43,859 nt of DNA from Cytophagaceae bacterium (GTDB taxonomy: Bacteria; Bacteroidota; Bacteroidia; Cytophagales; Spirosomataceae): positions 1 to 43,859 of the forward strand of contig CANHXO010000007.1 of NCBI GenBank assembly GCA_947464595.1, given 5' to 3'. Positions 1-43,859 of the stretch are shown piece by piece; the stretch's first letter is position 1, and every line of letters begins with the position of its first letter. Made by a program: the position numbers and the translations under genes. The notes under the pieces were generated by a model, which had not been told where the DNA came from, ran no database searches, and saw only the letters and a list, made by a program, of their open reading frames with translations.

Positions 1-2
1 CA

Positions 3-614
3 TTGGGTGTTCAGGCGGTGATTGTCTTGAATAATATTTTGACCAAGGAAGATGAATCGGATGCCGTTTTTTTAGAGCGGATGCATGAGTTTATGGATTT
101 GACTCCGGGTGTTCCCTTGGGAATTTATGAATGTCCTGTTCCGTATAAGCGATTAATTACGGTGGAGATTTTGGAAGATTTATTGCCAACGGGCCGTTTG
201 GTTTACCATAAAGATACCAGCTTGGATATCGAAAAAGTGAGGGCTCGAGTGAAGGCTGGCGCTGGGTATAATTTTGGTTTGTATGATGCGTATATGGGCC
301 ATGCGCTTTTATCCTTGCAAGCCGGTGCCAAAGGACTTTCGTGTATACAAGGAAATTTATTTCCAGAATTAATTGTGTGGCTTTGCACGCATTTCAACGG
401 TGCGGGGGAATTGGCGCAAGTCGCGAAGGTCCAAGCATTTTTTGCGGACAATATGGATGTGATGCACACATCTTATCCGACGGCCGCTAAATATGTGTTA
501 CAAAAAACGGGGTTTGAAATCGACCTGTATACGCGCCGCGATGTGGGTGAATTGACCGACGCGATGAAAGCGGATTTAGATCTTTTGATTGAGGAGTCAA
601 AAAAGGTTTTGTAA
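3..614 (+). CDS. DapA-family aldolase/lyase (dihydrodipicolinate synthase or N-acetylneuraminate lyase type), 3' part
   Basis: The reading frame is open from the window edge, so the N-terminal third of the protein is missing; the first in-frame codon is TTG, not a real start. The visible 203 residues hold the C-terminal two thirds of a class I aldolase TIM barrel. GIYECPVPYKR has the spacing of the conserved Tyr segment, and LVYHKDTS carries the likely Schiff-base Lys. Members condense or cleave pyruvate with an aldehyde. The ECPxPYKR form is not that of a textbook DapA, so the substrate could be a sugar acid rather than aspartate semialdehyde. Family is confident, substrate is not. No terminator is visible after the stop at 612-614. 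Confidence 0.8.
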   Translation: MGVQAVIVLNNILTKEDESDAVFLERMHEFMDLTPGVPLGIYECPVPYKRLITVEILEDLLPTGRLVYHKDTSLDIEKVRARVKAGAGYNFGLYDAYMGHALLSLQAGAKGLSCIQGNLFPELIVWLCTHFNGAGELAQVAKVQAFFADNMDVMHTSYPTAAKYVLQKTGFEIDLYTRRDVGELTDAMKADLDLLIEESKKVL

Positions 615-649
615 CAGCCGGGTATGTTGAAATTCGTTCAATGCGGAAT

Positions 650-889
650 TTAAGGTGTTGGTTTTTTCTGTAAACTGGCAAAGTATTTTCTTAACGTCAA
701 TGCGCTTAATTTTTTGATGACTATTTCCGCTTTTCTATTGACTAAGTAAAAAGTAGGGTTTGAAAAAGCATCATAGGTACTCCTAATGGGTGAGTTGGCC
801 TGGAGATCCACATGAACGGCATTATGGGTCACCTTATATCGCGAGATAAAAATTTCAACGGAGTAAAGTTGGCGGACAGAATTCTTTAC
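650..889 (-). pseudogene. Remnant of a thioredoxin/TlpA-like protein (C-terminal part only)
   Basis: This minus-strand frame is open from codon 889-887 to the stop TAA at 652-650, about 79 codons, with an in-frame TAA directly upstream (892-890) and no good ATG start. The peptide reads like the end of a Bacteroidota TlpA/thioredoxin domain (DUF5106-neighbouring type): VHVDL, then SPIRSTYDAF, the cis-Pro strand SNPTFYLVNRK, then EIVIKKL and a final helix LRKYFASL. The CxxC-bearing N-terminal half is absent; upstream bases lead into the small gene on the other strand. I infer a gene truncated by deletion or rearrangement. The rest of the 316-base gap at 615-930 shows nothing else I can support. 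Confidence 0.5.
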
Positions 890-930
890 TTAAAAATCTG
901 CCATCAGAAGGGATAAATAGATAGTGTTAA

Positions 931-1206
931 ATGTTAGCTATGAAAGTCATTCGATTACGCAGGCCAAGTGAACACCATGTAAGTTTTGATTTCTTAACCG
1001 TCAAAGACATTGAAGGCCTAGTTTTTACGGCTAAAAAGAATCTAATCCACTTACATATTGATCATAAAAAACGAGGTATTATGCATTTTAGTACACATCA
1101 AGGATCTATTGATGATGTAGAATTATTGGATGCTCGTTGGAAACAATTCCAAACTAATGAGGCTATTTTTTTTGATTTAGCATGGTTTGAACCCATTATG
1201 AAATAA
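931..1206 (+). CDS. Small hypothetical protein
   Basis: An open frame of 91 codons stands alone between the thioredoxin-like remnant and a terminator. A second in-frame ATG at 940 gives an 88-residue product starting MKVIRLRRP and could be the true start. The protein is basic at the N-terminus, then alternates hydrophobic and His/Lys-rich strands (LIHLHIDHKKRG) and ends with an acidic and aromatic tail (IFFDLAWFEPIMK). It has no signal peptide, membrane segment or motif I recognise. The strong hairpin terminator just after the stop supports it as an expressed gene. Function unknown. Confidence 0.55.
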   Translation: MLAMKVIRLRRPSEHHVSFDFLTVKDIEGLVFTAKKNLIHLHIDHKKRGIMHFSTHQGSIDDVELLDARWKQFQTNEAIFFDLAWFEPIMK

Positions 1207-1235
1207 AGAATATAATTTAGAACACGGAGTAAACG

Positions 1236-1267
1236 AAACCCATGGATATTTTATCTGTGGGTTTTTT
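1236..1267 (+). terminator. Rho-independent terminator
   Basis: The arms AAACCCATGGAT and ATCTGTGGGTTT pair over about 12 positions with two G-T wobbles around an ATTTT loop, and the stem runs into six T residues. It lies 30 bases after the stop of the small gene ending at 1206. The A-rich left arm could also help end the opposing TonB receptor transcript, whose stop is at 1287. Confidence 0.7.
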
Positions 1268-1286
1268 GTTGATGAATAGATACGTT

Positions 1287-3743
1287 CTAAAACTCCACAA
1301 TAAATCCAATCGTAGGGGTGACAGAAGGCTTATCATTATTCAATAAAACCGGTATGCCATTGCTCCCATTAGTTTGTATCGGTTGACCGTTCGTCGTTGC
1401 AAAACCCTTATTATCATCTGTTCTTTTAAATGCGTAATAGGGAACTGCGTCGGCTGCCGCGATATACCAATTGGTCACATCTAAAAATAAATCAATGGTG
1501 ATCGATTTTAAATTGTATTTCTTGTCAATTCGCACATCACTCGAATGGAAACTTCTTAATCTGCGTGTGTTTAGTTGAGCATAATCAAAAATCCCCGAGC
1601 CTTGTGTCATAAAATTAGCTTTGGAAGCTATGTTGTCAAAAGGTGTATAAGGTGCTCCTCCCTGGTATCTGAATCTTAGTCCGAGTTCCCAGTTACGAGG
1701 AAATTTATATCCCCAAGAAAGGCTAAGTAAGTGTCTGTTATCCCAACTACTTGGTTTTAAAACGTCATCTAATCCACTATATGAGCTGTTGTAATAGGTA
1801 TAGGAAAGTATGCCAAAAAATTTATCCGTCAGTTTCTTTTGAGCAAAAAACTCAAATCCATAGGCCTCGCCTTTCCCTGTGGTGGTCACGGGTTCATTGC
1901 CAAGCACGTTAAAATCGCCTCCTAAATTGGCCAATGAAATCCCTTTGCTGATCGAAATAGGCACTTGGCTATAATTTTTCACAAATGCTTCTGCCGTAAA
2001 TCGCAATCCATCGTTCACTAAATATTCAAGCCCCGCCACGTAATGATCACTCGCTTGGTATTTGGCATTTTTATTGACCAATTTCCCATTATTATCAGCA
2101 AAACCTAAAATAGTGTAAGGCGCTAATTTATAATAGCGGCCTATGGATCCATTTAAAGTCCATTTGTCGGATAAAACATAACTTAAAGATAACCTAGGGG
2201 ATAAGGTTTGTAAAGGATCGCTGCCTTCATCTGTAAATGAATTCATATCGGTTCTCAAACCTGCACTGATGCCTAAACGGGTATCAAAAAAAGCTTTACT
2301 CACCTGGCCAAAAGCCCCATATTTTGCAAATGTCCCTAATGGGCTACTAAACGTATATTTAAGTTCAGGTTGAATGATATTTCCTACCGCATCGCTTAAT
2401 TTTTTCCGAATCACAGTGCGCGTATTGTTTGTGAAGTCAACGATTTGGGCCGACAATCCATAACTAATTTTCCACCCATTTTGATTGGTATTAAAATCGA
2501 ATCGCAATTTGTTTTCTGTTTCTCTCGACTGAAGGGATAAATTAACAAGATTTGGATCTTTTATCTGGTTGTCCTCGTATTTTCTGATATCGTTATCAAA
2601 AGCATTCCGACTAAGGGCCAAATTAAAATATCCGTTCTCCGTCAATCTTTTTAAACTTAACCCTGCTGTATAATTCCATTGGTTGATGATGGGATTTGAA
2701 TTATAGACGTATAATTTTTCAGGAGTTTCTTTTTTGATGGTGGAAAAACTAAAGTCATCAATGGCCCCCAAAGCCATAAATGAAATGGAGGTTTTGCTGT
2801 CAATTTGATGCGTAATTTTGGTTTGAAAATCCCAAAAATTAGGTCTTATGGGGATGTCTAAAGCTTGGAAAAGGAACTGCAAATACGAGCGTCTCGCGGA
2901 TGCCAAAAAAGTTGTTTTGCCATTTTTAGCTAAGGGACCTTCTGAAGTTAAGGCGAATTCAGTAGCACTTAAACGAACATTTCCTTGAAATTTATTGGGG
3001 TTCCCCGTTCTTTGGCGAAACTGAAAAACGGAACTTAGGGCATTATCATACCGAGCATCAAAAGCCGACGAGCTCAATTTAACATCTTCAATAAAGGAAA
3101 CATTTAACATTCCTTGAGGTCCGCCGCTGGAACCCTGAGTTTGGAAGTGATTTAGTACTGGGATTTCAATTCCATCTAGGTAATAAACATTTTCATTGGG
3201 GCCTCCACCACGAATAATGATATCATTTCTGAAACCTCCACCTTGAGCGCCACCCCCCACACCTGGAAGCGCTTGAATTGCTTTACTTATATCAAAATTT
3301 CCTCCTGGATTACTTTTTATTTCCTCGGTTGTTAATCTCTGAACACTAAGGGGAGATTCAAGTGTGGCCACTTTAGCGGTTTTTCGGCTTTGAGTGACAA
3401 TGACTTCATTTAACTCATTGTTGGCCGGCTCTAATTCTATATTGAAAAAGTTTTCGTTCCCTGCACTGACCACGATATTGAAAAGCGTTTGCTTTTTATA
3501 TCCAATCATGGAAAGCACCAAATTATATGATTTGAAGTTTATACCAGTGATTCTAAATTTACCGAGGCTATCGGTTTGTCCTATTTTATTGGTCGATTCT
3601 AAATTTACATTAACTCCTTCAATAGGCTTTTGAGTAAATTTATCTACGATTTTTCCTGAAATTCTACCATTTGATTGTGCCCAACCAACATGATTAATGG
3701 TCAGTAAAAGGGAAAAAAGGAATAAAAGTTGAAGTTTTTTCAT
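1287..3743 (-). CDS. TonB-dependent receptor with N-terminal carboxypeptidase-like regulatory domain
   Basis: This 818-residue outer-membrane receptor starts with a clear signal peptide (MKKLQLLFLFSLLLTI, cleavage after GWAQ). Residues about 26-110 form a CarboxypepD_reg-like beta-sandwich (GRISGKIVDKFTQKPIEGV, DSLGKFRI). A plug domain follows, about residues 115-235 (VIVTQSRKTAKVA, IQALPGVGGG, DIIIRGGGPNENVYYLDGIEIP). The remaining ~570 residues are barrel strands ending in the C-terminal aromatic IGFIVEF. This domain order is usual for Bacteroidota TonB receptors that have no SusD partner, and no susD gene is adjacent. It lies 82 bases downstream of another TonB receptor on the same strand. 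The ligand cannot be told from the sequence. Confidence 0.92.
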   Translation of the reverse strand: MKKLQLLFLFSLLLTINHVGWAQSNGRISGKIVDKFTQKPIEGVNVNLESTNKIGQTDSLGKFRITGINFKSYNLVLSMIGYKKQTLFNIVVSAGNENFFNIELEPANNELNEVIVTQSRKTAKVATLESPLSVQRLTTEEIKSNPGGNFDISKAIQALPGVGGGAQGGGFRNDIIIRGGGPNENVYYLDGIEIPVLNHFQTQGSSGGPQGMLNVSFIEDVKLSSSAFDARYDNALSSVFQFRQRTGNPNKFQGNVRLSATEFALTSEGPLAKNGKTTFLASARRSYLQFLFQALDIPIRPNFWDFQTKITHQIDSKTSISFMALGAIDDFSFSTIKKETPEKLYVYNSNPIINQWNYTAGLSLKRLTENGYFNLALSRNAFDNDIRKYEDNQIKDPNLVNLSLQSRETENKLRFDFNTNQNGWKISYGLSAQIVDFTNNTRTVIRKKLSDAVGNIIQPELKYTFSSPLGTFAKYGAFGQVSKAFFDTRLGISAGLRTDMNSFTDEGSDPLQTLSPRLSLSYVLSDKWTLNGSIGRYYKLAPYTILGFADNNGKLVNKNAKYQASDHYVAGLEYLVNDGLRFTAEAFVKNYSQVPISISKGISLANLGGDFNVLGNEPVTTTGKGEAYGFEFFAQKKLTDKFFGILSYTYYNSSYSGLDDVLKPSSWDNRHLLSLSWGYKFPRNWELGLRFRYQGGAPYTPFDNIASKANFMTQGSGIFDYAQLNTRRLRSFHSSDVRIDKKYNLKSITIDLFLDVTNWYIAAADAVPYYAFKRTDDNKGFATTNGQPIQTNGSNGIPVLLNNDKPSVTPTIGFIVEF

Positions 3744-3825
3744 GCTCAGGTAACAAATTAATAGCCAAAATGTTTAATCAATATTTCTTACATTCAATTA
3801 ACTGATAAAAGCTTAGGATATAGAA

Positions 3826-5940
3826 TTAAAATTTTAAGTGAATTTGACCCCATAAACTTCTTCCTACACCATTGATACCAGATCCATGCATGCGGTAATC
3901 GACATCGCCAATATTTTGAGCTTGTAAAGAAATGCTAAAGTGAGAATTAAATAGGTAATTGGCCTGAACATTGATTATTGCCCACCCAGGTGTTCCTGAG
4001 GGGTTCATTCGATTATCTGCTTTATCTCCTGCACTTAACCTATTTTGAGTAGCAGCAAATAAAAGTTCAGAATTTAAAAACAGTTTTTTTCTTGAATAGC
4101 TTAGGTTAAAGCCACCATGAAACGGAGGTATGCGCCGCATGGGTTCGTTTAATGTTACGCTCTGGCCATAGACGTAGGAAATATTAGCTTTGGTAGAAAT
4201 GGAATTTGAAAGATCAAATCGGCCACTCCATTCTGCTCCTCGTAAAAATGCTTGATCCACATTTCTTTTTTCGTACACTGAATAGCCCTGAATAACATTG
4301 GACGTTTTTATGCGGGTGATTAAATTTTCCAATTCAGTTTGGAAAAGGGTAAATTCCTGAAAAAAGGCAGCTTTTGAAATTTTGATACCCATCTCATAAT
4401 TTTGAGAATACTCGGGCTTTAGATCAAAAGCAGGTAGCTCATACCTGAAATCTACAATACCCAGACTGCCCAAATCGTCCATATTTGGCGCCCTGAACCC
4501 TGAACTTGTATTTACATAGATGGAGATTCCTGAAGTGATAGCGCGGGCTATTCCTAATGAATAGACTAAAGCACTTGATTTTACCTTCGATAAACCCAGT
4601 GTGGTATCAGGCAAACTAGCCACGTTTTGGTGAAAGCGCAAACCGGTTTCCACTTGCCATGCATTGAAGTCTAAATGATGGATGGAATAGACGGATTGGT
4701 ATTGATATCCAGCATTATTTGGGTAAAGTCCCCTTAAGGGTTTGATCAAATTACTAATTAAATTAATATCCTCCCGGGTACTGTTTATCCGGTCATTAAA
4801 ATAATCGATGCCACTATGAGCGGACCATTTTGGAGAAAATTGACTTTGTATATCGGCCAAAATTCCAATAGTATTCACTAGGTCTCTTTCTGCACGAAGA
4901 GTTGAAGATGCATTTTTTTGAAGTTTTCTTTGTTCGATGCTGATTTGTTGGGATACGGAAAGCTCGATTTTTTTAAAAATGGGATTTTCGTATTGACCAA
5001 TAGCTTTTAAATAGCTTCTTTGGAATTTTTGCAACTCCATTTCATTGATTTTGAAATTTTCCAATTTGATTTTATGAAAAACGGGGACTTGGGTTTGCTG
5101 AGTGGTTTGAATCAGACCTTCCAAAACCCATGTTTTTGAAACTTTTTGGCGAATTTTGCCAAAAAAATCCCACTCATTATAACCTGTTGGACCTTGCAAC
5201 CCTAAACCACCCCCTCTTACTATATCACCAAATTTTTTATTAGCACCTACCAAAATGATACCCGTATTTTCTGATGCATAACTCATTTTTACCTGCTCGC
5301 TCAGCTCCATTCCTTGCGTGGTAATTCGCGCAGACAATTGGCCTCCAAAGGTTTTTTGAGCTGCAAATTCAGGCTGAAGCGTGAAGAAATTTACGACACC
5401 CGTTAATGCATCTGATCCATATTGGACGGATCCGCTCCCTTTTAACAATTCAATTTTGGAGATTATCGACGGGTCTATGGTATTCAAGTATTGGTTTGGA
5501 CCGTAGCGAAATGTGGAATTATTAAATCGAATTCCGTCGATAATGAGTAGCGTTTGATTCCCTGTTAAGCCCCTGACAAATGCAGAACCACCTCCTAAAT
5601 TCGTTTTTTGAATGAAGACTCCTGGGATATTCGAAAGCATATCTGGAGTAGCACGAGGTGCCAAATGATCAATATCTTTATGCGTGAAGACACTAACGGA
5701 ATAGGGAGTTTTTAAAGCCGAAATTTGTTGCCGACTAGCACTAACAACAACATTTGCTAGGGTGTCGGGATTATTTATTTGTCCAAAACTCCCATATGGA
5801 AGAATCCAAGTAACTGATAAAATAAAAATGAGCCATTTTTTATGTCCTTTAGCTTTACTAACTTTTGAAAAGTTAGTAAAGCTTAGGACATACCCATAAA
5901 AATAAACCGGTGGAAACGGAATAAAAAACTTAATCGTCAT
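3826..5940 (-). CDS. TonB-dependent receptor (BtuB/FepA-like), 5' end carrying a hairpin repeat
   Basis: The plug domain begins at about residue 60 (NVVVSASRQQ, MLSNIPGVFIQ, FVRGLTGNQTLLIIDGIRFN, KGSGSVQYGSDALTGVVNF). About 530 barrel residues follow, ending in WGQIHLKF. The only in-frame ATG (5940) overlaps the end of the upstream phosphoesterase gene by 11 bases, suggesting coupled translation. The signal-peptide-like stretch (KKWLIFILSVTWILPYGSFG, Q next) starts only near residue 34, and no ATG, GTG or TTG lies in frame nearer to it. The intervening codons are largely the palindromic repeat at 5841-5892. Either the signal peptide has a very long n-region or a non-standard start is used. 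Ligand unknown; pairing with a phosphoesterase suggests phosphate-containing or metal substrates, which is inference. Confidence 0.88.
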   Translation of the reverse strand: MTIKFFIPFPPVYFYGYVLSFTNFSKVSKAKGHKKWLIFILSVTWILPYGSFGQINNPDTLANVVVSASRQQISALKTPYSVSVFTHKDIDHLAPRATPDMLSNIPGVFIQKTNLGGGSAFVRGLTGNQTLLIIDGIRFNNSTFRYGPNQYLNTIDPSIISKIELLKGSGSVQYGSDALTGVVNFFTLQPEFAAQKTFGGQLSARITTQGMELSEQVKMSYASENTGIILVGANKKFGDIVRGGGLGLQGPTGYNEWDFFGKIRQKVSKTWVLEGLIQTTQQTQVPVFHKIKLENFKINEMELQKFQRSYLKAIGQYENPIFKKIELSVSQQISIEQRKLQKNASSTLRAERDLVNTIGILADIQSQFSPKWSAHSGIDYFNDRINSTREDINLISNLIKPLRGLYPNNAGYQYQSVYSIHHLDFNAWQVETGLRFHQNVASLPDTTLGLSKVKSSALVYSLGIARAITSGISIYVNTSSGFRAPNMDDLGSLGIVDFRYELPAFDLKPEYSQNYEMGIKISKAAFFQEFTLFQTELENLITRIKTSNVIQGYSVYEKRNVDQAFLRGAEWSGRFDLSNSISTKANISYVYGQSVTLNEPMRRIPPFHGGFNLSYSRKKLFLNSELLFAATQNRLSAGDKADNRMNPSGTPGWAIINVQANYLFNSHFSISLQAQNIGDVDYRMHGSGINGVGRSLWGQIHLKF
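5841..5892 (-). repeat. REP-like hairpin repeat, copy 1 (inside the TonB receptor 5' end)
   Basis: Read on the minus strand: outer arm TATGTCCT, one unpaired A, inner arm AGCTTTACTAACTTTT, a central C, the inverted inner arm, two unpaired A, then outer arm AGGACATA. The inner 16-bp and outer 8-bp stems are perfect. The inner part, including the unequal A/AA bulges, is identical to copy 2 at 43236-43287, while most of the outer arm differs. The 36-base core (one A through two A) is a multiple of three and is open in the receptor reading frame. Its likely mobilising enzyme is the RAYT at the window end. Confidence 0.85.
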
Positions 5941-8371
5941 CTCCTTCCGCAGTATTTAATAAAGCAGCTCTTCTTGGTGCCGGCATTTCTGAATCTTCCC
6001 CTCTAACAGCTTTCCAAATAACCTGATTAAGCTCTAAATCTGGAGCGGAATCTTCTTTAGAGAAATCAAACTTTTCGCTTAACCGCGAACTCGCATTCTC
6101 CTTGGTATTTTTTTCAAAGAGATCTACTTGTGGTAAAATATGTTTGAAAACAGATAGGTCAGCTTTGGAAGAAAAGCTTCTGAACATCGGTGTGGCAGAG
6201 GCATCATATTGACTCATTGGAGGCAAACCTAAAATTAACTCTATCGTTCTTAACATCGAAGAAGTGGAATATGGGGTATGATCCACAAATCCTCTTTTCA
6301 CAAATCCCCCAGCAACATATGCCGTAGTACGGTGTGCATCTACGTGGTCAGAGCCATTTTGGGCGTCATCTTCGACAATAAAAATGGCCGTTTCTTTCCA
6401 AATCGGAGATTTAGATAAATGTTCAACAAACAAGCCGATGGCATAGTCATTGTCCGCAACATAGGCATAAGGCGTTTTTGCGCCAATTTTTTGTCCTTCG
6501 GTGTGATCATTTGGGAAACGCAAAGAATTAAAATGAGGAACTTGGCCTTTGACTAATAAGGAGTCGAAGTCTCTGCGCCAACGGTTAAACCTGAGCGTAT
6601 CCATAATTTGTTGATCAAATGATGGGAAATACGTGCAAAAATGTCCAGCGATAGAAGGGATGTTGGGCTTAAAGTCATCCGCAAATTCTCCATAGGTCCG
6701 ATAGCTGACCCCTGCTTTTTTACAGTAATCCCAAATAAAACCATTTTTAGGATTCGCAATTTCGCGATTCCCCTCGCCATCGTATTTCCCGCCACGGCCA
6801 CCATAGGAAGTTGGCCATGTTTTTTCTAAATAGTCTGTGGCGTGAGCCGATGTAGACCAATTGTGCCCATCGGAACTTACTTCACCATCCACATAAAAAT
6901 TATCCAAAAGCACGAAATCCTTAACAAGTTTATGTTGGTTAGGCGTGTATTTTTCGCCAAATAATAACAAAGTGGTATCGCCATTTCCTCCTTTTACATC
7001 CGCTAATACTTGGTCATAAGTTCTATTTTCTTTCAGGATATAAAAGACATATTTGATGGGTGACTTATCGCCTACTTTCATCGGGATTGGATTCCCTTTT
7101 TCTCCTTTTGCGTTAAGTTCTCCGGCTTTAGTGTAAGGGGTATTTTGGTAAACAGCTTTAGATAATACAGCCATTTCAGCGGATGAGGGTTCTTTAAAGA
7201 TCGACATAGTCCCCTTCATTAATCCTCCAATGTATTCATTTCTGACGGCCCGATTATTATCTGATTTTTGGTAGGTAACCGTTTGGGTTTTGGCGACAGG
7301 GTTTGGTCCCTTCGGATTTGCAAATGAGGAAAACCCCTTTCCATTAGCCACATAGACCATGCCATTCACTATTTTTACTTGGGTAGGATACCAGCCAACG
7401 GGGATAAATCCGAGGGATTTTGACTTGCCTATATCTTCTACTTCAAAAACGGCTAAGCAGTTATTATCAGCATTTGCGATGTATAATTTTTCCTCATCCT
7501 CTGAAAGTGCAATCCCGTTTGTTGAAGATCCCTCTAGGGAGTTTGGGAATAATGCTGCATTTAACACTTCGATCTCTTTTCCTTTTTCTAAATCAATCAC
7601 TGAAACGGAGTTATCATTTGCATTGGCTACAAACAGATGTTTCCCATTTTTAGTCAATACCATTTCGTTCGGATGATCTCCTACTTGAATGGCTTTTAAG
7701 AATTTTTTTGAACGCGTATCAAAAGGCAAAATTTGGCGTGCACCCCAAATTGAAATGTATAGAATTCCCTTATTTTTATCCAATATACACGTATATCCTT
7801 CCGCAGGTAGAGCGAAGGATTCCTGAACTTTTTGTTGGCGCGTATCGACCAAATAGAGTTTATTGTTATCCTTCGTAACGACATACAGTATTCCAGTGGC
7901 ATCATCTAAATCCAATCCTGCTGGTGAAATAATGTCTTTAGGAATATTGCTGAGTGCGATTTTTCCTTTGGACACAAGTTGGTCATTTTCTATTTCAAAA
8001 TGTAAAATAACATTGTCATTTCCTCCAGAGGCATAAATTGTTTTATTGTCAGCGGCAATTTTAAGCCCATACCAAGATTTTGGTATTTCTTTGCTGTCTA
8101 CAATTTCTCCCTTTTTCACATTAAACAACTGGAGGCTTTGTACACTTTGGCCATTATTGGTTGCCAACAGGTAGGATTTGTTAGGCGATACCACTAGGTT
8201 GAGCGGCAAGTCACCCAAAGAGACGGACTTTCCATGTGGGGAAAGTTTCCAGCCGTTAGGCAATTTTACGCGTTTTGCTGCTAATTGAGAATTAAGTGAT
8301 TTAGATTGCCCTGATCCTAAAAAAGGAATGATTAGACAAAAGAAGATTCCGATGGATTTTGAAATTTTCAT
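5930..8371 (-). CDS. Secreted beta-propeller/phosphoesterase (phospholipase C/AcpA-like) fusion
   Basis: This 813-residue protein has a signal peptide (MKISKSIGIFFCLIIPFLGSG). Residues about 45-350 are YVTN/SMP-30-like beta-propeller blades (LFVANANDNSVSVIDL, LYIANADNNCLAVFEV). Residues about 438-790 are a phosphoesterase domain of the alkaline-phosphatase superfamily, as in AcpA and PLC-type enzymes. Its motifs are KENRTYDQV (447-455), DNFYVDGEVSSDGHNWS (490-506), and a metal-binding end IVEDDAQNGSDHVDAHR (665-681). It probably hydrolyses phosphate esters in the periplasm or outside the cell. The next gene, a TonB receptor, overlaps its stop by 11 bases, so the two probably act together in substrate release and uptake. 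The specific ester is not predictable. Confidence 0.88.
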   Translation of the reverse strand: MKISKSIGIFFCLIIPFLGSGQSKSLNSQLAAKRVKLPNGWKLSPHGKSVSLGDLPLNLVVSPNKSYLLATNNGQSVQSLQLFNVKKGEIVDSKEIPKSWYGLKIAADNKTIYASGGNDNVILHFEIENDQLVSKGKIALSNIPKDIISPAGLDLDDATGILYVVTKDNNKLYLVDTRQQKVQESFALPAEGYTCILDKNKGILYISIWGARQILPFDTRSKKFLKAIQVGDHPNEMVLTKNGKHLFVANANDNSVSVIDLEKGKEIEVLNAALFPNSLEGSSTNGIALSEDEEKLYIANADNNCLAVFEVEDIGKSKSLGFIPVGWYPTQVKIVNGMVYVANGKGFSSFANPKGPNPVAKTQTVTYQKSDNNRAVRNEYIGGLMKGTMSIFKEPSSAEMAVLSKAVYQNTPYTKAGELNAKGEKGNPIPMKVGDKSPIKYVFYILKENRTYDQVLADVKGGNGDTTLLLFGEKYTPNQHKLVKDFVLLDNFYVDGEVSSDGHNWSTSAHATDYLEKTWPTSYGGRGGKYDGEGNREIANPKNGFIWDYCKKAGVSYRTYGEFADDFKPNIPSIAGHFCTYFPSFDQQIMDTLRFNRWRRDFDSLLVKGQVPHFNSLRFPNDHTEGQKIGAKTPYAYVADNDYAIGLFVEHLSKSPIWKETAIFIVEDDAQNGSDHVDAHRTTAYVAGGFVKRGFVDHTPYSTSSMLRTIELILGLPPMSQYDASATPMFRSFSSKADLSVFKHILPQVDLFEKNTKENASSRLSEKFDFSKEDSAPDLELNQVIWKAVRGEDSEMPAPRRAALLNTAEGDDD

Positions 8372-8474
8372 ATGGTTTAGCGAATAGGAATTTGTTTATG
8401 TCAATTTTTGAAACTACAAGGTACTAAAGACTAAAAAAATATTTGTTAACAAAGTGTAATTTCTTTAAGATGTG

Positions 8475-8482
8475 TATTTTTG
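8475..8482 (+). promoter_or_regulatory. Possible Bacteroidota -7 box for the GNAT gene
   Basis: TATTTTTG matches the TAnnTTTG consensus of the major Bacteroidota sigma factor. It lies 29 bases before the ATG at 8512. No clear -33 TTTG is seen at the usual distance. Its position favours the 8512 start over an in-frame start at 8443 further upstream. Confidence 0.35.
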
Positions 8483-8511
8483 AACGCATTAAATTAATAG
8501 CAATAATTTCT

Positions 8512-8925
8512 ATGAAAATTGAATATCAACTAAATCCATCGTTATCCGTTCACGATTTAATTAGGATACTAGATACATCTACCTTGGGCTTGAGAAGGCC
8601 TTTGTCGGACATGAAGGCGATGGAAAGTATGTTGGCGCATGCCAACTACTACATTGCGGCGTATGAAAATGGGGAGTTGGTTGGTTTAGCGCGCGCGATG
8701 ACTGATTTTGTTTATACGACTTACTTGGCAGACTTGGCCGTGGACGAGAAATATCAACACAAAGGCATAGGGAAGGAATTAATTAGATTGTTGAAAATTA
8801 ATATACCAAGAGCAAAATTGATTTTATTAGCGGCTCCCGCAGCTGAAGGCTATTATCCTAAAATTGGAATGCAAAACCATCCACATTGCTATTTTATCAA
8901 TGATGTGGGGGAAATTAATGGATAA
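8512..8925 (+). CDS. GNAT-family N-acetyltransferase
   Basis: The 137-residue product starting MKIEYQLNP is the length of a minimal GNAT domain. The acetyl-CoA site is visible as LADLAVDEKYQHKGIGKELI (motif A, Q/RxxGxG/A type). GELVGLARAMTD is the preceding beta strand, and AAEGYYPKIGMQ is the usual C-terminal strand and Tyr. The frame is open further upstream to 8443, but that extension is not GNAT-like and would begin before a promoter-like box. The acceptor substrate is unknown; related small GNATs acetylate amines or amino groups of proteins. Its 3' end overlaps the convergent esterase gene by 11 bases. Confidence 0.85.
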   Translation: MKIEYQLNPSLSVHDLIRILDTSTLGLRRPLSDMKAMESMLAHANYYIAAYENGELVGLARAMTDFVYTTYLADLAVDEKYQHKGIGKELIRLLKINIPRAKLILLAAPAAEGYYPKIGMQNHPHCYFINDVGEING

Positions 8926-10657
8926 CCAGACGCTTGGAAGAATATTGTCCCTCTAGGTTAGTGAATTTAATAAAGTAGTTTGCCTTAGGAAATTTAGATA
9001 AATCGATCGACTTAGATCTTTGTCCTAAAACATCTTCTTCATAAAAAATATGGCCACTCATATCATAAATAGTCAATTTTCCATGAGTGAATTTTGGCCA
9101 ATCAATTTTAAGTTTATCTATCGAGGGATTTGGGTAAATTAAAAATTCGGTAGAAACACTCTCAGTTTCTACAGGGAAATATGAAAAACCTAAAGCTCGC
9201 ATTCCTAAAGAATTTTTTATGTAAGGCCCAGGAAATGGATATTCACTTTTATTAGTAACAAAGCCTCTATGATAGTCAGGCATATAGCCTATAAAGCCTT
9301 CGAATTCGCCTTTAAAAGAAATTAAAATTTTATTTTTATTTAATGTTTCAATATTTACAATATAGCTAGCTAGACTTGCGGAATTAAATGTGTCCCAAAA
9401 AAACTGATCTTTTATTGAGGATATATGAGAATTCCCGTTGGTATCTTTAACGGTTGTGTCACTTGGAACAACTAGATTTTGTCCCTCATCGAATTCTAAA
9501 ACTACTTTATTGTGTTCTTTGGGAGAAAGAAAATATATTCTTTGTATGCTCGGGCTATAAACTTCATTTGATAAATTTCGCTTATAAACATCTTTTGAAA
9601 TTAATCTAAATACCTCATTTGCAGAATACCTATATCCATAATTACTATAGTGCAGGCGATCAAATCCGGGTAATCCTGCCGTAGCAAATGTCCTTACAAA
9701 AGGATCATTTAGTTGCTGTTTCCTTAGATCCTCTCTTAATAAGGCAGCCTGCGGATACCCATACTCTAATACATTGTTTTGGGCTGCAAAAATATACTGA
9801 AATGATGGAAAATACTTTTTATATTTTTGTTTTAAAGACTCAAATTTGGCCCCCCATTCATATTTCGTTCCGGGTGATGCTGCAGCTTCAGCTTCTCCTT
9901 GTCTAAAAATTAATCCTTTAACGTGTTTTATGGTACCCGATTTTATGGCTTTGTATAGCATGATATTTCCACCATCGGGTGCTGCAAGATTTCCATCTAA
10001 AATGGAGTGCCAATCTATACTAGAACCCCCAGCAGCAGAATTTATAATGGCTATTGGAATTTTTTCAGCCTCATAGAGTAGTTTGCCTATTTCAGAGGCC
10101 CAGGGTCCAACGCGAGCTCTTCCTATGGGCAATGACCATAATGTATCTGCTAAATTATAGGGTCCATAATTATCACTGCCTTGCACTAAGCCAAACGATC
10201 TAACCCATTCGCCTTGATAAACCAAATCGTCTATAGGTCCAATCCATGCATTGGATTGACCGGTTACATAAAATGCATCACCAACAACTATATTTTTTCT
10301 TTTAACAACCAAGCTAGAGTCTTTTCCTTTAAATCCATAAACTTCAAAATCGTACTCAACTAATTCTGCGGGGATTTGAAATTTAGCAGAAAATTTCGCT
10401 AATGATCCACTATATGTTAAGGTTGATTTTTGATACTTATTCGCTGCACCATTTCTTAAAACCCGAATAGAAACAGCAGAATAGTCGGCAGTTTTAGAAA
10501 CACCTTCTACCGTAATGTCGGCCAAATTCGTGGACTCCCTTGGATATAATTGAAAATCTTGAGGTAATTTATTAAAAACAAAAGTGCCAAAAGTCTGAGC
10601 AGAAGTGGTTCCCCAATAAAATAAACTAAAGAATAAAAGGGAAATAATTTTTTGCAT
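8915..10657 (-). CDS. Secreted SASA/SGNH-type carbohydrate esterase with type IX secretion sorting tail
   Basis: I place the start at 10657 (MQKIISLLFFSLFYWGTTSAQ), a clean signal peptide; the frame stays open upstream to 10750 but adds a non-signal-like stretch. The middle has the sialate-O-acetylesterase (SASA) pattern: VTGQSNAW with the probable nucleophile Ser, SAAGGSSIDWH, FRQGEAEAA, and a late FDRLHYSNYG with the probable Asp/His pair. The last ~75 residues (FLIYPNPSIDKLKI to YSSKRLVIH) are a type A Por secretion C-terminal sorting domain, so the enzyme should leave the cell through the type IX system. It probably deacetylates a polysaccharide. Substrate not determined. Confidence 0.85.
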   Translation of the reverse strand: MQKIISLLFFSLFYWGTTSAQTFGTFVFNKLPQDFQLYPRESTNLADITVEGVSKTADYSAVSIRVLRNGAANKYQKSTLTYSGSLAKFSAKFQIPAELVEYDFEVYGFKGKDSSLVVKRKNIVVGDAFYVTGQSNAWIGPIDDLVYQGEWVRSFGLVQGSDNYGPYNLADTLWSLPIGRARVGPWASEIGKLLYEAEKIPIAIINSAAGGSSIDWHSILDGNLAAPDGGNIMLYKAIKSGTIKHVKGLIFRQGEAEAAASPGTKYEWGAKFESLKQKYKKYFPSFQYIFAAQNNVLEYGYPQAALLREDLRKQQLNDPFVRTFATAGLPGFDRLHYSNYGYRYSANEVFRLISKDVYKRNLSNEVYSPSIQRIYFLSPKEHNKVVLEFDEGQNLVVPSDTTVKDTNGNSHISSIKDQFFWDTFNSASLASYIVNIETLNKNKILISFKGEFEGFIGYMPDYHRGFVTNKSEYPFPGPYIKNSLGMRALGFSYFPVETESVSTEFLIYPNPSIDKLKIDWPKFTHGKLTIYDMSGHIFYEEDVLGQRSKSIDLSKFPKANYFIKFTNLEGQYSSKRLVIH

Positions 10658-10772
10658 TTGAGGTAATAAGGCTTGGCTTTTAACAGTGCACAATTTACAA
10701 CAAATCATTAAATTATTTTGAAATATTAACCCTAAATAAATTTTTAGCAAATCTCATTTCAGCAAAAACCAT

Positions 10773-10780
10773 TAACTTTG
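10773..10780 (+). promoter_or_regulatory. Possible Bacteroidota -7 box for the glycan cluster
   Basis: TAACTTTG fits TAnnTTTG perfectly and lies 18 bases before the proposed ATG at 10799. It could start a transcript running through the packed cluster to about 16.9 kb. A -33 element is not obvious. Confidence 0.4.
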
Positions 10781-10798
10781 AAAATTATCAGGTTTACT

Positions 10799-12499
10799 AT
10801 GAACGTTGTTGTTTTTACGGGCGGAAATGGAAATGCAAATTTTATCAAGCATTTAAAAGATTTATCCTATGTTAATTTAAGCCTTTTAATTAATGGGTAC
10901 GACGACGGACTTTCAACGGGGGTCATTCGAAGTGCCAACCAAGGCATGCTTGGGCCTTCGGACTATCGCAAGAATTTCACCTATATCTTAGACGATTTCA
11001 CGGATTACAACCGTAATCTTAAAAAGCTTTTTGAACATCGATTAAGCGAGGAAGAAACGAGGATACTTCTTAATAATCCAGATGAGTTGATCAAAAAACT
11101 CATTAAAGAAAATTATGTGTTAGATCGCCGTTCGGAAAATTTTATCACGCGTTACTTTGAATTTGGAACTCAAAAGCTTTTAAAGTTTACCCATAATTTT
11201 TCCATATTAAATGGCTTTAGCGTTGGAAATATTATTATTGGTGGTATTTATGCGGAAACCAATGACTTTAATCTTGCGCTTTATCTATTAACGACCCAAT
11301 TCGAATTAACAGCGAAAATTATCAATATATCGACGGCCGATGATTCTAAATTAGTGGCCTTTGATGGGGAGGGTAATTTTTTGTCCAATGAAGCTGATAT
11401 TGTTAATTTTGTCGGGGATAAACCTCTTTCAGATTTTTATCTATTGCCGCTTGATGAACTTAATGCACTCGATAAGCAAAGTAATTATAACCAAGTAGAA
11501 ATTGAAAGAATTTCAAAAATACCAGCCGTTTCTAAAGAGGCGTTGAAAGCATTAAAAGAAGCGGATTTAATCATTTTTGGCTCAGGGACTCAGTTTTCAT
11601 CCCTACTTCCTTCTTACCGAATTTGCAAAAATGCAATCTTGAAATCGAAAGCCCAAAAAGTTCTTATTGTCAATAATAACTACGATAATGACATTAGAAA
11701 TATTCAATTTGACGAGTTTGTTCAAAAAATTCTTAAAGAAATAGACCAAGCAGAGATTGATTTTTTTGACTCCATCATCGTGGATACCCATTCAGTCATT
11801 AAACCATTAAAACCATTCCCTAATGTAACTCTTGCCAATGTGGCAGATCCAACGGGCAAGCATGATGGGCAAAAATTATGGACTTGGATTAATCGGTCTC
11901 TTGATTTAAAGGATGGCGAAGTTCCTGTGCTTATTTCATTTGCTAAGAATACAGAGAAATTTATTAAAGACTATTACCATAATGAAATGGAAAGTCTTAA
12001 TAGTGATCCGACAAGAATTGTAAGATTCTATCAAGCAGGTGAAAATGAAACTTCATCCTACACATTACATTTAGATGCATCTGGAAAAATTTCTCTCTAT
12101 GAAATTGACGCATGGATTCGAATTATGCAACTAAACCAATTGGATGCCGTGATTGGATCAAGATTTGAATCAAGACGCCAACTCATCAACTCGTTTAAGC
12201 ATTCTATCGTAGAATCTAATTTAATTTATTTATTTGCGCTTATTACCTCATATTGGGTCAGTATTGTCTACTTTATTCGCTTTTGGCGGATTATGCCTGA
12301 TCCACTGAGTGGCATTTATTTAATTAAATCCAAACATGAAATCCCGTATAAAAGCCTTTCCTATTTCTTGAAAAAAATAAATAAGAAGAAGAATTTCGAA
12401 TTTGTTTCCCTACCCATCAGTTACCGCACATTTAAAAAAGTTAAAATCTTAACCAAAATAAAAAATGTAATCGTCAACTTGCTTGGGCTCTATGTATAA
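10799..12499 (+). CDS. CofD/YvcK-like protein fused to a degenerate family 2 glycosyltransferase domain
   Basis: I use the ATG at 10799 (MNVVVFTGGNGNANF); a TTG further up at 10778 lies inside the promoter-like box. Residues 1-~345 match the CofD/YvcK (UPF0052) fold: GGNGNAN (8-14), YDDGLSTGVIR (34-44), MLGPSDYRKNF (50-60), GFSVGNIIIG, LIIFGSGTQFSSLLPS. Residues ~375-566 resemble the C-terminal half of a dolichyl-phosphate-mannose-synthase-type GT2: LDASGK (425-430, where active enzymes have DxDG), DAVIGSRF, a hydrophobic helix (~474-494), then DPLSGIYLI. The second Asp of the DxD motif is Ser and the nucleotide-binding N-terminal strands are poorly kept. CofD enzymes transfer a phospho-acyl group from a nucleotide carrier, and YvcK binds UDP-sugars. 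The real reaction here is unknown. Confidence 0.75.
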   Translation: MNVVVFTGGNGNANFIKHLKDLSYVNLSLLINGYDDGLSTGVIRSANQGMLGPSDYRKNFTYILDDFTDYNRNLKKLFEHRLSEEETRILLNNPDELIKKLIKENYVLDRRSENFITRYFEFGTQKLLKFTHNFSILNGFSVGNIIIGGIYAETNDFNLALYLLTTQFELTAKIINISTADDSKLVAFDGEGNFLSNEADIVNFVGDKPLSDFYLLPLDELNALDKQSNYNQVEIERISKIPAVSKEALKALKEADLIIFGSGTQFSSLLPSYRICKNAILKSKAQKVLIVNNNYDNDIRNIQFDEFVQKILKEIDQAEIDFFDSIIVDTHSVIKPLKPFPNVTLANVADPTGKHDGQKLWTWINRSLDLKDGEVPVLISFAKNTEKFIKDYYHNEMESLNSDPTRIVRFYQAGENETSSYTLHLDASGKISLYEIDAWIRIMQLNQLDAVIGSRFESRRQLINSFKHSIVESNLIYLFALITSYWVSIVYFIRFWRIMPDPLSGIYLIKSKHEIPYKSLSYFLKKINKKKNFEFVSLPISYRTFKKVKILTKIKNVIVNLLGLYV

Positions 12500-13103
12500 T
12501 CTCCTTTTTGATTTTGACGGAACACTTTTTGACACCGATTCGGCTCATGAATCAGCTTTTAAAAAAACATTTGCAGCATTTGAATTAGGGGAGTGCCCTG
12601 CTTATGAGTCACTGAAAGGAATTAAGACCAAAGAGGTATTTGCCAATTATGCAATCGATGAGGCCATCGTGAAAAAAATGGCTTCTTTTAAATCTAATAC
12701 CTATCAGGCGGACCTAAATTCCATTCAAGCATTTGTTGACTTCAATCTTATTCGGCATTTAAAAAGCATCGGGCACCGCGTTTTTATTATTACCGGCGGA
12801 AGCCGACTATCCATTGATCTTTTGCTGAATATACATCAAGTGTCTGGATTGTTTGAAGGAATTATTTCAGCAGAAGATTATAAAAAATCTAAGCCAGATC
12901 CTGAACCATTTTTAACCTGTATCTCAAAATTCAATATATCAGGCTTAATGCATGGAATTGAAGACTCCATACAAGGAATTCAAAGTCTAAAAAATGCGGG
13001 TATATTTGCCATTGGAGTTCATAACAGTCAAATTGCTGAAAAATCAGACTTGTATTTCCCTGAAATAAATGAATATTTACACTATTTAATTGCTCAAGGA
13101 TGA
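12492..13103 (+). CDS. HAD-family hydrolase (phosphatase/phosphoglucomutase-like)
   Basis: The start ATG at 12492 overlaps the previous stop by 8 bases; an in-frame TTG at 12483 is less likely. The HAD motifs are all present: motif I LFDFDGTLFDTD with nucleophile D7 and acid D9, motif II VFIITGG, motif III Lys in YKKSKPDPEPF, and motif IV IEDSIQG. A helical cap lies between motifs I and II (about residues 15-80), as in beta-phosphoglucomutase/phosphoglycolate phosphatase enzymes. In this cluster it may dephosphorylate a sugar phosphate before or after nucleotide activation. This role is inferred from neighbours only. Confidence 0.88.
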   Translation: MYNLLFDFDGTLFDTDSAHESAFKKTFAAFELGECPAYESLKGIKTKEVFANYAIDEAIVKKMASFKSNTYQADLNSIQAFVDFNLIRHLKSIGHRVFIITGGSRLSIDLLLNIHQVSGLFEGIISAEDYKKSKPDPEPFLTCISKFNISGLMHGIEDSIQGIQSLKNAGIFAIGVHNSQIAEKSDLYFPEINEYLHYLIAQG

Positions 13104-13867
13104 AAAAAGTGATTGTCATTCCTGCCGCCGGAAAAGGAAGTCGCCTTCAAAGCGATTTGCCTAAAATTTTCACTGCGGTATATCAGTCCAAATCTATTTT
13201 TGACTTGATTATCGAACAGGGGACATCCCATGTCGATGAAATGATTCTGTTGTTAAGTCCAACGGGAAAGGAATACTTTGACCTGTATGTGGCTCCCACC
13301 GCACCGAAAAATGTTCATGTATGGGTACAAAAATCTGCCACGGGAATGTTTGATGCCATGGATCAAATATTTAATACATTATTTGATCAATATGATCATT
13401 TCCAACTCATTGTACAATGGGGAGATCAGCCTTTTTGTGATTCGGATTTACACCAAACACTGTTTTCAGATTTAGATAAATACCAAGTTTCAGTGCCTCT
13501 TGTTTGGGTTTCTTCTCCTTATGTTCAGTTTAATTTAGGCAAATCACTATCCGTTTACGAAAGCCGAGAAGGTGAAAAATGTGACTCATATGGTTTTAAG
13601 GACATGGGGATTTTTGCCTTTAGTCGTGATTCTATTGAGTCTTCTTGGCCACTCTATAAAGCCAATGCCCCTTATGGTAAAGTTACGGGAGAGCGGAATT
13701 TTGTTAAATTTTTTGAAACCATCCAACAAAAAACGGAGATATTTTGGCGCTTGGATCAGCCCTATTATAAGTCCATAGGAATTAATACCCCTGAAGAACT
13801 TGAAGAGGCATATTTATTTTTAAGCCAAAAAGATCAAATTCATCAAGGTTCTAGGGATAAATTGTAA
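13100..13867 (+). CDS. Nucleotidyltransferase (sugar-1-phosphate/IspD/MobA-like)
   Basis: Its ATG overlaps the preceding stop as ATGA. The N-terminal signature PAAGKGSRLQSDLPKIF (8-24) is the nucleotide-binding loop of GT-A nucleotidyltransferases. QKSATGMFDAM (77-87) and QWGDQPFCD (106-114, metal-binding Asp109) follow in the usual order. The C-terminal part ends with a DQPYYKSIGINTPEELEEA strand typical of sugar-nucleotide pyrophosphorylases. At 255 residues it lacks the left-handed beta-helix of GlmU. It likely activates a sugar phosphate, or a small phospho-acid, as an NDP derivative for the cluster. It also resembles the CofC fold class, which is notable next to a CofD-like gene. Confidence 0.82.
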   Translation: MKKVIVIPAAGKGSRLQSDLPKIFTAVYQSKSIFDLIIEQGTSHVDEMILLLSPTGKEYFDLYVAPTAPKNVHVWVQKSATGMFDAMDQIFNTLFDQYDHFQLIVQWGDQPFCDSDLHQTLFSDLDKYQVSVPLVWVSSPYVQFNLGKSLSVYESREGEKCDSYGFKDMGIFAFSRDSIESSWPLYKANAPYGKVTGERNFVKFFETIQQKTEIFWRLDQPYYKSIGINTPEELEEAYLFLSQKDQIHQGSRDKL

Positions 13868-13889
13868 ATTTGTCGATTAACACTGTATT

Positions 13890-14774
13890 ATGCATTATTT
13901 GGTCACCGGCGGTGCCGGATTTATTGGAACTCACCTGTCTAATTACCTGATTTCTTTGGGTCATCATGTAACTATATTAGATGATATGTCTTTTGGAGAT
14001 TCCACTAAAATTCATCCCAAAGCTAATTTAATTGTAGGTAAAATCGAAGATGCTAATTTGTGCCTAGAATCCACAAAAGATGTTGATGGCGTTTTTCACA
14101 TGGCTGCCTTTTCTAGAAGTGGGCCTTCCTTTGATATGCCTGAACAATGTCATGAAAGCAATGCTTTAGGAACGTTAAACATACTTCAAGCGTGTAAAAA
14201 AAATCGAGTAAAACGAATCGTTTATTCAGGTTCTTCTACTTTTTATGGAAATAAAATAGGCGTCCAAAAAGAAGGAGATCCAGGTGATTTTCTGAATTTT
14301 TATGGCTTAACAAAACATGTAGGGGAACTTTATGTACAGCAATTTTATAGGAATTTTGGTCTTGAATGTAATATTTTGAGGTACTTTAATGTGTATGGTC
14401 CTGGCCAGCCATCGACCGGTGCTTATGCCTTAGTATTGGGCATTTTCATAGACCGATTTAAGAAAGGTGAAAAACTTGAAATACATGGTTCGGGGGAACA
14501 AAGACGTGATTTTATCCATGTCCAAGATATTGTGAAAGCAAATGTTGCCGCAATGAATTCCGAGACCGTAGGTGAAATTTTCAATGTAGGTTCGGGGATC
14601 AATTATTCCATTAAAGAATTAGCTAAATTTTTCCCCATCGAAAATTACCATACTGAAAGAAGATCTGGGGATGCCGAAGAAACATTAGCCGATATATCAA
14701 AAGCACAAAAATACTTAGATTGGAATCCTGAAATATCGCTTGAACAAGGAATAAGCCAACTCATCGAAGAATGA
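13890..14774 (+). CDS. NAD-dependent epimerase/dehydratase (extended SDR)
   Basis: This is a Rossmann-type sugar-nucleotide enzyme of 294 residues. The NAD-binding motif TGGAGFIG (6-13) and acidic DDMSFGD strand end are present. The catalytic set is Ser in SGSSTFYG (113-120) and YGLTK (Tyr138, Lys142). RYFNVYGPGQ and GSGEQRRDFIHVQDI are the substrate-binding segments of UDP-glucose 4-epimerase-like enzymes. It would interconvert or dehydrate an NDP-sugar, consistent with the nucleotidyltransferase just upstream (22-base gap). It overlaps the next gene by 4 bases (ATGA). The exact sugar is not predictable. Confidence 0.9.
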   Translation: MHYLVTGGAGFIGTHLSNYLISLGHHVTILDDMSFGDSTKIHPKANLIVGKIEDANLCLESTKDVDGVFHMAAFSRSGPSFDMPEQCHESNALGTLNILQACKKNRVKRIVYSGSSTFYGNKIGVQKEGDPGDFLNFYGLTKHVGELYVQQFYRNFGLECNILRYFNVYGPGQPSTGAYALVLGIFIDRFKKGEKLEIHGSGEQRRDFIHVQDIVKANVAAMNSETVGEIFNVGSGINYSIKELAKFFPIENYHTERRSGDAEETLADISKAQKYLDWNPEISLEQGISQLIEE

Positions 14775-15496
14775 AATCCATTAGCATCGTCACTGCAGCC
14801 TTTAATGAATGCCCCGGAATCATCCAGCTGGCAAACGAATGGCTAGCTTTTTTTGATCAGCATCCTGATATATCAGAAGGGGAAGTAGTGATATGCGATG
14901 ATCATAGTTCATTAGATCAATATGAATCTTTGCGCGATGCATTCAAAGAAAATCATCGAGTAATCATTCTCCGTAATGATGTAAATGAAGGACCTGGTTT
15001 TTCGTTACAAAAAGCAATTAAACAAGCAAAATACGCGTGGACTTTAATCACCGATTCGGATGGCCAATTTCCCATTGATAATGTAAATCAAATGCTTCAA
15101 GCATTAGAAAACCAAGACGCAGCCATTGTTTTTACACACAGAAATCGAAAGTACGACAATGAGTTTAATCGCTTTGGGCAAAAAGTATCCAATCAGCTTT
15201 GCAACTCAATCTTTAAATCCCAGCTTCAAGATTTTTCTTGCGCATTTAAATTAGTCAAAACCTCTTTGCTACAATCGCTTATGCTGGATGCGAGATACAT
15301 GAATTATTCATTGGACCATACAGGTAAATTATTAAACTCCTCTGCTAAGTGGATTGAAACCCCAGTAACTTGTCGAGTAGCCGAAGCAAGAAAAAGAAAT
15401 ATTTCCAGTGAAATTAAACGAGCTAAAAATCGTTTTTTATATATTGTATATTTATTTTTGACCCAATACCTGAAAAAAAATAGAGTCATTTTTTAA
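14771..15496 (+). CDS. Family 2 glycosyltransferase (polyprenyl-phosphate sugar transferase-like)
   Basis: A GT-A fold transferase of 241 residues. SIVTAAFNE (4-12) is the opening strand, CDDHSS (42-47) the nucleotide-binding Asp turn, and ITDSDGQF (93-100) carries the DxD metal site (Asp95, Asp97). DFSCAFKLVKTSLL is the acceptor-side helix seen in DPM1-like enzymes. It has only one weak hydrophobic stretch near the C-terminus (RFLYIVYLFLTQYL), so it is probably membrane-attached rather than integral. It likely loads a sugar onto a lipid carrier for use by the GT-C-like protein encoded next. Confidence 0.88.
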   Translation: MKSISIVTAAFNECPGIIQLANEWLAFFDQHPDISEGEVVICDDHSSLDQYESLRDAFKENHRVIILRNDVNEGPGFSLQKAIKQAKYAWTLITDSDGQFPIDNVNQMLQALENQDAAIVFTHRNRKYDNEFNRFGQKVSNQLCNSIFKSQLQDFSCAFKLVKTSLLQSLMLDARYMNYSLDHTGKLLNSSAKWIETPVTCRVAEARKRNISSEIKRAKNRFLYIVYLFLTQYLKKNRVIF

Positions 15497-15515
15497 TAAG
15501 TTTACTTATAAAACC

Positions 15516-16865
15516 ATGTTCTCAAAAATTCCATTATTTCTTAGTTTGGTCGTTTGGGGTTTTATGGCATTTCTCTTAATCACCCTATCTTTTTACAATC
15601 AGCCTAGTATCACGGATGACTTTTGCTTTGGTTTAATGGGAAGGGATTTTGGTATTTTTCACGGGGCATACCAATATTACATGGGGTGGAGCGACCGTTA
15701 TTTCGCAGATCTTTTACTGCATCTCAACCCTTTAGTATTTAGCAATTCCTTTGAGCATTTCAAGTGGGTTACCACCATTTTGATAGTTTTGGGTTTTCTA
15801 AATGGATATTATTTTTTTAAAAATGTACTCCAACTTTCACATAATGACCCTAATCTCTGGATTCTTTCATTAGTTGGCCAAGCGGTTTGCTGGTATACCA
15901 TCCCAGGTCTTTTTCAATTATTTTTTTGGTTTACTGGGCATTATTATTACCTATCTTTTCATTTTGTCCTCTTATTCATAAACATTTATTTTTACTGTTC
16001 AAGACCTATATTAAGGCTATCATTACTCTCTAGTCTTCTTTTTTGCCTAATCGGTTCCAGTGAAATAACTATGATTATGTTTTCTGGAATTTTTTGGCCT
16101 TTTCAATGCTATATTTATTGGAAGCATAAAAAAATTAATTCAGAGACCATTATTCTTTTTATCGTTTGGAGCATTTCCATTGGCTTAGTTCTACTTTCGC
16201 CTGGGAATAAAATTCGTGCCCCCAAAAACATTGATTACATAAAAGGCTTGACGGAGTCCATATTTAATTTTGGAATCCTCTTCAAAATTTATTTAAAATC
16301 ACCTTTAATTTGGATTTTCAACTTGTTGCTTTTTTTCACTATTGAGAACCCCAAAAAGAAACTTATATTCTCTTTCAAGGAGTTTGGTCTCATTTTTTCA
16401 ATGTTCATTTTTAGTTATTTTATGGCATTTATCCCCATTGCTTTTGGGCTTGGAGAAAAATTTATCCCAGAAAGAGTTCAGAGTTTAATTATCATGTATT
16501 TAATCCTGGGCATGAGTTACATAATTGTAAGGTTTACGTTTAGTTTTGCACCGTTAAATCAAATTAATAGAACAATTCCTCAAATCACCCTACTTATTAC
16601 TTTCATAGTATGCTTGTTTTTCAATAAAAATTCAAAACAATTTTATGAGGAGTGGCGTTTCGACAAAGCAAAAAGTTATGCTAAAGAAAATACAGATAGG
16701 TTTGATCAGGTGTTAAAATCACAGGAAAAACATATAATAATTCCAGCGATAAAAAATAAGAATACCCTATTTTTTATGGAAGAATTGTCAACTGACCCTT
16801 CTCATCTTTGGTGTAAATGTATTGCTAATTATTATGGCAAAGCAGACATACATTTGTCTAACTAA
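15516..16865 (+). CDS. Multi-pass membrane protein, GT-C glycosyltransferase-like
   Basis: A 449-residue protein with about ten or more hydrophobic segments separated by short loops. The first spans ~residues 7-26. The loop after it has an acidic pair (TDDFCFG, Asp34/Asp35), then WSDRYFADLLL. This arrangement, an Asp pair in the first outer loop, is common in GT-C enzymes that use lipid-linked sugars and in DUF6056-type proteins. The C-terminal ~80 residues are hydrophilic and probably extracytoplasmic. It follows a DPM1-like GT2 by 19 bases, supporting a role in moving or attaching a sugar on the outer face of the inner membrane. Function is inferred; no specific family assigned with certainty. 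Confidence 0.6.
   Translation: MFSKIPLFLSLVVWGFMAFLLITLSFYNQPSITDDFCFGLMGRDFGIFHGAYQYYMGWSDRYFADLLLHLNPLVFSNSFEHFKWVTTILIVLGFLNGYYFFKNVLQLSHNDPNLWILSLVGQAVCWYTIPGLFQLFFWFTGHYYYLSFHFVLLFINIYFYCSRPILRLSLLSSLLFCLIGSSEITMIMFSGIFWPFQCYIYWKHKKINSETIILFIVWSISIGLVLLSPGNKIRAPKNIDYIKGLTESIFNFGILFKIYLKSPLIWIFNLLLFFTIENPKKKLIFSFKEFGLIFSMFIFSYFMAFIPIAFGLGEKFIPERVQSLIIMYLILGMSYIIVRFTFSFAPLNQINRTIPQITLLITFIVCLFFNKNSKQFYEEWRFDKAKSYAKENTDRFDQVLKSQEKHIIIPAIKNKNTLFFMEELSTDPSHLWCKCIANYYGKADIHLSN
16849..16856 (+). promoter_or_regulatory. Possible Bacteroidota -7 box for the amidohydrolase pair
   Basis: TACATTTG matches TAnnTTTG and lies within the last codons of the membrane protein gene, 30 bases before the ATG at 16887. 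A TTG at 16822-16824, 24 bases upstream, could serve as a -33 element. This would give the amidohydrolase genes a promoter separate from the glycan cluster. Confidence 0.35.
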
Positions 16866-16886
16866 TTTTATTTTAATAAATCAACA

Positions 16887-19800
16887 ATGAATTTAAAATC
16901 CTTCTGGGCGCTATCACTTATTTCTCTGTTTTTAGCTAACTCACTTTTCGCTCAAACGACTTATCCCACCAACGATGTGGCTACCCCTCGTTCTGGGCAC
17001 TATGCATTGATCAATGCAAAAATTTATAAAGACGCAAAAACGAGTCTTAATTCAGCCACTTTGATTATCAAACAAGGTAAAATAGAAGCTGTGGGGGCTA
17101 ATTTGCCTATACCCAAAGATGCCATCATTATTGATTGTAAAGGGAAATCTATTTATCCCTCCTTTATTGACATCTACAGTGATTATGGGATGAACCCAGC
17201 GCAGTCTTCCACGACTAACTATCGGTCTCCTTCCCAAATGCTTTCAAATACCAAAGGACCCTATGCTTGGAATCAAGCTTTAAAATCTGAGGTTTTACAT
17301 GTTAAAAACTTTAACGTGAATGATGCTAGAGCCAAGGAGTACAGAAGATTGGGATTTGGTTCCGTGCTCACACATCAAATGGATGGGATTTCACGGGGCG
17401 CTGGTTTACTAGCAACCCTTGCCAGAGAAAAAGAAAACATGGTGATACTTAAAGAAAAAGCATCTGCTCACTTTTCTTTCGACAAGGGCTCTTCGACGCA
17501 AGAATACCCAAATTCTTTGATGGGGAGTATCGCTCTTTTACGCCAGCATTTTTTAGATGCCCAATGGTATAAAACCAAACCAAGCCAAGAAGGATTAAAT
17601 CTTACCCTTCAGTCATTTAATGATCATGCGGGGCTACCACAAATTTTTGAAGTGTCAGATAAATGGTCCGTTTTTCGGGCAAATAAAATTGCGAATGAAT
17701 TTGGTATTCAATACATCTACAAAGCGGGAGGAAATGAATATCAAAGAATAGAAGAAGTTAAGGCATTAAAAGGATCCTTTATTTTGCCTTTAAATTTTCC
17801 GCAAGCGATGGATGTGGAAGACCCCAATGACGCTCGATTTGTCAACGTTTCAGATTTAAAACATTGGGAGCTGGCACCGACCAACCCAGCAGCTTTTGAA
17901 AAAGCAGGGATTCCTTTTGCTTTAACGGCCAATGGGCTTAAAGACATAGGCCAATTTCTTCCTAATCTAAAAAAGGCTATTCAAAATGGTTTGTCGGAGG
18001 AAAAAGCGTTAGAAGCTTTAACAACTATTCCAGCCTCACTTTTAGGCGTGTCAAGCACCGTTGGCAGTCTAGAAGTAGGTAAGTGGGCCAATTTTCTAAT
18101 AACCAATGGACCGATCTTTGCCGACAAAACAGTAATCATTGAAAACTGGATTCAAGGTTCAGCCTATGGTATCTCTACAGAAGCTAAATTGGACTTGGCT
18201 GGGAAATATAAATTTTCGATGGGAAGTCAAAGTGCTCAATTATCCGTAACAGGAGAATCGGGAAGCTACAAAGCTCAATTCATCGGAAAAGATACGTTAG
18301 CGGTGGAATTTAGTCATAAAGACCAATTGGTCAATTTAGCCTATACTTCTAAAGCTGATCAAGGAAAAAAAACACGCTTGTCTGGTGATTTTTATGGCAA
18401 CGCGATTTTGGGTACGGGCCAATTAGCTAACGGAGAGTGGGTTTCTTGGAATGCCACTCGAGAAGCTAATCCAGATACAGCAAGCAACAAAAAGCGTTCC
18501 TTAAAATCAGAAGAAGTAGGTTCAGTCGTGTTTCCTTTTAATGGATATGGACAAAAATCGATTCCAAAATCAGAAACAATTTTGATCAAAAACACCACGG
18601 TTTGGACCAATGAGAAATCAGGCGTTTTAAAAGATTCAGACGTTTTAATTAAAAATGGGAAAATTGCCTCCATTGGGAAAGGCTTGAAAGACCCAACAGC
18701 CCGTGTGGTGAATGGTGTAGGGAAACACGTGACAGCAGGAATTATCGACGAGCATTCTCACGTGGCCGCGAGCGGTGGAATTAACGAATGCTCTCAATCT
18801 GTCACTGCAGAAGTACGAATTACGGATGTAATAGACCCTGAAGATGTAGACATGTATCGCCAGTTAAGCGGAGGAGTAACATCGAGCCATATTTTGCACG
18901 GTAGTTGTAATACAGTCGGAGGTCAAACTCAATTGTTGAAATTTCGCTGGGGCCAAACAGCCGAGGGCTTGAAGTTTGCTAATTGGGATCCATTCATCAA
19001 GTTTGCTTTAGGGGAAAATGTGAAACGATCATACAATCCATCAAACCAAAGGTTCCCAGATAGTAGAATGGGAGTCGAGCAGGTATTAACCGATGCATTT
19101 ACGCGCGCCCGAGATTATGAAAAGCAGGGACCCGGAAAACGCATCGACTTAGAATTAGAGGCTTTGGTCGAAATCTTAAATCATAAAAGGTTTATTACTT
19201 GCCACTCCTACGTGCAAAGCGAAATTAATGCCATGATGAAAGTGGCAGATAAATTTGGATTCACCGTAAACACGTTTACACATATTTTGGAAGGCTATAA
19301 AGTCGCCGATAAGATGAATGCACATGGTGCTCATGCATCAACATTCTCAGACTGGTGGAATTACAAAATGGAAGTAGTCGATGCGATTCCTCAAAACGCC
19401 TTTTTGATGCAGAAAAATGGAGTAAATGTTGCTATCAATTCTGATGATGCAGAGATGGCACGTCACTTAAATCACGAAGCAGCTAAATCCATTAAGTATG
19501 CAGGGATGTCAGAGGAAGATGCACTTAAAATGGTGACTTTGAATCCAGCAAAAATGCTTCATGTCGCTGATCGAGTGGGTAGCATTAAAGAAGGGAAAGA
19601 TGCCGACTTAGTTATTTGGTCCGATCATCCCTTAAGTATTTATGCAAAAACAGAAAAGACGATTGTAGATGGAGCGGTCGTTTTTGATCGAGAAGTGGAT
19701 GCCAAATTGCAAATTGAATTGAAAAAAGAAAAACAAAGATTGATTCAGAAAATGATTTTGGCGAAAAAAGGAGGTGCTTCTACGAGGCCTATGGCCCCAT

Positions 19801-19895
19801 CGTTTAGAGAAGAAAATATGTGCGAAGATGATCACGGACATGGAAAAAGTCTTTGGGATCGCATTTCCCAACGAATGATTTTAACAGAAAACTAA
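16887..19895 (+). CDS. Secreted tandem amidohydrolase-family protein
   Basis: The 1002-residue protein has a signal peptide (MNLKSFWALSLISLFLANSLFAQ). It contains two amidohydrolase-like units. The first (~30-430) keeps the fold signature (SATLIIKQGKIEAVG, GSLEVGKWANFLI) but has IDIYSDYG where active enzymes have HxH, so it looks catalytically dead. The second (~555-985) is intact: DEHSHVAA (His623, His625), TCHSY (His773), FTHILEGY (His799), NSDDAEMARH (Asp853) and the closing VGSIKEGKDADLVIW. A ~100-residue linker joins them. It likely hydrolyses a cyclic amide or peptide-like bond in the periplasm. The partner gene downstream encodes another unit of the same fold. Confidence 0.85.
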   Translation: MNLKSFWALSLISLFLANSLFAQTTYPTNDVATPRSGHYALINAKIYKDAKTSLNSATLIIKQGKIEAVGANLPIPKDAIIIDCKGKSIYPSFIDIYSDYGMNPAQSSTTNYRSPSQMLSNTKGPYAWNQALKSEVLHVKNFNVNDARAKEYRRLGFGSVLTHQMDGISRGAGLLATLAREKENMVILKEKASAHFSFDKGSSTQEYPNSLMGSIALLRQHFLDAQWYKTKPSQEGLNLTLQSFNDHAGLPQIFEVSDKWSVFRANKIANEFGIQYIYKAGGNEYQRIEEVKALKGSFILPLNFPQAMDVEDPNDARFVNVSDLKHWELAPTNPAAFEKAGIPFALTANGLKDIGQFLPNLKKAIQNGLSEEKALEALTTIPASLLGVSSTVGSLEVGKWANFLITNGPIFADKTVIIENWIQGSAYGISTEAKLDLAGKYKFSMGSQSAQLSVTGESGSYKAQFIGKDTLAVEFSHKDQLVNLAYTSKADQGKKTRLSGDFYGNAILGTGQLANGEWVSWNATREANPDTASNKKRSLKSEEVGSVVFPFNGYGQKSIPKSETILIKNTTVWTNEKSGVLKDSDVLIKNGKIASIGKGLKDPTARVVNGVGKHVTAGIIDEHSHVAASGGINECSQSVTAEVRITDVIDPEDVDMYRQLSGGVTSSHILHGSCNTVGGQTQLLKFRWGQTAEGLKFANWDPFIKFALGENVKRSYNPSNQRFPDSRMGVEQVLTDAFTRARDYEKQGPGKRIDLELEALVEILNHKRFITCHSYVQSEINAMMKVADKFGFTVNTFTHILEGYKVADKMNAHGAHASTFSDWWNYKMEVVDAIPQNAFLMQKNGVNVAINSDDAEMARHLNHEAAKSIKYAGMSEEDALKMVTLNPAKMLHVADRVGSIKEGKDADLVIWSDHPLSIYAKTEKTIVDGAVVFDREVDAKLQIELKKEKQRLIQKMILAKKGGASTRPMAPSFREENMCEDDHGHGKSLWDRISQRMILTEN

Positions 19896-19909
19896 AATTG
19901 ATACATCAC

Positions 19910-21208
19910 ATGAAAAATATATTATATATCGCAATATGCTTGGTTTCATTTCCTTTGTTTTCACAAGAAACCATGCATCCTTCGCCTGTACAATCCAAAA
20001 AAATCGTGATTACTGGGGGTACCTTACACATAGGCAATGGACAAGTTACCCCAGGCAATATCATTATTGAGAAAGGAAAATTGAAGATTGAAATGAGCGC
20101 ACCTTCTTTAACAGGTGATATTGAGCACATTGATGCCACTGGAAAACATATTTATCCGGGCATTATTGCGCCTAATACCAACCTAGGTTTGGTGGAAGTA
20201 AGCTCCACAAAATCAACCGTTGATAATGTAGAAATAGGTGATATTCATCCTAATATTCGATCGATCGTTGCCTACAATACTGACAGTAAAGTGATCAATA
20301 CGCTGCGCTCAAACGGAATTTTGTTGGCCCAAATTGTGCCGAGTGGAGGCTTAATGCCTGGCACTTCAACCGTGGTCCAATTAGATGCATGGAATTGGGA
20401 AGACGCAGTTTATGCTTTGGATAATGGCGTACATTTGACGATGCCTGCACTAATTAATCGGCCATCTTTTTGGGGTTCTCGTCGAAGAGACGGAGATGTT
20501 GACCAAGTTAAATTGGGACTCGAGCGCATCGATTTAGCCAGAAGTTTTTTCAAAGAAGCGCAAGCATATTTAAACGAAAAAACACATGCGGCGACAAATT
20601 TGAAATACGAAGCTTGCAAAGGATTGTTTGACCGATCTAAATCTTTGTATGTCAACTGCGATCTCGTGAAGGAGATGTTGGCCGCCATACATTTAGCTGC
20701 TGAATTTAACTTTAAATTAGTCATTGTCGGTGGTACGGATGCTTGGATGATTGGGGATATTTTGAAGGAGAATAAGGTCGCAGTTATATTAGCTGAGCCC
20801 CATAGCCTACCTGCTACGGATGATGATGCGGTAGACCAACCGTATAAAACGGGAGCGATGTTGCAAAAAGCGGGGGTCTTGTTTACGATTTGTCAAGATG
20901 GAACTGATGGACATAGCCAACAACGTAACCTCGTTTTTCAGGCAGGAACCATGGCGGCTTATGGCTTAACTAAAGAAGAAGCATTGCAAGCAATTACCTT
21001 AAATGTGGCTAAAATATTGGGTATTGATGCTCGGACCGGTAGTCTTGAAAATGGGAAAGATGCGAATATTGTCATCTCTAGTGGCGACTTATTAGACATG
21101 AAATCAAGTATTGTCACTCATGCCTTTATTCAAGGGAGGTCCATAAATTTAGATAATAAGCATAGCCAATTATTTGAAAGATATAAATATAAGTATTCGA
21201 TTAAATAA
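19910..21208 (+). CDS. Amidohydrolase-like secreted protein lacking the metal-binding HxH
   Basis: The start at 19910 (MKNILYIAICLVSFPLFSQ) gives a clean signal peptide, 14 bases after the previous stop; an open frame from 19853 inside that gene is rejected. The 432-residue protein has the amidohydrolase N-terminal sandwich (KIVITGGTLHIGNGQ), GKHIYPGIIAPNTNLG where the HxH should be, and the C-terminal ARTGSLENGKDANIVI. Asn-Thr-Asn replaces His-x-His, so hydrolysis by the classical mechanism is doubtful. It resembles the first half of the preceding protein, suggesting duplication, and may act as a partner subunit. The strong terminator at 21232 ends this two-gene unit. Confidence 0.8.
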   Translation: MKNILYIAICLVSFPLFSQETMHPSPVQSKKIVITGGTLHIGNGQVTPGNIIIEKGKLKIEMSAPSLTGDIEHIDATGKHIYPGIIAPNTNLGLVEVSSTKSTVDNVEIGDIHPNIRSIVAYNTDSKVINTLRSNGILLAQIVPSGGLMPGTSTVVQLDAWNWEDAVYALDNGVHLTMPALINRPSFWGSRRRDGDVDQVKLGLERIDLARSFFKEAQAYLNEKTHAATNLKYEACKGLFDRSKSLYVNCDLVKEMLAAIHLAAEFNFKLVIVGGTDAWMIGDILKENKVAVILAEPHSLPATDDDAVDQPYKTGAMLQKAGVLFTICQDGTDGHSQQRNLVFQAGTMAAYGLTKEEALQAITLNVAKILGIDARTGSLENGKDANIVISSGDLLDMKSSIVTHAFIQGRSINLDNKHSQLFERYKYKYSIK

Positions 21209-21231
21209 CGTTGGAATCCCTTTAATAAATG

Positions 21232-21265
21232 AAAGGAGTAGAATCTAAATTCTACTCCTTTTTTT
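21232..21265 (+). terminator. Rho-independent terminator
   Basis: A perfect 13-bp stem, AAAGGAGTAGAAT with its inverted copy, closes a CTAA loop and runs into seven T residues. It lies 24 bases after the stop of the amidohydrolase-like gene. The following 180 bases to 21446 hold only a short inverted repeat, AATGTC-N7-GACATT (21281-21299), possibly an operator for the small regulator. Confidence 0.85.
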
Positions 21266-21446
21266 ATACAGCAAAATGAGAATGTCTTGTAATGACATTT
21301 GTGGATTTTAACTACATAAAAATGCTTCGTTGGCCTTATCTAAATCAGTATAGTTATTAAAAATCACTTTATTGTACCATTTTGTTGTTTATTTCAATAA
21401 GTATTTGAAATATGTATTCATTATTAACCACTAAACTTTTAAGACC

Positions 21447-21653
21447 ATGAAAACCAAATTGAATTTCTCGGTACTTTTAATTAAATCCCGCAGAACGAAA
21501 CGATTAACCCAACGTCAGGTGGCGACGGCCGTTGGAGTAAGCCAAAGTGCCTACAATTATTGGGAATCTGGAAAACATTATCCAAACGTCCAAAAGATTT
21601 TTTCACTGACGCGGGTTTTAAGTATTCCCATTGAAGAAATGATAGGCGGTTAA
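21447..21653 (+). CDS. Small XRE/Cro-type HTH transcription regulator
   Basis: This is a stand-alone helix-turn-helix of 68 residues. The domain covers residues ~8-66: LLIKSRRTKRLTQRQVATAV (helices 1-2), then recognition helix SQSAYNYWESGKHYPN, the WExG(K/R)xxP hallmark of the XRE family. There is no ligand-binding or dimerisation extension. It has its own terminator, so it is likely monocistronic. A short inverted repeat (21281-21299) upstream may be its binding site, which is inference. Too small to assign to an antitoxin system, and no toxin gene is adjacent. Confidence 0.88.
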   Translation: MKTKLNFSVLLIKSRRTKRLTQRQVATAVGVSQSAYNYWESGKHYPNVQKIFSLTRVLSIPIEEMIGG

Positions 21654-21659
21654 CGAAAT

Positions 21660-21691
21660 AATCCTTGGACTTAAACTCCAGGGATTTTTTT
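21660..21691 (+). terminator. Rho-independent terminator
   Basis: The arms AATCCTTGGA and TCCAGGGATT pair over 10 positions (one T-G wobble) around a 7-base loop and run into T residues. It lies 6 bases after the regulator stop. Confidence 0.75.
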
Positions 21692-21711
21692 ATTCCTTTG
21701 CTTAATATGAT

Positions 21712-21719
21712 TACCTTTG
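21712..21719 (+). promoter_or_regulatory. Possible Bacteroidota -7 box, leaderless transcript
   Basis: TACCTTTG matches TAnnTTTG. It lies only 4 bases before the first ATG (21724) of the lipoprotein gene, so transcription would begin at or next to the start codon. No -33 element is seen at the right distance. Confidence 0.3.
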
Positions 21720-21723
21720 ATTG

Positions 21724-22284
21724 ATGATGAATGATCTGAAAAAATTAGCAAGTTTTGTTTTTGTTTTAGGATTGCTGTTAAGTTGCAGCAGCTCTGAGGA
21801 ATCGCTTCAGAAGAATACTTATTTTGGATGGTCGACTTTCTTGAAACAGCAAATTAATGGGTTAGCCAATTCAAATCAAAGGGTTCACAAGACAGCAGTG
21901 CTGGACGGGAAAAAAGAAGTAAAACTGGTATCCAATTTAGATTGGGAAAAGGAATTTGCTTTATACTTAGAGGCGGATCTAAATAAACCAGCTTATGAAA
22001 AGAGTTATGATAATCTTTCGGAGCCTGGATTTTATTGGTACTCCTTGAAAAAAGACGAAAATTTACCCGTTAAAAAGATGATTGTTCACTTAGATGCTGA
22101 GGAGCGTCCTTCCAAAGTGGAAATAGAAATTGCTCAAAAAAACTTTTTATTTGAGACGCGTAAAAAGCTATTTATGAATTTTTCGGAGGGTCGCATTCAA
22201 ACCTATTACATTGAAGGGATGCAGCAGTTTTTTTTAGCAGAACCGACTTCCTATAAAATATTAGGCGTGTTAATCGCCAAATAA
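21724..22284 (+). CDS. Putative lipoprotein of unknown function
   Basis: The start is ATG 21724 (or 21727); a TTG at 21721 is less likely. The N-terminus is a lipoprotein signal, LKKLASFVFVLGLLLSC, with lipobox Cys21 followed by Ser residues and acidic residues. The mature ~165 residues are hydrophilic with predicted beta strands (REFxLYLEAD-like, FYWYSLKK, MIVHLDAEERPSKVEIEIAQ). I do not recognise a named family. It sits between an XRE gene with its own terminator and the convergent cysM gene, which it overlaps by 15 bases, so it is probably transcribed alone. Confidence 0.75.
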   Translation: MMNDLKKLASFVFVLGLLLSCSSSEESLQKNTYFGWSTFLKQQINGLANSNQRVHKTAVLDGKKEVKLVSNLDWEKEFALYLEADLNKPAYEKSYDNLSEPGFYWYSLKKDENLPVKKMIVHLDAEERPSKVEIEIAQKNFLFETRKKLFMNFSEGRIQTYYIEGMQQFFLAEPTSYKILGVLIAK

Positions 22285-23145
22285 TCCGCTCGATAAATAC
22301 CGATCTCCACGATCACAGATAATACAAACAATCAAGCCTTCCTCCAATTCATTTGCAAGTCGAATGCTTGCTGAGACGCCTCCTCCACTACTCATTCCTC
22401 CAAAAACACCTTCCACCTTGGCTAGTTTTCTCGTCATCTCGACAGCCTCCTGTTCGGATACATCCATCACGCGATCGACTCTTTGGGGATCAAAAATTTT
22501 GGGTCTATATTCGATGGGCCAACGCCTAATTCCGGGTATTTTAGAGCCCTCCGTTGGTTGGCAACCTACAATTTGAATAGCAGGATTTTGCTCTTTTAAA
22601 TACATGGAAGTGCCCATAATCGTTCCCGTGGTACCCATGGAGCTGACAAAATGAGTTATTTTCCCATGCGTATCTCGATAAATTTCCGGACCTGTTGTTC
22701 GGTAATGGGCTAAATAATTATCAGGATTTTCAAATTGATTTAGTAAGATGAATTCGCCTGATGCAGCCTTTTCTATGGCATAGTCTCGGGCGGATTCTAT
22801 GGTTTCAGTTAAAGTTACCTTTGCTCCAAAAGCCTCCATCGTTAGAATTCGTTCTTTAGTCGAATTGGATGGCATAGCTAACTCTATTTCAATCCCATAT
22901 AAACGCGCAATCATCGCCAAAGCAATTCCTGTATTTCCTGAAGTAGCTTCGATTAGCTTAGTTCCCGCTTTTATATCGCCTCGCGCTAATGCTCCCTGAA
23001 TCATGCTTTTTGCCGCGCGATCTTTGACGGAACCACCGGGATTATCTCCCTCTAATTTCCCAAAAATTTTAACTTTAGGATTATTATGTAAACGAGTGAG
23101 TTCGACTAATGGGGTATTGCCAACCAAATCTAACAAGTTGCTCAT
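22270..23145 (-). CDS. cysM: Cysteine synthase B (O-acetylserine sulfhydrylase)
   Basis: A PLP fold-type II enzyme of 291 residues that makes cysteine from O-acetylserine and sulfide or thiosulfate. The N-terminal signature LVGNTPLVEL, the PLP lysine in GGSVKDRA (Lys41) and the substrate loop EATSGNTGIALA (67-78) are all present. SSMGTTGTIMG is the phosphate-binding Gly-rich loop, and GCQPTEGSKIPGIRRWP the region typical of CysM rather than CysK. The short C-terminus also fits CysM. It starts 1 base after the cysE stop, so the two are translated as a unit. CysM versus CysK is assigned by motif type only. Confidence 0.93.
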   Translation of the reverse strand: MSNLLDLVGNTPLVELTRLHNNPKVKIFGKLEGDNPGGSVKDRAAKSMIQGALARGDIKAGTKLIEATSGNTGIALAMIARLYGIEIELAMPSNSTKERILTMEAFGAKVTLTETIESARDYAIEKAASGEFILLNQFENPDNYLAHYRTTGPEIYRDTHGKITHFVSSMGTTGTIMGTSMYLKEQNPAIQIVGCQPTEGSKIPGIRRWPIEYRPKIFDPQRVDRVMDVSEQEAVEMTRKLAKVEGVFGGMSSGGGVSASIRLANELEEGLIVCIICDRGDRYLSSGLFGD

Positions 23146-23146
23146 C

Positions 23147-23956
23147 TTAGCCTTTGATTAATTTTGAATTTGCTTGATGGTAAATTTTTGTATGTGCAGG
23201 CACGCTGTGTGTCAACCAAACATTTCCTCCTATGATAGACTCTTTTCCCACAATCGTTTCTCCCCCTAGGATGGTTGCTCCTGAGTAAATCACCACGCCA
23301 TCTTCAATACTTGGATGCCTTTTTATAGAGGCCATTTTCTTATCCACCGAAAGTGCACCCAGGGTTACACCTTGATATATTTTAACTCGCTCACCTATCA
23401 TACACGTTTCTCCTATCACAATTCCAGTCCCATGATCCATGAAAAAATAACGTCCAATTTTTGCCCCCGGATGAATATCGATGCCCGTTTTTGAGTGGGC
23501 ATATTCTGTTAATATCCTTGGAATCAACGGGATTGATAGTTGGTGCAGCCCATGAGCCAACCGGTAAAAAGCCATGGCATAAAATCCAGGATAGGTTCTA
23601 ATTACTTCATAATCAGTACTTGCTGCGGGGTCACCTTGCACCATAGCCTCCACATCAGTCAATAATAATTCGTGGATTTCTGGAATTTTATGAAAGTATT
23701 CTTGGGCCAATTTTTCAGGAGATTCTTTCAACTCTCCTTTCATGGAATGTAAAATACTCTCAAGGCCAGTTTCTAAACTATCAAAAATGGATTTTAATTC
23801 TGCCTTAGTTTTACAATGCACTTTTGATTGCTCAGGGAATAGGGTTAAAACTATTTTAGTAAATAGATTTTTGATTTCAGACGTGGCTGGGAACGCTTGC
23901 GTCTGAATGTGTTTTTCCAAAATGTTTGTAATGAAGGACTCAGGCAGCATATACAT
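23147..23956 (-). CDS. cysE: Serine O-acetyltransferase
   Basis: The enzyme acetylates serine with acetyl-CoA, the step before CysM. The N-terminal helical domain (~1-145) carries the DPAA motif (109-112). The left-handed beta-helix begins near residue 158 (IDIHPGAKIG, MDHGTGIVIGET, GVTLGALS, RHPSIEDGVVIYSGATILGG). His162 and Asp174/His175 are the expected catalytic and substrate residues. At 269 residues it is of the EpsC type. ATG at 23956 or 23950 are both possible starts. The C-terminus (HSVPAHTKIYHQANSKLIKG) is of the kind that docks into cysteine synthase. Confidence 0.93.
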   Translation of the reverse strand: MYMLPESFITNILEKHIQTQAFPATSEIKNLFTKIVLTLFPEQSKVHCKTKAELKSIFDSLETGLESILHSMKGELKESPEKLAQEYFHKIPEIHELLLTDVEAMVQGDPAASTDYEVIRTYPGFYAMAFYRLAHGLHQLSIPLIPRILTEYAHSKTGIDIHPGAKIGRYFFMDHGTGIVIGETCMIGERVKIYQGVTLGALSVDKKMASIKRHPSIEDGVVIYSGATILGGETIVGKESIIGGNVWLTHSVPAHTKIYHQANSKLIKG

Positions 23957-23961
23957 ATTTT

Positions 23962-24996
23962 TTAACTTTTAAATTTAGCTAGTTCATAAGCTAAAACCGA
24001 ATTTACTTGCAAGTTTGTGTCTAAGGTATCCATTTCTAAACGTTCAATTTGAGCTTCATCCCTCTGCTTTAACCCATGTAGATATGCTTTGTCATAATAA
24101 TTTAAGGTTATATCTGCCACTTCGCTAAAATCATCTATCTCTAGGCTCTCTACCGCTTTTTGAAAATGTTGGCCCCCTAAACGTTTCTTGATTTTTTCCA
24201 AGGCTCTTAATAAGTCTGCTTTTGGATATTGCGCATACACATTGACCAAATGTGGAAGTCGGTATTTGGCGTCTATATCCAAAAATAAACAAGGAGATTT
24301 TCTCAATCTCAGATAAAACGATTCCGTCATAAACACCTTGCCGATATGCCTACTTTCATCTTCAACCCAAATCGGTTTATTGAAATCCATTTGACGCAAT
24401 TCACGATGCAATAAATTTTCAAAGTGCTCACTACTAGGTTGCTCTTCCAAACCTAAATGCCCAAAAGCTGAACCTCGATGATGCGCAAGTCCTTCCAAAT
24501 CAATGACTTGAATTCCTCTTTTTTTCATCTCAATCAAAATTTCTGTCTTGCCACTTCCCGTTTTTCCACCCAATACTTGTAGTGGAATCTCTTTTTCTAA
24601 TTCAGTTAAAACGGTTTTTCGGTAGGCTTTATAACCGCCAACTAAAATTTTAACTTCCAATCCTGCTGTTTCAAAAAGCCAGGCCATGCTCCCTGAGCGC
24701 ATGCCGCCACGCCAACAATGTACCAAAATGACTCCGTTAGGGGCTAATTTTTTAACTTCTTTTACCCATCGGGCCAATTGTGGTCCCACGATTTCCAATC
24801 CTAATTCTATCGCTTCCTCCTTGCCTTTTTGCTTATAGGTGGTTCCTACCTGAGCTCGTTCCTCATTGCTAAAAATAGGAAATGAGATCGCTCCTGGAAT
24901 ATGTGCTCTTTCAAATTCACCGGGTGACCGAACATCGATGAGCGGATATTGATCGGCTTGCGCCAAAAATGATATAACATCTAGTTTTTCGGGCAT
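23962..24996 (-). CDS. mnmH: tRNA 2-selenouridine synthase (SelU/MnmH)
   Basis: The enzyme converts 2-thiouridine at wobble position 34 of certain tRNAs to 2-selenouridine through a geranyl intermediate. An N-terminal rhodanese domain (~1-125) has the active loop HCWRGGMRSGS with Cys94. A P-loop follows, GGKTGSGKTE (143-152), with the remaining NTPase-like domain to residue 344. The length fits the family. It lies between bshC (2-base gap) and cysE (5-base gap), so it shares their transcript. A selenium donor gene (selD) is not in the window. Sulfur or selenium handling may explain the grouping, which is inference. Confidence 0.92.
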   Translation of the reverse strand: MPEKLDVISFLAQADQYPLIDVRSPGEFERAHIPGAISFPIFSNEERAQVGTTYKQKGKEEAIELGLEIVGPQLARWVKEVKKLAPNGVILVHCWRGGMRSGSMAWLFETAGLEVKILVGGYKAYRKTVLTELEKEIPLQVLGGKTGSGKTEILIEMKKRGIQVIDLEGLAHHRGSAFGHLGLEEQPSSEHFENLLHRELRQMDFNKPIWVEDESRHIGKVFMTESFYLRLRKSPCLFLDIDAKYRLPHLVNVYAQYPKADLLRALEKIKKRLGGQHFQKAVESLEIDDFSEVADITLNYYDKAYLHGLKQRDEAQIERLEMDTLDTNLQVNSVLAYELAKFKS

Positions 24997-24998
24997 AT

Positions 24999-26549
24999 TT
25001 ATGTCAAATTGATCGCATACATCTCAAAAAGAAGTGGATCAAATGTGTGTAATAATCGTTGTATGAAAGTCGGATGCTCTATATAATAATTTAAAAAATT
25101 CTCATGCCTTTCTTGCCATTGACCCTCCGGAAACAATTCAGCTTTTAGATTTGATAGTTGGCGAATCGACGCCTCATGATTTCTTTCTTCAGCTCTTTTT
25201 AGCTTTTTGCCTACCCGCTCAAGGCCATTTTCTAATCGCTTAAACTCAGCTTTTACACTAGCTTCCAAGGTAGAATCAATTAATTTCACTCGGCTCGCCA
25301 ATTCAGTGAAAATGGGACTAAGCAAATTTAATTCAGTTTGACAGTCCAGCACATGCGCACTTTGACCCGCCACAAATTTGCGTTTTAATTGAAAGTCTTC
25401 TAAAAATAAATCGCTTAGGCCAATACCTAACTTACTTAATTTTTGTTGGTTTTTTTCGCTCAAGAGTAATGCAAAATTACGAGGCAATACAATAGGAAAA
25501 GGGATATGATGTAAATCAAAAATTCCTTTCAATTGGAGCCAGTAACCCACCTCGGCCGGACCACCTATGTAGGCCAAATTTGGCAGAATCACCTCTTGAT
25601 ATAAGGGCCTTAAAACGACGTTGGGGCTAAATCTTTCAGGAAACCCAGCCACTTCTTTTTGTAATTCTTCCGCAGAAAAAGTGATGGCTGTGTTTACTAC
25701 TTGATAAAGATCTCCTCTTTTTTCAATGCGCTCACGGATTCCATCCATTAAATAAAACAGATTAATTTCTCGGGCATTAATGTGTGTTTTATACCCCATA
25801 TCACTGAGTGACGTAGTCGCGCTTTCCACAGGTCCCAGATGTGAATTTTCAAATAAGTCAGCCGAAATAATTGGAGTAAAAATGGATTTTAATCTTGCAT
25901 CATCCGCATCAAGACAGATTAAACCCTGTTCTCCAAACAGCTCATGCATGTACATTCGCACCGCTTGACTTAAGTTTTTAGCCTGAGAATATGCCTTCTG
26001 GAAGGCCGGAATCGTGCTAGGTAGATCTTTAAAAAATGATTCAAAATCGCTTATTGTAAACCTTCCTACTGCGCCTTTTTGGCTTGTACTTAATTCGAAT
26101 TTTTTGCCTAGCCAATAAAAGTGATTGATTTCATCCCAATCATGATCTTCGGATGCCAACCAATAAACCGGGATAAAATTGGCTTTGGGATATTTTTCTT
26201 TTAATTTCTTGGCTAGATTGATCGTTGACACGATTTTATAAATCACATAAAGTGGCCCCGTACATATATTTAATTGGTGTCCAGTCGTAACCGTATATGT
26301 ATGTTCTTCTAATATTGAATCGATGGCCACCTCATGACCGATTTCTTCATATTGACTCTTAATCACCTCCTGTAGAATGACTCTATTGGAAGAACTAAAT
26401 GATTTTTTTTTCGCTATTTGTTTATCAAAACTATCTAAATCAGGGGCATTCTCGTAAAATGGGGATACGGCGGGATTGCCCGTTAAGTAATCAATGAGCA
26501 GTTTTGAGAATGAATGTAGACTTTCTAATGGGTAGCTTTTTACTTGCAT
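24999..26549 (-). CDS. bshC: Putative cysteine ligase BshC, bacillithiol biosynthesis
   Basis: BshC adds cysteine to glucosaminyl-malate to form bacillithiol, the main low-molecular thiol of many Bacteroidota and Bacilli. The 516-residue length fits. Signature segments are VTTGHQLNICTGPLYVIYK (87-105) and FIPVYWLASEDHDWDEINHF (125-144), a late Gly-Gly-Pro segment (YIGGPAEVGYW), and a coiled-coil hairpin near residues 425-470 rich in Lys/Glu. It is the first gene of a cys-linked operon, which would couple cysteine supply to its use. bshA and bshB are not in the window. Confidence 0.94.
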   Translation of the reverse strand: MQVKSYPLESLHSFSKLLIDYLTGNPAVSPFYENAPDLDSFDKQIAKKKSFSSSNRVILQEVIKSQYEEIGHEVAIDSILEEHTYTVTTGHQLNICTGPLYVIYKIVSTINLAKKLKEKYPKANFIPVYWLASEDHDWDEINHFYWLGKKFELSTSQKGAVGRFTISDFESFFKDLPSTIPAFQKAYSQAKNLSQAVRMYMHELFGEQGLICLDADDARLKSIFTPIISADLFENSHLGPVESATTSLSDMGYKTHINAREINLFYLMDGIRERIEKRGDLYQVVNTAITFSAEELQKEVAGFPERFSPNVVLRPLYQEVILPNLAYIGGPAEVGYWLQLKGIFDLHHIPFPIVLPRNFALLLSEKNQQKLSKLGIGLSDLFLEDFQLKRKFVAGQSAHVLDCQTELNLLSPIFTELASRVKLIDSTLEASVKAEFKRLENGLERVGKKLKRAEERNHEASIRQLSNLKAELFPEGQWQERHENFLNYYIEHPTFIQRLLHTFDPLLFEMYAINLT

Positions 26550-26596
26550 GGATCAATGGACATCTTGGGTAGAATATTTAATACCAATTTTTTTTC

Positions 26597-26604
26597 CAAA
26601 AATA
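26597..26604 (-). promoter_or_regulatory. Possible Bacteroidota -7 box for the bshC operon
   Basis: On the minus strand TATTTTTG matches TAnnTTTG exactly and lies 47 bases before the bshC ATG. A -33 TTTG is not clear. It is the best candidate promoter for bshC-mnmH-cysE-cysM. Confidence 0.4.
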
Positions 26605-26656
26605 TCTTACGAAATTAAATATATTTAACCGATTTTTGTGGTTCGAACCCCCAGTA

Positions 26657-27691
26657 ATGAGATTTTTAATTCTTCTTTTTATCTTATTGATGTCATTTGT
26701 TGGCCTAGCCCAACAAACACCCCAATTTGGTCTCTACATGATGAATCGATATCTATATAATCCCGCCTTTACGGGATATGAGGATTATTGGGATATAAAA
26801 ACGGGTTATCGCCAACAATGGACCGGATTTAACACCAATATGTCTAGCTTTTACGCAACAGTCAATATGGCATTTGATAAAACGGATCGGACCTCTTCAG
26901 GCAAAACGCCATTTATGTCAAAAACGATCAGGAGGACATTTACGCCTACAAGAAACCGAAAAAAAACCTACCGAGCTAATTTTCATCAAGGAGTAGGCCT
27001 GCAGGCCATGTCCGATAACTTTGGGCCGCTGTCAAGTATTTCCTTGGGAGCTTCTTACGGGTATCACCTTTCCTTAGGTGGGGAAGAAAAATTAGCCGTG
27101 GGCGCAACGATCGGCGCATACCAACGAAGCCTTAACATCGGTGGATTTACCGTCAAAGATGAGGGAGACCCTTACATGACCCAGTCAAAACTGAATGGAA
27201 TCCAACCCCTGGTCAACGTGGGATTTCTATATTACAATCGAAAATTTCATATTGGCTTATCCGCTAATCAAATTGTCATGGACAATTTTAGTTTAATGCG
27301 TACTAATATAGCTGAAGATGACACGGTTCGAATTCTTTGGCTAGGCCAAACAAATCCCAATCTGTTTTTTCAGTTGGGAAGAGATATTAAAGTGGGTCGA
27401 TATTGGACTTTTTCACCATCGGTATTGGCCAAATACATGAAAAGTGCCGTGTTAGGTGTAGAAGGGAATTTTAAAGTTAATTTTGATGATTTGTTTTGGA
27501 TGGGGGCGTCCTATAGACATAAAGAAGCTATCGGAGCGATGTTTGGCGTGCATTTAAATCAAAATTTACACATGACCTACCTGTACGAAAACCATAGCTT
27601 AGGTTTGGCTCGGACCTCATTAGGGTCTCATGAAATAATGTTTGCCATCAAAATGAAGAATAAAGTATACTCCACCAATCCAAGGTGGTAA
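26657..27691 (+). CDS. PorP/SprF-family type IX secretion outer-membrane protein
   Basis: Start taken at 26657 (MRFLILLFILLMSFVGLAQ), a signal peptide; an open extension from 26636 is not needed. The mature protein opens with the family hallmark QFGLYMMNRYLYNPAFTGYED, followed by WDIKTGYRQQWTGF. Alternating short beta strands of an outer-membrane barrel fill the rest. PorP/SprF proteins sit in the outer membrane and anchor or pass type IX substrates; many copies exist per genome, often next to a large adhesin. No adhesin gene is adjacent here. Its stop abuts the stop of the convergent nuoA with no gap. Confidence 0.9.
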   Translation: MRFLILLFILLMSFVGLAQQTPQFGLYMMNRYLYNPAFTGYEDYWDIKTGYRQQWTGFNTNMSSFYATVNMAFDKTDRTSSGKTPFMSKTIRRTFTPTRNRKKTYRANFHQGVGLQAMSDNFGPLSSISLGASYGYHLSLGGEEKLAVGATIGAYQRSLNIGGFTVKDEGDPYMTQSKLNGIQPLVNVGFLYYNRKFHIGLSANQIVMDNFSLMRTNIAEDDTVRILWLGQTNPNLFFQLGRDIKVGRYWTFSPSVLAKYMKSAVLGVEGNFKVNFDDLFWMGASYRHKEAIGAMFGVHLNQNLHMTYLYENHSLGLARTSLGSHEIMFAIKMKNKVYSTNPRW

Positions 27692-28153
27692 CTATTTCGA
27701 GTTAGGTAAATACTTTTTGTATGCGTCTATCGGAACAGGGCTATTCATTTTTTCTGGCTCAGTCGAAGGCTTCTCCCACGTTAAATACCCCTTAATCCAA
27801 GCAAAGGCTAATCCTAATGCCAATATTCCTACAAAAATAAACATTTCCACTAAGGCATAAATGGGCCAATTCGGAGCCGTTGAGGCTAATTGTTCATTGC
27901 CAAAAACCACTGCCCAAGGAAATAAAAAGATCAATTCTACTTCAAACAAAACAAATAAAAGCGCAATCACATAAAACCTTGGGTTGAAGCGAATATTAGC
28001 ATTTCCCATAGGCTCTTCCCCAGATTCATAGGTACTTAGCTTTTCAGGGTTTGGCCTAAATGGCCGTAGCGTTCGGGACAAAAATAGAATCAAGGCAATA
28101 AATAGTATCCCTGCCACTAAAAAAGCGATGACATATGTAAATTGCTCGATCAT
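27692..28153 (-). CDS. nuoA: NADH-quinone oxidoreductase subunit A (isolated copy)
   Basis: Membrane subunit of respiratory complex I. The three expected helices are visible: ~8-28, RFYVIALLFVLFEVELIFLFPW (59-80) and ~96-118. The first loop carries the conserved YESGEEPMGNANIRF, the hallmark quinone-pathway loop of NuoA. At 153 residues it is slightly long because of a C-terminal extension (~30 residues after the last helix). The usual nuoB-nuoN partners are not next to it; instead it overlaps a DedA gene by 4 bases upstream. It may be a separated nuoA or serve a partial complex. Confidence 0.92.
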   Translation of the reverse strand: MIEQFTYVIAFLVAGILFIALILFLSRTLRPFRPNPEKLSTYESGEEPMGNANIRFNPRFYVIALLFVLFEVELIFLFPWAVVFGNEQLASTAPNWPIYALVEMFIFVGILALGLAFAWIKGYLTWEKPSTEPEKMNSPVPIDAYKKYLPNSK

Positions 28154-28767
28154 TGTTTGAACTTCAAATATCCTTTGATTACGGTATATGTAGTGACTCC
28201 TAAAAAAAACAAAATAATGTATTGAACATAGTTAATAATCCATGGAAAATGTTGCCCCATGTAATATCCGCCTGCGACTAAAATTCCTACCCACATAGCC
28301 CCACCCAAAATATTTAAAAATAAAAAACTATACCAAGACATTTTACTTATGCCAGCAAGGATGGGTGTGAAGGTTCGTACTACGGGTAAAAATCGGCTAA
28401 GAACCAAAGCCCCAAACCCATATTTTTCAAAGAAATCCCTTGTCGATTCTAAATGCTTTTTCTTAAAAAATAGACTATCGGGTCTCTTTTGAAGTGAATT
28501 GCCGAAAAATCGGCCGAGTAAATAACCACATAATGAACCGATGACTGCCGCTAGAAATATGGTGACTAAGATTGTTGACAAGGGTTCTTTTAAAACTCCT
28601 GTACCTCCGAAAACACCGGTTAAGAAAAGCAAGTAATCGCCTGGCAAGAAAAAGGCGAAAAATAGACCATTCTCAGCAAATACGATTAAGGTGATAACTA
28701 ATAAGCCCGAACGGATGATGGTTTCCGAATCAGTCAAATGGTGCCATAAAAGATTTATTTCATCCAT
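28150..28767 (-). CDS. DedA-family inner-membrane protein
   Basis: A DedA/SNARE-associated (VTT) protein of 205 residues. The signatures are ENGLFFAFFLPGDYLLFLTG (membrane re-entrant with acidic Glu and Asp), then GYLLGRFFG, FFEKYGFGALVLSRFLPVVRTFTPILAGISKM (F-x3-G-x5-R-F-x-P-x-R-T). About five hydrophobic segments are present. Family members are lipid flippases or transporters needed for membrane homeostasis (undecaprenyl phosphate or phospholipid recycling). It is transcribed with nuoA through an ATGA overlap. Upstream to 28883 I see no clear promoter. Confidence 0.9.
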   Translation of the reverse strand: MDEINLLWHHLTDSETIIRSGLLVITLIVFAENGLFFAFFLPGDYLLFLTGVFGGTGVLKEPLSTILVTIFLAAVIGSLCGYLLGRFFGNSLQKRPDSLFFKKKHLESTRDFFEKYGFGALVLSRFLPVVRTFTPILAGISKMSWYSFLFLNILGGAMWVGILVAGGYYMGQHFPWIINYVQYIILFFLGVTTYTVIKGYLKFKQ

Positions 28768-28883
28768 AAATAGGCGGTAGATCCCTTATATTAATCGTGT
28801 ATAATGATGCTTTTGTCTCAATCTATTTTTTTTTCAAAGCATAAATATCCATTTAATTTTCGAAATTTCTGTACATTTAGGGA

Positions 28884-29267
28884 ATGAAAAATGTAGCGGT
28901 CACTTTTCTTTTTGTTTTATTTATTTTTGGCAGTCTTCTTCCTAAAGTGGGTTTGGAACAATCTTTTAAGGCAAACGAACTATTAAAACATTTTCAAGAC
29001 CACAAGAAGATCGAAAAATCAAATTTCAATTTTGCAGATTTTCTTTGGCTTCATTATGCTGCAGATTCAAAACATAGTAAAACAAGTCAGCATCCAAGTC
29101 TTCCTTCCCTAGATTTTAATGGAATTATAGGCTATGTACTACCTAGTTTATACTTTTTGTGTTTGTGGCCTATCTTAATCTTGATGTCGCGAAGGAAAGA
29201 TCTTCAACGAACAAATCTGTATCATTTTTCTTTATCTCGCGTTTTGATCGCGCCTCCTAGAGCTTAA
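28884..29267 (+). CDS. Small single- or two-pass membrane protein upstream of metal pump
   Basis: 127 residues: N-terminal hydrophobic segment (VAVTFLFVLFIFGSLL), a soluble middle with many His residues (FLWLHYAADSKHSKTSQHPSLPSLDF), a second hydrophobic segment (VLPSLYFLCLWPILILM), then a basic tail. The His-rich middle facing the periplasm would suit metal binding. Small proteins with this kind of DFxxxHYxxDxxHxxxxHxxLP layout are, as far as I know, often found before CzcA genes in Bacteroidota, but I cannot name a family. It precedes the pump gene by 39 bases with a hairpin between them. TACATTTA at 28872 is a 7-of-8 match to a -7 box. Confidence 0.65.
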   Translation: MKNVAVTFLFVLFIFGSLLPKVGLEQSFKANELLKHFQDHKKIEKSNFNFADFLWLHYAADSKHSKTSQHPSLPSLDFNGIIGYVLPSLYFLCLWPILILMSRRKDLQRTNLYHFSLSRVLIAPPRA

Positions 29268-29291
29268 AAAATTGCTAAAGCATTTTTTAAG
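29263..29291 (+). terminator. Hairpin between small gene and RND pump (terminator or attenuator)
   Basis: CTTAAAAAA then TGC pair with GCA then TTTTTTAAG around a TAAA loop, with one unpaired T. It overlaps the stop of the small gene and ends 15 bases before the pump ATG. The T-run lies in the 3' arm rather than after it, so partial termination or mRNA processing is as likely as full termination. Confidence 0.45.
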
Positions 29292-29306
29292 TAAATTTAA
29301 AGACAT

Positions 29307-32300
29307 ATGATCAATTCAATAATTTCATTTAGCATCCGCAATAAATTAGTTGTGGGAATTTTTATGATCGGCTTAATTGCTTGGGGAAGTTATTCTTTAA
29401 GCCAATTGCCCATCGACGCCTTGCCCGATATTACATCGAATCAAGTACAGGTAATCACTCAGTCGCCGGCATTGGCAGCGGCCGAAGTGGAAAAATTTGT
29501 CACCTATCCTTTAGAAATTTCATTACGAACGATTCCTAATGTACGTGATATACGTTCAATTTCACGGATGGGACTTTCTATCATTACTGTCGTCTTTGAG
29601 GATGAGGTGGCGATGGAAGTGGCGCGCCAACAAGTTTCTGAAAAGTTAAAGGGAGCTGAGCCATATTTATTGAAGGGTGCTGGAGTGCCTGAAATGGCTC
29701 CTATTACCACCGGCCTTGGAGAATTTTATCAATATACCTTGGAAGTTGACCCTGCTTTTGAAAATCAATATTCATTAGCTGATTTAAGAACCTACCAAGA
29801 TTGGATCGTTAAGCGCCAATTATTAGGAATTAAAGGGGTTGTTGAAGTAAGTTCTTTTGGGGGGAATTTAAAACAATATGAGGTTGCCATCAATCCTGAA
29901 AGGATAAGCGCTGCTCATGTGTCCATGAATCAGATTTTTTCAGCACTCGAAAATAATAATTCAAATTCGGGTGGAAGTTATTTGGAAAAAGGGACCGATG
30001 TATATTTCATTAGGTCAGAGGGGATGTTGAACTCTTTAGATGACATTGAAAATACAGTTGTAGCGCAAAGGGGTCCTGGCGGTTTACCTATTTTAGTCAA
30101 AGATGTTGCAACCGTTCAGTTTGGTAAGGCCGTACGCTATGGGGCAATGACCAGAAATGGGAAAGGAGAGGTGGTCGGCGCCGTGATGCTTTTATTGAAA
30201 GGGGCCAATGCTAATAATGTCGTTAAAGATGTGAAGTTGAGATTGGAATCGATCCAAAAAACAATGCCTCAAGGGATTAAAATCGTGCCTTACTTAGATC
30301 GAAGTGTCTTAATCGGGAAATCCATTTCTACCGTAGAAAAGAACTTGTTGGAAGGGGGATTGATTGTCGTTTTTATTTTGGTATTGCTTCTTGGAAATCT
30401 TAGGGCGGGTCTAATTGTCGCTTCTGTGATTCCACTCTGTCTTCTTTTTGCATTTGCGATGATGCATTTATTCGGCGTATCCGCTAATTTGATGAGCCTT
30501 GGAGCGATAGATTTCGGCTTAATTGTGGACGGTGCAGTCATCATTGTCGAGTCCATTATCCATCGATTGCATCTGCATCGAAAGGGAGAGGTATTGAGTC
30601 AACATGCCATGGATGAAGAAGTGACCGTCTCATCACAATCCATTTTTAAGTCGGCGGCTTTTGGCGTCATCATCATTTTAATTGTTTATTTGCCCATTAT
30701 GGCCCTAGGGGGGATTGAAGGTAAGATGTTTAGGCCTATGGCACAAACAGTGAGCTTTGCCATTTTTGGAGCCTTATTACTTTCTTTGACCTACGTCCCA
30801 ATGATGTCAGCCTTGTTTTTGAATAAAAAAATAAGTCATAAATTGACCATTGCGGATCGAATCATGCACTTGTTGTACCGGGGCTATAAACCCATAGTTG
30901 ATTGGGCCTTGAAGTCGAGAAGATGGGTGATTTTAAGTTCGGGGATTTTATTTTTTGGTAGTATTTGGCTTTTCACAACCTTAGGTGGGGAGTTTATCCC
31001 CGAATTAAATGAAGGTGATTTTGCGGTGGAGGCGATTTTGCCCACAAACGCCAGCTTATCTCAAAGTATTCACATGAATACGGAGGCGCAAAAACTATTG
31101 ATGAAAAAGTTTCCAAATGAAATAAAGCAAGTGGTATCTCGTATTGGTGCTTCCGAAATCCCTACAGATCCTATGGGAATTAATGCATGTGATCTTCTAA
31201 TTATTTTAAAGGAACCCTCCGAGTGGAAGGCTGCAAAGACACCTCAAGAATTAGAAGAAAAAATGGACCGCGCATTAGATGTTTTTCCAGAAGTTAATTT
31301 CGAATTTACGCAGCCTATTCAAATGCGATTTAATGAATTGATTGCCGGAGTTAAGTCCGACATTGCCGTAAAAATATTTGGAGAAGACCTAGATGAGCTT
31401 TTTTCTCACGCGACAGAAGCGGCTAGATACATTCGAAAAATTGACGGAGTCGGAGATATTAAGGTGCAACAAATTGATGGGATTCCTCAGCTTCTTGTTA
31501 AGTTTAATCGCAACAAAATGGCGCAATATGGACTTCAAATTCAGGACGTCAATCGAATGATTAAAATGACATTTGCTGGGGAGACGGCAGGAATTGTCAT
31601 GGAAGGGGAAAAACGTTTTGATCTAGTTGTTAGAATGGATTCTGCGCATCGAACAGATATTCAAAATCTGAGGGAACTGTATATCGATTTACCGAATGGC
31701 TCTCACATTCCCTTGCAGGAAGTAGCTGAAGTAGATTATGAAAATGCGCCTGTTGAAATTGCCCGTGATAACACGCACCGTAGAATTACCATTGGGATCA
31801 ATGTCCGAAATCGGGATGTGGAAAGCGTAGTTTCCGATATCCAAACCGTGATGAAAAATAAGGTAGTTTTACCTGCCGGTTATTATGTGACTTATGGAGG
31901 TACGTTTGAAAATTTAGTTGCTGCAAAGTCCCGACTTTCATTGGTGGTTCCCGTCGCATTAGCGCTTATTTTTATTTTGCTCTTTTTTACATTTCAATCT
32001 TTTGTAGAAGCATCCATCATATATTTAGCCATACCGCTTTCTGCCATTGGAGGTATTTGGGCTCTTTGGATACGAGATATGCCATTTTCTGTTTCCGCCG
32101 GCATTGGATTTATTGCACTCTTTGGAGTAGCCGTGCTGAATGGAATCGTATTGCTTTCGTTCTTTAAAACGCTAGCAAATGAAGGATTAAGTGTCAAAGA
32201 ACGATTGGCCAAAGGACTTGAGTTGCGATTCAGACCCGTGATCATGACAGCTTCTGTTGCTTCTTTAGGTTTTCTGCCGATGGCCCTCAGCCAATCACCA

Positions 32301-33626
32301 GGTGCTGAAGTCCAAAGGCCATTAGCGACGGTGGTTATAGGAGGGTTAATTACAGCTACTTTTTTAACATTAGTTGTAATTCCCGTTGTTTATTCAATCA
32401 TTATGACAAGAAAAGAACGAAAATTGAAGGAAAAGTCTTTGGGACTTATTGCATTACTGTTTTGTTTTAGCTTTAATATGATCGCTCAAAATCCAACAAA
32501 ATTGAGTCTCCAAAATTGCCTTGATTACGCTCAAAAAAACAATAAGTTAATTCAAACAGGAAATATAGAGGTGCAAGCAGCGGAGGCATTAATTGGCACC
32601 GGTCGCGAATTACCCAAAGGATCCGTTGATTTTCAATATGGTAAAACCCAGACCTACTTTAGCCAAGACTATACCATCATAGCTAATCAAAATATCCCAT
32701 GGCCAAGCATTTTAAAAGCCCAAGTTAAAGCGCTTAGTTCCCAAAAAATAGTGGCTGAAAAAAGACTCAAGATCACTCAAAATTTAGTCGCTTCTTCCGT
32801 AAAATGGTATTATTATTTATTGATGGGCCAACAAAAAAACCACGAATTTCTTCAAAAGCAGGATAGTATTTATTCGCAAATGAAAAAAGCTGCGGCCTTA
32901 AAATTTAAGGAGGGGGAAACCAATCGATTGGAAATGATTGCTGCGGAATCGAGGTTGCGCGAGTTCCAACAGAAACGAATCGCCTTGGAATCTGACATGA
33001 AAATTAGCCTTCAAAATCTAGCGTATTGGATGAATTATCCACAAGCATTTGAGATATTGGCTAATGAAAAATTAAATCGCGAGATTAACTTATTGGCCCA
33101 TCAGGTTTCTAATAACCCTCAAATGCAATTGATTGACCAACAAATTGACGCGGGAAAATTGCAAGTGCAGGTGGAGCGCGAAAAATTAAAGCCTGATTTA
33201 CGTTTTGGTGTGGTGTCTCAAAGTATTGAAAATTTTGGGGGCCAAAATTATGTGCAAGCAGGTATCGGAATTCCAATTTTTGCTAAGGGGCAAAAGGCCA
33301 GAGTTACCGCATCCGAGAAACAAGTTCAAGTGTTGGAAAGCCAGAAAGATCAAAATTTAGATCAATTATCTAGGGAATATACTTCCTATTTGGCTCAGTT
33401 AAACAAGTACTCCAACTCACTCACCTATTTTCAAGAAACTGCTTTGCCTCAGGCAAATTGGTTGGAATCTACGGCATTAAAAAGCTATAAGGCGGGGGAA
33501 ATTGAGTACGTTGAAATGTTGCAAAATGCCCAACAAGCGTGGCAGATTAGAGAACAATATGTACAAGAGATTCTGGCTTACAATCAAACAGTCATTCAAA
33601 TCGAAACAATCTTAGGCAATGAATAA
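29307..33626 (+). CDS. CzcA/CusA-type heavy-metal RND pump fused to a TolC-type outer-membrane protein
   Basis: 1439 residues where a CzcA is usually ~1040. Residues 1-~1040 are an RND permease with two large periplasmic loops and twelve helices. The heavy-metal signature IDFGLIVDGAVIIVE places Asp402, Asp408 and Glu415 exactly as in CzcA. A basic linker (TRKERKLKEK) leads into a hydrophobic, signal-peptide-like segment (LGLIALLFCFSFNMIAQ, ~1045-1061). The rest (~1065-1439) is an outer-membrane efflux protein: helical repeats rich in Gln/Lys/Glu with LQNCLDYAQKNN, ANQNIPWPSIL and VQAGIGIPIF strands. The fusion gives a pump and its exit duct from one gene. The metal (Cu, Zn, Co or Cd) is not resolved. 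Confidence 0.92.
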   Translation: MINSIISFSIRNKLVVGIFMIGLIAWGSYSLSQLPIDALPDITSNQVQVITQSPALAAAEVEKFVTYPLEISLRTIPNVRDIRSISRMGLSIITVVFEDEVAMEVARQQVSEKLKGAEPYLLKGAGVPEMAPITTGLGEFYQYTLEVDPAFENQYSLADLRTYQDWIVKRQLLGIKGVVEVSSFGGNLKQYEVAINPERISAAHVSMNQIFSALENNNSNSGGSYLEKGTDVYFIRSEGMLNSLDDIENTVVAQRGPGGLPILVKDVATVQFGKAVRYGAMTRNGKGEVVGAVMLLLKGANANNVVKDVKLRLESIQKTMPQGIKIVPYLDRSVLIGKSISTVEKNLLEGGLIVVFILVLLLGNLRAGLIVASVIPLCLLFAFAMMHLFGVSANLMSLGAIDFGLIVDGAVIIVESIIHRLHLHRKGEVLSQHAMDEEVTVSSQSIFKSAAFGVIIILIVYLPIMALGGIEGKMFRPMAQTVSFAIFGALLLSLTYVPMMSALFLNKKISHKLTIADRIMHLLYRGYKPIVDWALKSRRWVILSSGILFFGSIWLFTTLGGEFIPELNEGDFAVEAILPTNASLSQSIHMNTEAQKLLMKKFPNEIKQVVSRIGASEIPTDPMGINACDLLIILKEPSEWKAAKTPQELEEKMDRALDVFPEVNFEFTQPIQMRFNELIAGVKSDIAVKIFGEDLDELFSHATEAARYIRKIDGVGDIKVQQIDGIPQLLVKFNRNKMAQYGLQIQDVNRMIKMTFAGETAGIVMEGEKRFDLVVRMDSAHRTDIQNLRELYIDLPNGSHIPLQEVAEVDYENAPVEIARDNTHRRITIGINVRNRDVESVVSDIQTVMKNKVVLPAGYYVTYGGTFENLVAAKSRLSLVVPVALALIFILLFFTFQSFVEASIIYLAIPLSAIGGIWALWIRDMPFSVSAGIGFIALFGVAVLNGIVLLSFFKTLANEGLSVKERLAKGLELRFRPVIMTASVASLGFLPMALSQSPGAEVQRPLATVVIGGLITATFLTLVVIPVVYSIIMTRKERKLKEKSLGLIALLFCFSFNMIAQNPTKLSLQNCLDYAQKNNKLIQTGNIEVQAAEALIGTGRELPKGSVDFQYGKTQTYFSQDYTIIANQNIPWPSILKAQVKALSSQKIVAEKRLKITQNLVASSVKWYYYLLMGQQKNHEFLQKQDSIYSQMKKAAALKFKEGETNRLEMIAAESRLREFQQKRIALESDMKISLQNLAYWMNYPQAFEILANEKLNREINLLAHQVSNNPQMQLIDQQIDAGKLQVQVEREKLKPDLRFGVVSQSIENFGGQNYVQAGIGIPIFAKGQKARVTASEKQVQVLESQKDQNLDQLSREYTSYLAQLNKYSNSLTYFQETALPQANWLESTALKSYKAGEIEYVEMLQNAQQAWQIREQYVQEILAYNQTVIQIETILGNE

Positions 33627-34746
33627 TCAAATAAAAATACTCGTATTGGGGATCATCCTTTTAAGTGCGTGTGATTCAAAAAAAAGTGAATCAACGGAGC
33701 AACCTGCTGCAACAGCTGCCCAAGAAATTAAATTAACAGTTGAGCAAAAACAAAACGCAGGAATTAATTTAGGCGAAATAATCCAACACGAGATGGGGGA
33801 GGATATCAAATGTGCCGGATTAGTTGACGTGCCTCCCGTCTCCATCGCCTCAGTTTCCCTACCTATCGCCGGCTATGTGAAGTCTACATTTGAACTTTTG
33901 CCAGGCAAAAAGGTTAGTAAAGGACAAGCATTAGCGACCATTAATAGTTTGGATTACATTCAGATGCAGCAAGAATATTTGCAAGCCCTGAGTGCATTAG
34001 GCTTGTCAAATTTAGAAAAATCACGCCAACAAGTTTTAAGTGATGAGGAGGTTGGTTCCAAGAAAAAATTTCAGCAGGCGGAGGCAGATCAGGTTAATTT
34101 ACAGACTCAGGTCAATTCGCTGAGATTAAAACTTGAGGTGATAGGGTGTGATTTGAAGGCATTAGCCAAGGGCAATATGAGCGCTGTATTAGTAGTCAAA
34201 TCACCCATTGACGGTTACATTGAAGAGCAATATTTGGCTATTGGAAAGTACGTAACACCTGCTGATATCTTAGTAAAAATTGTAGGTACGCTGGATAAGC
34301 ATGTTGAAATAAAAGTATTTGAGAAAGATTTACCTAGATTAAAATTGGGTCAAACCATTTTAGTTGAATCAGAAGGATTAACGGCAAAAGCAAAAATATT
34401 TTTGATTGGCCAACAAGTTAATTTGGAGACAAGGACGACTTCCGTCCACGGACATTTCGAGAAGCTATCAGATGAAAAATTATTTACTGTGGGCCAGTTT
34501 ATTAATGCAAAAGTCACTGTGGGCTCTAAATTAGTTTCCGCTGTTCCTCAATCCGCTTTGGCGCGCGTAGGCAGGGCTGGATTTATTTATATTGAAAGTC
34601 CAACGGGAATGATGAAACAAATACCGGTGGAAATTTTAAGTTCGACAAAAGAATTTGTAGGCATTAAGCCGCTCGTTAAATTACCCGAGGGCAAACTAGT
34701 TATCAGTGGTGCATCAGCGTTAGAAGCTATTTTTGCGAAAGATTAA
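33619..34746 (+). CDS. CzcB/CusB-like periplasmic adaptor lipoprotein
   Basis: Membrane-fusion protein (HlyD/RND adaptor) completing the tripartite metal pump. The N-terminus is a lipoprotein signal, LVLGIILLSAC, Cys18. A barrel-sandwich lip (VSLPIAGYVKSTFELLPGKKVSKGQ), a coiled-coil hairpin (~110-180, LQALSALGLSNLEKSRQ), a second lip (VKSPIDGYIEEQYLAIGKYV), and beta-barrel (ILVESEGLTAKAKIFLIGQ) follow in family order. It overlaps the pump stop by 8 bases. No extra N-terminal metal-binding domain or Met/His cluster is seen, only a small Ser/Glu-rich linker. Its stop overlaps that of the convergent ispE gene. Confidence 0.9.
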   Translation: MNNQIKILVLGIILLSACDSKKSESTEQPAATAAQEIKLTVEQKQNAGINLGEIIQHEMGEDIKCAGLVDVPPVSIASVSLPIAGYVKSTFELLPGKKVSKGQALATINSLDYIQMQQEYLQALSALGLSNLEKSRQQVLSDEEVGSKKKFQQAEADQVNLQTQVNSLRLKLEVIGCDLKALAKGNMSAVLVVKSPIDGYIEEQYLAIGKYVTPADILVKIVGTLDKHVEIKVFEKDLPRLKLGQTILVESEGLTAKAKIFLIGQQVNLETRTTSVHGHFEKLSDEKLFTVGQFINAKVTVGSKLVSAVPQSALARVGRAGFIYIESPTGMMKQIPVEILSSTKEFVGIKPLVKLPEGKLVISGASALEAIFAKD

Positions 34747-35552
34747 GGAATTAATCCTTCCCATGTAACGAAGTTAGCCCATGAATCTTTTGGACTAACT
34801 TCGTTTTCGAACAGGCCGAATATAGTCGATCCAGATCCGCTCATCGCAGCATAAATTGCTCCTAAATCGTACATATTTTGCTTAATTTCAGCCAGCAAAG
34901 GAAATTCAATAAATAAGTTTTTCTCAAAATCATTTTTTATCGTATCCTTCCATGTAGATAGAGGCATTTCTAATAAATCAGGTAGAAATCCTGGAGCAGG
35001 ATTAGGCTGAATTCCGGCGTAAGCCTTTTGGGTTGATATGCCAAAATTGGGATATAAAATAAGGGCATACAAGCCACTTAAACTAGTTTCTATGGGTGTC
35101 AGCACATCTCCTTTGCCTGTCCCAAATTGGGCATGTTTGTGAAGAAAAAAAGCACAGTCGCTTCCTAATTTTTGTGCATATGGGATTAAATCGTGATTTG
35201 TCAAGGGCAATTCGAATAAATCCCTTAAGCCCATTAAAGTAAATGCAGCATCTGAAGACCCACCACCCATTCCTGCACCCATAGGAATTATTTTATGTAG
35301 GTGTATGTGAACATTTGGGATTTTATATTCTTTGGATAAAATGACAAAGGCTTTATAGCATAAATTATCTTGAATTTCGCCTGAAATCGGCAAGCCACTC
35401 GAGCTAAATTGGAACGATTCAGCTGGCGTAATCTCTAAAACATCAGACCAAGGAATATGGAAAAAGCAGGTTTCTAATTCATGAAAGCCATCCATTCTTT
35501 TTTTAGTAATGAATAAGCCCAAATTTATTTTAGCGTTTGGAAATAGGACCAT
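34743..35552 (-). CDS. ispE: 4-diphosphocytidyl-2-C-methyl-D-erythritol kinase
   Basis: GHMP-family kinase of the non-mevalonate isoprenoid (MEP) pathway. The start FPNAKINLGLFI gives Lys8/Asn10, GAGMGGGSSDAA (92-103) is the ATP-binding GHMP loop, and GSDCAFFLH (130-138) carries catalytic Asp132. AAMSGSGSTIFGLF is the C-terminal third motif. The length, 269 residues, is normal. It begins 1 base after the VWA gene stop, so it is probably the last gene of that operon, an unusual but not unprecedented grouping. Confidence 0.95.
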   Translation of the reverse strand: MVLFPNAKINLGLFITKKRMDGFHELETCFFHIPWSDVLEITPAESFQFSSSGLPISGEIQDNLCYKAFVILSKEYKIPNVHIHLHKIIPMGAGMGGGSSDAAFTLMGLRDLFELPLTNHDLIPYAQKLGSDCAFFLHKHAQFGTGKGDVLTPIETSLSGLYALILYPNFGISTQKAYAGIQPNPAPGFLPDLLEMPLSTWKDTIKNDFEKNLFIEFPLLAEIKQNMYDLGAIYAAMSGSGSTIFGLFENEVSPKDSWANFVTWEGLIP

Positions 35553-35553
35553 A

Positions 35554-36546
35554 TCAATCTTCTAAAATATTTGAAATAGGGGTTAATTTGAGCAAAATAC
35601 TGATGCAAAAAAACAGGAAAGCAAGCTTAATAAAAATGGGTTTTACGTCTTCATGTATTTCAGTACTCACTTGCAAGGTGCGGGATTTTTCTAGAAAATC
35701 AATCTCTTTAAATATGGCATTAAGCGTTTTTGTATCAGTGGCTCTGTAAAATTGGCCATTGGATTTTTCAGCCATTAAACGCAGGGTTGATTCGTCAACA
35801 GGATCAAGTGAAGGTTTATTGCTTCCCACTGCAATGGTGTAAACCTTTATCCCAAAGGATTTAGCTAAAGTAGCCGCAGTGATAGGATCTAAATTACCTG
35901 TCGTATTATTTCCATCGCTAATGACAATGGCTACTTTTTTGGGATTTTTCTCTTCTCTTATTTGATTAATGGACATGCCTAATGCGTCACCTAATGCGGT
36001 ACCTTCCTCTTTTATTTGCTTCGTTTCTAGTAAAGAAAGTGACTTGGTTACATAAGTTAAATCGCTGGTTAACGGACTTGCTAAATAGGGTGCACCTGCG
36101 AATGCGACGATGGATATTTGGTCTTGGATTCTATTTTTAGCAAATGAAATGGCTAATTTTTTAGCAACCTCAAGGCGCGAAGGTAAAACATCTTGGGTCA
36201 GCATGGAACTTGACAAGTCGAGTGCTATCACCATATCGACTCCCCCTTGCTTAATTTCCGTACGTATAATTTTTTTATATGGGCTGGCAATAGCTAAAAT
36301 AATACATAAAAGGCAAATGAATTCGACTGTTTTAGGAATGTAACTAATGAATAAGGACCATTTGTTTTGTTTTAAAGGAACCGAAAAGGACAAAGATATT
36401 TGGGACCTTCTTTTTCTATTGAGTAGGGATGAAATTAAGATAATGACTAAAGGCAATGGGATCAAATATAGGAAAAAAGGATTTTCCCAATCATAGGTCA
36501 AGATTGTTTTTAGTTTCAGCCAAGAATAATAAAGGTCAAATTTCAT
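35554..36546 (-). CDS. VWA-domain membrane protein (BatA-like)
   Basis: 330 residues with hydrophobic segments at ~25-42, ~73-88 and ~308-325. The VWA domain lies between (about 103-290), with the MIDAS motif DLSSS (Asp110, Ser112, Ser114), the Thr-site near EEGTALGDAL and the later Asp in VISDGNN. The domain faces the periplasm by topology. BatA-type proteins belong to MoxR/DUF58/VWA clusters linked to oxygen tolerance or envelope stress in Bacteroidota; the molecular role is not well defined. It overlaps the upstream BatD-like gene by 4 bases. Confidence 0.88.
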   Translation of the reverse strand: MKFDLYYSWLKLKTILTYDWENPFFLYLIPLPLVIILISSLLNRKRRSQISLSFSVPLKQNKWSLFISYIPKTVEFICLLCIILAIASPYKKIIRTEIKQGGVDMVIALDLSSSMLTQDVLPSRLEVAKKLAISFAKNRIQDQISIVAFAGAPYLASPLTSDLTYVTKSLSLLETKQIKEEGTALGDALGMSINQIREEKNPKKVAIVISDGNNTTGNLDPITAATLAKSFGIKVYTIAVGSNKPSLDPVDESTLRLMAEKSNGQFYRATDTKTLNAIFKEIDFLEKSRTLQVSTEIHEDVKPIFIKLAFLFFCISILLKLTPISNILED

Positions 36547-37403
36547 TTTTTCTTTCGCTCAAGTTTTATTTTTCTTCTCTCAGTTTGATATGCAGCATTA
36601 GCAATTTCTACCATGATGTTCACAGAATCCATTGTTTTTTCAGAAAAGTTTCCTCCATAAATAGCTGAGTCAATCGCTTTTAAAGCTTTTGCAAGTCTCC
36701 TGTCCTTTAAATTGTCCACCATCTCGGTAGTCGTGAAAGTTGAAAAGGGGGTTTTCGTTAATTTCTCAATATATTTTTTCCAAACCAAGGTTGCATTTTC
36801 AAGTCGTTGAATACCCTTGGGATCTTGGGAGATCGACCTTGATTGCCTTTGAAAAGCCCGTCTAAATTCGAGGTTTTTCCTCCAAAGCTTATAATAACGA
36901 AAAGCCCTGCTAATGTTGGCCCCAAAAACCCAATAAATGATTCCAGTAATGAGTAGAATTTCAACTCCTCCAATAAACAAATTTTTAATATTTGCTTTTG
37001 GTTTGATCAAGGGGATTTCGACGTTGCCTATAAGAGTATCTACATTAATTAATTCTGGATGTGGTACTAATCTTTTTAGAAATATGGTATCGACTTTAGG
37101 ATAAATTTGTGTGCAATCTGACGCATTGATGACATAAATGGGCAAACTGAGGGTTTGATAATCTGAGATATCAAAAAATTTAAACGTATAGATAGCAGAA
37201 TCTAAACTTCCTTTTTCAGTGGTTTGAGTGGAGAAATATTCTTTTTTTATAGGTTCAAAATGGCCAATCTTAGTATTGTTGCCTGGGAAAAAAAGTTCTT
37301 GATTTTTTGAATGCAGCGCTTTTAGAACATAGCGAACCGGTTGGCCAATTTTTGCTGAATCCTCAATAAATGAACCATATATTTGAATGGGCTTCTCCTG
37401 CAT
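36543..37403 (-). CDS. Bat-cluster membrane protein, BatD-like
   Basis: 286 residues between DUF58 and VWA genes. No signal peptide at the start: MQEKPIQIYGSFIEDSAKIGQPVRYVLKA resembles a BatD/Ig-like beta-sandwich strand, covering ~1-130. A single membrane helix lies at ~144-162 (LFIGGVEILLITGIIYWVFG), followed by a basic cytoplasmic-type helical tail (WRKNLEFRRAFQRQSR to the Lys/Arg-rich end). The missing signal peptide is odd for a beta-sandwich expected in the periplasm; a longer upstream start is prevented by the DUF58 gene. Function unknown beyond its cluster. Confidence 0.7.
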   Translation of the reverse strand: MQEKPIQIYGSFIEDSAKIGQPVRYVLKALHSKNQELFFPGNNTKIGHFEPIKKEYFSTQTTEKGSLDSAIYTFKFFDISDYQTLSLPIYVINASDCTQIYPKVDTIFLKRLVPHPELINVDTLIGNVEIPLIKPKANIKNLFIGGVEILLITGIIYWVFGANISRAFRYYKLWRKNLEFRRAFQRQSRSISQDPKGIQRLENATLVWKKYIEKLTKTPFSTFTTTEMVDNLKDRRLAKALKAIDSAIYGGNFSEKTMDSVNIMVEIANAAYQTERRKIKLERKKK

Positions 37404-38269
37404 TATTTTCTGATTCTGAAAAGTTTGATCAAACTAGGCACAAAATCGTCTCCTGCTTTTATTTGCATGTAACTAGCCTTCCATTGCTTACATTGGTCGT
37501 TTAGGTTTTGAGAATTAGTCTGTATTTCATCAGTTAAAAAAGTTTTAAAGGACTTCGTTGACGTATTCACCCAAGTAGTCTTTCTTTTTTCTGGATCATA
37601 AATGGGGATTATGCCCATAGCGGGCAACTTTAATTCTATGTTTGAATTAATTTGAATGATAACTAAATCATGCTTTTTTGACATGGCACGTAATAAGTCA
37701 TGATAGTCCGAGTCGATAAAATCAGATAAAACAAAAATTAGACTCTTTCTTTTTAATACTTGAAGGGTGAATTTTAATGCTTGTTTTAAATCGGTTCCTG
37801 TATTTTCTGGGGTTAATTTGAACAGTTCATTGATGACTTGATACCCATGTTTTTTTCCAGCACCAGGGGCAATAAATTTTTCATTTTTATCTGAATAACA
37901 GCAAAGACCAATATTTCCAGCTTCTTGCATCGCAGAAAATGTTAATACTCCTGCTACTTCTTTCAGCGTTTCCAGCTTTGAATCGTCACCGGAACGAATG
38001 TTTTGTGATGCACTGACATCCAATAAGAAAAAAACAGTTTGCTCTTTTTCCTCTTTAAATAATTTAATGAACGTACCGTGTCCTTTTGCGGTTGAATTCC
38101 AATCAATATGTCGGACATCATCTCCGTATTGATATTGCCTTAAATCACTAAATTCCAAACCAGATCCCTTGAAAACGGATGAAAAATTCCCGTGCATTTG
38201 AGTATTAATCGCTTTTCTGATGCGAATGTCCAACTGTACAATATGGGAAAGAAATGCACGAATATCCAT
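37403..38269 (-). CDS. DUF58 protein
   Basis: DUF58/VWA-like cytoplasmic protein of 288 residues. The family signature is plain: SGLEFSDLRQYQYGDDVRHIDWNSTAK (36-62). A VWA-like fold follows with MIDAS-like DVSAS (84-88). It is the first gene of the four-gene operon that ends with ispE; its stop shares a TAATG with the next start. A MoxR AAA+ gene usually precedes DUF58 but is absent here, with a divergent gene instead. Role: presumed adaptor or regulator in envelope or stress functions, known by association only. Confidence 0.92.
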   Translation of the reverse strand: MDIRAFLSHIVQLDIRIRKAINTQMHGNFSSVFKGSGLEFSDLRQYQYGDDVRHIDWNSTAKGHGTFIKLFKEEKEQTVFFLLDVSASQNIRSGDDSKLETLKEVAGVLTFSAMQEAGNIGLCCYSDKNEKFIAPGAGKKHGYQVINELFKLTPENTGTDLKQALKFTLQVLKRKSLIFVLSDFIDSDYHDLLRAMSKKHDLVIIQINSNIELKLPAMGIIPIYDPEKRKTTWVNTSTKSFKTFLTDEIQTNSQNLNDQCKQWKASYMQIKAGDDFVPSLIKLFRIRK

Positions 38270-38364
38270 TTCTAAATGAGATATTTATTAGGTATATGCT
38301 CGCTAAATTACCTATTTTTTGAGCAATCTATGCGAAATCCCACAAAAGCTTTCTAATTTGTGCG

Positions 38365-38372
38365 TAAATTTG
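38365..38372 (+). promoter_or_regulatory. Possible Bacteroidota -7 box, near the DUF4296 start
   Basis: TAAATTTG fits TAnnTTTG and ends 4 bases before the ATG at 38377, so the transcript may be leaderless. No matching -33 element is seen. Confidence 0.3.
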
Positions 38373-38376
38373 GTTC

Positions 38377-38718
38377 ATGAAATACCTTTTTGCCTTCCTT
38401 CCTTTGCTTATTTTTTCTTGTCAAAATGATCAACATCGAAATCGTTTAGATCAAGAGAAAATGGCTGAAATTTTGGTTGACATTCATCTGGATGAAGTTA
38501 AAATTAGTAGCATGGAAATCATTAGTCCTGACACCAATTTATTACTTTATCACCAATTGGAAAAAGCGACTTTCAAAAAACATGCGATCGATTCAGCGAC
38601 TTTTGTTAAGAGCTTTAATTCATATGTTAGAGAGCCTAAGGATTTTATCGATTTGTATGAACGGGTAAATGAAATCATGAGGGATCGAAAAAAATTAAAT
38701 GAAAACTCTCATCGATGA
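38377..38718 (+). CDS. DUF4296 lipoprotein
   Basis: Small Bacteroidota-specific lipoprotein of 113 residues. The N-terminal signal YLFAFLPLLIFSC has lipobox Cys15. KMAEILVDIHLDEVKI is the DUF4296 hallmark, and the rest is helical with a basic tail. Function unknown in the family. Its stop overlaps the start of the GDPD gene as ATGA, so the two are co-translated. It begins a plus-strand operon that may run to 43.2 kb. Confidence 0.88.
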   Translation: MKYLFAFLPLLIFSCQNDQHRNRLDQEKMAEILVDIHLDEVKISSMEIISPDTNLLLYHQLEKATFKKHAIDSATFVKSFNSYVREPKDFIDLYERVNEIMRDRKKLNENSHR

Positions 38719-39599
38719 AGTTCATAGTTAGCATTTTAGTTCTACTCATTCAAATTTCGCTTATGGCTCAAAAGCCAATTATTCAAGGTCATAGGGGTTG
38801 TCGGGGGGAGTTCCCAGAAAACACTTTGCCTGCTTTTCAGCATGCCTTAGAGCTAGGCATTACAGTTCTCGAAATGGATGTTTGTATTTCTGCAGATGGC
38901 CAAGTACTTGTTTCGCATGAACCTTATATGAATGCATTATATGCGTTAAAGCCAGATGGAACACCCGTTTTAAAATCAGAGGAAAAGGCCTTTAATGTGT
39001 ATAAAATGACTTATGATGCGGTCCGAAAATTTGATGTGGGATCGCGTGGAAATGCATTATTCCCAGAACAGAAAAAAGTTTTTGCCCATAAGCCTTTGCT
39101 GCAAGAAGTATTTCAATTGGCCGAAGATTTTCGTCAAAAAACGGGGAAACATATATATTACAATATTGAAATCAAATCGGATCCTAAGGAATACGGTGTG
39201 TCCCAACCGGCTACCGTGGAAGAGTTTTCAGAGAAAGTCTGGGCGGTGATGGCCAAGCATGTTGCTCCTGAATACCTCATTTTACAAAGTTTTGATTTTA
39301 ATGTCTTAAAATATTGGCATAAATCGATTCAATCTGGCCACTTCTCTCAGGTTCGTTTATCGGCTTTGGTCACCAGGAAAGGTCCGGAAAACACGTGTGC
39401 TGAATTAGGATTTATTCCGGCTATTTATAGCCCCAACTTCACATCTTTGAATAAGGCTGTGGTAGACGAATGTAATTCAAAAGGCATGAAAGTGATTCCA
39501 TGGACGGTTAACGAACGGACAGATTTCCAAGCCATGATTCAAATGGGGGTGGATGAGGTCATCACAGATTATCCTAGCCGCATGTTAAAAAACCTATAA
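38715..39599 (+). CDS. Secreted glycerophosphodiester phosphodiesterase
   Basis: TIM-barrel GDPD that cleaves glycerophosphodiesters to glycerol-3-phosphate and alcohol. Signal peptide KFIVSILVLLIQISLMAQ; then QGHRGCRGEFPENTLPAF with His26/Arg27 and Glu35/Asn36, LEMDVCISADG with metal ligands Glu53/Asp55, and LVSHEP with His68. Later strands (NIEIKSDP, ILQSFDFNVL, VIPWTVNER) fit. It is predicted to be periplasmic or secreted. The neighbouring lipoprotein overlaps it, the GH3 gene follows 1 base later. Confidence 0.93.
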   Translation: MKFIVSILVLLIQISLMAQKPIIQGHRGCRGEFPENTLPAFQHALELGITVLEMDVCISADGQVLVSHEPYMNALYALKPDGTPVLKSEEKAFNVYKMTYDAVRKFDVGSRGNALFPEQKKVFAHKPLLQEVFQLAEDFRQKTGKHIYYNIEIKSDPKEYGVSQPATVEEFSEKVWAVMAKHVAPEYLILQSFDFNVLKYWHKSIQSGHFSQVRLSALVTRKGPENTCAELGFIPAIYSPNFTSLNKAVVDECNSKGMKVIPWTVNERTDFQAMIQMGVDEVITDYPSRMLKNL

Positions 39600-39600
39600 A

Positions 39601-41121
39601 ATGTCCTTGTTCAATGAGACTTTATTGTGGTTAATGAAAAGGCGAATGCCTCGAATAGAAGCGCATTTTAAAAATCCGCTGGAACTTCAACACAACAGTC
39701 TGAATGATTTGATATTTTCTGGAAGAAATACGGAATGGGGAAAGAAATTTGGGTATTCAGAAATTGCTACGTACGAACAATTCAAAGTCAAAGTTCCCAT
39801 TTCAACCTATGAGGAAATGTTTCCATACATTGATCGAATGATGCATGGGGAACAAAATGTACTTTGGTCGAGTCCAATCTCATGGTTTTCAAAATCTTCA
39901 GGAACGACCAATGCGCGAAGCAAATTTATCCCGGTTTCAAAAGAATCATTAGAAAACTGCCACATGATGGGTGGAAAAGATATGATTACGTTGTTGATCA
40001 ATAATAAACCAGAGACCAGGATTTTTGAAGGCAAGGGCTTGTCCATTGGAGGAAGTTTGTCAAATAACCCATTGAATTCAAGTCTTCTTTTGGGGGATGT
40101 TTCAGCAGTGGTCATGAAAAATTTGCCCATTTGGGCCCAAATAATTCGCACTCCATCTCTTGATGTGGCATTGATGGACGATTGGGACCAGAAAATTGAA
40201 AAAATGGCCATTGAAACTTCCAAAGAAAATGTCACCAGCATTTTAGGGGTGCCGACTTGGACTTTAGTGCTCATTGAAAAAATATTGGAGATAACGGGCA
40301 AGAAATCAATTTTAGAGGTTTGGCCCAATTTTGAATTTTTAGTACATGGAGCAGTGGCTTTTGGTCCGTACCGAGAGATGTTTCAGCATTTAGTATTCCC
40401 AAGCTCAGAGGTTCGATTTTTGGAAATTTACAATGCTTCTGAAGGATTTTTCGCGATACAGGACGACTTAAGTTTGCCTGATGAAATGCTTTTAATGCTT
40501 GATTATGGCATTTTTTATGAATTTATTCCACTAGGTGTAGGTGGGGAAGAGGTAGATCGAGTAGTTTCTTTGGATCAAGTAAGGTTGGGGATTAATTATG
40601 CGGTTTTAATTACCACCAATTCAGGACTTTGGAGATATAAAATTGGCGATACGATTAAATTCACCTCTATTTTACCCTATCGGATTAAAATTTCTGGACG
40701 AACAAAGCATTTTATCAATGCCTTTGGAGAGGAGCTGATTATTGAAAATGCAGAAAAAGCAATCGCTGTAGCTTGCATTCAAACACATTCAGAGATTAAA
40801 GATTATACCGCAGCTCCCACTTATATGGAAGGAGGTAAAAAGGGAAGTCATGAATGGGTCGTGGAGTTTTCAAAAGCCCCAAAAGATTTACGTATCTTTG
40901 TCGATATTTTGGACCGGACGCTTCGCGAAGTAAACTCAGATTATGATGCAAAGCGCTCATATGATTTAGTTTTAGAATCTCCGCAGGTATTAGTTGCACC
41001 CAAAGGTACATTTTATGCATGGATGAGATCTAGAGGTAAATTAGGGGGCCAACATAAAGTTCCAAGATTGAGTAATAACAGAGAGTTTATAGACGGGGTG
41101 AAGGCCCATTTTCAAAATTAA
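39601..41121 (+). CDS. GH3-family acyl-adenylating protein
   Basis: A bacterial GH3-domain protein (506 residues), an ANL-superfamily member related to plant auxin-amido synthetases. ATP-binding motif SWFSKSSGTTNARSKFIPV (~94-112), a middle motif YNASEGFFAIQDD, and SGLWRYKIGDTIKF, as in GH3 proteins. A C-terminal helical part (LREVNSDYDAKRS) completes it. Bacterial GH3 function is unknown; by family it should adenylate a carboxylic acid and may conjugate it to an amine. No signal peptide. Co-directional with GDPD and YqeY. Confidence 0.9.
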   Translation: MSLFNETLLWLMKRRMPRIEAHFKNPLELQHNSLNDLIFSGRNTEWGKKFGYSEIATYEQFKVKVPISTYEEMFPYIDRMMHGEQNVLWSSPISWFSKSSGTTNARSKFIPVSKESLENCHMMGGKDMITLLINNKPETRIFEGKGLSIGGSLSNNPLNSSLLLGDVSAVVMKNLPIWAQIIRTPSLDVALMDDWDQKIEKMAIETSKENVTSILGVPTWTLVLIEKILEITGKKSILEVWPNFEFLVHGAVAFGPYREMFQHLVFPSSEVRFLEIYNASEGFFAIQDDLSLPDEMLLMLDYGIFYEFIPLGVGGEEVDRVVSLDQVRLGINYAVLITTNSGLWRYKIGDTIKFTSILPYRIKISGRTKHFINAFGEELIIENAEKAIAVACIQTHSEIKDYTAAPTYMEGGKKGSHEWVVEFSKAPKDLRIFVDILDRTLREVNSDYDAKRSYDLVLESPQVLVAPKGTFYAWMRSRGKLGGQHKVPRLSNNREFIDGVKAHFQN

Positions 41122-41127
41122 AATCCT

Positions 41128-41580
41128 ATGGCATTAAAATTAACTATTGAAAACGGCATCAAAGATGCCATGAGAGCGAAAGATGCAGATCGTTTACGCG
41201 CTTTAAGGGCAATAAAGTCCATGATTTTACTTGAAGAAACCTCAGGGTCAAATACCGGTGAGATTTCGACGGAAGCCGAAATGAAAATTTTAATGAAAGC
41301 CGCCAAACAGCGTAAAGATTCATTAGAAGTATATATCGCACAAAATCGACCCGATTTAGCGGAAAAAGAGCAAGTAGAATTAACTATAATTGAGGAGTTT
41401 TTACCCAAACAATTATCTGATTCCGAGTTAACAGAACGTATTTCTGCTATTATCGCTCAATTGGGCGCCAACAGTCCCGCTGATATGGGGAAAGTGATGG
41501 GGGTTGCGTCTAAGGAGCTAGCCGGTTTAGCAGAAGGCAGAGCCATTTCTAGTAAAGTGGGAGAATTGTTGAAAAAATAA
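41128..41580 (+). CDS. GatB/YqeY domain protein
   Basis: 150-residue YqeY-like protein. An N-terminal helical bundle (LKLTIENGIKDAMRAKDADRLRALRAIKSMI) and tRNA-binding tail domain (EFLPKQLSDSELTERI, DMGKVMGVASKELAG, GRAISSKVGELLKK) match the family. The second domain resembles the tail of the amidotransferase subunit GatB, suggesting tRNA contact. The role is not established. It ends as TAATG with the rlmN gene. Confidence 0.92.
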   Translation: MALKLTIENGIKDAMRAKDADRLRALRAIKSMILLEETSGSNTGEISTEAEMKILMKAAKQRKDSLEVYIAQNRPDLAEKEQVELTIIEEFLPKQLSDSELTERISAIIAQLGANSPADMGKVMGVASKELAGLAEGRAISSKVGELLKK

Positions 41581-42635
41581 TGGTGGAAATGGAATTAGTG
41601 CCCAAGTTGAAGGCAATCAGAAATTTAACTTTAGAAGAGTTGCGGCAAGAAATGCTCGAACACAATGAGCCGGGGTTTCGTGCTAAACAAGTCTATGAGT
41701 GGATTTGGAAAAAATCGGTTCGGTCTTTTGACCAAATGGCGAATATTCCGAAAGAAACAAGGAGCTGGCTGGGGACCAACTACTCACTTCAGTGTGTAGA
41801 AACGGCAGAATGCCAAATAAGTTCTGATCGCACCATAAAATCTAGTTTTTCGCTGCATGACGGAAATTTGATTGAAGGAGTTTTAATCCCTACTCGTGAA
41901 AGAATGACGGCCTGTGTGTCATCTCAAGTGGGATGTTCGCTTACTTGTAGTTTTTGTGCCACAGGTTACATGGATCGAAAAAGGAATTTAGAGGCCTTCG
42001 AGATATATGACCAAGTGGTATTGATTCGAGATCAAGCTCAAGAAAAATATGGCATTCCTTTGACAAATATTGTCTATATGGGAATGGGAGAGCCTCTTTT
42101 GAATTATTCCAATGTGTTGAAGTCTGTTGAAATGATAACGTCCCCTGAGGGATTAGGTATGGCTTCGCGCAGAATTACAGTGTCAACAGCCGGGATCGCC
42201 AAAATGATTAAGAAGTTAGGGGATGATCAAGTGAAGTTTAATCTTGCGCTATCGCTTCATGCGGCAAATGATACCAAAAGAAATCAGATTATGCCCATCA
42301 ACGAATCCAATACGTTGGAGGCTTTGTCAGAGGCTTTGCGTTATTTTTATGATAAAACAGAAAATGAAATAACCTTGGAGTATATTATGTTTAATAAATT
42401 TAATGATACGGTCGATGATGCTCGCGAACTCTATGATTTTGCGAAGAAATTGCCATGTAAAATTAACATTATTGAATATAACCCCATTGCTCAAGCCAAT
42501 TTTGTGAATGCAGAAGCAGATGCATTAGCTAAATTTGTCGCTTTTTTAGAGAGTAAAAAAATGATTGTCAATGTTCGTCGTTCTCGTGGCAAAGATATTG
42601 ATGCCGCTTGTGGGCAGTTGGCCGGTAAAAAATAA
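41580..42635 (+). CDS. rlmN: Dual-specificity 23S rRNA/tRNA adenine-C2 methyltransferase
   Basis: Radical SAM methyltransferase for A2503 of 23S rRNA and A37 of some tRNAs. The 4Fe-4S motif is CSLTCSFCATG (Cys119, Cys123, Cys126). Cys112 and a C-terminal Cys344 (DAACGQLAGKK) are the redox pair needed for methyl transfer. VYMGMGEPLLNY is the SAM-binding GGE-like segment, and SLHAANDTKRNQIMPIN is typical. ATG at 41580 overlaps the previous stop; ATG at 41589 is an alternative. Confidence 0.95.
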   Translation: MVEMELVPKLKAIRNLTLEELRQEMLEHNEPGFRAKQVYEWIWKKSVRSFDQMANIPKETRSWLGTNYSLQCVETAECQISSDRTIKSSFSLHDGNLIEGVLIPTRERMTACVSSQVGCSLTCSFCATGYMDRKRNLEAFEIYDQVVLIRDQAQEKYGIPLTNIVYMGMGEPLLNYSNVLKSVEMITSPEGLGMASRRITVSTAGIAKMIKKLGDDQVKFNLALSLHAANDTKRNQIMPINESNTLEALSEALRYFYDKTENEITLEYIMFNKFNDTVDDARELYDFAKKLPCKINIIEYNPIAQANFVNAEADALAKFVAFLESKKMIVNVRRSRGKDIDAACGQLAGKK

Positions 42636-42638
42636 ATA

Positions 42639-43217
42639 ATGGCGAATACTCTATTTCCTATTTTTTTAAAGCTTGACCAATTGAACACCTTGGTCGTTGG
42701 CGGGGGAAATGTAGCCCTAGAAAAAGTCTCTGCTATTTTGCGAAATGCACCAAATGCTCGCGTGACCATGATAGCCCCATTTTTTAGGGAAGATACCTTG
42801 GAATTTATCAAGAAGTTCCCTTTGGTTAGTTTTGAAATTCGCGAATTTTTAGAGGGGGATTTAGATGGCCGCGATTTAATTATTTGCGCGACTGATAATG
42901 TTCAATTGCATCAAAAAATCAAGATCTTAGCCGCCAGCCAACATTTACTTTGCAATGTGGCTGATACTCCAGATTTATGTGATTTTTATTTAGGTTCGAT
43001 TGTTCAAAAAGGCGACTTAAAGATAGCTATATCAACGAATGGGAAGTCACCTACATTAGCTAAACGGATTAGAGCGTTTTTGGAAGATTTAATCCCTATG
43101 GACATTCAAGAATCCATGGATGGCTTAGAAGCTTATCGAAAATCACTGAAAGGCGATTTTGAGGCAAAAATTAAGGCTTTAAATGAACTCACTAAGGGCT
43201 TGACTTTCAGGAAATAA
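42639..43217 (+). CDS. Precorrin-2 dehydrogenase/sirohydrochlorin ferrochelatase-like (SirC/Met8)
   Basis: 192-residue bifunctional-type siroheme enzyme lacking the methyltransferase half of CysG. N-terminal NAD-binding LVVGGGNVALEK (18-29), then FREDTLEFIKKF, LIICATDNVQLHQKI and NVADTPDLCDFYLGSIVQKGDLKIAISTNGKSPTLAKRIR, all in the SirC/Met8 order. It oxidises precorrin-2 to sirohydrochlorin; the ferrochelatase step is possible but not proven. Siroheme serves sulfite reductase, fitting the cysteine genes elsewhere in the window. No uroporphyrinogen methyltransferase gene is adjacent. Confidence 0.88.
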   Translation: MANTLFPIFLKLDQLNTLVVGGGNVALEKVSAILRNAPNARVTMIAPFFREDTLEFIKKFPLVSFEIREFLEGDLDGRDLIICATDNVQLHQKIKILAASQHLLCNVADTPDLCDFYLGSIVQKGDLKIAISTNGKSPTLAKRIRAFLEDLIPMDIQESMDGLEAYRKSLKGDFEAKIKALNELTKGLTFRK

Positions 43218-43235
43218 CTGTATCTTTTTTTACTC

Positions 43236-43287
43236 CTTTCGCTAAGCTTTACTAACTTTTCAAAAGTTAGTAAAGCTAAAGCGAAAG
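43236..43287 (+). repeat. REP-like hairpin repeat, copy 2 (upstream of RAYT)
   Basis: Read on the plus strand: outer arm CTTTCGCT, one unpaired A, inner arm AGCTTTACTAACTTTT, a central C, the inverted inner arm, two unpaired A, then outer arm AGCGAAAG. The inner part equals copy 1 (5841-5892) while the outer arms differ but stay complementary. It lies 18 bases after the SirC-like stop and 102 bases before the RAYT start. T-runs are 5' of the stem, so it is not a typical terminator. No GTAG/GGAG tetranucleotide of proteobacterial REPs is seen at its foot. Confidence 0.85.
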
Positions 43288-43389
43288 AAATTAAAACAAA
43301 CACCTAGATAAATTAAATCACTTTATTGATAATCATATACTTGCATTATTTTAAACCAGGCAAACAGTGTATATTTTGAAAAAATCAAA

Positions 43390-43859
43390 ATGGCTCATCT
43401 GGAACATTATCATACGAAATTTGAGCAAGGTAAATTTTACCATATATACAATCGGTCAATAGACAAAAAATTACTGTTTAAGTCTAGTGAAAATTATGAG
43501 TTCTTTTTAAGAAGGTGGATGAAGTATATGGGTGAATGTTTTGATGTTTATGCGTATTGCTTGATGGGAAATCATTATCATTTTTTGGTAAATGTTAGAT
43601 TTACTAAAAATACTGGATCTACGCATGATTATATAGCCCATAATTTACAAAGGTTGTTTCAATCTTACGCATTAGCATTTAATCTTCAACATTCCAGGAC
43701 AGGCACGCTTTTCCAAAAGCCTTATAAACGTGTACATGTGGATAGTGATGAATATGTAAGCAAGCTTATTCATTATATACATAATAATCCGCAAAAACAT
43801 GAAGTTGTTTATGATTTTCGTACTTGGAAGTGGAGTTCGTATCATGCAATTTTAAAGAA
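43390..43859 (+). CDS. REP-associated tyrosine transposase (RAYT), 3' truncated by window end
   Basis: IS200-like Y1 transposase of the RAYT class; 156 residues are visible from ATG 43390 and the frame continues past the window. Family features: FEQGKFYHIYNRSIDKKLLF near the start, YAYCLMGNHYHFLVNV with the metal-binding HxH (His62, His64), HNLQRLFQSYALAFNLQHSRTGTLFQKPYKR, and SKLIHYIHNNPQKHEV with the probable catalytic Tyr129. RAYTs act on hairpins of REP elements as single strands. The gene follows a REP-like hairpin by 102 bases. No terminal repeats of a full insertion sequence are visible, as expected for a domesticated RAYT. Confidence 0.9.
   Translation, partial: MAHLEHYHTKFEQGKFYHIYNRSIDKKLLFKSSENYEFFLRRWMKYMGECFDVYAYCLMGNHYHFLVNVRFTKNTGSTHDYIAHNLQRLFQSYALAFNLQHSRTGTLFQKPYKRVHVDSDEYVSKLIHYIHNNPQKHEVVYDFRTWKWSSYHAILK

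Follow-up and report, generated by a model that had tools for sequence, protein, structure and literature searches.

The hairpin repeats described here are probably REP-like elements of a Bacteroidota RAYT (REP-associated tyrosine transposase), with an inner stem that tracks the RAYT lineage and an outer stem that is specific to the locus; an activity of the RAYT on the hairpins is predicted. The REP/RAYT frame put forward in the original prediction is strongly supported by hairpins on both sides of the RAYT gene, by cores specific to each RAYT lineage, by co-occurrence of cores and gene, and by their joint loss.

Hairpin copies in the window, the genome and the genus

The window (the whole stretch of DNA that was analysed, 43,859 nucleotides in length) has two hairpin copies, one of which is next to a RAYT gene:

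5841..5892, minus strand: hairpin copy 1, outer arms TATGTCC(T)/(A)GGACATA around the core
5851..5883, unstranded: inner 33-nt hairpin of copy 1, two 16-nt arms and a 1-nt loop
42639..43217, plus strand: gene with a sirohaem-synthase N-terminal domain, always upstream of the RAYT locus in the genus and serving as its marker
43236..43287, plus strand: hairpin copy 2, outer arms CTTTCGC(T)/(A)GCGAAAG around the core
43245..43277, unstranded: inner 33-nt hairpin of copy 2, two 16-nt arms and a 1-nt loop
43390..43857, plus strand: RAYT gene (Y1/HUH), first 156 codons, cut by the contig end, with NHYH and YIHNNP motifs

Read in matching orientation, the two copies share 40 identical bases (CTAAG, a 29-nt core and CTAAAG), and this stretch includes the A/AA bulge and the central C. 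At the outer end of each arm, six bases differ between the copies (TATGTC in copy 1, CTTTCG in copy 2) and are fully complementary within each; two 16-base palindromes remain once the 36-base centre is removed. These properties had been read correctly at the outset. The CTAG centre also ascribed to the outer palindromes is present in both window copies but is not a general rule; a CTAG centre in every outer palindrome was rejected, as other loci are centred, by our reading, on TCGA, TTAA, TGCA or CCGG. In a hairpin scan of the window, copies 1 and 2 are the sole hairpins with arms of at least 16 pairs, and their DNA fold z-scores are -9.0 and -7.1. No Rfam family is found in the window at the gathering threshold. 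An intrinsic terminator at copy 2 was rejected, as the surrounding region (42600-43859) has no terminator-like site.

Copy 1 is situated just upstream of a TonB-dependent receptor gene (minus-strand ORF 3826-5940) or within its first codons. The reading frame of this ORF is open through copy 1 in the source genome (positions 5841-5940), several sister genomes appear by eye to have a start codon upstream of the hairpin, and in the G157 version of the locus the frame is broken by a stop. The receptor may carry the translated hairpin as an N-terminal extension. Elsewhere in the window, positions 29307-33626 are a single 1439-aa ORF whose translation resembles an RND efflux pump with a TolC-like outer-membrane channel after it.

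The source genome, G000 (2.2 Mb in 140 contigs, 74% complete), contains 14 copies of the core with up to three mismatches, and the reversed-pattern control gives none. The repeat is thus more than two unrelated copies, and chance is rejected as well. A core scan of GTDB contigs gave at least 106 stretches (L041-L146), from metagenome-assembled genomes titled Spirosoma fluviale, Cytophagaceae bacterium or Cytophagales bacterium. Together with loci from genomes of the genus, and after copies less than 40 bases from the end of a fetched stretch were dropped and duplicates merged, the matches listed comprise at least 133 distinct copies in 24 locus groups. The 14 copies of the source genome fall in 14 different groups, each common to other species; these copies are therefore old, with no sign of recent transposition. 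Because copies were searched for by core, the core seems invariant outside the loop, and unbiased evidence on its state comes from loci fetched by way of a neighbouring gene.

Exact cores number 4-22 per genome in RAYT clade A and 5-7 in clade C, in incomplete assemblies and with degenerate copies left out; the high copy number of REPtrons (>100) is not reached. The copies are mainly intergenic. The core is not spanned by a kept ORF in any of the 24 group representatives, although g14 overlaps the last 9 bases of an ORF and group 1 may be located in the first codons of its ORF. By our reading of the ORF table for the loci listed, 10 of the 24 groups lie between convergent genes. Most copies are single hairpins with a short loop and not the REPIN doublet of two inverted REPs and a spacer. 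A few hairpin clusters are present in clade B (G137:C4, G132:C20).

A foot of the GTAG/GGAG type had been said to be lacking, and this is borne out: GTAG is found at just 5 of 266 clade-A ends among the copies listed. TAG occurs at exactly one end in 112 of the 133 clade-A copies listed and at both ends in none, the opposite end being mostly AAG or CAG. In clade B, 31 of 47 copies have TAC at each end and 8 of 47 have TAG at each; clade C shows a mixture. The TAG foot was dropped as a shared guide, since the one-sided TAG holds in clade A only.

The RAYT gene, its flanking hairpins and its loss

The RAYT gene begins 102 bases after copy 2, with an ATG at 43390, as originally placed. NH[YF]H and YIHxNP motifs are present in the aligned RAYTs of clades A, B and C, and two RAYTs of a second type have YLHFNP. 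The Pfam Y1_Tnp match scores 23.3 bits against a cutoff of 23, and the sole NCBIfam match, REP_Tyr_transpos, is below its cutoff (48.8 vs 80 bits). A phmmer search against the PDB gave nothing at E 0.01, and the structure prediction is too poor to use (mean pLDDT 38.9). The gene is found at one ancestral locus beside the sirohaem gene in 24 of 38 genomes of the genus. Identity between clades is 48-53% for the RAYT vs 71-76% for the neighbour gene, so that the RAYT evolves faster.

The core sequence follows the RAYT clade: AGCTTTACTAACTTTT in clade A, TACCTTTGCCAATCC or TAGCTTTGCCAATCC in clade B, and AGATTTGACAACTTTT in clade C. Core A is found in 11 genomes, core B in 11 and core C in 6; ten genomes have none of the three, and no two of them share a genome. 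Of these genomes, 8 with core A, 10 with core B and 6 with core C have the locus RAYT, and none of the ten coreless ones does. Dispersed cores occur in 24/24 genomes with the locus RAYT vs 4/14 without it (Fisher p=2.1e-6, a value that ignores kinship).

The RAYT is flanked by hairpins on both sides in all 24 genomes that have it at this locus. In clade A (8/8) the two hairpins are 742 bp apart in seven genomes, and in the source genome they are split between contigs: copy 2 is the upstream partner, with its TAG end towards the RAYT gene, and the downstream partner is probably the copy at G000:C47:4406-4438. In clade C (6/6) the downstream hairpin of G041 is altered in both arms. In clade B (10/10) nine genomes have core B, and in G154 both flanking hairpins (L272, ~1344 and ~2131) carry a B core changed in both arms (CTTTGGCAATCC..GGTTTGCCAAAG). 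Altered cores are therefore not a mark of RAYT loss alone, because the paired changes in G041 and G154 occur with the RAYT present. The inverted orientation of the flanking hairpins can be read from the gene-facing TAG ends in clade A; the cores of clades B and C are near-symmetric and have no orientation. The G154 flanking hairpins have CTTTGGCAA in place of CTTTGCCAA, the same change in both arms, and the dispersed copies of this genome keep core B. Perhaps G154 represents a core switch caught midway.

Other genera of the family show the same arrangement. By an automatic test, 11 of 16 usable RAYT loci have a matched hairpin on either side, vs 0 of 55 control gene loci; the RAYT loci are the closest 17 of 60 other-genus genomes with a RAYT match, L175 being unusable. 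Within the genus the same test found 24 of 26 and missed L270 and L276, and in the other genera it missed L170-L173 and L176. At L270, L276, L171, L173 and L176, other examination did show cores or hairpins on either side. Second RAYTs are located at other loci in six clade-C genomes, G144, G154 and G164, with hairpin pairs of their own where examined (five clade-C genomes and G164). The flanking 33-nt hairpins of the second clade-C lineage (L277-L281) and of G164 (L276) read AACGCTGTCAAGGTTT.. and AACGCTGCCGGGGTC... Between the upstream hairpin and the RAYT start there is a TTATCAAnnnnTTGATAA-like palindrome (window ~43322-43335; L153, L155 and others), which by eye is present in clade B and C loci and degenerate in clade A; it is possibly an operator.

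Four genomes have cores but no locus RAYT: G157, G168, G164 and G169. G169 is set aside, as its contig stops inside the sirohaem gene. In the other three the RAYT is missing together with its hairpins, which by comparison with relatives points to loss. G157 and G168 are clade-A genomes in which the RAYT and both flanking hairpins have gone. They are not sisters; RAYT-bearing genomes branch before and between them in a five-gene tree with some weak inner support. One RAYT, that of G057, has an in-frame stop, yet this genome holds six cores.

Three loci fetched by neighbour gene are canonical in 7/7, 6/6 and 4/4 cases in RAYT-bearing genomes; in G157 the same loci are altered, empty and intact. 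G168 is empty at g9 and differs at g3 by two bases beside the loop, a change that hardly exceeds the loop variation of other copies. The g9 hairpin is absent from both G157 and G168 and present in 6/6 RAYT-bearing genomes. Both empty sites keep one TTTAGC of the flanking direct repeat and have no palindrome, and are best read as later deletion of the palindrome between direct repeats. Their reading as pre-insertion sites was rejected, as on the tree the filled G107 and G115 bracket G168, and the filled G152 and others are near G157. A check for target duplication of the MITE type found a flanking direct repeat (TTTAGC) at g9 only, which fits deletion, and no pre-insertion site.

The 13 copies located in G157 include five intact, one with a single change, three with both arms changed yet paired, and four gone. 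In two of the three doubly altered hairpins AACTTTT..AAAAGTT has become AAATTT..AAATTT. The sequence covered is 716 kb of ~2.6 Mb; the count is from 384 kb plus loci fetched separately, with the rearranged g22 and the contig-edge g10 left out. Copies per clade-A genome are 8-22 with the RAYT (n=8) vs 6 and 5 without it (n=2). The one-sided Mann-Whitney p for fewer copies is 0.022, with two RAYT-less genomes, incomplete assemblies and partly fetched DNA.

Outer arms and the origin of the paired stems

In the 24 locus groups listed, each left flank was compared with its own right flank and with the right flanks of other groups. Twelve groups have a mean perfectly complementary run of at least 7 (7-11 in nearly all copies, the exceptions being one g3 copy and two g7 copies with a run of 6), and the other twelve have runs of 2-6. 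Among swapped partners, 2-2.5% attain a run of 7 (permutation p=1e-4). Outer-arm pairing is real but not universal. The suggestion that outer arms are always self-complementary holds at half of the loci listed, and at the other half the non-complementary arms once named as evidence against it are found. Outer pairing is therefore not required for persistence, because 12 of 24 loci lack complementary arms beside the core.

Several other properties of the two classes were observed. By our reading of the ORF table, 8 of 12 unpaired groups are between convergent genes and 2 of 12 paired groups. Two unpaired groups, g10 and g11, display complementary arms farther out (by eye). A motif, (A)AACTGAT, lies ~40 nt from the core at L004, L006 and L009 (C35 and C103 of the source genome) and at sister loci; by eye it is common to several unpaired-arm groups, with a GC-rich flank on the other side of the core. 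Within clade A, orthologous outer arms show one compensated pair in 12 groups, and 466 of 480 cells are paired; the arms are conserved and not covarying, in a count of the 60 of 73 copies that are in the commonest register. Some outer arms are shared between loci (g1 and g20, g12 and g15).

The evidence for paired outer arms from other genera is stronger than that from the genus itself. In G068 one core family, CTTTGCCAA/TTGGCAAAG beside the RAYT and CTTTGCCAACGTT and CGTTGCCAACGTT in two dispersed copies, is within long stems. The dispersed copies (L418:11453-11535 and L430:15945-16027), the two found in 397 kb, have 41-bp stems in which the inner core is near-identical and the outer 27 nt are unrelated and perfectly paired. 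In three sister species of another genus (G116, G100 and G091), in which the locus is 90% identical, orthologous hairpin arms have changed jointly, 7-8-nt indels included. The upstream hairpin is AATTAGCACCT|core|AGGTGCTAATT in G116, AATCAGGATCCGCACCCC|core|GGGGTGCGGATCCTGATT in G100 and AATTAGCACCAGCACCGCT|core|AGGGTGCTGATGCTAATT in G091. The downstream hairpin has changed likewise, and pairing is perfect or nearly so within each species. The hairpin hp1 of this locus changed little, with one compensated pair in G100 and the outermost pairs broken in G091. Selection that keeps the outer stem paired, one of two origins first suggested, thus finds partial support in the concerted arm change at this one locus, but not within clade A, where arms are mostly just conserved.

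Long near-perfect hairpins are abundant in G068 (L416-L435; e.g. L428:10202-10284, L434:8918-8983), mostly without the RAYT core. Its 397 kb hold 28 hairpins with arms of at least 16, of which 25 have arms of at least 20 and 12 of at least 30; five of the 28 hold the core family. In G157, 716 kb hold 26 with arms of at least 16, two of them of at least 20. Some G068 hairpins look like bidirectional terminators with stems lengthened outward by perfect arms.

In the REP-like reading, the HUH/Y1 enzyme whose gene is beside copy 2 would recognise the hairpins in their folded, single-stranded DNA form. The RAYT would read the inner stem and would long ago have copied or moved the hairpins; the RAYT, or selection acting through it, would keep the copies intact, and after its loss they would erode by deletion or drift. 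The outer stem might not be read as sequence but might aid hairpin formation, such that pairing alone matters. It might change mainly by arm-to-arm template switching in replication, with one arm rewritten from the other, which could give rise to locus-specific paired outer arms. Template switching is favoured because single compensatory steps would hardly produce joint 7-8-nt indels; the little-changed hp1 speaks against it. We tentatively infer it as the source of the outer arms, and the data fit selection on pairing too. It is rather unlikely that the hairpins write their own outer stems, i.e., that replication-coupled or RAYT-assisted template switching copies flanking DNA into the inverted partner arm after insertion. 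If so, a locus may gain a private, perfectly paired outer stem around a RAYT-specific core, and the element builds a palindrome partly out of its own insertion site; among the fully unrelated pairs seen, the longest has 27 nt.

The other origin first suggested, insertion of the core into the loop of existing palindromes such as terminator hairpins, appears improbable. A single-stranded DNA transposase would target exposed loops, and the outer arms would be old targets. Unrelated perfect outer arms around one core family are consistent with this, as are the coreless hairpins of G068, which show that targets exist there, and the conservation of outer arms among orthologues expected of old sequence. 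However, the search turned up no empty palindrome; the g9 sites that are empty in two genomes, each with one TTTAGC, are later deletions by the tree. The twelve loci listed without an outer palindrome beside the core, the joint change of orthologous arms in G116, G100 and G091, and the outer arms shared by g1/g20 and g12/g15, as if copied with the core, also argue against it.

The hairpins might instead be kept because their RNA or DNA structure serves the host (in bidirectional termination, protection of mRNA 3' ends or chromosome structure), with pairing maintained by compensatory mutation and the RAYT only their historical source. Intergenic placement, with 10 of 24 groups listed between convergent genes, long conservation at shared loci, and the three altered but paired hairpins of the RAYT-less G157 speak for a host role. 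It is nevertheless doubtful, as copy 2 has no terminator-like site, copies are fewer where the RAYT is lost, each RAYT lineage has one inner-core family beyond what pairing alone demands, and joint 7-8-nt indels in both arms are hard to obtain by single compensatory steps. Far less credible is a binding site of a dimeric regulator, although the 33-nt palindrome is perfect, intergenic and in some cases upstream of a gene. As a single operator it would be long and uniform, many copies are between convergent genes, and the cores switch with the RAYT lineage and flank the RAYT on both sides.

Comparison with known REP/RAYT systems

Published REP/RAYT biology rests mainly, in the literature consulted, on GTAG-tagged gammaproteobacteria. 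For a further phylum this genus provides a natural experiment, in which a single RAYT locus comes in three lineages that differ in core and RAYT losses leave fewer hairpins. A conserved inner stem and a locus-specific, often paired outer stem suggest which part the enzyme reads, and the hairpin loci offer sites for following arm-to-arm palindrome rewriting between sister species.

Gammaproteobacterial RAYTs are described as flanked by two inverted REPs and as co-evolving with them; REP abundance tracks RAYT presence, orthologous flanking REPs keep the palindrome despite point changes, and RAYTs evolve faster than their neighbours (Nunvar et al., 2010, PMC2817692). The present system is similar in co-evolution, RAYT-linked abundance, palindrome upkeep and faster RAYT evolution. 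Gammaproteobacterial REPs as there portrayed have a 5' GT[AG]G head and usually >100 copies, whereas here there is no such head and clade A has 4-22 copies; paired outer arms that vary by locus, at half of the loci listed, also differ from those REPs (PMC2817692). REPINs are likewise small non-autonomous repeats with a single-copy, vertically inherited RAYT, but consist of two inverted REPs and a variable spacer as depicted in those reports (PMC8049555, PMC3116915), and here there is one short-loop hairpin per copy. TIRYTs/TIRtrons comprise RAYT-like genes flanked by non-GTAG inverted repeats, some self-complementary and dispersed, which resembles the arrangement here (Di Nocera et al., 2013, PMC3733652). 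Their GGGGWSAS motif, as given in that paper, was not noticed here without a dedicated search. Most TIRYTs are assigned to subclass 2.1, for which PMC6006769 reports no REP-like structures.

Quasipalindrome template switching is reported to homogenise inverted-repeat arms and to give multi-base changes, in yeast coding sequences and in E. coli (PMC8604942, PMC7202029); the relevant passages do not mention RAYT-linked hairpins, the subject here.

The closest counterpart is TnpAY1 subclass 2.6 of Bacteroidetes (Bertels group 5), for which manual inspection revealed 'atypical secondary structures' (Quentin et al., 2018, PMC6006769). Both have a Bacteroidota host, a gene flanked by non-GT[AG]G hairpins and hairpin copies elsewhere in the genome; the GT[AG]G foot of REPtrons, absent here, is also missing from subclass 2.6 as there described. 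The published subclass motifs are NH[LIV]H, WQ and YIH[QN]NP. The Y motif fits the clade-A RAYT; the HuH motif is NH[YF]H here vs NH[LIV]H, and the W motif is not placed here (PMC6006769). A two-part stem with locus-specific outer arms is found here and is not described for subclass 2.6 in the relevant passages of that paper; no report of such a stem was found in the open-licence papers searched, supplements aside. As PMC2817692 and PMC6006769 describe such systems, in the portions that bear on them, the REP/RAYT nature of the hairpins is a case of an already known kind. The system is close to the published 'atypical' Bacteroidetes subclass, and the two-part stem is what is new.
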